DNA of 64,000 bases from Lobosporangium transversale (taxonomy: Eukaryota > Mortierellomycota > Mortierellomycetes > Mortierellales > Mortierellaceae): positions 806,001 through 870,000 of the forward strand of contig NW_019028988.1 in assembly GCF_002105155.1 (NCBI RefSeq), written 5' to 3'. A model generated the notes under the pieces. The model saw only the letters and a list, made by a program, of their open reading frames with translations, searched no databases and was not told the origin of the DNA. How positions within the stretch are numbered: the first letter of the stretch is position 1; every line of letters begins with the position of its first letter. This document shows positions 1-64,000 of the stretch, piece after piece. The position numbers and the translations under genes were made by a program.

Positions 1-1435
1 GTTCCCGAATTATTGTCGATCATCAATGTCCAGTCGTCATGATGGGACTCATCCCTGAACAATCGGAACTCGCCCGCATAAATGACCTCAGTTGCACGAT
101 TAGCATGCATTGCGTGTTTGGACATGAAATCCTGAAAGAAGGCTGCTCCAGTTTCTGAAAAGTATAGTCCCTTGGGGATAAGACTATATGTGAATACCAC
201 CATCTTTAAATCCTGTTCCGGATTGTTCTTCAACCGATCACCATGTAATAGTTTGCCTAGGTCAGCTGCCGTTGCCGGCTCACCATAGATAGTATTATGG
301 CCATGACGATACAGATAAGAATGTTGAGAATGAATGGCGTTGCGGATGTTTAAGCTTTCATAAGTGTCTGCAAAAATCCGTTTAGAGTTTTCATATTTGA
401 CATTCCAATGCTGACGGTCTGATCCAAAGACATCAATCAAGTGGTATAGGCGGATACGGTATGCATAAAACTCGTACTTGTTCTCCCAAATTAAGACACC
501 GGCAGCATAGCTTGTATGACGTGAGTAACGGGCTGGACCTCTGGTTGAAGGCTTGGTCAATGCTGCAGATTCGCCTGCACTTCTGTATCCTTTCGTCTAT
601 ACACACGCACAAGAAAGAAACAAAATCAGCCAATCACATCATTGCTACAATCAGGCACTGTCATGTTATGAAACAGACCATGCCTTAAGATTACGTTGTA
701 TTCGAAAAAACAAAAAAAAAAAAAAATTATCTGGCGCACATTCATTAATGTATGAATGATAAAAAACACATACTTGAACCAACACATGACCCCTTTGCTT
801 TCCATCCGGTTTTGTGATTTCTAGAACATGTTCCAAAGTGCCATCGAGTTTGGATCCGAGTTCAAGGAAAGCTTTTCCCAACGGTGTGTCCTCTTTCATT
901 TTGTCTTTATCCATAATATTCATTTCGAGTACAGTTCCTTCTGGAACATTCAAAAGGCTCCACTTGGCATTCCAGACGGGGTTCAACGTGCTCCAATGCA
1001 CTCCAGTACTATTATAGAAGATGTAATGAAAATGAAAAGGTAATGAGAACAAATAAAGAAAAAAAAAAAAAAAAAAAAAGTAGCAGAAGAGAAAAAATAT
1101 TATTACATATAAGCCAATGTTGCTGGATCTGTTGGAGGGCCAAGATAGGCTTCTAGATAAGGGTCTGAGGTGAGGATATCTCCTACGGGAACATCCTGAT
1201 AATATAAAACAAAGAGAAATCAGCTTTCCTGCTTGAAGAGAGAGAAAAGAGAGAATATACTTTAATAGGGTAATAACTTTACTTCGGCACCCTTGAAAAG
1301 GATTTCATAGTCCCAATTCTTGCTAGTGACGACATTTTTGCTGCTTTCTTGAGATAATGATGCATCTTTAACTGCATACTTCTCCCTATAATGGTGAATT
1401 AGTGAAGAGAACTTGTTGTGAAGTGAGGACAGCAT
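1..1435 (-). CDS. C2-domain protein, conserved fungal type (3' end beyond window)
   Basis: Four exons read on the minus strand: 1435-1283, 1195-1107, 1008-774 and 596 to the window edge. The phases match and all introns are GT...AG. The start at 1435 gives MLSSLHNKF. Residues about 50-150 carry a C2-like beta-sandwich: a VGDILTSDPY stretch, then STLNPVWN, MNIMDKDKM and GHVLVQ. These match the usual C2 pattern of a bound-lipid loop, 'NPVWNE' and 'D-D-D' calcium positions. The long last exon (RYSRHTSYAAGV, NIRNAIHSQHSY, YAGEFRLF, LMIDDNSGT) resembles an uncharacterised domain found downstream of C2 in fungal proteins. C2 domains usually bind phospholipids, often with calcium, so a membrane-associated role is inferred. 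The C-terminus is missing, and the precise function is unknown. The intron at 773-597 contains an A-rich tract on the plus strand. Confidence 0.75.
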
Positions 1436-2093
1436 GTTTACTAAAGAAGGGAGAATAATGGTGTAAGAAGAGATTGTTATAAAAAAAAAATTAAAAAAAG
1501 AGAAAAAAGTCGTGAATGTGACATAATAGCACATTCGGTATAATGAAAAGCACGTGTGTTATGGGCATGTTTTTTTTTTGAGACCATCCTTTGCTCATCT
1601 GTTAAGGGCTCACCAATCTCGAACAAGGAAAGTATTGCGAACTGGATTTATTCTTTCTTATTCTTTTTTTTTTTTTATCTCTGTTGGGCATGCCAGCGTC
1701 AATGGAAGCGAAAAACGTCCATTGATTACTACAGCATGCAACCATATAATTAAGCTAAAGAGAAGCCATTGAAAGGGTCCTATAATACTAAACAATTGAC
1801 TTTTGAAATTATTTAACCATTAAAACATTATACATTGACAATATCAGTTGCCTATTACACACTAAGCCTTATTATTAATTGTACAATGAATAAGAAAAAG
1901 AATATGAGCATTATTGGATATAAAACAGATAGGATCGTTAAACAATTCAAGCATTTAGCGCACAGTTCTGAGATATTCCATAGAGTGAATTACTATCCGT
2001 TATGCTGAAAGATAAAAAAGAAGAGAAAAAGGCTAATCAATATGGATGTTGATATTTTAGGCTTAACGCAAACTTCTTTTTTTTTTTCTTGCT
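1436..2093. other. spacer between C2 gene start and PPZ gene end
   Basis: 658 bp between two minus-strand genes. It should hold the promoter of the C2-domain gene and the 3' end of the phosphatase gene. It is AT-rich with short T runs (about 1569-1579 and 1663-1676). No coding exon was recognised. Confidence 0.5.
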
Positions 2094-2905
2094 TTACCTT
2101 AACCGTTGCTTGTTCACTCGCCATCCACCATTCGTAGCCGCCAAACTTTGCATTTGCGCCATGGCTGCGGCCTGATCAATGGGTTTCAAAAGCTCAAAGC
2201 TACACAGCAACTCTTCACTCACACTCATCACAGCTCCAAAATTGTCGAACTCACCACAATAGTTCGGTGCTGAAAAGACCGTAACTAATGTCCGGTCATT
2301 GAAGAATTCATACCCATCTTCGACCACCATATGTGCTCGACAGACCAAATCAAAATCATGTTTGCTCAAAAACTTTTGAATAATACTCCGTCCAAAACAG
2401 TAGGACACTCCGCGTTCATTGTCTTCCCAGTCCTCCACTGTATCTGATGGATCCGACCACAGCAAATCATTCAATAATCCATAATCCGGTACATCTGCCG
2501 GTCGTTGGAGAGCTCGGATATCATCCATGGTTCCCAGAGAAGGTGAAAGTCCGCCATGGACACAGAAAATCTTGTTGGCAACAATAGCTGCTAGTGGTAG
2601 GCAATTGAACGCATCCACAAAAGCCTTCCACATCTTGATACTAGCCCTACGTTTGCATTCATCATAAAACCCGTAAACTATTGTATTTGAACATACACAA
2701 AGTAAAGAAAAGCTAATCAATCCACACATGTAGTTTTTCTTTCTCACCAATGTCACACAATCACGCTTTCTTTACCCGCAAAAAAAAAAAAAAAAAAAAA
2801 ACTCAGGGGCACAAACGGATTCAAATCACAAAAATTAAAGCCAGATGACCAACGAGGATCGAGCCTTGTTGTTCAATACGAAACCCGAGTATAACGCATC
2901 TGAGC

Positions 2906-2943
<38 letters not shown>

Positions 2944-4643
2944 GCCTCCTATTCTCTCTACTGTTTATCTTACACACACTCCAAAAACAAGTTCAAGTGA
3001 GTACCTCTTGTGACATTGGCGCATTCGTGGTTACCACGTAATAAGAAAAAGTTTTCGGGATACTTGATCTTGTAGCAAAAAAGCAATAGGATAGTCTCCA
3101 AGCTCTGTTTGCCTCGGTCCACATAGTCGCCAAGGAACAAGAAATTGGCTGACGGCGGGAACCCACACATCTCAAACATTCGCAGAAGATCCGTATATTG
3201 TCCATGAATATCGCCCACAATCTTCACTGGAGAATTCAGTTCAATCAATGCTGGTTGAGACAAAAATACTTCCCGTACTGTTTGACAGATATATACAATC
3301 TCATTGTTCCGTAAACAAATGTTCTTGGAGACCTTGCCGCAGTAGCCTGCATCTAACAGGCGTGAAATCATATCGTCCAGATCCATACTCTTGTTCTTGT
3401 CAATTAGGACTGACGACCCCAAAAATGGTATTCGTGATGTCGGTGAGAGCTCCAATGATTTGGATTTTGGCGAGATTGGAGGCGATCGAGAAGATGGGGA
3501 TACACTAGACGTTAAAACAGCTAATGGATTGAGATTAGGTCTCCTCACCAGGATAGATTCACCTGGCTCCAAAACCGCAAATGGAACACAAGGCTCTGGA
3601 GGAGGAGGAGGAGATGATGGCTCTTGATTATGCTGCCCTGCATCGTTGGTGTGCGCCTCTATCAACATGTCTTTGCTATTACTATCATTTTTGGTGACAT
3701 TATTGCCTTGGCTCTGTTCGTGTCCCTGTTGATTGACATCATGACCATTGACTGGTGTTCCATGGCTATTGTCGTAATTATTTTGTTGATTAATATGACC
3801 AATCGAATTACAATCACCATTGCTAAGTATGTCATTCTTAATGTGGCTATGATGCTGCTGCAAAGCATTTGTCAGAACACCATGTTTGTTCAGGATAGTT
3901 GCAGGCGTGAATGGGCCACTCTGGATATTTGATCTGTGTCCACTACTCATATACTGCATATCAGAGGGCTCTAAGCTCAGGCCTACGGTCGTTTGACCAT
4001 TTCGGGAGGGCTGCGATGGAAAAGCGTGGATACTATGGCGTTGATGCTGCTGATGTTGATCCTCATGTTGATGCTGTTGGTGGTGATGATGGTGGTGTGA
4101 GTTATCATTGGCATGTGCTAACGGTGGTATCTGAATGGTATCGAAATTCATTAATGTTGAGAGTCGCTTCTCGGAAGAATCTTGATTTTGATTGCTTGGA
4201 AGGATCATGCCTGATGCAACCGAAGCATCGACATGTACAGGGCTAGCATCTTTTGAACCAGAAGTCGCCGTGCGGGGAAGGGCACTTAAGAACGGGACAG
4301 GACTTGGGCTGTTGTTACCCCCATTTCTGGTAGTTTCATGTGATGGTTTGAGGCTGTTGCTACAAGCATGGGTATTGGTAGATCTAATAGTCGACTCGCT
4401 ATTATTATCAATATTTGCATTGGTGATGCCAAGGCTTTTATTCACAGCAAGATTTTCGTTTTGCTGTTTATCATGGAGAGCTCCATTCTCACCAATGGCT
4501 GTTGTGACGGTGCCTTGAGGAGAGGCATCAGGAGTCAGACTGCTGAGATGACCAGACGATAGCTTTTGTTTAGTTGTAGTATCCTCGAGATAAGGCCGAC
4601 CAGACCCTTTTGAATTTGATTTTTTGCTGTGCTGGTTACCCAT
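2094..4643 (-). CDS. PPZ1: PPZ-type serine/threonine protein phosphatase (PP1 family)
   Basis: Two exons, 4643-3005 and 2677-2094, joined in phase 1 at [15 protein letters not shown], give 740 residues. The N-terminus MGNQHSKK has the Gly-2 expected for myristoylation, as in yeast Ppz1. Residues about 1-420 are low-complexity, Ser/Asn/His/Gln-rich, with a run of six histidines and a proline run. The catalytic domain (about 421-730) has the metal and active-site motifs GDIHGQ, GDYVDRG, RGNHE and [13 protein letters not shown]. Ppz enzymes dephosphorylate Ser/Thr targets and govern potassium and sodium homeostasis, cell-wall integrity and cell cycle in yeasts. Length compares well with yeast Ppz1 (about 690). 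The 327-nt intron holds two long A/T tracts. The long N-terminal tail argues for PPZ rather than plain PP1 (Glc7). Confidence 0.93.
2678..3004 (-). repeat. PPZ intron with long homopolymer tracts
   Basis: The intron inside the PP1 catalytic core contains a run of about 23 A (from 2779) and about 34 A (2907-2940) on the plus strand, so poly-T in the transcript. The boundaries are GTACTC...TAG. Similar tracts occur in many introns of this window. Confidence 0.7.
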
Positions 4644-4857
4644 TGATGATTACGCCCAAGTTCAAAATGTTAAGTAGGCGTTAGTTAGTCCGGCTTTAAA
4701 GAGGTATTGAAAAAAAAAAAAAAAAAAAAAAAAAAGACACGCGTGCGTTGTTCCCAAAACCACTTGAGGAAAAAGCAATTAGGAGAATGAAAGCTATGAA
4801 TGAGTTGAATGCTCAACCGAGTGAATTCAGATGTTGCAGCACAAATTGAAGGCAACG

Positions 4858-4890
<33 letters not shown>

Positions 4891-5155
4891 GTGTAAATGG
4901 AAATGATAGACACACCCAAGCACAAAACTCAAAGACAAAAAAGATATGATAGTGAAATGCAGAGAGTAGGTGGAAAAGGAGAGAAGAAAAGGAAGAGCAA
5001 GAAGGGAGAGAGGGACGATATAAACATGGAGAGGTGTGGGGATTCTATTTATTTGGTCTCTTCTTTTCTTACTTTCTTTCTCCAAATGTTTCTCTAGCAA
5101 ATTGCACCAGGCGGTCATGTCAATAAACAAATAGCGACCATTGAGCGAGCCAACC

Positions 5156-5186
<31 letters not shown>

Positions 5187-5875
5187 AAAGGGGAACAAAG
5201 TCCTTTGGCTATTACAATGATGTTGCAATTTTCCAAACCATTGGCAAGCAATTGTAGACTTTGTTTGTGTTCGGACATGCAATAACAACAAAAAATACCA
5301 ACAGACATCATGATATTCTCGTGTGTTTTTTTTTTTTTCCAAAAGAGAGTAACATTCGATGTATCAATGATATATACTTTTCGAGTCTCATGTGGTGCAC
5401 ATTTTCTGTTTGACCCTCATTCCATGGCTCTCATTTATATATGGCCAACTAATAGACACTGTGAATTGGTGATAAATGGTAATAACGATCGATAAAGAAA
5501 AGCATCAAAACCCTTTTACTAAAGTGTCTTTTTCAGAAACTCAAAATAACTTATACTTAAATAATGTAATCAGCGGCAAAGCACTCATGAAGTTTGTATT
5601 GCGAAGCATTGGTTCTTGTCGTTGACTAACTGGGTTGAAATATCGCCCAAAGTGATGTGATGATGAAGAAGAACTGCAAAGGACCTGACGTCTTACAGAC
5701 CTGTATTTACTCAACGACAAACGTGGTATGAGGTAATTATGTATATAGACGATTGACAAAACTTAGTGGCTTGGACGCATTGCCCTGTTGAACTCAGACC
5801 AAAATATAATAACGCGTCTCCTTTATTATTAAGCAAACATAGAAAGACATACAAGCATACACATTCACACACGAC
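4644..5875. promoter_or_regulatory. divergent promoter region between PPZ and DAD2
   Basis: 1.2 kb between two divergently transcribed starts. It contains three A runs of about 25-28 nt on the plus strand (about 4710-4734, 4861-4888 and 5157-5184), which could keep the region nucleosome-poor. This is inference from known behaviour of poly(dA:dT). No exon was recognised. Confidence 0.45.
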
Positions 5876-6385
5876 ATGTCTTCAACCTCAGCACCACCAC
5901 ATCTATTACAGCGAATGGCTGAAAAGAAGAAGGAACTCGAACATCTTTTAGCCTTGAGGCAATTTGCAAGTCGTCTTCAAACTCATTTCGATGAGCTGTC
6001 TGAGAAGTTTGAGGCATTGACTCAGGGCAACGAAGGTAGAGCACACGAATGTTTGTAACTAAAACATATAATAAAAAAAAAAATTGGCACGTGAAATGTT
6101 GGTTACATCTAACGGCTCGAATTCTTTCCCATAATTAACATTAGCCGTCTGCAAAGTTTTAGAAAACTGGACGGACGTGTTCAGAACTATTGAGCTAACA
6201 GGTAACAACCCCTGTTACATATATATCTATACTACACTTTATTCAAGAAGGAATGCACACACTTAACGAATTAAATATGGACTATCTCTTATTACTAATA
6301 TTAAATAACTGTAGAGAACTACGCTGCTGTAGACCAGGATCAAAACCAGCAACGATCGTCTCTCGTCAAGATCCCAATAATATAG
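5876..6385 (+). CDS. DAD2: DASH/Dam1 complex subunit Dad2
   Basis: Three exons, 5876-6035, 6145-6201 and 6315-6385, with phases 1 and 1, give 95 residues. The first exon encodes MSSTSAPPHLLQRMAEKKKE followed by a heptad-rich helix (LEHLLALRQFASRLQTHFDE). The second is VCKVLENWTDVFRTIELT, and the last ends LVKIPII. Length and the K-E-L-E-x-L...NW--VF order match fungal Dad2. The DASH complex is a heterodecamer that forms rings on microtubules and couples kinetochores to depolymerising ends. The coding sequence is split by two small introns, so only the first exon is visible as an ORF. No targeting signal is seen. Function rests on family resemblance. Confidence 0.85.
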
Positions 6386-6440
6386 CTATGACAGCTCCAA
6401 TTAAACACAAATATGATACCCCCACAAAAGTGATGCATTT

Positions 6441-6478
<38 letters not shown>

Positions 6479-6630
6479 ATGAATAATTTTGATTTGAGAA
6501 AAAGACAAGCAGCAAGAATTAATGATCAATATTGATCAAATGAAAGGAAAAAAGACTACAGGACAACTACATAATGATAATGCTTGACAAAAGAAAAAAG
6601 AGAAAATGAGTGATGGCTATATATATTTTT
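6386..6630. other. convergent 3' spacer DAD2/HMG
   Basis: A short spacer between convergent gene ends. It carries a T10A30-like run around 6438-6475 that could fold back. It contains no gene. Confidence 0.4.
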
Positions 6631-8045
6631 TTAGGCCTGAGCGTCATAAGCGGCCTTCTCGATCTTGTAGGCCTCCATTGCGACCCTGTTCATTTCTGTG
6701 TACTTATTCTTCTGGGCCTCAGGAAGCGTAGCCCAGGCGTCAGCAAAGGCCTTGGACTGCTCCTTAAGGGACAGGTGAGCATACTTGCCAGATTCACGGA
6801 GATCTTTGGCATAAAGGAAGAAGTTGGACAATGGCCTCTTAGGGGCATTGGGATCCTTGAGTGAAGGTAGTCCCTTCTTTCCAGAATCACGTAAAGCCTG
6901 ACGACGCTGGTTCTCAGCCTTGTATTCCGCAGGAGTCAATTCCTGAAGACGCTGCTTAGTCTCCTTCTTGAACTGCTCAAAGTTGGCCTTGTATCTGTCT
7001 TGATAGACCTGTATTTAAAAATAATTATCCAAATGTTTAACAACCTTTGTCAACTGCTTTTTTTTTTTTTGACAAGTAACAATTGCTCCTGTTTTTGTTA
7101 CCTGTTTCTCATCCTCACTAAGCCCCTTCCACAATTGAGCGGCGATGGCGCCCTCGACAGTGGGAACCACAGGCTTGCCTGAAGCCTTGACTCTCTCCAT
7201 GTGCTCTCTGAAGAACATGTTCCAGGAGGTGCCAGGACGTTTAGGCATAGCCAAAGCGGGGGCTACACGTGAACAAGAAAACAGAATGTTAGTACATCTG
7301 TATGCCGTGTGGGAATAAACTTGGTAAAGTGCAATTTAGGCACTGCAGAAAAAAAGTGGCAAAGATAAATAAATGTACGCGTTTTGATTGTTTTATTTTA
7401 CTTTTTTTTAAAAAAATTAAAAATATTCGCGTTCTTTGTCAAAAATTAAAATCAATCTCCAAAAAAAAAAAAAAAAAAAAAAAAACGCGCCTTGCAACAA
7501 TTCAAGCTCTGTCTTTAAATTGATTTCACGTCGCAATCCACAAAGCACTTGAAATACCCTTGTGTATCTTGGCCATTGCAGAAGACGTGTTTCAGGCCGC
7601 CTTCTTGCCTGTCTGCTAAAGCCCAACCCATAACTGCGTATGCTTCAAAGATTGAAGAAAGAAAAGTTGACATTCTACTCTTTGCGATGGGTCTTTGATC
7701 TTTGATCACAGGAAAACTCAGAAATCATAAGTAGAAACAAAAAAAAGAGATAGCGCTAGAAGAAACTATATAATGTTTGTGTCCACAAGTGTTTGTATTT
7801 TAGTGAGAGAAAGTGTGTACGTGAATATATATGAGAAAAAGGATGGGAAATGTATGTTTATCAATGTGTATATTTGTTCCTATAAGAAGAGAGGGTGTGT
7901 GTGTTGGGAGGAGAGGTGGTGACATGATGGGGATGAGGATGAGGAGCATTCTTGTGGGTATGGTGGTCTTAGTTCTAAGGGCAGTTTTCTTAGACTTACT
8001 TTTCTTTGGGGGCTTTGCAGCCTTGACCTTCTGTTCCTTGGGCAT
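6631..8045 (-). CDS. two-HMG-box DNA-binding protein (Abf2/TFAM-like layout)
   Basis: Three exons, 8045-8000, 7262-7102 and 7008-6631, with phases 1 and 0, give 194 residues. The N-terminus MPKEQKVKAAKPPKK is strongly basic. The first HMG box (about residues 20-90) starts MPKRPGTSWNMFFREHM, and the second (about 115-190) starts DPNAPKRPLSNFFLYAKDL. Two boxes and about 190 residues match Abf2 and mitochondrial TFAM-type packaging proteins. However, the Lys-rich N-terminus is not an obvious mitochondrial presequence, so a nuclear architectural protein is also possible. HMG boxes bend DNA by minor-groove insertion. The first intron (7999-7263, 737 nt) is far longer than the others and starts 46 nt after the ATG, as often seen in highly expressed genes. 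Confidence 0.85.
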
Positions 8046-11000
8046 GTCTTTATATGTAAAGTGTATGTGAATGTGATGGTGCAGGAGAGACGTGCAAGAA
8101 AAGTAATATGAATGAATGTGTCGGAAAGGGGAAAGTGGGTGTAAGAGAGAGAGGAGAGAGACAAGAGAAAAAGAGCACAATGGAAATAGTGCGTACGAAG
8201 GAGAAGCGCAAAAAAAATTTTTACTCGTTTTCACTCCAGGGGCTTTGCACGGAAAATTATTATTATTGTTGTTGTATATTATTCAATCAGTCAAGATAAC
8301 AGGGCTCTCACTCAATAAATTAGTAAATAAGTTAGTCCCCTATTATATATATATATCATGACACATCTTTCATACTGCCGACTATTGTGCTTTTATGTCT
8401 CTCTAATAACTCAACTTTGAGAGGATATAAAATGCTCTTGGGAATGGTATTAGAAGCGATGTCCTATGAGGACTAGCAAATATAAAATTGATACTGGAGG
8501 CATGACCAATGAAATGTGAGGAAAGAGGGCGCTTGTTTGCACGTGACTCGTCGTTTACGTACCAATAAAAGAGGATGCGTTGTTCCTGGATTCTAGAGTT
8601 TTGCACATGAGCCTCTTCTACTTGACTTTTCACAACTATAATAAGTATAAAATCCATAACGATCAATTTACATTTCTCCACTAGGCAACTAATGAATAGT
8701 TGTTTATAAGCATCCCTTTTTTTTTAAAAATACCACCACGCCAAATGTAGAGATGTCTTCAGTATATTGCTCTCGGTTCTCTTTGACATTGCGAAAATCT
8801 TTATACCAAGAAAGTAATGACCAATGGAATGACAATAATAACTTTCCAAAACTTATTTCCCTTTTTTGATAGATAGTCATTGAGTATTGTCCACAATAAA
8901 GCTTCGTAGCACTGACTCCATATTTATGCGATGTAGTATGAGACATGCGGGGTGCACATAGTAAGCTGCAATAAAAAAAAGGCATTAATGTCGACCCCTC
9001 CATCATGGATATCATTCACTCGAGTAGGATACTCTCAAAGTACATGATGGGTGACTGTGAAAAGATATCTTTTAGCAATTAATGAATTAAAATTGATAGT
9101 CGCTGCTGTACCCTGCTGTCATTTTCTATCCTGTTATTCTCCTTCTATTCGTTTTAAGCATTATAAAGCAACGAATGTCTTGCGGATAATTCCACAAAAG
9201 TTATAGCATTACTGCAGATGAGATTACGAAAGCTTCAAAAGGTGGGGCCACTATTAATGTTTTTATATCTGCTCGAAGGCGCAGCCAATAGCAAGTTTGC
9301 CATTTCATTTTCATGCAATGAGACATTTACCCCTGCTCTTCATGGAAGAAGTGATCCTTCTTGATCCGTACTACGATGGGTTTTGACTTTATGACTCCTC
9401 TCAGTTGTGGTCATCTATCCCTCATGTTTCTTTCATTTCCTTCTTTTCTTCAAGAGATCACATTGAAATATGACTAGAATCGGGAGGACCCATTTTTTAT
9501 TAACAACAATCTGTTGAGGCTCCCACTCAACTTCCCCTGCATGTAGCCTGAGGATTATGACGATATTGAAGATAGAAGGCCTCCACTCCTTTAAATCCTC
9601 ACTCCACTTTCTCGCTGCATAATACTTTCATTAAGCGGACATTCGTGATGAGGAGACCCTTCCCCTCTTCTCCTCATCAGGCAATCTAGTTTGTATTGAT
9701 GCATGGTTCCATCATGCATTGAGATTATGATAAAAAATAACTCCTTCTCGTCTGCATAGCATCCTAAAAATGTTGCTTCATTAGATACTGATGCTGTTGT
9801 ACCAGATGTACCGTCATATTCATCAGAGTACCAGAAACCAAATCCAATCAAAGCCAAATGCTAGGGCAAGGGAGGGCAAAAGGCCAATGTTCAAACACTA
9901 CGAGTGTTCATTCCATTCATTCCAATTCAAACTTACACATCTTTTATTTTATATATTTCAAGCCCATCTGTTACTACGTCAGGCAATGTATTTCACCCCT
10001 CACTGAAATCTCGATTCTCTTTAGTCAAGTAGTGTAATAAAAAAAATAAAATAAATAAAAACCCTTTGTCTTTCTTTAAAAACGCGTTATTTCTTGTGTG
10101 TGGAGGAAGTTGCATCAGAATGTACTTCAATTTTCATTGTATAAATATAAATGTTTATTTATGTAAGATGTTATTGTTTATGCTGGGATGCTGATGTTAG
10201 CTTGCAGATGATGGTGGGGCCACAACAAAAAGTCCTCGTGTTCAAAAATATATTATCGATATGCTTCCTCTGCTCCATTCACCTTTCGGAAGCTTGCTTT
10301 AGACGTTTAAACCTGGTGATCACACGCATGCTATAAGAACGGCACACACCCTGTATTTTTTTCTTGCTTTTTTTTATGAGAGTATCATCACTTGAGCCTC
10401 TGTAACCCCCTCTGCTTATCCCTATTCTCCCTGGGTCCACTATAACACTCGAATGTAATCAAGCCTAGGATGAATGGGACACTGTCAAATAAGAAAAGTG
10501 CCTACTTCTTATTTATTCTCCACCATTCTTACTCACCTTCTTTTGTGTTGCACACCTAGCATTGCTTCACCTTCGTCGATCTGATTCTGCATTAGATTCA
10601 TGTAAAACAAACAAAAAAAAAACACACACACACACACGACTTTGCTGTCCTTTGCCTCAAGTTTATCCCTACCTACTGCATTCATTTTATAATTCCATAT
10701 TGACCTTCGATTGGATGTGCATGAGGTTATCTTTTTCTTTTCCTTTTCCTTCTTCCATCTTTTTGTCTTTTCTTTGCATTCTTTTCATCGTGTCTACCAT
10801 AAAATTAAAACGAATAAGAACCCTTTTTCAGTTGTCCACACCTTGCCTTTTTTTTTCTCTCCTCTATTTCTAGCCCTTTACTCCACTCCTTTTCTTTTTT
10901 TTCTTCTTTCATCCTTCCTCTCCTCTCCAACTCCTCTCTTAAATTTCTTCTTTCATCCATATTACTTCCTCGTACACTGTTCTTTGTCATCATCCGACAT

Positions 11001-11174
11001 CGTGACCAACAGAAACATCGTTGCATAAGAAAAAAACTTGATCTTGTTTTTAGTTGGCTCATTCCTCATCTCAATTCCATTTTCTATTACTCTATCCACA
11101 ATTGTTTTGGATCTTTTCTCTCCCCACTCTTTCTCCCTTTAGGACACAAAATACCTATTCACTCAATTGACGTA
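8046..11174. other. 3.1-kb divergent intergenic region
   Basis: Lies between the starts of the HMG protein (-) and the kinase (+). The last 500 bp (about 10640-11170) are pyrimidine-rich and look like the promoter and long 5' UTR of the kinase. Short ORFs at 8403-9015 and 9591-9857 (-) are not supported by start codons, splice logic or known families. No gene is called. Confidence 0.4.
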
Positions 11175-15758
<4,584 letters not shown>

Positions 15759-18182
15759 TAAGGGAATGAAGCGAACAAAAAAGAAAAAGAAAAAGAAAAA
15801 GAAATGCGCATAAGGAGATAGTTTTAATGATTAAGGAAGTAAGCATTAAAAGGAGGAAGAAATTAAAAAGTCAACCTTTTTTATATAATTGTAATGGCAT
15901 TAAAAGATGAAAACGATTTACTAAATAGGATCAAAGGGTACATTAAAAGGGAAAAAAGAAAAAAAAAAGTAGGATAGGAATCAAAGAAAAAGATACAGCC
16001 ATGGGCATTAAATGAATGGATAAGGGCTCTCTTTTCTTCACGCGAAATACCATCTATGGTTCTCAATTCCACCCTTTCTTCCTCGCATGAGGCATCGGTG
16101 TGTAGGGCATCTGTCTCTGAAGGTGCATCAGATTTCCTAAGATTATTGCTGTTATTACTGTTATTAGTGCAACATTAACACATGCAAGATTCACAATCGA
16201 GGCATTCTGATACGCTGCTGCATCTCATCGTCTGCCGTATTTGTTGCCACCACCGTCGCAGTACAGACTCGTTATAACAAATTAAAGCTCAAGGTGGATT
16301 GTAAAAATAGGCTGTATTTTTTTTTTTTTTTTTTTTAGCAGAATATATTACCTCGCAAAATGGCACACATTCTTTTTCTCGTCAAAGAAAGCTAGTCGGC
16401 CTTGGATATGAACCTTTCATTCTTCACGCGGCAAAGAAATTGTCCAAAAATAAGTAGATGGGTGATAACTTCGACGCGGGGCAATAGGCGGCCACAGATT
16501 GTCGAAATAAAGGTACTCTTACTTTTTTACCTAACCATTTATTCGTTGAGCATTGATCTAAACTGTAATATGCAACATTTGAAATAAGTAAAAAAAAAAA
16601 GACTATCCCTTAAACCGTCAACCTGGCAAATTTGCCATTATAAATGGGCCTAAAATCCAGCAATTCATGGGCATTGCCTTGAAATTTTATTTCGATGTCG
16701 AAATAAATGACCGAAAACTAAACTGGCTTCTTTATCTGTGCCAATAAAAAACTCTTGAAGGCTTTCGCATGACACTAGCATCCTCTTGGGGGGCCCATTG
16801 TGTTGTTTATTTATTGACTGGTGTAATAGAAGTGATAATATTCGCCATAGTATCGACTTGAAAGGAGGGCAGTCTGAGTTGATTCATTCTACCGCACCAT
16901 AGAGCTTGCTCGGCAAGACTTGATTTGTCACATCATTTGCTTCCTCGTCTTCTTGATATATCTGGGTTGGTAAACACTGCTAATAGAGTTTGTTGGGCCT
17001 GTTGAAACCAGAGGGAACCACAGCAACATATCATACCCAAGGTGATACAAATATCTCTGTTGGAGTGAGTGGTGAACTGTGTGGTTCAGATGTAGTGGAC
17101 ATGAACGGCGAAAGAATGCATCGAAAGGATGTGAGCGGTTATGAGAGCAAGGAAGAAGGGGTTGGTATACCTGTTAAAGTCCTTGGCAAGAGAGCATGAG
17201 TAGCAGTTGTGATCAAAAGTTGATTTCGGTGAGTCCGCATAACAATGGTATAGTTTCTAGACCCAATCTTCCACGTACAGCATTGCATTATTGGTGTTTT
17301 CAGACCTGGCACCAATCATGCGAGGTATTTCTTTTTCTGAGGATTCCTTGTGTTAAACGGCCAGACAGAAAGCTTAATAGACATACAGACACAACGGTGA
17401 AAAAAATGTACAGTATGTGAGCAAACAGTTGCTGTGTTTATTTGTTGTCTGCACATGTCTTCTTTCATCGCGGGCTTTTTTTTTCCTTTTTTGTTCGTCA
17501 ATCACTGTGTGCACGAATAAGCAGCTGGAGCATCTCTTTGGTTTCTGTACATGCATAAACACATTTTACATCGCGGCGTCTTATTTATTTTCTGCAATTC
17601 CAAAACACAAAACACAAGCGTTTTCCATTGGTGCCTCCAGAAGAAATAAACAAACTTTATTTTGGCGGCCACTCCACAATCATGCCATGGTTATAACAAT
17701 CCCTAGGAAAGGATGAAACGCGTCGGTATTAATCTCGCTTCTGTAATTCTAAATGCATATATATTGGTGATTGGTATCAACTATCAAGTTCGCACATACA
17801 CACACCAAACGACCGCCAAAAACCACCACTCTCGCTTCTGCTCTCCCTCCATCCACAAGGCGCTGCGCAATATCACCATTAACAAGGCACCGTCCAGTAA
17901 GAAAGGGTACTTAGCTAGCTTTTACTCCAAGCAATAAGCACATCACCTATCTCCGCCATTGATGCCGGAACCTGAGAGCCAACGAATATCTCTGCTTTAA
18001 CGCAATAGTACTGGGGCTGTTGGAGCAAAGAACGACATCTGAACCCATTCTCTGATAAAAAAGACTTTTTTTTTCTTTAGTTGTTACCTTTGACAAGGAT
18101 ATAATCACCAAGTCATATCTGTCAATGCATTTATTACCCCTGTTCAAAATTATAAATCATTAAATTCCTCACAAAGCAAGGG

Positions 18183-18432
18183 CCACTGCAAACAAAAGAA
18201 GCTGAAAAAAAATTGTATAACAAAGGATCGACATCAACACTATATGCTGTATACCAAGATGGTTTCACTTTGGTATCTCAATGCTATTTCTTCCAATCTG
18301 CCGTTCATGCGAGAGCTTGTATTTATTTGTCAATCTCTGCTATTGACTGGGACAAAACCCCAATCCAAACAAAGGAACTGAATAAAGATTGATGTGGCCT
18401 GTGAAGCAAAGGATCGATATCAAAACTATATG
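18183..18432. repeat. imperfect direct repeat pair upstream of FEN-Fanzor
   Basis: 18183-18246 and 18360-18432 share a similar layout (C-A-A-A-C-A-A-A rich start, then CAAAGGATCGA). The last 26 bp (18221-18246 and 18407-18432) agree at 24 positions. Copies are 186 bp apart. They lie within 500 bp of the start of the putative RNA-guided nuclease gene. Confidence 0.65.
18251..18276. other. 7-bp-stem hairpin
   Basis: ATACCAA (18251-18257) and TTGGTAT (18270-18276) form a perfect stem with a 12-nt loop. It lies between the two copies of the direct repeat. Significance unknown. Confidence 0.5.
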
Positions 18433-18704
18433 AGGCAATGATAAAACTCATCATCAATCCAGGATATAAAAAGGGATCATTGTCTTCCTCCTTCAAAGTC
18501 CCATCCCTTTTACCACTGCCACTTGTTCCTGTATCTTTCCCTCAATATTCTTTATCTATTCGCTTTGAATCTTTACACCATAAAAAGCTCATCCTTTTAT
18601 ACCTTTGTCGCTCTTTTTTTTTTTTTTTTTTTTTTTTCTTTTTCATTTCTTTTCATCACCATCATTTTTCCTTTTTTCTTTCTCTTTTCGCTTAGATATT
18701 GACC

Positions 18705-20699
18705 ATGGGGCTGAAGTCCTTCTTCAAACTGGTTGCGGATCGCGGGGTTTTACCTTCGGAAACTGACGTGGGCACTTTCTTGGCGGCAAATCTTGACCAT
18801 CCTGTTCATTTAGATCTCCTCGGTACGTTCTATTACGACATCCTCCGCAGAGTCGTCCATGCAAAGATGAAAAACGAAACCATCATTGATGTAGGAAGGT
18901 CCCTGGCACTCGAGATAAAGGATCTTTTCACAACGGACAACCTGACTATACATATTGATGGGGAACCTTGTACTGAGAAAGAAAAAGCAAGGACAGAACG
19001 GCAAGCCATAAGACAAAAAAATATGGACGCTTTGGAGAACAATATGAGCACCTTCGAGAGAAATTCTCGGAGTGGGGTATGGACTCGTCCTCAAGTCATG
19101 AGGCGTATCCAGAAGGGTCTTCGAGAAGTCCACACCCTGAGCGTCCAGGACAAGGATCAGCTGGCAACAGGCCTTAGTTCTGTCTTCGATGTCTGTCTGT
19201 GTGCATATGAAGCGGACCCATGCATAGGGTGCCATGATGAGGAGAATGATAGGATCGTGATATCCCAAGACTCTGATTTTTTTGCGTACGAACGAGTCTG
19301 CTTCCTAGTGCGACCCCTTCCGCACCGTAGACGGAAGTTTGGGGTTTACGACGTAGACAACGTTATCCAAGCACTAAGACTGCCAACACACGCGCATCTG
19401 GTGTTATTCTGTGCCATCGCAGGCAATGACTACTCAAGGAACCTCGAGACGTTAGGCCCGGTTAATAATCTTCGATTGGTTCGAAAGGTTGCGTGGAACG
19501 AGAACTACAATAAAATGCTTCAAGATTACCTCGGGGAAGCTAATAAGGTGTTGGGAAGGAACGTAGCCTCTGAGGAAGGCCGTTTCAGTGTAGCTCTCCG
19601 CATTTTTACTTCCGGCCATCAAACGTCGGCCCAAGCGTTACCATCGAACAATGAGTTCGATAACTTCAAGCAGCGTCTACTCAATGGAAAGGATCTTCGC
19701 CATAGAACGGCTCAGCAAAGGCAAGCGCAGCGCCGCAGAACGTAAGAAAGCTCAAGCTATAGTTTTTGGCCTTGAAACCAGACGTCCCCAATACTAATCG
19801 TTAGTCCCTTTCTTGAATAATGTAGAGGCGTACCATCATTCTATATAGCGGAAGGGTCACATAGGAACCAGTTCCGGCCCATCTTTTCTGACAAGCCGAG
19901 CATATTGAATGCGTGCACAGTTGATATCAGTAACTGCCGTCAGCACGATAGGCCGGGCCTTAAGCATCCACCACGTCGGAGAAAGGCAAAAAAGAAGCAA
20001 CAGAAAAAACAAAAGCGGAAGCACAAAGGCAAGAAGCCCCACAGGGCTAAAAAAGAAGGTGCACCAATTAGGAACTTGAAGGATGCTACGAAGGTTGATC
20101 ACAGCTACAGCAGTAAGCACCCTATCAAGGCCTTAACAATTGGGCCCCTTAAGGCCTCCATGGCAAGGAAAGGCGGACTGGACGCAGATGAAAGGGATAG
20201 TATTGCAAGCCAGATCCGAGGGGCAGTTGTTGTCCTCAACCGACTACGCCGCTATGCATACTGGGCGATTGCCTTGGACATTGAGAGGATCATGCGGTTA
20301 CCAGGGGCAGCAAAGTCGAGGAAAAAGGCACTGGACGAGGTCTTGGATAGCAATGATTATTCCTTCCGTCTCGCCACCCTTCTTTTGAGTGGTCAAGGTG
20401 GCCCCAATTCAGCTTATGCGAGGACAAAAAAACAAGGAAAGGCGGTAGAAACGCCCCATCATCACCTCGCTTATGAACATTTCAAGGCCACCACTGAACT
20501 TTCCCCAATAAAGGAAATAGACATCACATTGGGGGACGTCCAAGGCTTTGATCCCAAAAAGATCACATTTCCAAGAGCGTCAGACTTACTAATGGGCCAA
20601 GTACAGACATCATTAAGGCAGCACTACAGGAACGCAATGGTATAGCTTGTGTAGGGGTATTTTCATGCATATTCTGCAATCAAATGCTCTTTATTCACA

Positions 20700-20733
<34 letters not shown>

Positions 20734-22210
20734 TTTGATGTCGAGAAAACAAACGAAGATATGAGCGACATTGAGTTTTTTTTGCGGGAGAACAAAAAAG
20801 TGAAAAACTACTCAGACTTTCCTACGTCCCCCTGGTCACCCCGGTATGTGTATCTGTCTGAACACGCCCTAGTTGACATCCTCTGGGCGACCGAAGATAC
20901 CAAGCAGCTGCTGGAGCGTATTCTGCCTCTCAATAATGCTTCCAAGACTGCAATGTATGAGTGTGTACAGGGAACAAAAGGGGTTTTGATACAGGCTCTC
21001 TTTTGTGACATTGGAGGTGATCGCATGGTTCGTGGATATCAAGACAAAGTATCCCTGCAGTCACAGGACAAAGATCTAACTCGGTTCAAACTCAAAGGAA
21101 CGATTTCTACCAACGGTCTAGTTCTGAATCTACTTGCCTATGACACAACCCAGACGAAGAGACAGCAGCAGTCTGACGTAGATGAAGAAGACCCCAGCCA
21201 AGAACTGGAGCTTTCTCAGGGATTTCTCAACACGACGTGTTCAAAGGCGGCCGGTGAAGACCTAACAGATGAAGACTATGCAAACATAAACTGGAAGAGG
21301 AGCTCCAAGCTGCTTGAAAACGTTGAGCTCACATTCAACAAACCAGGGCGATGCCCATCCGCAAACACCACAACTATCGTCGGATGTGATCCTGGTATTG
21401 TTAACGCCCTTACGTTTTCCTCGCTGGACCCTCACAACCCTAACTTGCGGCAAACGGTAAAGGTGAGAAGCAGGTTCTTGTACCTCCCTGTCCTCCGCTT
21501 CAATCACCTGTTGAACAAAAGGAAGCGTGAAAAAGGAATGATTGAGGTTGAGAGCGCCATCCCTGTGTTTGGAAGGGATACGTATAATGAGTACTTTCAA
21601 TGGATGAACGAGGAGTCTCAGACACAGACAGGATCAGCGAATTTGGATGTGCTTCAAGAGTTCTACGAGTCCAGATGGCACCTGAAAAAAAATGGGACCT
21701 ACGAAAGGCTCAACGAGCTACGTTCGACTACGCGGTACAGCGAGTGTTGAAGATGCTTGGGGATAAAGGAGTACTTGTCGTCGGCCTAGGGTCCTTTGAA
21801 AGTAGTAAAGGAGTTCCCAGCAAGCACACTGCTATAACGAGACATCTTGTCACACAGGTATGGCTGTTTTTAAAAAAGTAAGCAAAGCTGGAAAGCCATA
21901 AAACCCTTGCTAATAAACGACTGCCATTTGAAACGCTTAGGTCAAAGCACGAGGACACTTCGCTGTAGGAGCGCACGAATTTTACACCAGCGCCCGCTGT
22001 CCCCGACCCCTCTGCGATAGCTTTTTAGAGACGGTGTACCCTCGCTCTAAATATTGCAGGACATGTAAGGTATTCTTCGACCGTGACGCAGTAGGGGCGG
22101 AAAACATCGCAAGAATCGGTCTTGCTCAAATTGAGAGACAAGAGAGACCTGCAAAGTACAAGCCCACGGAAGAGTCGCCTGCTCCGGCTGCAAAGCGCGC
22201 ACGACGCTAG
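18705..22210 (+). CDS. FEN1/XPG-like nuclease fused to Fanzor (eukaryotic TnpB-type) RNA-guided nuclease; one frame break
   Basis: Four exons join in phase: 18705-19741, 19826-20639, 20734-21857 and 21941-22210. They give about 1081 residues if the frame break at 21685-21693 is crossed. The start ACCATGG gives MGLKSFF, the canonical MG-start of XPG/FEN enzymes. FEN-like acidic residues sit at near-FEN1 positions: D37 (VHLDLLG), D85 (HIDGEP), E169/D171 (YEADP), D189/D191 (SQDSDFF), and D242 in GNDYSRNLETLG, the helix-turn-helix. About 393-425 is Lys/Arg-rich (probable NLS and nucleic-acid binding). The C-terminal half has the TnpB/Fanzor order: RuvC-I GCDPGIVNALTF (about D836), KWDLRKAQRATFDYAV, RuvC-II region VVGLGSFESSKG, zinc ribbon CPRPLC...YCRTC, and RuvC-III DRDAVGAENI (about 1040). 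Introns of 83-94 nt show a eukaryotic gene. Fanzors are RNA-guided DNA nucleases. The joint role with a flap nuclease is inference. Separate genes are less likely because no stop or start intervenes. Confidence 0.85.
21685..21693 (+). promoter_or_regulatory. A8 frame-break / candidate -1 slippery site
   Basis: The upstream frame reads CTG AAA AAA AAT and ends at TGA 21748-21750. The conserved Fanzor sequence resumes as TGG GAC in the -1 frame. Positions 21687-21693 are A AAA AAT, a fit to the X XXY YYZ slippery rule. A one-base homopolymer indel is the simple alternative. Confidence 0.6.
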
Positions 22211-22221
22211 ACACAAGTATT

Positions 22222-22239
22222 TGGGTGCCGGCACACCCA
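22222..22239 (+). other. 6-bp hairpin just after the FEN-Fanzor stop codon
   Basis: TGGGTG (22222-22227) pairs with CACCCA (22234-22239) around a CCGGCA loop, 12 nt after the stop. In TnpB/Fanzor loci the guide RNA scaffold lies at or beyond the 3' end of the nuclease gene, so this is the first place to look. A role is not shown. Confidence 0.45.
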
Positions 22240-22493
22240 CAAAAAATTTGTAAGTTCTGTTTATTTTCGTCTCCTGTATCCATCCTCTCTAATCTTTTGC
22301 CCCTGAATTTCTGGACTAACTTTAAAAACCGTACAGATCAACAGATACACCGAGGCGAAACTACCAAAACTGATCAATCCTCTATCCCTATGGAAGAGAA
22401 CAACAAGAGTAATATCATTCAAAGCCCTATTTACATACAGCTTTTCAGACTTTTTTAATTTTTTATTTATTTAAGAGTTTGATGAAAGCTGGT

Positions 22494-22691
22494 CTATGTC
22501 TGAATGCCGCTGGGCAAAGGGAACGCATAAGGCTCACTCGCCTGAGAGCGGCCGTAGGTCATGAATCCAACATAAGGGACAATGTTCCAGTGAAGAGACA
22601 CATTTGCATTCACATTTCTATCAAGATTTTGATTAATTGTTTCGACCAACATTTTTTTAAGGCAAAAATGTTAATTTCCGTGTCAAAGCAC

Positions 22692-22760
<69 letters not shown>

Positions 22761-23695
22761 CTGTCGAGCAATGTTTCGGGTATAAATACTTACGTCCACT
22801 TCTTGTTAACATCGATCAAACTATATTTGTTCTTAATTCCTTTCTTGCGGATCACAGCCGCAGACTTGCGCTTGATGATTGTATCCCATAAAACGATTTC
22901 ATTTTTAAGCTTTTTTGTATTGTTCCATTGATGAGAATAATAATAAAAACAATAAAAACAAAGAACTTGCTGGGTTAATTTCAAGAAATACAAGTCATTT
23001 ATATATACTTTATCCATAGTGTTAGCTTACATGTGTTGGGGTAGAGTATTCTGCAACGACATAGACGAATAACTGTTTGGTGTTCCAATGAAAAAGAGAT
23101 GAAAGATCTACTCTCACACGTTTAAAAAAAAAGTATCAATAAGAGGCAGCTATTTTTTTTTTCTCGACCTAAAAGAACGGCAATATATTACGTTACCTGC
23201 ATCGATATGCATCACAGTGTTGGCAAATTCATTGTCTCGCGTCCTGTAGTCGACCCAGTTCTTATCATATCTTCCAGTTAAACTATTAATGGAGTCGAGT
23301 TTTGAGAACAAGTTGAATAAATTGAGTTTTTTTTTTTTTTTTGTTTTTTTTTTTTTTTGTCCTTTGTCCGTGAGTTTTAGCTTTCTCTAGTAGGTTTTTT
23401 TTTACTTTTGACAAAATTGATGTAATTACACTTTGATGGAATCCAGTCCAACAGATCCAGAAGGTTGGCTGGGGATGACAAGTGAGCTTAAAGCGATGGC
23501 CTATGTTGTTTTGATGCAGGTCCATAACAGTAAGGACAAGAGCTAATTTATTCCTCATATAAAACACATCTAACCATGAGACCTCTTTTTCCACAGAAGA
23601 GGCTAACATTAGTGCAAGTTTACCCCAAGGAGACAGAAAATGGCTGAAATGGAGAATGCTAAAACAGCATTCGCTCTGTTCTGCAAGTTATTCAT
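22494..23695 (-). CDS. SPC3: signal peptidase complex subunit 3 (Spc3/SPCS3)
   Basis: Six exons on the minus strand join in phase: 23695-23624, 23500-23430, 23282-23197, 23110-23031, 22969-22794 and 22617-22494. They give 202 residues. The start MNNLQNRANAVLAFS leads into a single membrane segment (AFSISAIFCLLGAIALSSLVI). Family hallmarks follow: LFHWNTKQLFVYVVAEYST, NEIVLWDTIIKRK, KNKYSLIDVNKKW and LHWNIVPYVGFMTYG. Spc3 is an ER membrane subunit with a lumenal domain, needed for signal-peptide cleavage. It is slightly longer than yeast (184) because the fifth exon starts with an odd Cys/Tyr-rich stretch (QVLCFYCFYYYS). That acceptor (after 22970) is the only good AG there but may be wrong. 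The fifth intron holds a 40+25 T/A inverted tract. The gene ends 283 bp from the convergent FEN-Fanzor gene. Confidence 0.9.
22695..22759. repeat. T40A25 perfect fold-back tract in SPC3 intron
   Basis: Forty T followed directly by twenty-five A. It lies within the SPC3 intron 22793-22618 and can form a 25-bp A:T hairpin. It is the longest homopolymer junction in the window. Confidence 0.85.
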
Positions 23696-23867
23696 TGTAG
23701 TTGCCTTCTTTTTTAGATTTCGCCCTAGTGTTTGTCCTGTGTAAGATGAAGCATTCGAAGAAAAGAAAGTTGTGCCCTGATTTTATTGCCACAACATTAA
23801 GAATGGACGCGTCCCTTGCCAAACAGTCACATGACCTCATTTCTTCTAGTCAGTTGACGGAGAGCAG

Positions 23868-24764
23868 TTAGGAAGACTTTTCAAGTCTTTGCAACCAGTT
23901 GCGAAAGGTCGTTGTCGTTGGCGTTTTGAGAAACTGATTAGGAGACCGGATATCAAATCTACCCACTTTATTATCGCTCCTTTTCACTCGTATTGAACGA
24001 TAATGTAGGCTTTGTTCTACGTCTCCATGTTTGACCTCATCGTGTGAGGAATTAGGAATCCATATAACGATCTCAAGGTTATTTTTTGAAGCTAGTATGC
24101 TCCTCTTGGAAGAGGGTTGAGATAGCTGTGGTGTTGAAGGAGCTGTCTGGAGTCTTAGTGGTATTGTTGTTGTTGCAGGACAAGCTGGTTGTTGCTGGCG
24201 CTCAACCAAGGAGAGCTCTCCATAGTCAGAATCAGCAGTAGTGGGATAACACAATGACCTGCTGCTCTTTTCTACTTTCCTATCGTATCGCTGGGGGACC
24301 TCATATGTATACCCACAACTGCCTAGTTTCTCTAGGCAAAGCTTGATTGGTCGTTGCTCTCTATGTCTGGAATCTAAGCTTATATTCGGGCACTGTAGAA
24401 TACTATCCATTTCAATGCTTTCACCAATTCGTCCACGGGAAGGTCGATATCCACGCGTGTAGAAAGTCCCTTGGATCGAAGGTTGGGGACGTGGTGAAGG
24501 AGGAAGAATCACATCCGAGCCACGAGAGAATGGTTTGGGCAAGCCGTCTACAAGGTGAGTATGCCTGTGTACTGTTTTCTTTTTCTGCGATAAACGAAGT
24601 GCGTTGAATGCTCTTGAGATTTCCTTCCTTGCCTGGATTCGACCCTTCCTTTTTCTGAATTGAATACTTTCAGGAAACCCCCGCTGATTTTTATCAGTTT
24701 TATGCTTCCACGGTGTAAATATTGCCTTAATGCTGTTCACCCAAGTGGGAAGAATGGGTAACAT
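23868..24764 (-). CDS. hypothetical protein, 298 aa
   Basis: A single uninterrupted ATG-started ORF, long for the local AT content, ending TGA/TAA-free until 23868. The N-terminus MLPILPTWVNSIKAIFTPW is hydrophobic/amphipathic, followed by a basic, Arg/Lys/Ser-rich body (RKRKGRIQARKE, SSKRSILASKN) and the end FRNWLQRLEKSS. No known family was recognised. The basic, low-hydrophobicity composition suggests a disordered or nucleic-acid-associated protein, but this is weak. It lies head-to-tail behind SPC3. It could be a chance ORF. A possible upstream exon at 24817-25002 was not supported. Confidence 0.4.
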   Translation of the reverse strand: MLPILPTWVNSIKAIFTPWKHKTDKNQRGFPESIQFRKRKGRIQARKEISRAFNALRLSQKKKTVHRHTHLVDGLPKPFSRGSDVILPPSPRPQPSIQGTFYTRGYRPSRGRIGESIEMDSILQCPNISLDSRHREQRPIKLCLEKLGSCGYTYEVPQRYDRKVEKSSRSLCYPTTADSDYGELSLVERQQQPACPATTTIPLRLQTAPSTPQLSQPSSKRSILASKNNLEIVIWIPNSSHDEVKHGDVEQSLHYRSIRVKRSDNKVGRFDIRSPNQFLKTPTTTTFRNWLQRLEKSS

Positions 24765-26478
24765 GACGAATTAGATAAGAGGGAGATGGATAGAGCAAGA
24801 GAAAATGATTCTGCGACTAGCAGATCTTAAACTCACTGTTTTTCAGGGTTTCTGCCATCTTGAAATACAATTTGACACGATTGAGAGTCACAGGGTGATA
24901 CCGACAAAGATGACCCAGATGTATCCACAATAGTGCTTTTATCAGTGAATATTGTCCGATGATTCCGATAGTCCTATGGGCGCTTCGTGTTTGTGAACTC
25001 ACGAAGCACTTTTTTCCTCCTCGAGTAGGCTAAGAGCTTCTAGCCTTTACTAACTGAAGTGTAATCCATGCATGCCTCTGTGGATTGTATCTCTCTTTAA
25101 ATTTGTAACGTCGACATTATTCTCCGAGTTTACCATGGGCCCACACATAAATAGTGAACCTCAGAAAAAAAAAAAAAAAGCATGCCGCAATTGATGCTAC
25201 TATCACAGGATCACTCAGCCTCGCATATTGACCACCACCCACTTCATTTTTTAGCCACACTTCGGTGACTATACCTGTCCCTACAAAGCTCAGCGATATC
25301 TAGCCCTATTCCCCTTTGAATAGTAGGTTTAGAACCGATCCTGAGTCCTTTATCTTCACTCCCGCCTTCACAGCATAACTCCCAGTACAAAAATATCACC
25401 TATTGTTCCAGGTTCGCTTGCTTGCGTCACAAGGCGCAATAAGACTGCGCTACTTTGTCAGTGTTCTGTTGGATTTAAGTAGAATTAAGGTAATAACAGC
25501 AACAAGTGTTGTAGCTGGTCCACCTTTACAATCATAGTTTAGCAATGGCTCCCGCCCTACTCGAAGGGAAAAGGAGCGGGAGAGTGGAAGGGGGAGGGGA
25601 TCTTTGACTGAAACAGTGTCTTTGCAGACTTGGTAACAATCAGCTGCGCTGAGAACTTATGACATTGCTTCTCGAATGGTTTGACCAGCGAGTTCCTCAC
25701 GCAGTGGTAGTAAGTCCATTCTTGTACCACATAGTCCGAATACAATGTTGTATCAACTCTCTCTGTCTTCACTTGCAATCCGTTACAATGATGCTTTATC
25801 GGCCCTCATCCTCCTAGGTAAACGTAGGGCCTTGTTTTAGCTTCGAAATGCTCTGCTTGAGAAATATTCAGTCAAGAATAAAAGACTTTATAATACATGA
25901 AATAGGGATATTGCCAACAACAGTAACAATAATGAGTTGGAAATATTGAAACTAAAACTCGAGCTTATTCTTGGTCATTTTCTGATCTAGAGCACTGTAC
26001 TACGGAAGCTATAACAATAGCCATAGTGAGCTACTTGTCATTGACAGACATACAGAGTAAACTAAAATGTTCTGCTGCGAAAGGTTGTACGGGTATGACC
26101 ATTGCTATAGCATTAGGGCCGCGTATAAAATGCTCGGGGGCCATGAGGTCCTAGCCCTTAATGGAACCGAGAAACCTGCACTTACTTTGTGCCTTGTCTT
26201 CCCGCTGCAACTATTGTTTTCACTTTGACTGCTGTGGTTACGCCAAAATGAGCCAAATGAACAAATCAAAAAGGTTTCTTGTGAAAATATGAAAACCAAG
26301 AGGCTAGACAGTGGATCTCAAGATGATCATAGCAAATAGTGGGGATTCTGACATTTCAAACATAGCTTGATGGAGAAACTGGTTGTGACGAACGCTTGAA
26401 TAATGGGTACGCCAGAAGACACAAAACTAAGGACAGATAGTATAAACAGCAAGACTAGATGCTTCGATGCATGCTTTG

Positions 26479-26580
26479 CAGTAGCAGTGGCAGCAGTAAT
26501 AGCATTAGTAGCATTAGTAGCATTAGTAGCATTAATAGCATTAATAGCAGTAGTAGCAGTAAGAGTAATAATAACAATAA
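26479..26580 (+). repeat. nine-base tandem repeat (GTAGCATTA)n with degenerate triplets
   Basis: Starts as GCAGTAGCAGTGGCAGCAGTAATAGC-like triplets, becomes a regular GTAGCATTA repeat for about six units, then degenerates to GTA/ATA triplets. A simple minisatellite. The translated ORF (AVAVAAVIALVALVAL) is an artefact of the repeat. Confidence 0.8.
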
Positions 26581-27456
26581 CGTCAATTATAACAATGGGT
26601 CTTTGCTATTATAGCTACTATTCATTCATTTCATGACCAGTCGTCCCCATCACCATCATTCAAGTTTGAGCTATGTCTTGTTCTGGTAACCTACACACTT
26701 CTCGGGCTGAAGCCGATCTTTAGGGAAGCTCATTAATGTTCTCCACATAGTTTAATTGCTCGTGAGGGCTTAGAGTTGTCTTCAAAATTATTGAGCTATA
26801 ATCCTTTGACTACATGTACTTTGTTTGTGTGGTCTATATTCTAGACATGTTTTAGTATCCTTGGACGAGTTGATTTGGTCAGCTAAGATGTCTCAAGAGT
26901 GAAATCTGGGTGCGGATCTTGTTTCAGCCACAGCCTTTAGCTTGGGTTTGGTCCCGGGGTATTGAGAGACAGACACGGTTCAATATGATAGCGGCAGTAC
27001 CATGCCGATCCACATATTCTGAAAATGAATTGGGATCGCAAGCTACTAATAAAGGCACTGATGGGCCATCCTTCTTATTTTAATTTTGTTCCAATCAGCG
27101 AGAGTATAAATATTTAGTAGTACATCTTTTAGTTTAGAAGAAGCAAAAAATCAATCGAGAGGGCATCTTAAAATTAGGTAATTCTTTGAATGAAAGCGGA
27201 GTTAGTTCTTTGGACTAAGGACTTTGTAAGTGTCGTGTGCCGCCTTGTTCTCACATGAGGTAAGCTCTACGTTTTTTTTTTTTTTTTTTTTTTTTGTGTT
27301 TTCCCTCGTTAATCGCTACGAAGAAAAAAGCATATTGATTGGCCTTTGATGTGGATACCCTTTAACACTCGCACTCTGGTTACCAGCAGCCAAGATGAAG
27401 AGATCGAAATCCCAACAACTGGATCGCGCATCATTTGTCCTCTTTGGCTGCCATAG

Positions 27457-27617
27457 TCCTCGCCAGAAAATTGTCGATAAATATTTTTTAAAATGCTGTC
27501 CTAAATCAAATTTTAATCAATAACAATGGTTGAATTGATTTGGTGGTTGATTGTCTCAAATGGAGGATATTTTATCCAATTTAATAATCATATTTGTCGA
27601 CGACTTTCTGGCGAGGA
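27457..27617. mobile_element. MITE-like element with 28-bp terminal inverted repeats
   Basis: Left end TCCTCGCCAGAAAATTGTCG (27457 onward) and the reverse complement of the right end (TCCTCGCCAGAAAGTCGTCG, ending at 27617) match at 25 of 28 positions. The 161-bp body is AT-rich and non-coding, as expected for a miniature inverted-repeat element mobilised by an unrelated full-length transposase. No convincing target-site duplication is visible in the flanks (CCATAG / TTCCAA). Confidence 0.75.
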
Positions 27618-28104
27618 TTCCAATTCCATTCTGTTCATTTTTAGTTCGCTCATTGGTGGCGCTTTGCAATGACAGCTGAATGATAACACCATGAGTAAAT
27701 GGGTTTTTTTGTCATTTGGGGATGCTGAAAGCAACTGTCATCCTCAGAAGAGTGACCTGTCAGCAAGTAGAGGCTTGTTGAGTGCAAGATGTATAATACC
27801 ATCCTTCTAAAAACTATCGCAAGATACTAGTGTTTTTACAGTAGTGAAAGAGAGCGCTGTACACGCAACTACATTGCTCTTGGATATACACCAACATCCT
27901 TTTCTTATTTTTATTAATATGATCCTATATTACTGCTTCCTCAATTCATTTGTCATATTTATCCTTATGATCAACCTAAATAGGTTATTCTCGCACTATT
28001 GTCCTGGGTTGGAGAGTACACTAATCAGCTGTTACACACCTAACCTCTCTTGCCAACGAGGTTTTCAATTATCTAAGTGAAGTATAGTATCAGCAAACCA
28101 AGAA

Positions 28105-28106
<2 letters not shown>

Positions 28107-28140
<34 letters not shown>
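28107..28140. repeat. 34-nt poly-T tract
   Basis: An uninterrupted T run in the gene-poor region. No adjacent gene or retroposon body was recognised, so it is not clearly a retroposed poly-A tail. Confidence 0.8.
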
Positions 28141-28141
<1 letters not shown>

Positions 28142-28461
28142 GTATGGGAAGGACGGAGAGTATTATATCAATTTGTCAAAGGCTTGTCGATCAAAACTTG
28201 CTTACAGCGATCATTCAAAGTCATCTTCCCTGGTTTATTATTTTCTTTGTTAAATACTTCTATTTTTCTACTGTATATTGACTACTGGCTTGAAATGTGA
28301 ATTCATGCTTCCCTGGTTGAGATAAAAGTCGACTACCTTTGGTACGGTAGCTTTTTTCTTTTTTTTTTTTTTTTTTGTTTGTTTGTTTCCTTGATGACAA
28401 AAAAAAAAAATCTCTGATGGTCGGAAAACTTGGGTCATAGACCAATAAGATGAACTAAAGA

Positions 28462-28486
28462 AAAAAAGGCTCAAAGCGCCTTTTTT
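28462..28486. other. 9-bp hairpin with A6/T6 ends
   Basis: AAAAAAGGC (28462-28470) pairs with GCCTTTTTT (28478-28486) around a 7-nt loop. It resembles a Pol III or factor-independent stop shape, but no RNA gene was recognised beside it. Confidence 0.4.
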
Positions 28487-30005
28487 CGGGATGTGTAAAC
28501 TATTATCTTGTATTTTTCTCGTGTTTAAAAAGCTATTCACCTGGGGTTGGTGAGGCGTTGCGGAGCAAAATATAAAAAATTGGTGTTCGCAAAACATTTT
28601 TTTTTTTTTTTGCTCTGAGAAATCCGAGCTGTTTACTTTTCTTATTATAGTTATAATATATGAGATGATTTTTCAATTATTATTGTTTCGAAGCGCGGTT
28701 TGGTCCCACGCAAAAGTACTAAACCCACCTGAACTTTTTTTAGCAACAAAAGAAAAAGACACATCAAACACGATTGGTTCAACAGTAAACGGCAAAAAAA
28801 AAAAAAAATAAAAAATAAAAAAAAGAGCCAAGAAAAAAGGGGGGAATTGCAAGAAAGGACGTTCATGGGGTTGCTTTGATATCTTTGTAATTTAGCTGAA
28901 AACAGATTCTTTCTAGTCCAATGATACCATAACAAGAATAAAAAAGAATGGTGCATGACGCGTATGTGAAATAGCCAGAGCCAAAGGAAATATATACTAG
29001 ACCTCTTAGGAGAATAACTAGACCGCCTTTTGTCGACTTGTTTCAAATCAAATTATAGAGAGATAATGAGAAAGAAAACTTGCGCGTAAGCTATTGGTAG
29101 CCTGAATTTTTCTAAAGATGTAAGCAAAAAATAATAATAATAAAAAAGAAATAAAGGACGCGAAGCGCTAATGTACGTGCTTCTTGCTTAGACTTGTTTA
29201 ATGCTTCGTAAAAATAAAAAATAAAAAATGATACGCAGCATATGCTGACTATAGCCACTTTTTATCTTGTCATGTTACTCTGGCGTAAACAATCATTCCT
29301 AGTTTAGAACCAACCCAAAATGTCGATATTGTCTATATGTAGATGATGTAGATGCCGCACAAAAGTTGCTCCTACTAGAGAAAAAAAACATTTTCTGTGA
29401 GAGCTTCCGTGTACAAGTACAGGGCATATGAGGAAGAGGACCAATGATAAAGCGGTATAATTGAGGCCTTTGTTTGATGTTTGGCAATGTCATTATCGAT
29501 TGGGTGAGCACTAGATTCAGATAAGAAGATCCAGGATGTAACCACATGCGAAGATAGAATGTATTTGTATATAAGTATAATATATAAACAACTTTATATA
29601 CTATGTAAATATATTTATATTGTACAATGGATCTGATCTACGGAAAGCATATGCAATGTGTGATGTGAACTAAATGCCTTACTGAGCAAGTCCCCCTATT
29701 CTGCAGGCGTAAAAAAAACACTCACTCCATTGTTAGGGATTAGCGTCCTGACCTCAATAGACCCTCCTATTCTCGACTCTTCAATCTTACTACCGTTCAA
29801 GATCATGCGTGTTAACATGTATACCCAACATCATTTTGCTAAATACGTTCATGCATAGCAGGAACACACGTTTCTTTTTCTGTCTTCAGAAAGCCGCAAA
29901 AAGAATACCCAAAATGATTGAATAAAAGTAAAAGTAGGCAGAGGCTAACACCATCAGACTATCTTTGGTGAGGGTATTTTTAGGTTGCTTCTATGGGTTT
30001 TTTTT

Positions 30006-30025
30006 ACGCGTGCATTGCCACGCGT
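30006..30025. promoter_or_regulatory. inverted pair of ACGCGT (MCB-like) sites
   Basis: ACGCGTG (30006-30012) and CACGCGT (30019-30025) form a perfect inverted repeat, each with the MluI cell-cycle-box core used by fungal MBF. No gene start lies close by, so a regulatory role is speculative. Confidence 0.3.
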
Positions 30026-31336
30026 GTCCGGATAAATAATGATTAGAAATTTTCATGTCTACTAGGAGAAAGTATGTGCACACACATTAATCAACAGCCT
30101 TTTATGAACAATAATCTAGACCTTCTTTGTAAAAAAAAAAAAAAAAAAAGGTCTGCACGGCAGTCTAGCATTTGATTTTTTTTTTTTTTTTTCCCGATAA
30201 TGTAATCCAATTTCAAACCAAACACAAAGCCAAATAAAAAACAAAGATTGATCGTGAAGAAAGAAATGGCTCAAATGGTGAGATGATGAAAAAATCCAAA
30301 CAAGAAGGATCTAACAATGATCTGAAAGAAGCAACCATTGTATATACAATATACCTATTATATTTATATTACAAGATTATTCAAGTATTCATGCAAGACA
30401 ACCCCCAATAATCAATCAGGGAAGGAAGGTGATCGACAGGCATTGTGGTGGGCGTTGAGATGATTATTGCGTACATGAAGATGGATAGGAGAGATGGGAG
30501 GAGAGCAGAGAAAAGTGGTGGAAAGGTGGAAAAGGCGGGCAAACCTTTTTTTTTGTCAATTATTGGGGGAAAAAAAAAAAAGTCAAACCGGTTCAGAGAC
30601 AAGGTTGACGGACATGAAACTGAAAAATGGAATTTTTTTATTTCCCATTTTCTTCTCACACAAACATTGATCGAGTACTTTTTTTTTCAGAAGTGGGCTC
30701 CATGGACTGTCGCGCATTCAAAGGGGGCATGCGTCACTGGCCACATAAAAAAAAAGTGAAAATATGTACACAAGGTTATGACATTGAAATATGGAATATT
30801 GAAAAAAAAAAAAAAAAAAAAAAAAAAAAAGCAAAAAGGCTATTTGGATTCATATAAATGGCTTGGGCGTAATAGGGAAACAAAAGCTTTGACGAGGAAT
30901 ACTTGCTTTTGTTATTCCTTGTCTCAATAGAACTTTCGTACAACTGCTGATCATTTTGACACGCAGTAGACGAAGATAACCTTTAGGAGAAAAGGGTCTG
31001 GATCGTCTCCATTCTTTCTTTACATGAACGGTTTATTGTCTTCTACGTATTAAAAAGTGTTCTCGTCAATTTTAGGACCGTATATCGCGACTGCTCATTA
31101 TGCGACAAAATCTGTAATCAAAGAGATATAGACCATCATCTGAGTGGAGCCCATCCCAGTCTTTCGTAATCTGGCAATTCTGTGCACCCAAAAATAAAAA
31201 AGAAAAGAAAGAAAGGATGATAACAATAAGAATAGATGAATAGGTAGAATATTTAAAATATAAAATATGTTATATAAATGTACAGCGATATGCAATGCAG
31301 CAGGGGGTTGACAGGTTGTTTTCTTTTCAAATGTTA

Positions 31337-31490
31337 CAGGATCCAATATTCCGCAGTTTAGTCCGAGCCATTATTATTTTGCATAATTTGGGACGGCACA
31401 CTGGTGCTCGAAGAATGAAAAATGAGACTTTGATTGACCAAGATAATGAACACCTTCGTGTCTATCAGTTTGGCAGGTACTGGGAGGGTA
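31337..31490 (+). pseudogene. possible Harbinger-type transposase C-terminal scrap
   Basis: The plus frame reads DPIFRSLVRAIIILHNLGR, then further coding-like sequence to FGRYWEG. A basic helix followed by 'LHN' is typical of the C-terminal part of DDE_Tnp_4/Harbinger transposases. An AG (31337-31338) precedes it. No other transposase motif was found around it, so it would be a fragment. Chance resemblance is possible. Confidence 0.25.
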
Positions 31491-31702
31491 CTCGTTTTTA
31501 TGTTTTTTGAAAGATCTCCATTCCTGGACATGTGTGCGTGCGTGAGTATATGTGAATCAAGAGGGGATTCACGGCTGCAAAGTAGATCTTTGGTCGGTGA
31601 ATCTTATTTTATTTTTTGTTTGTAAACATGTTAATTCATGCTGTAGTCTTTGTTGTGAGAATTTCAGCACACTCTGTCCATTTATTCCAACTGTAATAAA
31701 TG

Positions 31703-31800
31703 TATACAAATATATATATATATATATATAAATATACCAAATATATACATATATATTTATACATATTTATACATATTTATATACATATATACAAGTTCAT
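31703..31800. repeat. TA microsatellite cluster
   Basis: About eleven TA dinucleotides (around 31710-31731) followed by TATACATATTTA-type degenerate repeats. Confidence 0.8.
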
Positions 31801-34800
31801 GTGCACCCAGACCCTTAGCCCTGGGTAAATATATATATACATGTATAACATGGATCCCTGTCTTTTTCCTTTGAATGAAGAAGTTGTCTTGTGTGACAAA
31901 CAGAAGATGAATTACCTTCTGCAATTGCACATCAACTTTTAATTGATCATCCCTGGTTTGCTGTTCTCACACGCCCATTGCTCTTCCGTCTTTTTTTTTT
32001 TTTTTTTCTTCATCTCCCTTAGTCTGTCCTCTTCCTCTTCTATTTATTATATATACATACATGTTGTGGTAAGAATGATTTGATAAGAAAAAAAAAAAAG
32101 TTGATCAAAGTGTATCGTCAACAGTGGACGATCGATCTCTATTTTGGACTGGTTTCTCGCTTTGTCGCAGATTTCTCCTTTTTCAGTTTCTTTTTTATTT
32201 ATTATATTTTACTTCTTTATTTTTATTTTTCGGCAATTTCTGCAGATCTTCCCCAAAATCCATATCTTACACAAAAAATTCGCAACCGCTCAAAATAAAG
32301 CCTTTTCCGTTTTTGAGACTAATGTGCTCTATTTATTTCAGTCATGCGTTTGCACGAATACACAAACATGCACATAAACACGAGATGGGGTGAGATGGAA
32401 TGAGTGTCGGGAGGCAAAAAGAGAGATTGACCAAAAAGATGTTGCCGAGCATTGTCTGTCTGGACATGCAGATTAATAACAATAGAATGACGATCTCTTT
32501 TTTCGTTGTTCCAGCACTGTGGAATATAAACTGGGGAAAACAAATTCTCTACTTCCTGCTAATGTCCTTGGAGGAAGCTAAAAAGATAGGAATCGCTCTA
32601 TGAAATATATATATTGATCATTAAACTTTTTTTTTTTTTTTTTTTACGAAAGTGCAGACTCTGTTCAATCTACCAATCTTATATTTTATACAGTCAAAAA
32701 TATTTATTATAAAAAATAGGTTTCCTCTCTTTTTGTGACATGTTTGCATGGTCCGTTCCTGGGTAGAAAGCCGAGGCCGCTTCTGCAAAAATATCATAGC
32801 TCATAAATAGTCTATTTAATATATATACAATAAGCATTTAATGGCTTTATTTTACTCTTTCGCTTTGATTGACTTGAGTTAATAGGTGCTCACATCGACT
32901 TCTTCTCTACTTTCCTTACTGTTGGACAAATGTCTAGGACAGCAAACAGAAACCAAGGAAAGTTCGCAAATGTCGGTATGCAAGGCGAGTATTTTTGTGT
33001 TTTTATGTGCTTTATCCAAACAGGAATATATACAAGAAACACTTTTTTTTTATTTTTTAGTCCGCCTATCGCGTTTACAGCTATGGATGAATATATAAAT
33101 GAATAATATATACACACAATAGCTTGGAAAAACATGCAGGATTTTGTCTGTTTCGTTTGTATAAATGTGTTTGCAGATTAAATAGAAGAGAATAGGATCG
33201 TCTTATAAACATTTGTGCAGTAAATGGAAACGCGTGGGGCGTGATAGTGTTGACAATAATGAAAATAAAGCCGATCATTGGAGCAATCGATTGCTTGTTT
33301 TCTTTTCTTTTCTTTTCTTTTACTACTTTCTTGTTTCTTTGGAGCGAGTTGTCGTTAAGCATGTATTTGTATACAAAGACCGGACCTATTTGAATTGAAT
33401 TGGATATACAAGCTGCATAAATAGCTATTGAATACAGCTTTTTGACTAGAGGATGTCAAGTGTATTCATCAGAAAGAGATGAAGGTAGACGTGCAGACAG
33501 GCACACAGGAAAGACAAGGCAAGGCCACGAAGGTGAGGAAATATCTCATATACATATACATATATGTATATATGAATGTATATTTACTCTTCTTATTTCT
33601 TAATCTTTTTTTCTTCTATAGAATACCATCCATGTATTGAATCGGGTGTCGATACAATCGGCGACCAATCGATTCTCCTTCGCTCCACTCTGTGTTTGTG
33701 TAGGTGTCTGCGCGTGAGGCGGGTTGGGAGGTTTGTGTGCGAATATTTGTGAATATTAAGATGTATTTTATTTTTATTATAAAACCAATGCTAGTGCACC
33801 TATTGGCCCAAAAAATATGGGCGATACCCAGTTCTTGTCTCTTTTATTTCTTGCCCTGCCCTGTCCTGTCTATTCTCTTTTATCTCAGCTTCTCACTTAC
33901 TTTCTCTTCTTTCTTCCTCTCTCTTTTCTTCCTTCTTCCTTTTCCTCTCTTCCTTTTGCTTCCCGCCTTTCCTTCTCCCTTTTCAATTCTCAGCTAGCCT
34001 CATCTATCCGGGCTTAATCTTTTGCCATCATCAATCGTTCCTTCTCGTCATTTTGATTTTAGTTTTATTCTTTATTTCCATCCTTGTCACAGTGATTGTT
34101 GCTGAGAGGGATGAACAAAGGGGTAGGTGACTTCTCAGCCATCCACTCCAGTCCTGAAAAGAGACTCAATGTATAAATATTAGATATTCTGGACAATAGT
34201 CGTCGAAGCAGACAGCCAGGATGCCTCCTAAAAAGCTGGATTACTTCTTTTCCTGACCCACAAACTATAATTTACTCACACAGACAAACACATGCTCACC
34301 ATCAGCTCTCCACCACAGCCATCACTATTCTGCAGCGTTTCTCTTTCCTTTGTAAAAGATGAGATCCTACTGAAGCCTTTGTTACTTGCCATAGAGGCTT
34401 ATTCATTCAATATTCAGCGTGATTACTTTATTTGATACATTTAGCGCACCATTCATTCGTTCGATCCCAATTTCTTTCTTTCAACACTCATTGGTCATTC
34501 TTGCTGCTCTTTTCCCTCTTGCTACTCTATCCGCTTCACTTACTCGCCGCATTCTATCCTTTCATTTCTTCTGACATTGTATTTTCGCATCGCAGAGTAG
34601 CCCAAGTAGCATCAGCAACAGCATCCTTATCAACATCAACTCTCTAGACCATCATTCAACCGTGCACGCCCCTCTCCCCTTCTCTTCCTGCTTCCAGCAT
34701 ATTTGTGTCCCGTTCACAATTGGTCCCCGGTTGTTCACAATGCTCTCTTTTTCCTAAGAACCCTTGGTCGTTTGAGCTTGGGTCTAGAGCACATCTTTTT

Positions 34801-36223
34801 TTTTTTTTTTTTTTTTTCACAAACACAGAATAAAAGAGTGAATTTTTCTTTGGTCATCCATTTCTCTTTTAATTTCTCCACCGACTCTCCCTCCATTTTT
34901 TTTTTCTTCCTGTTCCCCTCCACAGCTGCATCTTACCCTCCTAAAACATGGTCCTCTCTTTTTAATACAGCTGGATTTCGTCAGCCAATTTAGCCATGCC
35001 CAGTCCCTTGCACCTTTGGGCAGATATTCTCACACATGGTCGACCATGCATTCACATCCATTCATCATATGCATAGGCGCGCACGCACATTCTCATCTCC
35101 TTGTTCTACGTTTCCTTCTCCTTTTCCATCTTTATTTCATTTTAATTTTAAGAGTGCTTTCAATGTAAGAGACCAACAAGGATCTTGTAGTCATAATAAC
35201 GAACCCTATCAATCTCATTCTTTTTAATATTTTCATCTCGGATGAAAATATATCATTCAGGGTATCTATCCAAAGTAGATAGTAAAGTGGATAGGCATTC
35301 CTTTATTGTAGGAATCATAATAGCAACCAATGGACAGAAAAACAAAACATCCAGCAGTCTATTCATATCCAATCTCAGGAACAGCTCTTTGGGGGGTTTT
35401 TTTGTCTCATCCTTGTACGAATAATCTACATTCATCCTCTTGTTTCCTAGTGCTTATTTATCTGATGAACCATCCTCTCAAATATTGCATCCTGTATTAT
35501 TTCCTTACTCTGTTGGCGTGCATATCACCTGCATCATTTTATTTTTATTTCTTGGTATATTAGACAGACAGGGGAAAAAAGGCGAAAACGATATTTAGAT
35601 AGCTCATCAGAGCTGACAACAATCGCACAATTGAAATATGCTTATTTGGGTTATTGTTTGCCCATAAGATGTATCTTCCACAGCATCTTTCTACATATTG
35701 TTAAACTTCACTTCTTCAATCTTCTCGATCAGATCGATCGTATCCCTGTTATTAATAACATGTAATATGGGCTTTGTTCTAAGGCTCACCTAAGGTTTAC
35801 TATTGTCTCTCATCGTCAAAAGTTTTTTTCCGTCAGTAAACTCCCATCATCAGAAATCAATACAAATATATCAGCAATAAGATATATTATGGCTTCTTCA
35901 ACCTTCATGAAGCATATAGATCAAACCCTTTTATAACTCTTTTTCAACGTTACTAATCAACTTACATGGGGTCCGTCTTTCGTCCTCTGTCTTCACCACC
36001 TTTTAGATATAAATCCCATCGACCATTTTCAAACTTAGTTTACTTACCAACTGTGATATATTCTAAGGGCAGCGACGTAAATCCATCGTATATCCACAGA
36101 GTCATAGAGAGGACTCTTGATTTTGTTGGAGCATCCCAAAGTATTTTCCATCTGTCGTCTTACCATTGGCCTACATTTTGAGTCAAGGACCAAAGTATAA
36201 ATTGTGTGACACTTTGGCACACC

Positions 36224-39200
36224 ATGCTGCCATCTATCCATCATCTACTTGACTCCAATCCTGTCATAGGTCATATAAACGACATCCATTCAGTGCCGCC
36301 TTCTCCATCTCTACTCATGCCGCTAACCCTCACTGAAAGTCATCATGGCCATCGCTATCATCATTATCATCAAAAGATTGAGGGACAAAGGCATAACAAC
36401 ATGAGTGCTATAGAAGATCCACATCCACAACGCAACACTCCACAATATCATAAAACACAGCATCATCCTCACCCGCCGTACGAGCCTCTCCATCCACCAC
36501 ACCCACAGGAAGACGATTGCAATGGGGATGCGATCCCACTCTCATCTATCACTGCCTCTGGGTCTAAACCTCTGGTTTCTCGAGAAAAACATTCTTTCAC
36601 ACACTCTAGTTACACTAATAGGATCGCAAGGGATGATGGTCACTACCTTCCGCCTCCATCTCATGTCAGCTCTGAGTCTGCACCATCTGATATGGACACA
36701 GCAAAGTTATCTAGTCACTCGCCCTCGCCACGTGGATCTCCAGGATCGTCCTACTACAGCGAGAATGATCCGCGGAGCTCCGGATCCACGGCGACCCCAG
36801 CATGGTCATCTCACTCTAACATGCATACCTCAACCCAGCCTGCTTCACAACAGTATGTACACCCTTATCGATCTCAGTCAAGGATGTCTCCATTTGATCC
36901 TTCTATCTCGTCTTCATCATCGTCAGCATCGCCATCTCCTTCCATTTCGACCGCAACAGCTGTATCCACACCCCTAACGACAGATGCTATGCTTGTCGTC
37001 ACAAATAGAGCTGCTGCTACAAGTATTTGTGATCCTAAATGGAGAGGAGGATCAAATTATGGTTCACGAGGTATGCGTGAAGATCACGGAGACTTGGGTG
37101 CAGACCGCCATTCTCTCATTGTAGACTACGTTGAGCGGATGGGTCGAGCGCATAGTGATCCAGCACACCCACCACACGGAGGTCTCATCCAGCCAGCACC
37201 AAACAACCCTTTGCGAGTTTCCCCATCTTACAGTAGGCAAAGTAACCCAGAGACCTCCCTGAACTACAAACATCATCTGCATCCTTCACCACTCCGGCAT
37301 TTTGAAGAGCCTCCAGCAAGAAGGAGCATGAATGGATCGCGTTCATATGGGCCGGAGCCTCATCATCACCATCATTATGATCACAACCAAGCTCATGATC
37401 TCAACCCCCATCATTATCAAAACTCGATCAACGTATCCCAACGGCCAGTGAAGTTCCCCGACGTTGAACAAGGATACCGAGCACAGTCGCCTTCGTCGAA
37501 TACTTTTTCGAACCAAACCGAAAATCGAGTATGTGTTTCATCTTCCCCGATTTTGCCATCAAAATTTAATGCATCACACAATCAACAACACCCTTCTGGC
37601 CATGCATACTCTCCTTTGCCACCAACGCCTCCTCAGACGACGGCAGATGCTCCTCAGGAGGTATCAGAAGGACAACGAAGCATGGCACACGACTGGTCGA
37701 AGGAGACATACTGCGAACCCTCACGGTATAGTGACCCTAGACCAGTGCCATTCCATCACGGACAGGGTCAAAGACATGAATCAATGTCTCCACCAAGTCC
37801 CCTCGGCGTGAACACCATGCCCTCTTCCCTAAATCTGTCTTCTTCCCGCCAGCAGCCTAGTGTTGCACCCCGTTCCCCCCGTCATCTCCCCCACCCCACA
37901 CTTCAGCAACAGCAGCATCCGCCGCCATTGTATGACCCTGTCCGCGAATCGGACCATAAAACTTTTGAGCACCCGACAGCTATGCAAGCTTCGGTGTATT
38001 CATCCAACCAAAACCGACAGCCTGACCCAGAGCAGTCGCATCCACTTGGCCGACAGCATTTTGCTTTGACCAATTCTTCGCCTTCTGGTCCCTCTGAAGA
38101 GGGACCAATGCCTTCAAGGCAACCGGGGCCCCAACCTCATGGACTAGCAGCACGAGCTGAGCGGAATACTTCCCACCCATACTATAACCCTGTTCATCCT
38201 GATCGATCGTTTGCCTCACCTTCGAGTGATACGGATGACCATTATAGTCTCACGAAAGATACAAATCACTCACCATCTAAGACGCCGTTGTTATCTCAAC
38301 CTCCTTCTCGCAATCAGCCTTTAGGCTATCCACCGTCACCTCAAGATAGACCTTCGAAGGGAACCGGCCATGACTACGCTAATCACATCCGTGGCCACGT
38401 TCGACCTAGTTCACAGGGACATCAGCAGGTGGACGCAGCTGGATATAGTGCTGAAGCAAACAGTGGCCATCATAGAGATTGGAATGATCCAAACTCTGGA
38501 TGTAGTCCTAGAGAAGGTGCAGAAATGATCGAGGACGACGGCAAAGGACGCTCATCTGCGCAACAGTCGGTTTCTTCGTCTCAATGGAGAGGTTCTCGTC
38601 GAAGCATTCGCTCGTCTATTTCGGAGCCTGATCTACAGCTGGTTAGTTCGGGCCTAAGACAGGAGCGTCACATGACGCTATACCATGAAGAAGGGCGCCA
38701 TCACGAAGACAATCTTGAAGATCTAACAGAAGATGACGAGGAAGGATCGGAGGAGCAGGAGTATGATGAAAAGCTTAAGGAAAGGCAAATCATACATCGC
38801 CGGGCGCAGACAGATGTGTGTCCATGCGATTACGATTCTGGAGCCACTCCTGAGTCTGATCGTCGTAGCCATTCGTCACAACCTTCTCCTGGTCACCATC
38901 ATTCTCACCCCCACCATTACAGCCATCCCCAGGCACATTCCTACGATGGGTCACCACCGTTATCTACGAAGCAACATCCTCATGAAGACTATTCGGCGTT
39001 TCTTTCTCATCAGCATGTCTCTGCTCATGCTCAGCCCTACCCGCCACCTCTTCACCATCTTGCCAATATACGCTCCCAGCATCCTGGGCATGGTCAGTAC
39101 TACTCTCAGTATCAGCCGCATCAGCAGCAGCATCCCATACCTGATGCCCCTTACCAAGCCTCAGGACCAGGAATAGCGGCCGATCGCCCACTTCTCCCCA

Positions 39201-39517
39201 ATATGCAAGTGTCATCATCAATACCAAGTAGTACCACCACTAAAAGGCGTGGCCCGTATCTTTCGCGGTCACGAGCGATCATGGCAGGTATGGAGGTGAC
39301 AACGGCTTCGAGCCGATACCAGTGTCAATACTGTCAAAAACGGTTCAGCCGACCAAGCTCACTTCGGATCCACACATACTCGCACACAGGCGAGCGACCA
39401 TTCAAATGCTCGGAGGAGGGATGTGGACGACAATTCTCGGTACAGAGTAATATGCGTCGCCATCTTCGTGTGCATCGTATGGGCCGAGTTGTTCGATCTG
39501 AGTTTGCTCCACGGGCG

Positions 39518-39523
<6 letters not shown>
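36224..39523 (+). CDS. C2H2 zinc-finger transcription factor
   Basis: A single exon of 1099 residues. The ATG at 36224 (MLPSIHHLLDSN) is the first Met of the frame. The frame extends a few codons further upstream only through a GTG. Nearly all of the protein is low-complexity, rich in His, Ser, Pro and Gln, with several HHHH patches and an acidic stretch (EDLTEDDEEGSEEQEYDEK). Two C2H2 fingers close the protein: YQCQYCQKRFSRPSSLRIHTYSH (spacing C-x2-C-x12-H-x3-H; about 1033-1055) and FKCSEEGCGRQFSVQSNMRRH (C-x4-C-x12-H-x3-H), linked by TGERP. This linker is diagnostic of DNA-binding fingers. Two fingers and a long disordered region resemble fungal developmental or stress regulators, but the target cannot be named. 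The region upstream is a long CT-rich leader. Confidence 0.88.
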
Positions 39524-39557
<34 letters not shown>

Positions 39558-39957
39558 AAAGTCAAAGCGAGTGAAATGGTACAAGTATAAAATGCGGGCG
39601 GACAAGAAAGACAGACAAAGGGATCATAATGCATCTTTTATTTTTATTTTTCTCTTTCTCTGTTCTTTTTAATTATTTTAATTTAGCAATTAGCTTGTTC
39701 TCTCTATTTTACTATCTTTACACTCATGAGATATTCTTTTTCTTTTTATTATCTGCCTCTTTTCATCACAATTATAATCACCAAACACCCTTCCCATGTC
39801 TTGTACTGAATGTACCAAAAAAAAAAAAGAAAAAAAGTATTCTAATAAAGTTTCTGAAGTTATTTGTTAATGTATATGCGTGTAGATTTTGTTTGTAAAA
39901 AAGGTCAAAACGATAATAGAGAAGGCGAATTGATATTCTATTATTTTTATTTGGTTA
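39524..39957. other. convergent 3' spacer
   Basis: Between the C2H2 factor and the AONS-like gene. It starts with about 31 A immediately at the stop codon of the C2H2 gene. It contains no gene. Confidence 0.5.
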
Positions 39958-41914
39958 TTACAGTTTGGATGGAATGTGGGATAGGGATTTAGTAGTGGCA
40001 GAAAGTGTAGATAATGAGAGTGTAGATGAGGTAGATGAAGGCGGAGATGACTGTGATGATGATGATGGTGCCAAGTCTGCTTCTAGTTCCACTTTCGATA
40101 CAGAAATTGAAGTTGGACTGCAAGTTGGTTTTGTCGCTGTTGATGTTGTAGATAGCATTGATGGTGATGTTGATGAATCGGTTTCAAAAAGAGTGGGAGT
40201 ATTGACAGTTGTAGTAGAGATGTCCTGTTGTTGCGACATCCATGCTTGGACAATCTGAATCAATTGGTCGACCTGTTGGAGAGTGTTATGACTATGGAGA
40301 CAGATACGAACACGCTCTTTTCCCCGAGGCACTGTAGGAAAACGAATAGGCTTGACATTAAGACCAGCCTGAATGAGCTGTTGAGAGAGTGCATTAACTT
40401 TAGCATTACCGTGGATGACGATACCCTGGATTGGAGAGGTTGAGGGCAAGAGCATATGGTCTGGAAGTTGAATGTTGGATCGGAAATAGGTAATTAACCC
40501 ACGAACTTTTTCAACCAACTTTTTGTTTTGGAAAGAAAGAAACGAAAAGAAGAAAAAGACGAATTAGTGTTGAGAATAGACAACATAATATACAAACTTT
40601 GGTAATAAAGATAATAAAGAACGAGTAAAAAAAATACCTCGACTGTCTCTCCATAGATGAGCATTTCGTAAGCGGATTTGATACTGGCTAAGTTACTGAA
40701 GGATGTGAAGGTGGAGTAGATTAGAGGACGCGCATAGTTGATCAGATACTCCTTTAGAATCTTCGGTCCCACCAAAGCGGCTAGGGTTGTATTAAGAAAT
40801 ATAAAAGAGAGATGAAATAGGGTTATCTGTGAATCAAGCTGTTATATAAAAAAGCTTTGCTTCCATCATTCATCAAACGTTACTCGGGGTGAACGCTGAT
40901 TGACGGAGTGGTAATTGATAATAATTTTTCCTTACCCCCATTGCTTGCAAGGGCCTTGCTGAAGGTATGAAGTCTAGCAAAGATCTTGTTTTCCAAGCCC
41001 ATCTCATTCACGAGTCCTCGTCCGTTCTGTCCATACACACCAGTTGCGTGGGCCTAGATTTTTTTATTTTTTTATTTTTTTATTTTTTTTTAAAAAAAAA
41101 TTGATTTGATTGAGTTGGAGTTTGAAAAATCTGGAGAAGGCGTAGAGTGACTATCATTTCTTTTCATTTCTCCATGAACCCCATAAAAAAAAGTGATGGT
41201 GAGAAAAAATAAAAGATTAATGGACTAAGTAGTCGTTACCTCGTCAACGATGAGATATGCATCATATAATTCAAGTAGATCAACGATCTCCTTCAATGGC
41301 GCAGTGTCTCCGTCCATTGAGTAGACGCTCTCCACAGCCACAAAGATATTCCTCTTTTGCTTCTTTAATGGCAATGGCTTTGATGATGATGATTGAGCAA
41401 GTCCTTGTTGACCTTTGTCATCCTCTTGTCGCACTGAATGAAGTAATTCTGCAAGGTGGCCCAGGTTGTTGTGCAGAAAAGGCTGTTTGAGAGTAGCACG
41501 GGTGACCTTCATACCATCATGAACCGAAGCATGAATGTATTCATCATAGAGGATCACATCGCCCGGTTGAGGTACACTGCTGAAGAAGCCTACATTAGCA
41601 TCAAAACCAGAGTTGAAAATCAAGGCAGCTTCCGCATGATGAAAACGAGCGATCATCTGTTCTAGATCTTCAGCATATTTGGAGTTGCCATCGAGAAGGC
41701 GAGAACCTGTGGAACCCAGAGGTGGTTTGTGTGAGGGAAAGGATTCAAGTTCTTTCAGGAATCGGGAACCGAGAGCAGGATTGCGAGCTAGGCCAAGGAA
41801 ATCATTGGAGGAAAAATCAGTCGAAGATTCAGGGATGACAACTAGTTTGCGAAGAAGTGATCTCTTCTTGCGTGACTCAAGAAGTGTCTGAAGTTGGTGT
41901 TCGATTCGCGATGG

Positions 41915-41917
<3 letters not shown>
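39958..41917 (-). CDS. bioF: 8-amino-7-oxononanoate synthase-like PLP enzyme, peroxisomal (SKL end)
   Basis: Four exons, 41917-41240, 41053-40936, 40780-40638 and 40518-39958, with phases 0, 1 and 0, give 499 residues. It belongs to the alpha-oxoamine synthase family: SSNDFLGLARNP, GSTGSRLLDGN, IFNSGFDANVG, LIVDEAHATGVYG (Asp-225 for the pyridine N), HTFSKALASNGG (PLP Lys about 259) and RPLIYSTFTSFSNL. AONS condenses pimeloyl-CoA with alanine in biotin synthesis. 5-aminolevulinate synthase and KBL share the fold, but there is no mitochondrial presequence here. The C-terminus ends SHIPSKL, a type-1 peroxisomal signal, which is known for fungal biotin-pathway AONS. A Ser/Thr-rich tail of about 90 residues lies before it. 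The start codon directly follows a T-tract (A-run in the transcript). It is divergent from DIS3 across 639 bp. Confidence 0.85.
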
Positions 41918-41947
<30 letters not shown>

Positions 41948-42320
41948 GTTAGAGAACAAATGAGGAATGAATGAATGAATAAAAGAGAAGAAAAAGACAA
42001 AAAGGACGACGATGGGAAAGAAAGGAGTAAAGTGGAGAGAACGAGAGTTAGAAGGGATGAAGTGAACACAGGAGCGTGAGCAAGGGTGCTTTCTGTCTGT
42101 CAAATGCTTATCTCTCTCCACACGCGCTACAACGGTACAACCCAAAAGAATCTACAACGGTCAATCAGGAACAATATGATGTCTAATTGATCAAGGTCAC
42201 TTCAGATAGAAAGGAGGACGTGTCATATTTAATTCTCATATTCATCTGATAAGATTGCAGGAGTATGAATTGATGAAACAATCCATTCAACTAACATAAA
42301 ACAAACACTCAGCCACATCT

Positions 42321-42354
<34 letters not shown>

Positions 42355-42399
42355 AGACATGGCAAGCCCATTTCCATTCAACTCTTCTCTCCTCTTTTT

Positions 42400-42433
<34 letters not shown>

Positions 42434-42556
42434 AGGTTGCTAGAGAGAAGGTTATTTGTCAGCAAACATACATAACACACAGTACAACATCCCTCTTAGT
42501 GCAGTGCTTTTGCTTGATATCATTACATTTCACATACAACACCATAACAGGACACT
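41918..42556. promoter_or_regulatory. divergent promoter AONS/DIS3
   Basis: 639 bp between divergent starts. Homopolymers: T tract 41918-41946, A tract about 42324-42350, T tract about 42401-42430. Such poly(dA:dT) usually marks nucleosome-depleted promoters. No TATA box is obvious. Confidence 0.5.
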
Positions 42557-45500
42557 ATGCTCAGGCAAAAGCAGTTTGTAAAAAAGACAAAATCTGGCAA
42601 GGTGCTCAAGGTGATCAAGGAGCACTACTTACGTGATGATATATGGTGCTCCGCTGAGGCATGCAGGGAGTGTGAACACACAGAACCTATCCTCAGTGCA
42701 ACCCCTAATATCAACAAGCTTGTACCCTCGCCTCACTATCTCATACCCGATACCAACATCTTTATGAACCAGGTAATAATAATAATAATAACTTGTGTGT
42801 GAGCAGTTAATAGCACATATGACTACTAAGAATGAAATGAAGGGCTAAATGATCTTTCTTTCTTTCTTCTTCAAAGATCGATGTCATGGAAAAACCTCAG
42901 ATCACAAATGTGATTGTATTGCAGACGGTTTTAGAAGAGGTCAAACATCTGTCCTTACCGATCCATAAGCGTATGCGAGATATTATTAGCAACAAAGAAA
43001 AAAGATTTTATGTGTTTTCAAATGAACATCACCGAGAAACTTTTATTGAGAAAGTGAAAGACGAAACTCCTAATGATCGAAATGACCGAGCGATTCGTGT
43101 GGCGACCAAATGGTATGGAAATCATCTTCGAGAGCAAGGTCTGAAGCCTGAAGTGTCTGTTGTGATGTTGACCGACGACGCGGCTAACCGAGCTAAAGCA
43201 AATGCAGATGGACTTGAAGCGTTTTCAGGTATTAAAATATATACACACTCGCTTAACCATTGTTTTGTGCTTGGTTTCAAAAACAAAAAAACAAAAAACA
43301 AAAAGCAAAAAAAAAAAAAAAAAAAAAAAAACGCTGTCTTAATTTATTCATTTATTTGACTTTCTATAGTGAAGCGATATGTGGAAGCATTAGATAATAC
43401 AGAATTACTAGACATGATCTCGGATGCAAAGGAACTAGATGATGGGCAACAGATATTATATATGGAGCATCTTTCACCTGTGCATTTATCGAACGGGATC
43501 AAAAACGGGAAGTACTATCAAGGAAAGCTAGGAATCAGCAGCCACAATTATTTAGAGGTATTACAAAAAAAAAAAAAAAAATTAACGGAAGTCTTTGTGG
43601 AAAGTTTGTAGTAATCTCCTTTTTATTCTGTGATATATCTATTGTAGGGATCTATCTTCACTAAGATTGATGGAGTTGAAAACACAATCCTGATCGTGGG
43701 ACGAGAGAATCTAAATCGTGCGGTGGATGGAGACATTGTTGCTGTAGAGTTGTTACCGAAATCAGAGTGGCGTACGACTCCAACAGGAGTTGTCATCACT
43801 GAGGAAGAGGAAAAGGAGGAAGAGAAGGACTTGAAGAGTGGCCATGGGTCAGAATCAGATATACACCAAGACCAAGACACACCAATGGAGGACGCTACTA
43901 AACCAGCAGTAGTAACACCCGAGGAATCAGCTTTAGATACACCTCAACCGTGCGGAAAGGTTGTTGGCATCATTCGTCGTAATTGGAGACAATATTGTGG
44001 GTTTATTGACCGCAAAACAGTAAATACTCCAGCAGGATCAAGCGCTCCCATCAATGTCTTGTTCTTTGCGATGGAATCTAAGATCCCCAAAATCCGATTC
44101 AGGACTCGTCAGGCACACACTCTTTTGGGTCAACGAATCATTGTCTCAATTGATTCATGGCCAAAAACATCTCGGTATCCGATAGGACATTTTGTCCGCT
44201 CACTGGGTGAAGCAGGAGACAGATCCACAGAGACTGAGGTCTTGCTTTTGGAGCATGATGTGCCTTTCCATGAATTTTCGAAACAGATATTGAGTCTATT
44301 ACCACCGGAGGGAGAGAATTGGGTAGTCAAGCCTGAGGACTTCCAAGGGCGTGAGGACTTTAGGATGTTGAATATCTGTAGTATTGACCCGCCTGGCTGT
44401 ACTGATATCGACGATGCTCTTCATGTATTACCTTTAACTAATGGCAACTATCAAGTGGGAGTACATATTGCAGATGTCACTCATTTTGTCAAGCCAGGTA
44501 ACGTAATGGATCAAGAAGCCGCCAGTCGTGGAACAACTGTTTATTTGGTGGACAAGCGCATTGATATGTTACCCAGTTTGTTGGGAACCAATTTGTGCTC
44601 GTTACGGTCCAATGTCGAACGTCTGGCATTTTCCTGTATCTGGGAACTCAACTCGGAGGCCGATATTGTCAATGTTCGGTTTACAAAGAGTGTGATCGCC
44701 TCTAAAGCTTCTCTTACATATGAGGAGGCTCAGAATCGAATTGATGATGAGCGTATGCAGGACGATGTGACCAAAGGAATTCGAATTCTGAACCAACTAG
44801 CCAAAAAATTGAAACAGAAGCGTCTTGATATGGGAGCATTAACGTTGGCGAGCCCTGAGGTCCGGTTCAATCTGGAGCGCGATACGCAAGATCCCGTGGA
44901 CGTAGAGATGAAGGAGTTGAAGGAAACAAATGCTTTGGTAGAGGAATTCATGTTACTGGCCAACATTTCAGTGGCACAAAAGATTTATGAAAAGTTTCCG
45001 GATTCAGCCATGCTGCGCTGTCACCCTACGCCACCAGCGACCAGTTTCGAGAAACTAGAGAAAGCAGTGGCTCGGATGGGTATTACAATTGACCATTCGA
45101 CTTCAAAAGCACTTTCGGATTCGTTGGATAAGGCTGTGATACCCGAGGAGCCATATTTCAACAAACTGTTGAGGATCATGACGACACGTTGTATGATGCA
45201 AGCGCTGTATTTCTGCTCTGGCACAAAAGCAGTACCTGACTTTAGGCATTATGGTCTTGCAACTGAAATTTACACGCATTTCACATCACCTATCCGCCGT
45301 TATTCCGGTAAGACTTTTTTTTTTCCTCGTCCCACATTTTACTTGATTTTTGTTACTGTTAAAGTTCTCACGCAATTTATGCGTTTTTCTGTCTTATTTT
45401 TACTTTGAAAAAAAAAAAAAAAAAAAAAAAAAAAAGATGTTATGGTCCATCGTCAACTGCATGCTGCGATTGACCCTAACGTCACATATGGCCACGAATT

Positions 45501-45573
45501 GACTGATAAGGAGGATATGAACGAACTTTGCTCAGGTAAATTAATCTTTTGTAAATCAAAAACATTTAAGCTT

Positions 45574-45609
<36 letters not shown>

Positions 45610-46246
45610 TATGGTCTTTTGTAACGACTATATAGTTTTGAACCATCGTCATCGTATGGCTCAGCAAGCGGGCCGTAGCTCTGTAGAACTCTTCACTCAT
45701 TTGTTCTTCAAGAACAAGGTTGAGGAAGAAGAAGGCTACGTAATTCGTATTCTCAAAAACGCATTCATTGTTCTTGTACCTAAGTATGGTATTGAGGGTA
45801 TTGTTTACGCGACCGCCAAGGCCAAGACAACTCCTACTACGGATGGATCATCAGGGTCGGAGCATTCTACATCATCTCCTCCCAAGCCAATCTTGGTTTA
45901 TAATCCTGAAACGGATTCATTACAATCGACAGAGGCTTTGACAGAAGGTCAGATGCCGAAGCATCAGATTCAGTTGTTCCAGAAGGTGATGGTCCAAATC
46001 TCGATCGATGATGATTTGAAAGGAGGAGGAGAAGGAGGGATGCGACAGAAACTAAAGATGGATCTACTAAAACCTTGGATCGATGGCATCAGTGTCCATG
46101 GTGTTTGTAATAAGGATGATCCTGAGGCCCATGCTGTGACGAGCACTCATGCTACAGAAGGAGATGCTACCACTGCTGTGAAGAAGCGTGAAGGAACAGT
46201 GGTCGATAAGCGTAACAATAGCAAGCGAGCCAAAACTATAGTCTAA
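42557..46246 (+). CDS. DIS3: exosome ribonuclease DIS3/Rrp44
   Basis: Six exons, 42557-42772, 42877-43228, 43370-43557, 43648-45307, 45437-45535 and 45636-46246, all in phase, give 1041 residues (yeast Rrp44 1001). The N-terminal Cys cluster CSAEACREC is the CR3 motif of DIS3. The PIN domain begins at IPDTNIFMNQID and supplies endonuclease activity. Cold-shock-like domains follow (GKVVGIIRRNWRQYCGFID). The RNB exonuclease domain begins near residue 480 with CSIDPPGCTDIDDALH, carrying the Asp cluster, and includes LTSPIRRY-type TSPIRRYSD across the fourth intron. An S1-like region (EEGYVIRILKNAFIVLVPKYGI) closes the enzyme, with a Lys-rich tail. It degrades RNA 3' to 5' as the catalytic subunit of the exosome. 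Two introns carry poly-A tracts, one ending right at the acceptor (45436). Confidence 0.95.
45405..45436 (+). repeat. poly-A tract abutting a 3' splice site (DIS3)
   Basis: GAAAA... of about 30 A directly before the AG acceptor at 45435-45436. This is the reverse of the usual polypyrimidine tract. The phase match on both sides supports the junction. Confidence 0.7.
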
Positions 46247-48551
46247 TAGAAAAGAGAAAGAAAAGGGAAAGAAAAAGAAAGTGGCCTAATGAGCAAATCT
46301 AGAAAGCACTCCATGTACTTTTATATCAAGGAGCAATAGCAATAGCTGTCAGTAAAAAAATGTTGACTCAACGCGATTTTATTCAAGAGCATGTTGTATA
46401 CTTTATGGATTTGCAAGGCATAATCACAAAATGGATTCTTCAAACGTTGGTCAATAACAGTAATAATAATAATCAGACCAGCTGCAACAGCCTTTATCCT
46501 ATCAGTATTCGATACAGCAAACTGTATTCCTGTTTCTTCCACTCATATCCTCTAGTCTTAAAGACATACCACGAACACAGACATAGGCAAGAATCCGAGG
46601 CCAACGTATATATCACACCTATTGAACAGGATGAAGTAAAGGAATATGACTATTTAGGATAATAACGGGCCAAGAATTAATATAAAAAAAAAGAAGGAAA
46701 AGAAGACAGAAGGGATCCAAACTAAGAAGGCGAGGGAAGCCAGGAAAGCCAGGAAAGTCAGGAAAAAGGCGTGCAGAAAAAGACTAGAGAATGAAAGGAA
46801 AAGCGAAAAAGATCAAGAAAAAGGCGCAAAGAAAAAATGATGATGCTGATGCTTATTAGACATAAAAGAAATTGAAACAATGGTCTTTGTAAGTCAAGAT
46901 GGATGACAAACGTAAGGTTGTGAGGATGGTGATTTCTTTATGGAGCTCATCTGTTTCATTTATACCGTCCATACTAGCAGTTATAGAAGAAGAAAACGGT
47001 GAAAAGGAAAAAAAATAAAAAGATAGAACAAGGGAAAAGTGAAAAGTTAATAAACGAGCATAGTTGTCATCGAGTAACGAGGATGTACCTGATAGTCGAA
47101 ATATCTGAGCTGCTATCTCTGTCATTGTTGTCGTCCACAGTATGTGATGGGCAATAGAGCTTATCAGGAGCAGGAATAAGAGCTGTGTAGGGCAAATCGA
47201 GAAAAGGTCAAAGGTTATGGCAATCAGCAGGCTCAGTTCCGCAAAATAAAATCGATATCCGTGGATCGTCGGAATTCGAGAACGGCAGTAGCGATTGTTT
47301 GGGACGCGCTTGGCGTGCACAACCCCATTTAGTTCATCTGTACAAATAAAAACAACAGAAATACAACGCGACCCTCTTCTGTTCTTCCAACTTCTATTTT
47401 TCTAGCTGCATTTACCAACAACAACTAACTATTTTTTTCATCTGCTTTCATCAACAACAGTAAAAAGTTTCGAATTGAACGAAAACAAAGAGAGAGCGAT
47501 GAGATTTCTAACCCAATCAAATCCAATAAAAAGAAAGAGAAAAAGTCCGCGCAATGGTTTAAAAAAAGAATTTTTTTATGCGCTGCGCCATCTCAACACA
47601 GACACAAACACAGAGATTCCCTCTCCTACGCGTGGCAAACAGAGAGACAGGATGGGACCCAGATTCCCTTTCTCCTTCTTCCATTCCCCCTGCACCCTGT
47701 TTCCCCACTTGGTCCAATCTATGCAGCACAAGTCATCGTAACAACATCGTCATTCTTCTTGAACTAAGGTGAGCAGTCGTCGCTCTTTAGTCGCTACTGA
47801 AGGATTTTTTTTTTTTTTCCCGCCGGAAACTCACACTCCCATCTAACACTTGGGTGTGTAATACAGCTCCTTTCCCTCTCTCTTTCTCTCTTTCACTTGC
47901 TCGCTCTCTTTCACTCCTAATCTTTAAATTCATTCATTCATTCATCACATTCATTTGTTCATTCATTTACTCGCTCGCTTCTACTCAGGTACATTCATTA
48001 CTGCCGTTGACTAATGACTATTATTATTATCACTATCCATTATTATTATCAATACCGTTCGCCTCGTCTTTACCATTTATTGTGATCATATAATATCTTC
48101 ACAATATGCATGCTTCTCACTCCTTTATTCCTTCCCCTTTTGTTTCGTGTCCAAAGATATGTTTGTGAGAGAGTGAAAAGGATTTTCTTCCATCTCTTGA
48201 TTTATCTCCCCCTATTTCTTTTCTCTTCTTTGTCATCCTCTGATTGTGAGCTTTTTCTCTCCCCACCTCTTCTCTTCAATCTCTCACTTGCCTTACTCTC
48301 TTATGCATTATTAAGACCTCAAACATAAACATTTCTCGCTCAGTACTCTTTTTCTCGCTTGACTTGATTTGTTTTCATTGTTCCATCTCTGTTTATCATC
48401 GCCTTGTTGATCATGTTCTCCTCTCACTCTTTCTTTCTCCTACTCTTTTTTTCCTTTCCACTTGTGCATTGAAGTTGACTTTTCCACTGAGTATATTCCT
48501 CCTCCATCCTTTACTTTCATACTTCTACAACTTATTGTTCAACGAAGCAAA

Positions 48552-48587
<36 letters not shown>

Positions 48588-48629
48588 CGTCAAAGCGTCT
48601 GTCCAAGGAGTGAGACAAGTACAAAAAAA
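46247..48629. other. 2.4-kb spacer and CT-rich leader before forkhead gene
   Basis: The region from about 47820 to 48620 is CT-rich with a poly-T tract at about 48555-48587, likely promoter and 5' UTR of the forkhead gene. A minus-strand coding-like stretch (46856-47320) is listed separately. Nothing else was recognised. Confidence 0.4.
46856..47320 (-). CDS. possible small membrane protein (uncertain)
   Basis: A minus-strand frame of 154 codons with two hydrophobic segments (YFAELSLLIAITFDLFSI; LLFLLLISSIAHHI) and a C-terminal part MDGINETDELHKEITILTTL. Possible splice signals lie inside (an acceptor-like CTGCTAG before the last part). There is no ATG at its left end (the first codon is GTG), so a further 5' exon would be needed. 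No family was recognised, and it could be chance. Confidence 0.25.
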   Translation of the reverse strand: MHAKRVPNNRYCRSRIPTIHGYRFYFAELSLLIAITFDLFSICPTQLLFLLLISSIAHHILWTTTMTEIAAQIFRLSGTSSLLDDNYARLLTFHFSLVLSFYFFSFSPFSSSITASMDGINETDELHKEITILTTLRLSSILTYKDHCFNFFYV

Positions 48630-51600
48630 ATGAAAAAAAGGCGATCAATTTTTGCTACACTTCACACTTCCCACAATATCTGTCATCCTATGCCAATTGT
48701 CAATAGTAACAGCTCCAACACTTACATGGACGCCATTCATTACCATAGCTCTTTCTCCGCAAACAATCTTGATCTCTCCTCTGCTTCTGTCACTCGCTCC
48801 ACTCGTTCAAGGAAGATCCTGAGTTCCGGTAGCCCTCACCGGCTCAAGAAGGACGTCGGCGTTTCTATTCTGCTTCAACAACAACACCTGCCGCTCTGCG
48901 ATCACGGTCCTTCCTCCTCTGGTAACAACTTTTCTCCTGTCTCCACTTCTTTTACACAACAATTACATTCCATTATCCCTCCTGTTCAACAGCATTTCTT
49001 ATCCACTGCACCCGAATTGCTCCTGGCTCACTGCAAGGAGGATCAGTTCATTTCTTCCGCTCCTCCCTCTCTCACTTTCTCTAAGGGAACAAAAGCCGAA
49101 CTCTTGGTCACCTCACGCCAAGAAGGGTTGTTTAATCAAAGACACAGAGCCAATAACTTTCGCAGGAGCTCACGGGAACACTCAAGAGACGACAACCACG
49201 ACGAAGATAGAAGAGATTCTCATTGCTTATTGATCATGAAGGCTAGGAGACACGGCCGCGGCACGCCATCCCCTTCCCTCTCACCTCATTCTTCATCCCC
49301 TTCTGCTATCTCTGTTTCTATTTCAAAGGCTGGTGACAACGCCGTCTCCTCCCTTGACCACGCTTATTGCACATCTCTCTCCTTGAACGCCAAGGCGGTT
49401 GTGAATGCGAATGCAGATGTAGACACAAATGCTGCTTCTGCTCCTTTCCTCCCATTGTCTCCACCTGCAAGTGCAACCACTGCGTGTCCCCCTCCCTCGA
49501 TTCTTTCCAACACCAACTCTATTGCACTAGGCGCAATCATATCCTCACCCCCATACTTGGACTCGGATATATCTTCCATCTCAGCATCACAGGAGTTAAA
49601 GGATCCCTCTGTGGACTTACAGACTAATACTGCCAGCTCTTCATTCCCTCTTACTCTTGTTCCTTCTTCCCTTTGTGTCGGTTCCAGCAACGAAAGACAG
49701 AGTGGTGAGAGTGACCGTGACGAGCTTCGAACAAAACGAAAAAGATCAATGAGCATTGCCAGTACCAGTCAGCCTCTGTCTACCGCTGAGAATGACCAGC
49801 AAAGCAAGGGGGTTGTTGCTCCCTCTTCGCCATCATCGCAGGCGTTATCTGTCTTGCCCGTAACCTTGGACGCATCAGTTTCCGTATCGGCATCTCCTGT
49901 TTCTAATTCCTCTCCCTCTTCGCTGTTGGAGCAAACTTCAAGCCTTTATCCTCCTCCTGATGCAATAGTATCGGAGACAGCCACTGAGACAGCCGATTAT
50001 GCGGTTCCTTCGACCGAAACAGAGTCATTGGACCATAGGACTTCATCCACTCTGTCAACTCTCGAGGCAGAAGTTGGGACAAATGGCAACAATTATCAGG
50101 TGCGCCCGGCCATCTCATATGCAGGTTTAATTATTCAAGTTCTTATTGAGTCCACAAAGATCAAGCTGACCCTCTCTGAAATATACTCTGCGATCATGAA
50201 TAATCATCCCTATTATCGCCACGCTCCAAATGGATGGCAGGTAAGTTTTTTTTTGTGATTGTTTAGTCTGTTTGTTCGTAGTGTGATGCTAACCAATTGT
50301 TTTGATTTCGTCACACCAAATAGAACTCAGTTCGCAACAGTCTTTCGTTGAACAAGGCATTCCTAAAGGTAGATCGAACCCCAGAAGAACCTGGTCATGG
50401 CTGTTTCTGGGCTTTAAGGCCTGACATCCGTGAGTCGAATGAACAAGCGCTACACAGGAAGAGAAGCTCAGCGGATGTCTATCCTTCGGCTACTAAAAGT
50501 GGTGATCGTACAGCCTTCCCTCACTCTAGACCAGACTTAATCATGGAATCATCAGAAGCACATGTAACACATCCTCTGTCTAGCCCCTCTCCTGTCATGG
50601 ATTCTGCACCTTCGCCAGCTGCCTCTGAAGACGCTGACGACACAAGAGGCCCTCGTCGTAGTGGGCGCGCCCGGCGACCTCCTCGTCCCAAAGAAGCGGA
50701 CGAATACGTAACCACTCTTCACACACGTCAATCGTCTTTGCCAAACGCACCCCTTTCTACTCCACCTTCGTCGCCTGCACCACATCCTCATGATCGTGAA
50801 GCAACTTCTAATACTGTACCAATGAGGAAACGATCCGGCTCCGTTAGAACAGAGAGGGGTACTTCCGCTACACCAGATATGAACAACACAGAGTCGTCCA
50901 AGGCTTCTGCTGTATCAACTTCTACTGGCACCGCCCGTAAAGCCTTTATTGAAGTAGATTTATCTTCTATTCCAGGAGTGGTCACTACACAACGTGTCCG
51001 CCGGCCTCCTCAAAACCTCGCAGAATTTGTGTCCTCTGAAGATTTTAAAGCAGCTCCTTGCGGTAAGCGACAGGATCGGACCTTGCAGCCATCTACATCC
51101 TCTTCTTCATTGAGCGGTGGTTCAGTCGACTCCATACCCCCACGCGAAAAAAAGGAGGCGAAGCGAAGCAAATCAGAAGGAAATCTTTTTTTTTGTAACA
51201 GTAGTAGGAGGACTATGGGCATGACCTCAGAAAGGAGCCCATCTCCACAGTCTTCAGTAAAGCTGGAGCCTCAACACCAAGGCAAGCTCGATCATTCAGC
51301 TACCATGCCCGACCTCATGATCTCTTCTCACTCTCACATGTTCCCTGCAAAACCTAATGGAGTGGGCCCTGCCATGATTCCGCTCAGTGCTTTGAGTCAT
51401 TCAAAGCGTGGCAGCCAGGACTTTTCCGGTCTAATGAACTCCAAGAAACACCGTCGAGAGAGTAATAGTAGCAATGGAAGTAGACGTAATAGTCATCATC
51501 GAGCTCTTTGCAGCAATAAGAGGCATAGTCATCAACATCAGCTTTACCGCCAGCTCCCATTCACTAACTTTAATCCTCGCAACGACAGTGATGGCAAACG

Positions 51601-52819
51601 CGAAGCTAGAATGGCTTCGGAGGATGACTGGTCAGACTCGGATTTCGACTTTTTGAAAGATGAAGAAGAGAACTATCGACTGATGCGGATCCGAGTTCGG
51701 AAGATTCAGCGGACACGTGGACGATGGAGTCTGCGCGATGAAATGATGGCGGAGGAAGAGTGTTGTGATAGTATGCAGGAGCATGGGGGAGATATTAGGC
51801 AAGAAGACGAACAATCCCATGCTCGAGCAGAAGGAGAAAAGATCAAGCTATTGATGGACCCATCCGTAATCAACTATGGATTTGACAGCTGTGATAGCGA
51901 GTATATTCTGGATTATCATCAAGGACCACTCTTCAACAATGTAACATGGCCTGAATTTTCGGATGTCAAGGAAGATGGTAGCAGTGGCAGTAGTAATAGC
52001 AACGTCAACAACAGCAGCAATGTTAATAGTAACGGTGGTAATTGTGGCAGCAACGACAGCAATAACACCAGCAACAACAATATTGTCAGTAGTCAGCCAG
52101 CTAATGCTGTAGTGGCGACCAATAGTAATTTAAATGATGATATCAGTCCTTCTACCCTATCTACTACCGTTAGTACCACTAACATTGCAGGAACTACGGC
52201 AACAGCCTGTCAGCGAACAATTGACATGACCTCAGAGGCCATCACGCAGGGTGTGTCGGCGAATGCTTTTCCAATGTCACCTATTGGTCAGGAGTTCGCA
52301 TCTCTGAATATTGCTACCCCAGAAGCGGAAAGAGTTTTCAATTCACAAGCGTCAATTTCGCCTTTGTCGCCATTGTCTAATGAAGCACCACCAGCTATGT
52401 CATGCATTGAAGGAGAAACTCCAAAGCTGCAGCAGCAAGTTGATCAGTGGGCATTATTTGTGGATCACTGTGATGTTCCAAAGACCGAGGACAATATGGG
52501 TATCGGTCGTCGGAGTATGGAGATATCTATGTCTGGACTTAGTGTTAGTGATGAACTCAAAGGGGTGATTTCTCCATTGGAACATTTGTCTGTGGCTCTT
52601 CCAGATACAGAGATCGCTGTTGTATCTGCAGAATCGAATATAAACACTAGTACTACTGTTGCTACTACCGCGACGGCTCCAATTGTTCAAGAGGGTCAAC
52701 AACACCATCATGATCCAATGGAAGAAATGGCAGAGTCTCAGCTCATATCAGTAACAAGTTTGGTTGTAAAGGAGGAAATTGAAGCGGAGAATTTCATTGG
52801 ATGGTCACTTTGTGAATGA
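48630..52819 (+). CDS. forkhead transcription factor
   Basis: Two exons, 48630-50240 and 50324-52819, in phase 0, give 1368 residues. The start at 48630 (MKKRRSIFATLHTS) is preceded by a long poly-T tract. The open frame continues upstream through that tract but lacks an ATG. The forkhead domain spans about 490-580 and is split by the intron: RPAISYAGLIIQVLIES, LTLSEIYSAIMNNHPYYRH, APNGWQ / NSVRNSLSLNKAFLKVDR and GCFWALRPD. The recognition helix NSVRNSLSLN is intact. Flanks are Ser/Pro-rich and disordered, with an Asn/Ser-repeat region (about 51980-52140). A basic segment RRSGRARRPPRPK follows the domain and could be an NLS. No FHA domain was seen, so Fhl1/Fkh2 identity is not supported. Fungal forkheads regulate cell cycle and ribosomal genes. 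The target here is unknown. Confidence 0.9.
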
Positions 52820-53273
52820 ACAAAGGGTGACGGCCGCGATGTAGTTTAATTGTAAGCTGGATATGGCCTTTTGGCGATATAAATGGAGCATGAAAGAGCA
52901 CATTATATTTGTCATACAAAAAAAAAATTACATACTTCCTCATATATATACAAGCACAAAGCATTGCCAACAATTTGTAACCATACACTTTTTTTTTTAA
53001 TTCCTAAAATAGTTTTTTTTTTTTTTTTTTTTTTTTTTTACATTTCTTTTTTTTTTATATATTTATTAAAGCATCATGTTTGCAGACGTTGTTTACATCA
53101 TGGTCTCACAAGCATCCCTGGACAAATGCTGTGGTGATTGATTATTGGCTGGATCTTGTTGCAGATATGACAATGTCTACACGTGATGGATATGAGAAGG
53201 TGTAGGGATGTGGCATTCATCATCCGAGTTTGGACATCTTGACGCTATTTCTATTCATTAGCTTTTTGTCAGG
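52820..53273. other. spacer forkhead to EDEM
   Basis: 454 bp between two plus-strand genes. It contains T tracts at about 53013-53039 and 53048-53057. It should hold the EDEM promoter. No gene was seen. Confidence 0.4.
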
Positions 53274-55402
53274 ATGTCTGAAATGCATGGGACAGAGAAA
53301 CCATGGGTAAGTCCGACAATAGGATCGCCACAATTAGGAGGAGTTTGTACAAGCACTCTTGCTGGTTCAACCCCAGCCGGTGTCGCGCAAGGACAACCGG
53401 ACTTGGACTATGACTTCAACTCGACTTTGGGAGGTTCTGTCTTGGCAAGTAAACATGAGTCAAGAGATTTAGCTAGTACCAATATCAGAGAGAATACTTT
53501 AGAATCACTTGAAATCCACGATGGCTACAAACAGAGTGATCAACAGCAACAGAAGCATGGATCTGTAAAACAAATTAAGGAAGCAATGGAAGAGAGACCG
53601 AGCCACATTCAGCGTAGCATTGATCGCGAGAATGTTGCTGCTGCTGCTGCTGCTTCTGCTGGTGCTGCTGCTACAAATAATGCAAATACTGGAGGTGGCA
53701 TTCGACCGTGGCTCCTGATCTTGATAATTTCTGTGGTGCAAATGCTTCTCTCATCGATGCTGCCATCCAATGGAGTAGTTAATGCATCATCCGATCAAGT
53801 AGGGGATCCCAGAGGCGGTCGCGGTGGAACAGAAGGAAACGGGAATAGAGGAAATAGCCATCAAAATGGTGCGGAAGGAAAAGGAAGAGATTATAACCGA
53901 CAGTATTTCCGACAATGGCCTCCGATTTCCGATATCAAAACAGCAGCTGGAACAATTGTGACGGAGCGAATGACAGAATCACGTCGACTACAACTTCGCG
54001 AGGAGGCTAAGAAGATGTTCATGCATGGATATCAAGGATATTTGGATTATGCGTTCCCAATGGATGAGTTGAATCCAGTGGCCTGTTCAGGACGAGGACC
54101 AGATCGAGCGAATCCAGATAACATTAACATCAATGATGTATTGGGGGATTTCTCATTGACCTTGATTGATTCATTGGATACATTGGCAGTGATGCGAGAA
54201 TTCGAGTTGTTTCAGGAAGCCATTGAGAAGATCAAGAAATATGTGCGAGATTTCGATAGAGACAGTCGAGTTCAGGTGTTTGAAGTGAATATCCGAGTGT
54301 TAGGAGCGTTATTATCGGGTCATTTGTATGCAACAGATCCGAAATTGTCAGCGCACCAGAGTCAAAGCCAATATCAAAATGTAAAAAGAAAAAAATACCA
54401 GTATCAAGGAGAGTTACTGAGAATGGCAGAGGATCTTGGAAAGAGGTTGATTAAGGCGTTTGAGAATACACCGACGGGATTACCATGGCCTAGAGTGAAT
54501 TTGAAGAGAGGAGTGTTGAGAGAGGAGTCCATTGAGAATTGTGTGGCAGGAGCAGGAAGTTTATTGTTGGAATTTGGAGTGTTGAGTCGACTCACAGGTG
54601 ACAAGAGTTATGAGGTAAAAAGAGCATTGGACTGTATATATTTGTCGTTTAAATCAGTTGTGACATGTATTGATTTTTTTTTTTATATGACCTTGCTTTC
54701 CTTCTCTGTAATAGGAAGCAGCAAAGAAAGCACTTCATGAACTATGGAAACGGAGATCAAAGATTGGATTGATGGGGAACACGATCAACATCAGTACAGG
54801 GCAGTGGATGTCGTCAATGACAGGAATCGGTGCTGGCACAGATTCCTTCCATGAATACTTGATCAAATCATATGTCCTTTTTGGAGATGAGGAGTACTTT
54901 GTGATGTATGAATCCGCACAGGAGGCAATCCGACGGACATTGTTGCATGACTCCAAGTATTTCTACAAGCATGTCAATATGGAGGATGGGACACTGATGG
55001 CCCATTGGGTTGATAGCTTATCGGCTTTTATGCCAGGTGTCCAGGTAAAACTAACCTGGTTAAAATGTGAAAAAAAAAAGGAAAAAAACTAATAGATCAT
55101 CTATCGTTGGTAACTAATATATAAACATTTTTTCTTTTATAGGTACTAGGAGGCGATCTTGAAAGTGCAATCAAAAACCACTTATATTATTATAATATTT
55201 GGCGTAAATACCAAGCTATTCCAGAACGCTTCGATTTTGTACAGCAGACGGTCGCTATCGCCAATTATCCCCTACGCCCTGAGTTTATAGAATCAACCTA
55301 TTTTCTTTATCGAGTAAGCTATCATACTTCTATCATTGTTTTTCTTTTTATTTTCATCTGCTTATCCCTAGGCCCTGGAAACATTGACAAAAACACTGTT
55401 CA

Positions 55403-55436
<34 letters not shown>

Positions 55437-57483
55437 CTTGTTTGTTTGTTTATCAATTAATAGGCAACAAAGGATCCATTCTATCTCGAAGTGGGTGAGA
55501 TGATTCTTCGTGATCTACAGGCATATACCAAGACTAAATGTGGCTGGGCATCGCTTAGAAGTGTCGTTGATAAGAAACACGAGGATCGAATGGAAAGTTT
55601 TGCACTGTCAGAAACAATCAAATATCTTTTCCTACTCTTTGATGAAGAGAATATCCTTCATCATGAGCTTAAAGATTCCAATTTTGTGTTTACAACCGAG
55701 GGACATATCTTATATTTGGATATAAAATATCTCAGCCCGAATTCGAAGGATCGTGTAGTGGAAAGTCAGATGTCTACATCAAAACCAAACTTTATCTCTA
55801 AGGCAGCGCAGTCAGTAGTAGCGGCTATTTATGGAGAGCATGCTCACAGTAGGCTTGTCAAGACAACGCCTACGGCAGCCGCATCAGTAGCAACCGCAGC
55901 ACCTGTCTGTAAAGCTTATTGTGCACCGGAGACATTCCTGAAGAGCATAGTCTATCGACCAGATGCAGATTTTGCTCGACAGATGGTAGGCGCGCGTGAG
56001 GATATTCGAGATATATTAGAAACGGATCCTAAAGGGTATTGCGAAGTTCCGACCCTAGATGTGGAGCGGGTGATTGTAGAGTTTATAGGTCCTCCTAAGA
56101 AAACTATCTTCGACCTTAATGATAATTATGAAGAGAATACTGATGACCATACCAAGGAGCCACCTATCAAGGCTGCATTATCATCAGATGAGCTCAAAGA
56201 CCCGATGGTGATTCCAATCAAGAAGGGTGTGTTTGTCAACAGAGTTGTGGGTGTGAAGATGCACATCCAGTATGATAGCGCGCAGAACGGATACCGAGCT
56301 GTCAAAGGTCAGTGAATAAACGGGTAAAGTTTTAGAAGTCAAGACCGCATACACTTTGAGCATAGCCTTATCGTTTTTACCTTCTAATTTTGTTGTCTAC
56401 TTACCTACCTCTCTCCTTCCATCCCCTCTCCTACATATAGTGGAAGACTATCCTCTAAGCTCAAGTTGTAGCGTGTATGTTGAGCAGTCATCAATGAAGC
56501 CACTTTGGGACTCATATCAACGTGCACAGGCTGCTCACTTACGTCTGTTCAAGGTCCAGCCATCGAGTGTAGATGGAATGGTGATTGTAAAGGACTTGTC
56601 AATTATGCCTGCCCAATTTGGGACTTGGCGGCCTAGACTACTGGATTATAACCAAGCAGCGACATACAATACTTATGAGACAACATTGAAAGACTACCAA
56701 GTGGAAGAGGAGATCTCTTTTCAACCTCGATGGGACCGTGAGCAAGAGGATACATATCAACGACAACAGCAGCAACAGCAGCCTTTATCCGTGCCTCTTC
56801 ATGGTTCCGCCACATCAGCAAGAATGACGAGTAAGAGGCGCTTCCCAACAAAGAGATTCGCCAGGATAGAAGACAATACTAATGGTTGCCAACCTTATAC
56901 GACAGCTCAATCTAATTTGGTTAAGAATAAGATAGTGGCGGTAGATCGAGGTGGTTGTCTTTTTATTTTGAAGGCCTACTATGCACAGGCTGCTGGAGCA
57001 CACAGTATGATTGTGATCAACACAGACGACAACGCGTTTGTAATGACAGGTGCGAATGCAAACAAGTCTTCAAGCTCTTCTTCATCGTCAGCTCCTACTT
57101 CTGAAAGCAATGAATCATCTGAACCACAAAAGAGTCATGACCAAGAGATCAATGATGACTTATTGCTAGGGGATAATATCCATGATGATGAAATTGATAT
57201 CCATGTTGTGATGGTTGGCCATTCTCAAGGCCAACAATTATTGGAATGGATTCAAGAGGAGAGTCTTAATGATCCATCGATGAGTTCTGACACGAATGTA
57301 ATCGATATGGATGCAGCACAGGAGCAAGAGCAGAGACAACCGGCGCTGGTGTCAACGGTCGTAATGGCGGGAATTGTACAGCGCAAAGTCAGCAAAGAAG
57401 AGATGGCGAATGCACGCTTATCTTATGATGGTCTGCCGATTGTCAATATTATTCCCGTTAGTATTCCTAATGGACACCTTTAA
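53274..57483 (+). CDS. EDEM-type ER alpha-1,2-mannosidase (GH47) with PA domain
   Basis: Five exons, 53274-54614, 54715-55044, 55143-55313, 55464-56307 and 56441-57483, with matched phases, give 1242 residues. A cytosolic N-terminus of about 140 residues, with an Ala run, precedes one membrane segment ([17 protein letters not shown], about 145-165), so this is a type II ER membrane protein. The GH47 core runs from about 220: [82 protein letters not shown], and E-containing VESTYFLYR-like stretches. A protease-associated (PA) domain follows around 1020-1080 ([24 protein letters not shown]), as in EDEM3/Mnl-type proteins. EDEMs trim mannose from misfolded glycoproteins for ER-associated degradation. 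No HDEL retention signal is present (it ends NGHL). The membrane anchor would keep it in the ER. Confidence 0.92.
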
Positions 57484-57656
57484 ACATAAAAAAATATTAC
57501 TTTACAAATTTTATTATATACCGTGTTATATTGGCACGAACAACCGTAATTTACTACTGTTGAATATTTACAAGAAACGGAAAAAAAGAGTCGAAGAATG
57601 ACACGAGACATGATCTCTTGCTCTTTTTTTTTTTTTTTTTTTTTCTGGAAAAGAAA

Positions 57657-58687
57657 TCAGATCGGTAAAATGCTTGAATAAAGTTGGTTCAGTCTGGCCG
57701 TCGTAAACAAATTCAAAGGATTCGCAGTGGATGTTTGGGTTGTGCGATTCTTCTCATAATCTTCTTTGATTTTGGAGACTAACTCCTGAAATAAATCTAT
57801 GTCCTGGTCACGAATATTGGTGAATGCAACAGCTGCTGTTTGCCTCTTGTGAATGAGAGTCCCAAGACGAAGCTTTCCATCCACGATTGCAACGGGGATA
57901 TGGTGTTTTCGACAGAGTGCAGGTATATGAAGAACAAGATCCACAGGGTCGGTATCATAGGCTAACATGATGAGAGTGGCTTTACTGGTCTTGATAAGAT
58001 CTTCAATATGATTGATGCCAAACTTGAGGAAGTAAGGTTTGTCTTTGTCACTGCTATGTTTATCGGAGGATGACGGGATGGAAAGAGTCGAAGAAAAAGA
58101 AGGATCTTGAACTACCTCATTCCCATGCTCAAAACCTTCGCCTTCTCCTTCTTCATGTCCTTGTCTTTCATTGCCACAAGTTTTTAGACTTATATCAGGT
58201 CTGCTGATCAATGCCTCATTGTTTATAAAAGTTCCTTCCCTTTGAGGGCTTTGTGTAAAAGATTTATCGAGCAGCTTCAAGCGACTCTTTTTTTGAGCTC
58301 GAGTCTCAGGACAGTATTGACTTGCAAATTTATACAATTTTTTGGCGATGGATTTATCCAAAGGACGTGTAAATTGCTTGATTTCAGGGTTCAATTTTGG
58401 GAACATACCCATATTGGCGAGTTGCATGCGATAACGACGTTCCCGATCACGAGCTGTATCAGGAACTTTTGGAATCCGAACATTAGTAGCAGAGCTATTC
58501 TTGCTTCTGCTCTTACTGCTGCTATTGCCGTTGCTACTGTCGTTGTTTTTTATTCTTGTAGAAGGGCAAGGATCATTGCAATAAAGAGCTGATTTGATTG
58601 CCTTGGGCTGGAATCAAATAGAAGACGCGTCGTGTTAGCATGAATGATGCAATACTCGAGACAGGAAGAAAATAAAAAGCATACCAT
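57657..58687 (-). CDS. divergent eL8 (L7Ae-family) ribosomal protein-like
   Basis: Two exons, 58687-58685 (only the ATG) and 58607-57657, give 317 residues starting MPKAIKSALYCND. An intron immediately after the start codon is typical of ribosomal protein genes. The body matches eL8: FPKLNPEIKQFTRPLDKSIA, YCPETRAQKKSRL, and the L7Ae domain (about 190-265) with FGINHIEDLIKTSKATL, AYDTDPVDLVLHIPALC and KLRLGTLIH. It differs from normal eL8 by a Ser/Asn-rich N-terminus and an acidic/Ser-rich insert of about 70 residues in the middle, and it lacks the usual basic C-terminus. L7Ae proteins bind kink-turn RNA. This may be a ribosome-biogenesis or specialised paralogue rather than the core ribosomal protein. 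It is convergent with EDEM across a T tract. Confidence 0.8.
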
Positions 58688-59184
58688 TTGTGTAAATCGC
58701 AAACGAAGCTTGCGCGGAATTATGAAAGGAACAAAGCATAGGCTCGTCACCAGCCTGTGTGGCTTATGTGTATTGCATTAACGCTGTTGGTTTTAGTTTT
58801 AGTCACGTGTAGAGGGTTCGCCACCAACTATTTAACGAGCAACAGCTCAGGAAAATCTGGCTCCTTGTTCCTTATTTTTACACAAGAGCCATTTGAGTAC
58901 TGACTGTTCTCGTCCAGGTAAAGAGCCCTCACAACGTTCGTCGTTAGTAGCCATAGATCATTAAAGGTTCCTTATTTTTACACAAGAGCCATTTGAGTAC
59001 TGACTGTTCTCGTCCAGTCTTCGAGTAGTGTGTGTGTGTTCTTTTATTGTGTTAGAATTATTTATCTATCAGCTGGAAGTGACCGGCTTCATAATCCACC
59101 AAAACGACCTAAATCTCCTACCACATCTGCCCCTAAATTTTGCAACAATATTTCTGGTGATCTACGCAGGGGGTGGCAGCTACA
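58688..59184. other. upstream region of retrotransposon with LTR-like material
   Basis: Between the eL8-like start and gag. It contains an exact 51-bp repeat 100 bp apart (listed) and candidate LTR sequence starting near 58756 (TGTGTGGC). The 3' LTR lies outside the window, so the LTR boundaries cannot be tested here. A TGG-initiated stretch near 59155 could be a primer-binding site. Confidence 0.4.
58867..59017. repeat. 51-bp exact direct repeat
   Basis: 58867-58917 and 58967-59017 are identical (beginning GTTCCTTATTTTTACACAAG, ending TCTCGTCCAG). They are spaced 100 bp start to start. The pair lies in the likely 5' LTR of the Ty3/Gypsy element and looks like a partial tandem duplication inside it. 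Confidence 0.9.
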
Positions 59185-60945
59185 ATGTCTTCCAATTTAT
59201 CGATTCTTCTTACCATGATCCCGAAGTGGCCGTCGGCAGAGGCTGAGGGTCTAACCGCCGCGACATGGATCAGCGATTTTGGAGGTGTTATCGAAGGAGA
59301 AACCCTGAGCAACAAGTTGATGTTCGTCGAGAGGCAGGCGACAGGCAAGATCCAACGCTGGATCAGGCGCTGGAGGATGACAAACAAGACGAATGGTGCC
59401 TGGAGCCAGTTCGTCAGCGATTTCATCATGGAGGCCTCTACCCCTAGAAGCCAGGATGTCACCCTGGACGAGTTGCATTCTATTAAGCAAGGAGAAGATG
59501 AGACGACAGCCAACTATGTACAACGAATGAAACTTACCATGGAACTCCTCGACCCAGAGTCTGGTTGCGACGCACAGCCGTACAAGATCCCAACAGCCAC
59601 CGAGCGTCTACTGGCGTACAGATTTTGCAAGGGTTTGAGGCAAGACCATCCTTTCAAGGTCAAGAACAAAGAAGCGCCTGCGACCTTGAAGGAAACCTTC
59701 GAATCAGTGACACAATTGGTTGAAGGAAATCGTTGGGGCATTGACACCACTGAGAGCCGTGTCATAGCTCGCAGCAACGCTGAGCATGCTGCACCAATCG
59801 AGACGAATGTTCTGCTTGGATCGACCCTAGTGCCGAGGACGCACTACTCTGGCTTCCTAGCGGACTTCAAAGACGACAAAGAGAAAGTTAATCAATTAAG
59901 CGTAGACGAATTAACAGACATGTTCGGAGCCTGGACCCTTGCTGCCGAGGAGCGAACTCCGGAGGCGCGAATCGCTCAGACTATCTCAAGAATGAGCCCG
60001 GCTGTAGCGAGGCGAGTGTTTGGTTCCTCTGAATTGGCCAAGCATATTAGAGTGGAGGCTAGACCTAATGCCGTGCTCCAACCCGCCGAAGTTCGAAGTC
60101 AGCAGGCTATCCCTATGGCCCGTAGAACCTGCCATAAATGTAATCAAGAGGGGCACCTCTTGTCGTTCTGCCCATTGGTGGAATGCTTCCGATGTGGCGA
60201 GCGAGGCCATACTTCGAAGGTTTGCACTAAGGAACAAGGAAGCCCCGCCACAGGCGCCAATAGCGTCCCATTGGCCACTCAAACTAACTCCTCGCTAAGA
60301 GTGCAAAGTTTAGAAATCTCCGCCACTAATGTCGCCCAATCATTTATCACGACTAAGCCACAGCGATTAAATTCGACAGGTGCCCAGCGACGTCGCAGTG
60401 AGAGGACAGGCACTCCTGCAGGTCCATCGTCTCAACGAAGAGAGGAAACGAGAGGCACTACTCCACCTGTCCGAGGAATGCAGTGGGAGGCTGAGGCATC
60501 CACTAGTAGTGCGCAACCTTCTGGGGACCCCCACTTCCAGACAGTGACTTTTGATGACAGAGCGGTCGACGGGCGAGAGAATAATGTTGCAGAAGCTCCA
60601 AATGCGACGCCAAAGCGTACCAGGAAGCGCGTCATTCCTGATCCAGTGTTCGTTGATGCGGTCGAAGGATTGAATTTTGATTTGGCCACTCACTCCAAGT
60701 ACCGTGGAAAGATGGCAGTGCAACTCAAGGCAGCTGTTACCGAGGCCTGGGCCCGCCATGCCCCTCCAAGAAGAAGCAAGCCTAAGAGGAGTCAGTCAGC
60801 AATAGCTATGGCCAGGAACGTTCAAGGTGGCAAGGGTGATGTCACGACCGTCACCGCCTTGGGACGAGACTTCAACAACGCCGTTATTGATCCAGGCAAT
60901 GACCATACTATGATGGCCTACATGTGGCAAACGCACTCGGACTGA
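59185..60945 (+). CDS. gag: Ty3/Gypsy Gag with two zinc knuckles
   Basis: 586 residues from the ATG at 59185 (MSSNLSILLTMIP). A helical capsid-like region of about 250 residues (ERQATGKIQRWIRRW, EDETTANYVQRMKL, YRFCKGLRQDHPF) resembles Ty3-type Gag. Two tandem C-x2-C-x4-H-x4-C knuckles follow near residue 315: CHKCNQEGHLLSFC and CFRCGERGHTSKVC. A basic Ser/Arg-rich linker then leads to the start of a protease domain, NAVIDPGNDHT, just before TGA. The expected protease triad is D-S/T-G, and here it reads D-P-G. Gag packages element RNA in cytoplasmic particles. Autonomous function is doubtful. Confidence 0.85.
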   Translation: MSSNLSILLTMIPKWPSAEAEGLTAATWISDFGGVIEGETLSNKLMFVERQATGKIQRWIRRWRMTNKTNGAWSQFVSDFIMEASTPRSQDVTLDELHSIKQGEDETTANYVQRMKLTMELLDPESGCDAQPYKIPTATERLLAYRFCKGLRQDHPFKVKNKEAPATLKETFESVTQLVEGNRWGIDTTESRVIARSNAEHAAPIETNVLLGSTLVPRTHYSGFLADFKDDKEKVNQLSVDELTDMFGAWTLAAEERTPEARIAQTISRMSPAVARRVFGSSELAKHIRVEARPNAVLQPAEVRSQQAIPMARRTCHKCNQEGHLLSFCPLVECFRCGERGHTSKVCTKEQGSPATGANSVPLATQTNSSLRVQSLEISATNVAQSFITTKPQRLNSTGAQRRRSERTGTPAGPSSQRREETRGTTPPVRGMQWEAEASTSSAQPSGDPHFQTVTFDDRAVDGRENNVAEAPNATPKRTRKRVIPDPVFVDAVEGLNFDLATHSKYRGKMAVQLKAAVTEAWARHAPPRRSKPKRSQSAIAMARNVQGGKGDVTTVTALGRDFNNAVIDPGNDHTMMAYMWQTHSD

Positions 60946-63900
60946 AGTTAGAGCCTGCTACTCGTGCGGTGCTATTAGCCCATGGGTCCTTCCAGAAGCT
61001 TGCGGGCCGCACAAGACCTATCGATATTTATGTGTCCGGGATCCCCTTGAGAATGTCGATGGGAGTGATCGACTGTAAGGCACATATGACTTCCTCCTTG
61101 GCGATGACTGGCTCAAGGCGCTGAAAGCCAAGGCTGATTGGAGCAACGGTATCGTGTACTACGTGGAGAGTGAGGGAAGGACTATCACCCTTGGTGGCGG
61201 TCTAAATGTTCGCGCCTCAACCCCTCAGCCTACGACATCAACGTACTTGTCTGATGAGAGCGATGAGTATGATGATGAGTACGACGACTATGAGGATGAC
61301 GAATCAATCTACGAGACGGAAGAATCCGATGCTGATGCAGGGTACAGAGCCTTGAGAGTGAAGACAATAGAGGTTGGTGACCCGGATCTGCAGGCGATGA
61401 CCGCAAGAGTGTTCTCTAGCAAGATACAGTGCGAGAATGACGATGCTCGCGTAAAAAGGCAGCCGTTCGCGGTTGACGGAGTCAACGTGGACATCAACCC
61501 AAATTTGTCCAATGAGCAATACGGACAGATTGTGGAGTTACTTGAAAAGAATAAGGACAGGCTGACTACCAACCTTGAGGACCTCGAAGTGACGTCTATT
61601 TTAGAACATGAGATCAACATTCAACCAGGCGCCAAGCCAGTGTACGTAGGATGGTGCAAACGGTACTCGCCGAAGGAGCTTGACTTCCTTAAGAAGAGTG
61701 TTGATGATGAGCTTAAGGCAGGAAAAATCATAGAGATGGAGAGCGAGTGGTGCGCGCCGCTGAGTCTTGCTCCTAAGAAAGACGGATCCTTGCGCAAGTG
61801 CGTCGCATACATAGGCCTAAATAAGGTTACCGAAAGGGAGAGCTGGCCACTGCCAAACATCGAGGAAATACTTGACAACTTAGGCGGATTCGAGTACTAC
61901 AGTAGCCTGGACGGATTTCAAGGTTATTACGTGATTGGCATCAAAAAAGAGCATGTCAAGTATCTTGGCTTCCGTACGCCTTTTGGGACGTTTGCATACA
62001 AGGTAATGCCATTTGGGCTCAAGAACGCGCCACATACCTTCAGTCGCTTCGTTAGAAAAGTGTACTCAGACCTTATCGGAAGAGTGCTTGAGGCGTACAT
62101 GGACGATGTGTGCGTGCGCACGATGACCTGGGGAGAGCATTTGAGAGCCCTCGATCATACGTTTGCGGCAGCTCGCGCAGGAGGAGTCAAGTACAAGACT
62201 AGTAAGCTCCATTTCGGGTATGACAAGGTGAAGTTTACTGGCCACGTGGTCGGCAAAGATGGAATTGAGGTCATGCCAGACAAAGTTGACAAGGTCAAGA
62301 ATTTCACCCCATTACGTAGCAAGGAAGATGTACGTGCATTCTTGGGCTTGACGGGCTACTATCGAAGGTTCGTCGAAAGCTACGCTCAGATTGCAGAGCC
62401 GCTGACGAGGCTCCTCAAGAAAGGTGCAAGCTTCACCATGGGTCCTGAACAGGTGGCCGCAGTAAAGGGTCTCAAAGCCAAGTTAATTCAAGCTCCGGTA
62501 CTTAAGGCTCCAGATTTCGAGAAGGATTGGGTGGTCTCGTGTGACGCCTGCAAATACGCTATGGGCGCAGTGCTAGAACAAGAAGATGAGGAGGGTAAGT
62601 TGAGACCGGTCTACTTTTACTCGAAGACCTTTCAAGGAGCCGAACGCAACTACTCTACCTTTGAGCAAGAGTGCCTCGCCGTTGTCATAGCCGTCAAGAA
62701 GTTTCGGCCTTACATCCTGGGTAGGTCCGTTGTCGTTTACACAGACCATGCGCCACTCAAATGGTTGTTTTCCAAGACTGATCTGACTGGTCGACCTGCG
62801 CGGTGGCAGATGATTCTGTCGGAATTCGAGCTGGTCATTAAGACCAAACCAGGTACGAAGAACGGCAATGCAGACGGGATGAGTCGCATTATGTCGGAAG
62901 GAATAGCCACGGATGACATCGATGACGAGGTGCCAGAGTGTCTGAGCCGAAGGGCAGAATCCACAGGAGAAAAGTGGCTGGCGAGCCAATGGTACGCGAA
63001 CTTCTACATGTACCTAGCCGAGATGAGACTGGAGTTAGAAGACAAAGTTGAAATGAGGAGGATCAAGAGACAGGCATACAGGTTTCGACTGACGAAGGAA
63101 GGTGACCTACTGTATAGAGATGCCGACAACAGAGAGAAGAGGTGCGTAGTTGAGGATGAAGTCGAAGGTGTGCTGAAGGAGGCACACGACAAGGGCGGTC
63201 ACTATGGAGCAGAGTCTACCCTAGCAACAGTTCGTGACGTGTGTTGGTGGCCAACGATGAGACGGGATGTATTCCACTGGGTCAAGTCTTGCGGCCGTTG
63301 CCAGCAATTTGGAAGTCGAGTGAAACATAACAGGTTGCATCCTACGGTCTCCGAGTTCCCATTTGAAGTTCTCTTCGTTGACTTGATTGAGAACTTAGTC
63401 GAAACGCCTAGGGGGATGACCACCATAGTCGTCTTCACAGATTCCTTCACCAAGTGGACTGAAGCACATGCAGTGGCCAACAAAGGCGCGCAAGGCGTCC
63501 TAGCTGTTCTATTTATGAAGATTATCTGTCGGTTCGGGCTCCCTGTTATGATTAGATCGGATGGAGGCCCCGCATTTCGTAACGAATTCAAGACTTTCTG
63601 TGACCTCTGGGGGATCAAGCACGTCACTGGTTCGACAAGGCATCCGCAAAGTCAGGGACAGGTCGAGGCGACAAATAAGCTTATCGAGGAGCGACTGAGG
63701 AGAGTACTGCCAGCTGGATCTAAGGATTGGGATGCATTCCTACCGAAAGCAGTATTCGACGTGAATTGTCGAGTCGTTAGGAGCACAGGAGTGTCGCCAA
63801 TGGAAGCACTTATGGGCTACACAGGACAGTCAGCGTTACGGCGACTGTTCGCGGACGACAAGTTCCTCGTTTCAGCAGAGGCACCGGAAGAGAACGATGT

Positions 63901-64000
63901 AGTCCTAGAAGAAAGCATGGCGAGATTTATCGTAAGAAGAGAGGGAATCCGTGAGTATGCATACTCATGCAAGCTTAATGCCAATGACAGGATGAAACGT
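60924..64000 (+). pseudogene. pol: Ty3/Gypsy Pol: frameshifted protease, open RT-RNase H-integrase (partial)
   Basis: After the gag stop the protease continues in another frame (VANALGLKLEPATRAV, ending TGA near 61124), then in a third frame from about 61088 (YDFLLGDDWLKAL). From there to the window end one frame stays open for about 970 codons. RT carries PKKDGSLRKC, YMDD (62096-62107) and the GFQGYY region. RNase H has SCDACKYAMGAVLEQ and YTDHAPLKWL. Integrase has the HHCC finger (H-GGHYG, CGRCQQFG) and the D...D...E core (LFVDLIE, RSDGG, GQVEATNKL). Two one-base shifts within about 170 bp explain the protease break. The 3' end is cut by the window, so a further break cannot be excluded. 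Confidence 0.8.

Follow-up and report, generated by a model that had tools for sequence, protein, structure and literature searches.

Is a flap nuclease truly fused to a Fanzor in the genome of the soil fungus Lobosporangium transversale, and, if so, what might such an enzyme do for the DNA that encodes it? The question is raised by a locus in a stretch of 64,000 nucleotides (contig NW_019028988.1, positions 806,001 to 870,000), hereafter called the window, and we addressed it against the 42.7 Mb of this genome that were scanned. The gene in the window joins a FEN/EXO1/XPG-type 5′ nuclease (exon 1) via a Lys-rich linker to a full-length Fanzor1 (exons 2-4), and it resides in a repeated mobile element that we designate family 1. 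Its features are as follows.

16602..16605, + strand: left-flank ACTA, the predicted TAM
16606..22345, + strand: family-1 mobile element of 5740 bp (TCCC...CAGA), its ends ambiguous by one base, with no TIR
18705..19741, + strand: exon 1, FEN/EXO1/XPG-like nuclease domain, residues 1-345
19742..19825, + strand: intron 1, phase 2, GTAAG...TACTAAT...TAG
19826..20639, + strand: exon 2, conserved junction segment, Lys/Arg-rich linker (about 19974-20054) and start of the Fanzor REC
20640..20733, + strand: intron 2, phase 0
20734..21684, + strand: exon 3, part 1, Fanzor REC/WED region and RuvC-I (DPG at 21388-21396)
21685..21692, + strand: A-run, at which the frame of the window copy changes
21693..21857, + strand: continuation of exon 3 in the other frame, RuvC core
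21858..21940, + strand: intron 3, phase 0
21941..22210, + strand: exon 4, RuvC-II glutamate, C4 zinc ribbon, RuvC-III DRD and stop codon (22208-22210)
22211..22345, + strand: 3′ region up to the right end, candidate omega-RNA scaffold, placed as in known Fanzors (PMC10711439, available text)
22346..22365, + strand: right flank beginning with TA, the predicted guide; the sequence after TA varies among copies

As predicted from the sequence, the exons up to and including the one that begins at 20734 splice in frame across GT...AG introns, and the fusion product would comprise about 1080 residues, with the FEN domain at residues 1 to about 320, the basic linker at about 395-425 and Fanzor1 at about 456-1080. 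The order of flap-nuclease domain, Lys-rich NLS-like linker and Fanzor within one gene, proposed by the first-pass annotation, is confirmed, and the basic linker is nuclear-localisation-like. The same annotation had assumed one spliced frame throughout. This does not hold for the window copy, since its frame breaks at the A-run, between RuvC-I and the part carrying RuvC-II, the zinc ribbon and RuvC-III: the frame upstream of the run reaches a stop at 21748-21750, and the frame downstream of it continues the RuvC domain and, after intron 3, the RuvC-II glutamate, the zinc ribbon and RuvC-III. The assumption does hold at this place for most of the other copies measured; the A-run was readable in 23 of the 30 Fanzor loci, the window counted, and 15 of these 23 copies are in frame, for which reason programmed frameshifting or slippage was rejected as the default. 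The donor pattern of intron 1 recurs in 26 of 30 FEN loci, and the predicted position and phase of this intron are identical in a second family of elements. The phase-2 intron with its GTAAG donor also places a stop right at the splice site (window 19740-19745; family 2 alike), so that retention of intron 1 would give a FEN-only protein.

The FEN half carries the seven metal-binding acids D37, D85, E169/D171, D189/D191 and D242, for which the residue numbers given in the first-pass annotation were exact, together with K92/R99, which we take to be the equivalents of K93/R100 of FEN1, and a GNDYS helix-turn-helix region. All seven acids are present in the aligned window, family-1, family-2 and family-3 sequences, and six of the seven are invariant among the five sequences aligned; D189 is replaced by N in P0008, a protein from Mortierella sp. 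GBA43. The known substrates of FEN/EXO1 enzymes are 5′ ends and flaps. Structural alignments matched the FEN fold over about 270 residues, with EXO1 and FEN1 as the closest structures at 12-17% identity. The window FEN half scores below the Pfam XPG_I cut-off (15.9 versus 24.9 bits), and a relative in a third family (C13:672316-672525) scores above it with 25.9 bits. Within a library of viral folds, matches at E ≤ 0.001 were mostly to named FEN/XPG-type viral proteins, with some unnamed ones, and were uninformative on fusions. A viral origin was considered and dropped, as a scan of viral_contigs with the fusion alignment returned no relative.

The Fanzor half contains the motif of Bao and Jurka, D-X(125-275)-[TS][TS]XX-C4-X(5-50)-RD, with about 170 residues from D836 to TS1007, cysteines at 1011/1016/1030/1033 and DRD at 1038-1040; in the window copy this motif is spread over two frames, and it is present in sequence P0009 too. 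Exon 4 exceeds the PF07282 cut-off (27.9 versus 26.3 bits, 2.7e-6); the whole of P0009 lies slightly below it (25.7 bits). Of the profile tests suggested for the two halves, the one for Fanzor succeeded but the one for FEN did not, and of the suggested structure predictions, the FEN fold was recovered, and the Fanzor half yielded a low-confidence model for which SpuFz1 was the best-ranked solved fold. Sequence searches of the PDB placed SpuFz1 at E 0.15 with P0009 alone and at 0.066 with alignment A3, and the family-3 Fanzor alone gave no match at E 0.01.

The order FEN, linker, Fanzor is found in three divergent families within the L. transversale genome and in the Mortierella sp. GBA43 protein. 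Genome-wide, 121 stretches match the FEN exon; 11 of them, including the window copy, extend over no fewer than 341 of its 346 residues, are 90-100% identical and contain no stop. All seven proteins retrieved with this exon were from L. transversale. In family 2, the FEN frame of 341 aa is intact in 14 copies, at 30-31% FEN identity, and a Fanzor zinc-ribbon match follows each of the 14 on the same strand at a distance of 2.0-3.0 kb. The coding sequence at the junction is also kept, as is evident from FYI....RYRPVF...NC.QHDRP aligned against FYI....QFRPIF...NC.QHDRP in the comparison of families. Family 3 is decayed and combines the same type of FEN with a more canonical Fanzor zinc ribbon; two related loci (C79, C93) were partly read, and another lies at C59. 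P0008 is a single annotated protein of 998 aa with 46% identity along the whole query; it spans the junction, and its annotated model stops before the zinc ribbon. The first-pass annotation had proposed to look for the same order in other Mortierellales and would have been refuted had no orthologue carried both domains; one does, in the Mortierellaceae. In the third homologue search, only P0008 and P0004 were returned among 8000 scored candidates, part of the search having been drawn by Lys-rich words.

Among the 69 PF07282 matches in the genome, 38 are preceded on their own strand by a FEN match no more than 6 kb away, with 0.44 expected, and only two have one downstream on either strand; the FEN list contained 91 places from 127 rows, and amplified copies in it are not independent. 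The family-3 FEN query added three further FEN-upstream cases, and 28 zinc-ribbon matches are without an upstream FEN in the lists used. Nine of these 28 (C24:582-586k, C33:633-636k, C36:5.8-8.6k, C53:482-485k, C59:0.4-3.2k, C85:109-112k, C87:229-232k, C102:114-117k and C117:744-748k) have an antisense family-1-type piece nearby; they are apparently FEN-less internal-deletion derivatives of family 2 that have multiplied as well. Given the 28 matches, these nine among them, FEN may be dispensable in cis. Between the halves of family 1, no in-frame ATG precedes the Lys-rich linker, and this segment can consequently be translated only via splicing to exon 1. Ratios of N/S among family-1 copies were 0.61 for FEN (25 copies), 0.67 for exon 2 (27) and 0.30 for Fanzor exon 3 (29); for changes common to at least three copies, they were 0.51, 0.86 and 0.23, respectively. 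By this measure FEN is less constrained than Fanzor, and the exon-2 value for shared changes speaks against strong constraint on that exon. Collectively, the FEN-Fanzor fusion is real, old and selected, as its recurrence in families 2 and 3 and in Mortierella sp. GBA43 argues.

The frame break in the Fanzor half, the repeated mobile element and its TAM-like left flanks did not feature in the first-pass annotation. In DNA comparisons, the matches of 22 of the 29 other Fanzor loci break off at 22347/22348, and of the 39 other matches found with the 5′ region, 28 start at 16596-16604. One copy, on contig C14, sits inside a repeat that has four unoccupied relatives with 82-85% identity; at this single site tested, the left and right flanks rebuild the empty site with no target duplication, and the insertion TCCC...CAGA lies between A and T, or is shifted by one base. 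Seven further open reading frames in the 5′ region gave sub-threshold Pfam matches only, with no transposase and no other recognised gene, and no RepHel protein was present among the element reading frames tested. A Helitron would have a 5′ TC end and an A|T target without duplication, which the single empty site could fit within its ambiguity of one base. A full Helitron assignment of family 1 was rejected, as its 3′ end reads ...CAACAGA and not CTRR. Elsewhere in the genome, Helitron PF14214 has 34 matches (C39, C60, C94, C114, C122 and others), several of them inside long open frames, the largest of 1509 aa, and these could mobilise elements in trans. Folding of the DNA at the ends of the window element was not unusual (z 0.07 and 0.03, the 3′ piece being one base short of the end); a small hairpin is possible at the 5′ end of an older family-1 subfamily (z -1.57). 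RNA folding of 22150-22364 gave no signal for an omega-RNA structure (z 0.87). The copy at C53 (L089) is a 5′ fragment only. Two family-1 copies (L042 and L043, at C14 and C66) have a common right flank and different left flanks, reflecting either recombination between copies or two insertions beside the same repeat. Downstream of the element, the window contains a 300-aa open frame (23868-24770, minus strand) for which Pfam gave nothing at E 0.1.

Left flanks are fixed, and right flanks differ from copy to copy. The distinct left flanks of the young family-1 subfamily read ACTA in 12 of 15 cases, AATA in two and GCTA in one, duplicated flanks (C50/C48, C82/C39) being counted once. The older subfamily, which we kept apart from this count, has NTTA at all eight legible ends (C55 was illegible and left out). 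At C14 and C37:47.4k, the bases preceding TCCC belong to the flank and not to the element. In family 2, left ends were found for 12 of 14 copies tried, and all 12 have G before TA, with TG replacing TA in one. AC precedes TA at a fraction of 0.056 of the TA sites in the window; the odds derived from window TA sites, 4e-13 for family 1 and 5e-9 for family 2, are rough, as copies are not independent draws. For SpuFz1, the CA upstream of the left repeat together with TA forms the experimentally found TAM CATA (PMC10432273, available text), and by this parallel ACTA (family 1) and GTA (family 2) are predicted TAMs.

Family 2 differs in its ends. TA follows the 3′ end in four of the five copies read, a TA duplication, and its terminal inverted repeats TAGCCCGTTCCATT/TAGTCCGTCCCATT are identical at 12 of 14 positions, both as in Tc1/mariner-like inverted-repeat transposons with a TA target. 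The longest frames in the two copies listed for open reading frames (L087 and L088) are FEN and Fanzor. One family-1 element sits exactly at a family-2 3′ end (L088:5943-5947, C37:47.44k; GGACTA), which provides its ACTA. Upstream of FEN, L088:802-1352 (minus strand) and the matching place in L087 carry part of family-1 Fanzor exon 3 in antisense orientation. This part, which contains stops, corresponds to window 20926-21477 at 84.8% DNA identity and lies beside most family-2 FEN places; it could either work against family 1 as antisense or have been captured passively.

How might the two halves cooperate? The explanation that we favor, and to which we give an even chance, is that an RNA-guided cut of the empty site is followed by FEN trimming of 5′ ends or flaps in favor of copying the element. 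In this scheme, the right end of the element would give rise to an omega-RNA that the Fanzor half takes up. The sequence flanking the element on the right would act as guide, the motif on its left, ACTA for family 1 and G-TA for family 2, would be read as TAM, and the Fanzor half would cut the unoccupied target on the sister or homologous chromosome. The tethered FEN/EXO1-like half would trim 5′ ends or flaps into a recombination-competent end, and the element would be copied in from the occupied chromosome. A right-flank guide and empty-site cutting are established TnpB/Fanzor logic in the available text of PMC10711439 and PMC10432273, and the latter describes 5′ overhangs left by SpuFz1. The sequences themselves show how the fusion is built, that it is conserved and selected, its catalytic residues, the ends of the element and the motifs in the flanks; we infer the single transcript, the omega-RNA, the use of the TAM, nuclease activity and the FEN trimming step. 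Overhangs of this kind, and the action of FEN/EXO1 enzymes on 5′ ends and flaps, are the grounds on which the FEN half may ready the break for homologous copying, a form of the end processing that the first-pass annotation had proposed. As no transposase was found, the first insertion lies outside what this explanation accounts for. Also counting against it are the D189 to N change and the missing zinc ribbon in the P0008 model, the weaker constraint on FEN than on Fanzor, the low constraint on exon 2 in shared changes, the 28 of 69 matches without upstream FEN, the NTTA of the older subfamily in place of ACTA, and the lack of an unusual 3′ RNA fold.

Other readings of the same data concern the fusion itself. 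Retention of intron 1, with its stop at the donor, would make FEN alone, and one could argue from this that the element holds two separate genes and that the fusion is an artefact of gene prediction; yet the coding sequence that links the halves is conserved and lacks an in-frame start, two families agree in predicted intron phase, a single protein is annotated in another species and the halves are colinear, so that we regard this as very unlikely. That FEN is a captured, non-catalytic DNA-binding module is improbable as well: its weaker constraint compared with Fanzor and the N at one acid in P0008 would fit, but the seven acids in all three families, six of them invariant in five sequences, and K92/R99 do not. 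Other PIN/XRN-like nucleases process RNA, and the FEN half might likewise trim the omega-RNA or the element mRNA; given that its closest matches, EXO1 and FEN1, are DNA enzymes and that the presumed equivalents of FEN1 K93/R100 are retained, we consider this unlikely.

Two further proposals concern mobility. The FEN half might substitute for a transposase in excision and integration, leaving the Fanzor half only to protect or recopy the element, and the absence of a transposase domain from the seven 5′-region frames tested, the insertion without duplication at one empty site and the possible hairpin of the older subfamily agree with this. The ends of the window element do not fold unusually, however. 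Family 2 encodes the same type of protein, yet duplicates TA and bears short inverted repeats, unlike family 1, and one shared FEN fails to explain such differing ends; there is thus little probability to this proposal. A self-contained RNA-guided "cut-and-resect" homing enzyme, with the FEN-only isoform from intron-1 retention as a built-in switch, is a possible but doubtful variant. Returning to the favored reading of a cut followed by FEN trimming, our data suggest that the element may both cut a chosen site and ready the cut ends for its own copying.

The retention of a DNA-end-processing nuclease on Fanzor, across divergent families and in two genera, is a pointer to the events after the RNA-guided cut. 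The available text of PMC10432273 describes the biological function of Fanzors as unknown, and a "cut and copy" model of eukaryotic Fanzors becomes directly testable; nature has, moreover, supplied in this fusion a design in which a 5′ nuclease is tethered to a programmable one. The first-pass annotation knew of no described FEN-Fanzor fusion, and this stands for the literature searched, partly available as text, although an earlier mention elsewhere is possible. The terms XPG, FEN1, flap and exonuclease are absent from the available main text of PMC10711439, PMC10432273 and PMC11423790, as are XPG, FEN, flap and exonuclease from that of PMC3627910, and no item in the literature searched combined Fanzor with XPG, Mortierella or Lobosporangium. 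In its available text, the review PMC12719977 covers FEN1 for prime editing and has Fanzor in its reference list only, an unrelated context.

Viewed against known systems, the FEN half shares with the FEN1/EXO1/XPG 5′ nucleases the fold, the seven acids, the K93/R100 equivalents and the GNDYS helix-turn-helix region, but those are repair enzymes, whereas it is a portion of a mobile-element protein. A second nuclease also travels with Fanzor in the viral mariner elements PGv-1 and Mariner-2_PGv; there, it is a separate GIY-YIG or restriction-like nuclease of another fold and is not fused (PMC3627910, available text). With IS200/IS605 TnpB, family 1 has in common a fixed left flank, a free right flank, no duplication seen and an element-encoded RNA-guided nuclease, but the window element is eukaryotic and spliced, carries a FEN half and has no TnpA that we could find. 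Another parallel is SpuFz1 of the Spu-1 element of Spizellomyces punctatus, likewise encoded by a repeated fungal element in which no transposase was found, with the RuvC residues DPG, E and D, a C4 zinc ribbon and a left-flank motif ending in TA. Most Fz1 proteins have 600-700 aa (PMC11423790, available text), and SpuFz1, with 633 aa, has no FEN half (PMC3627910, available text), whereas in the protein described here a FEN domain, followed by a basic linker, comes ahead of a full Fanzor1.
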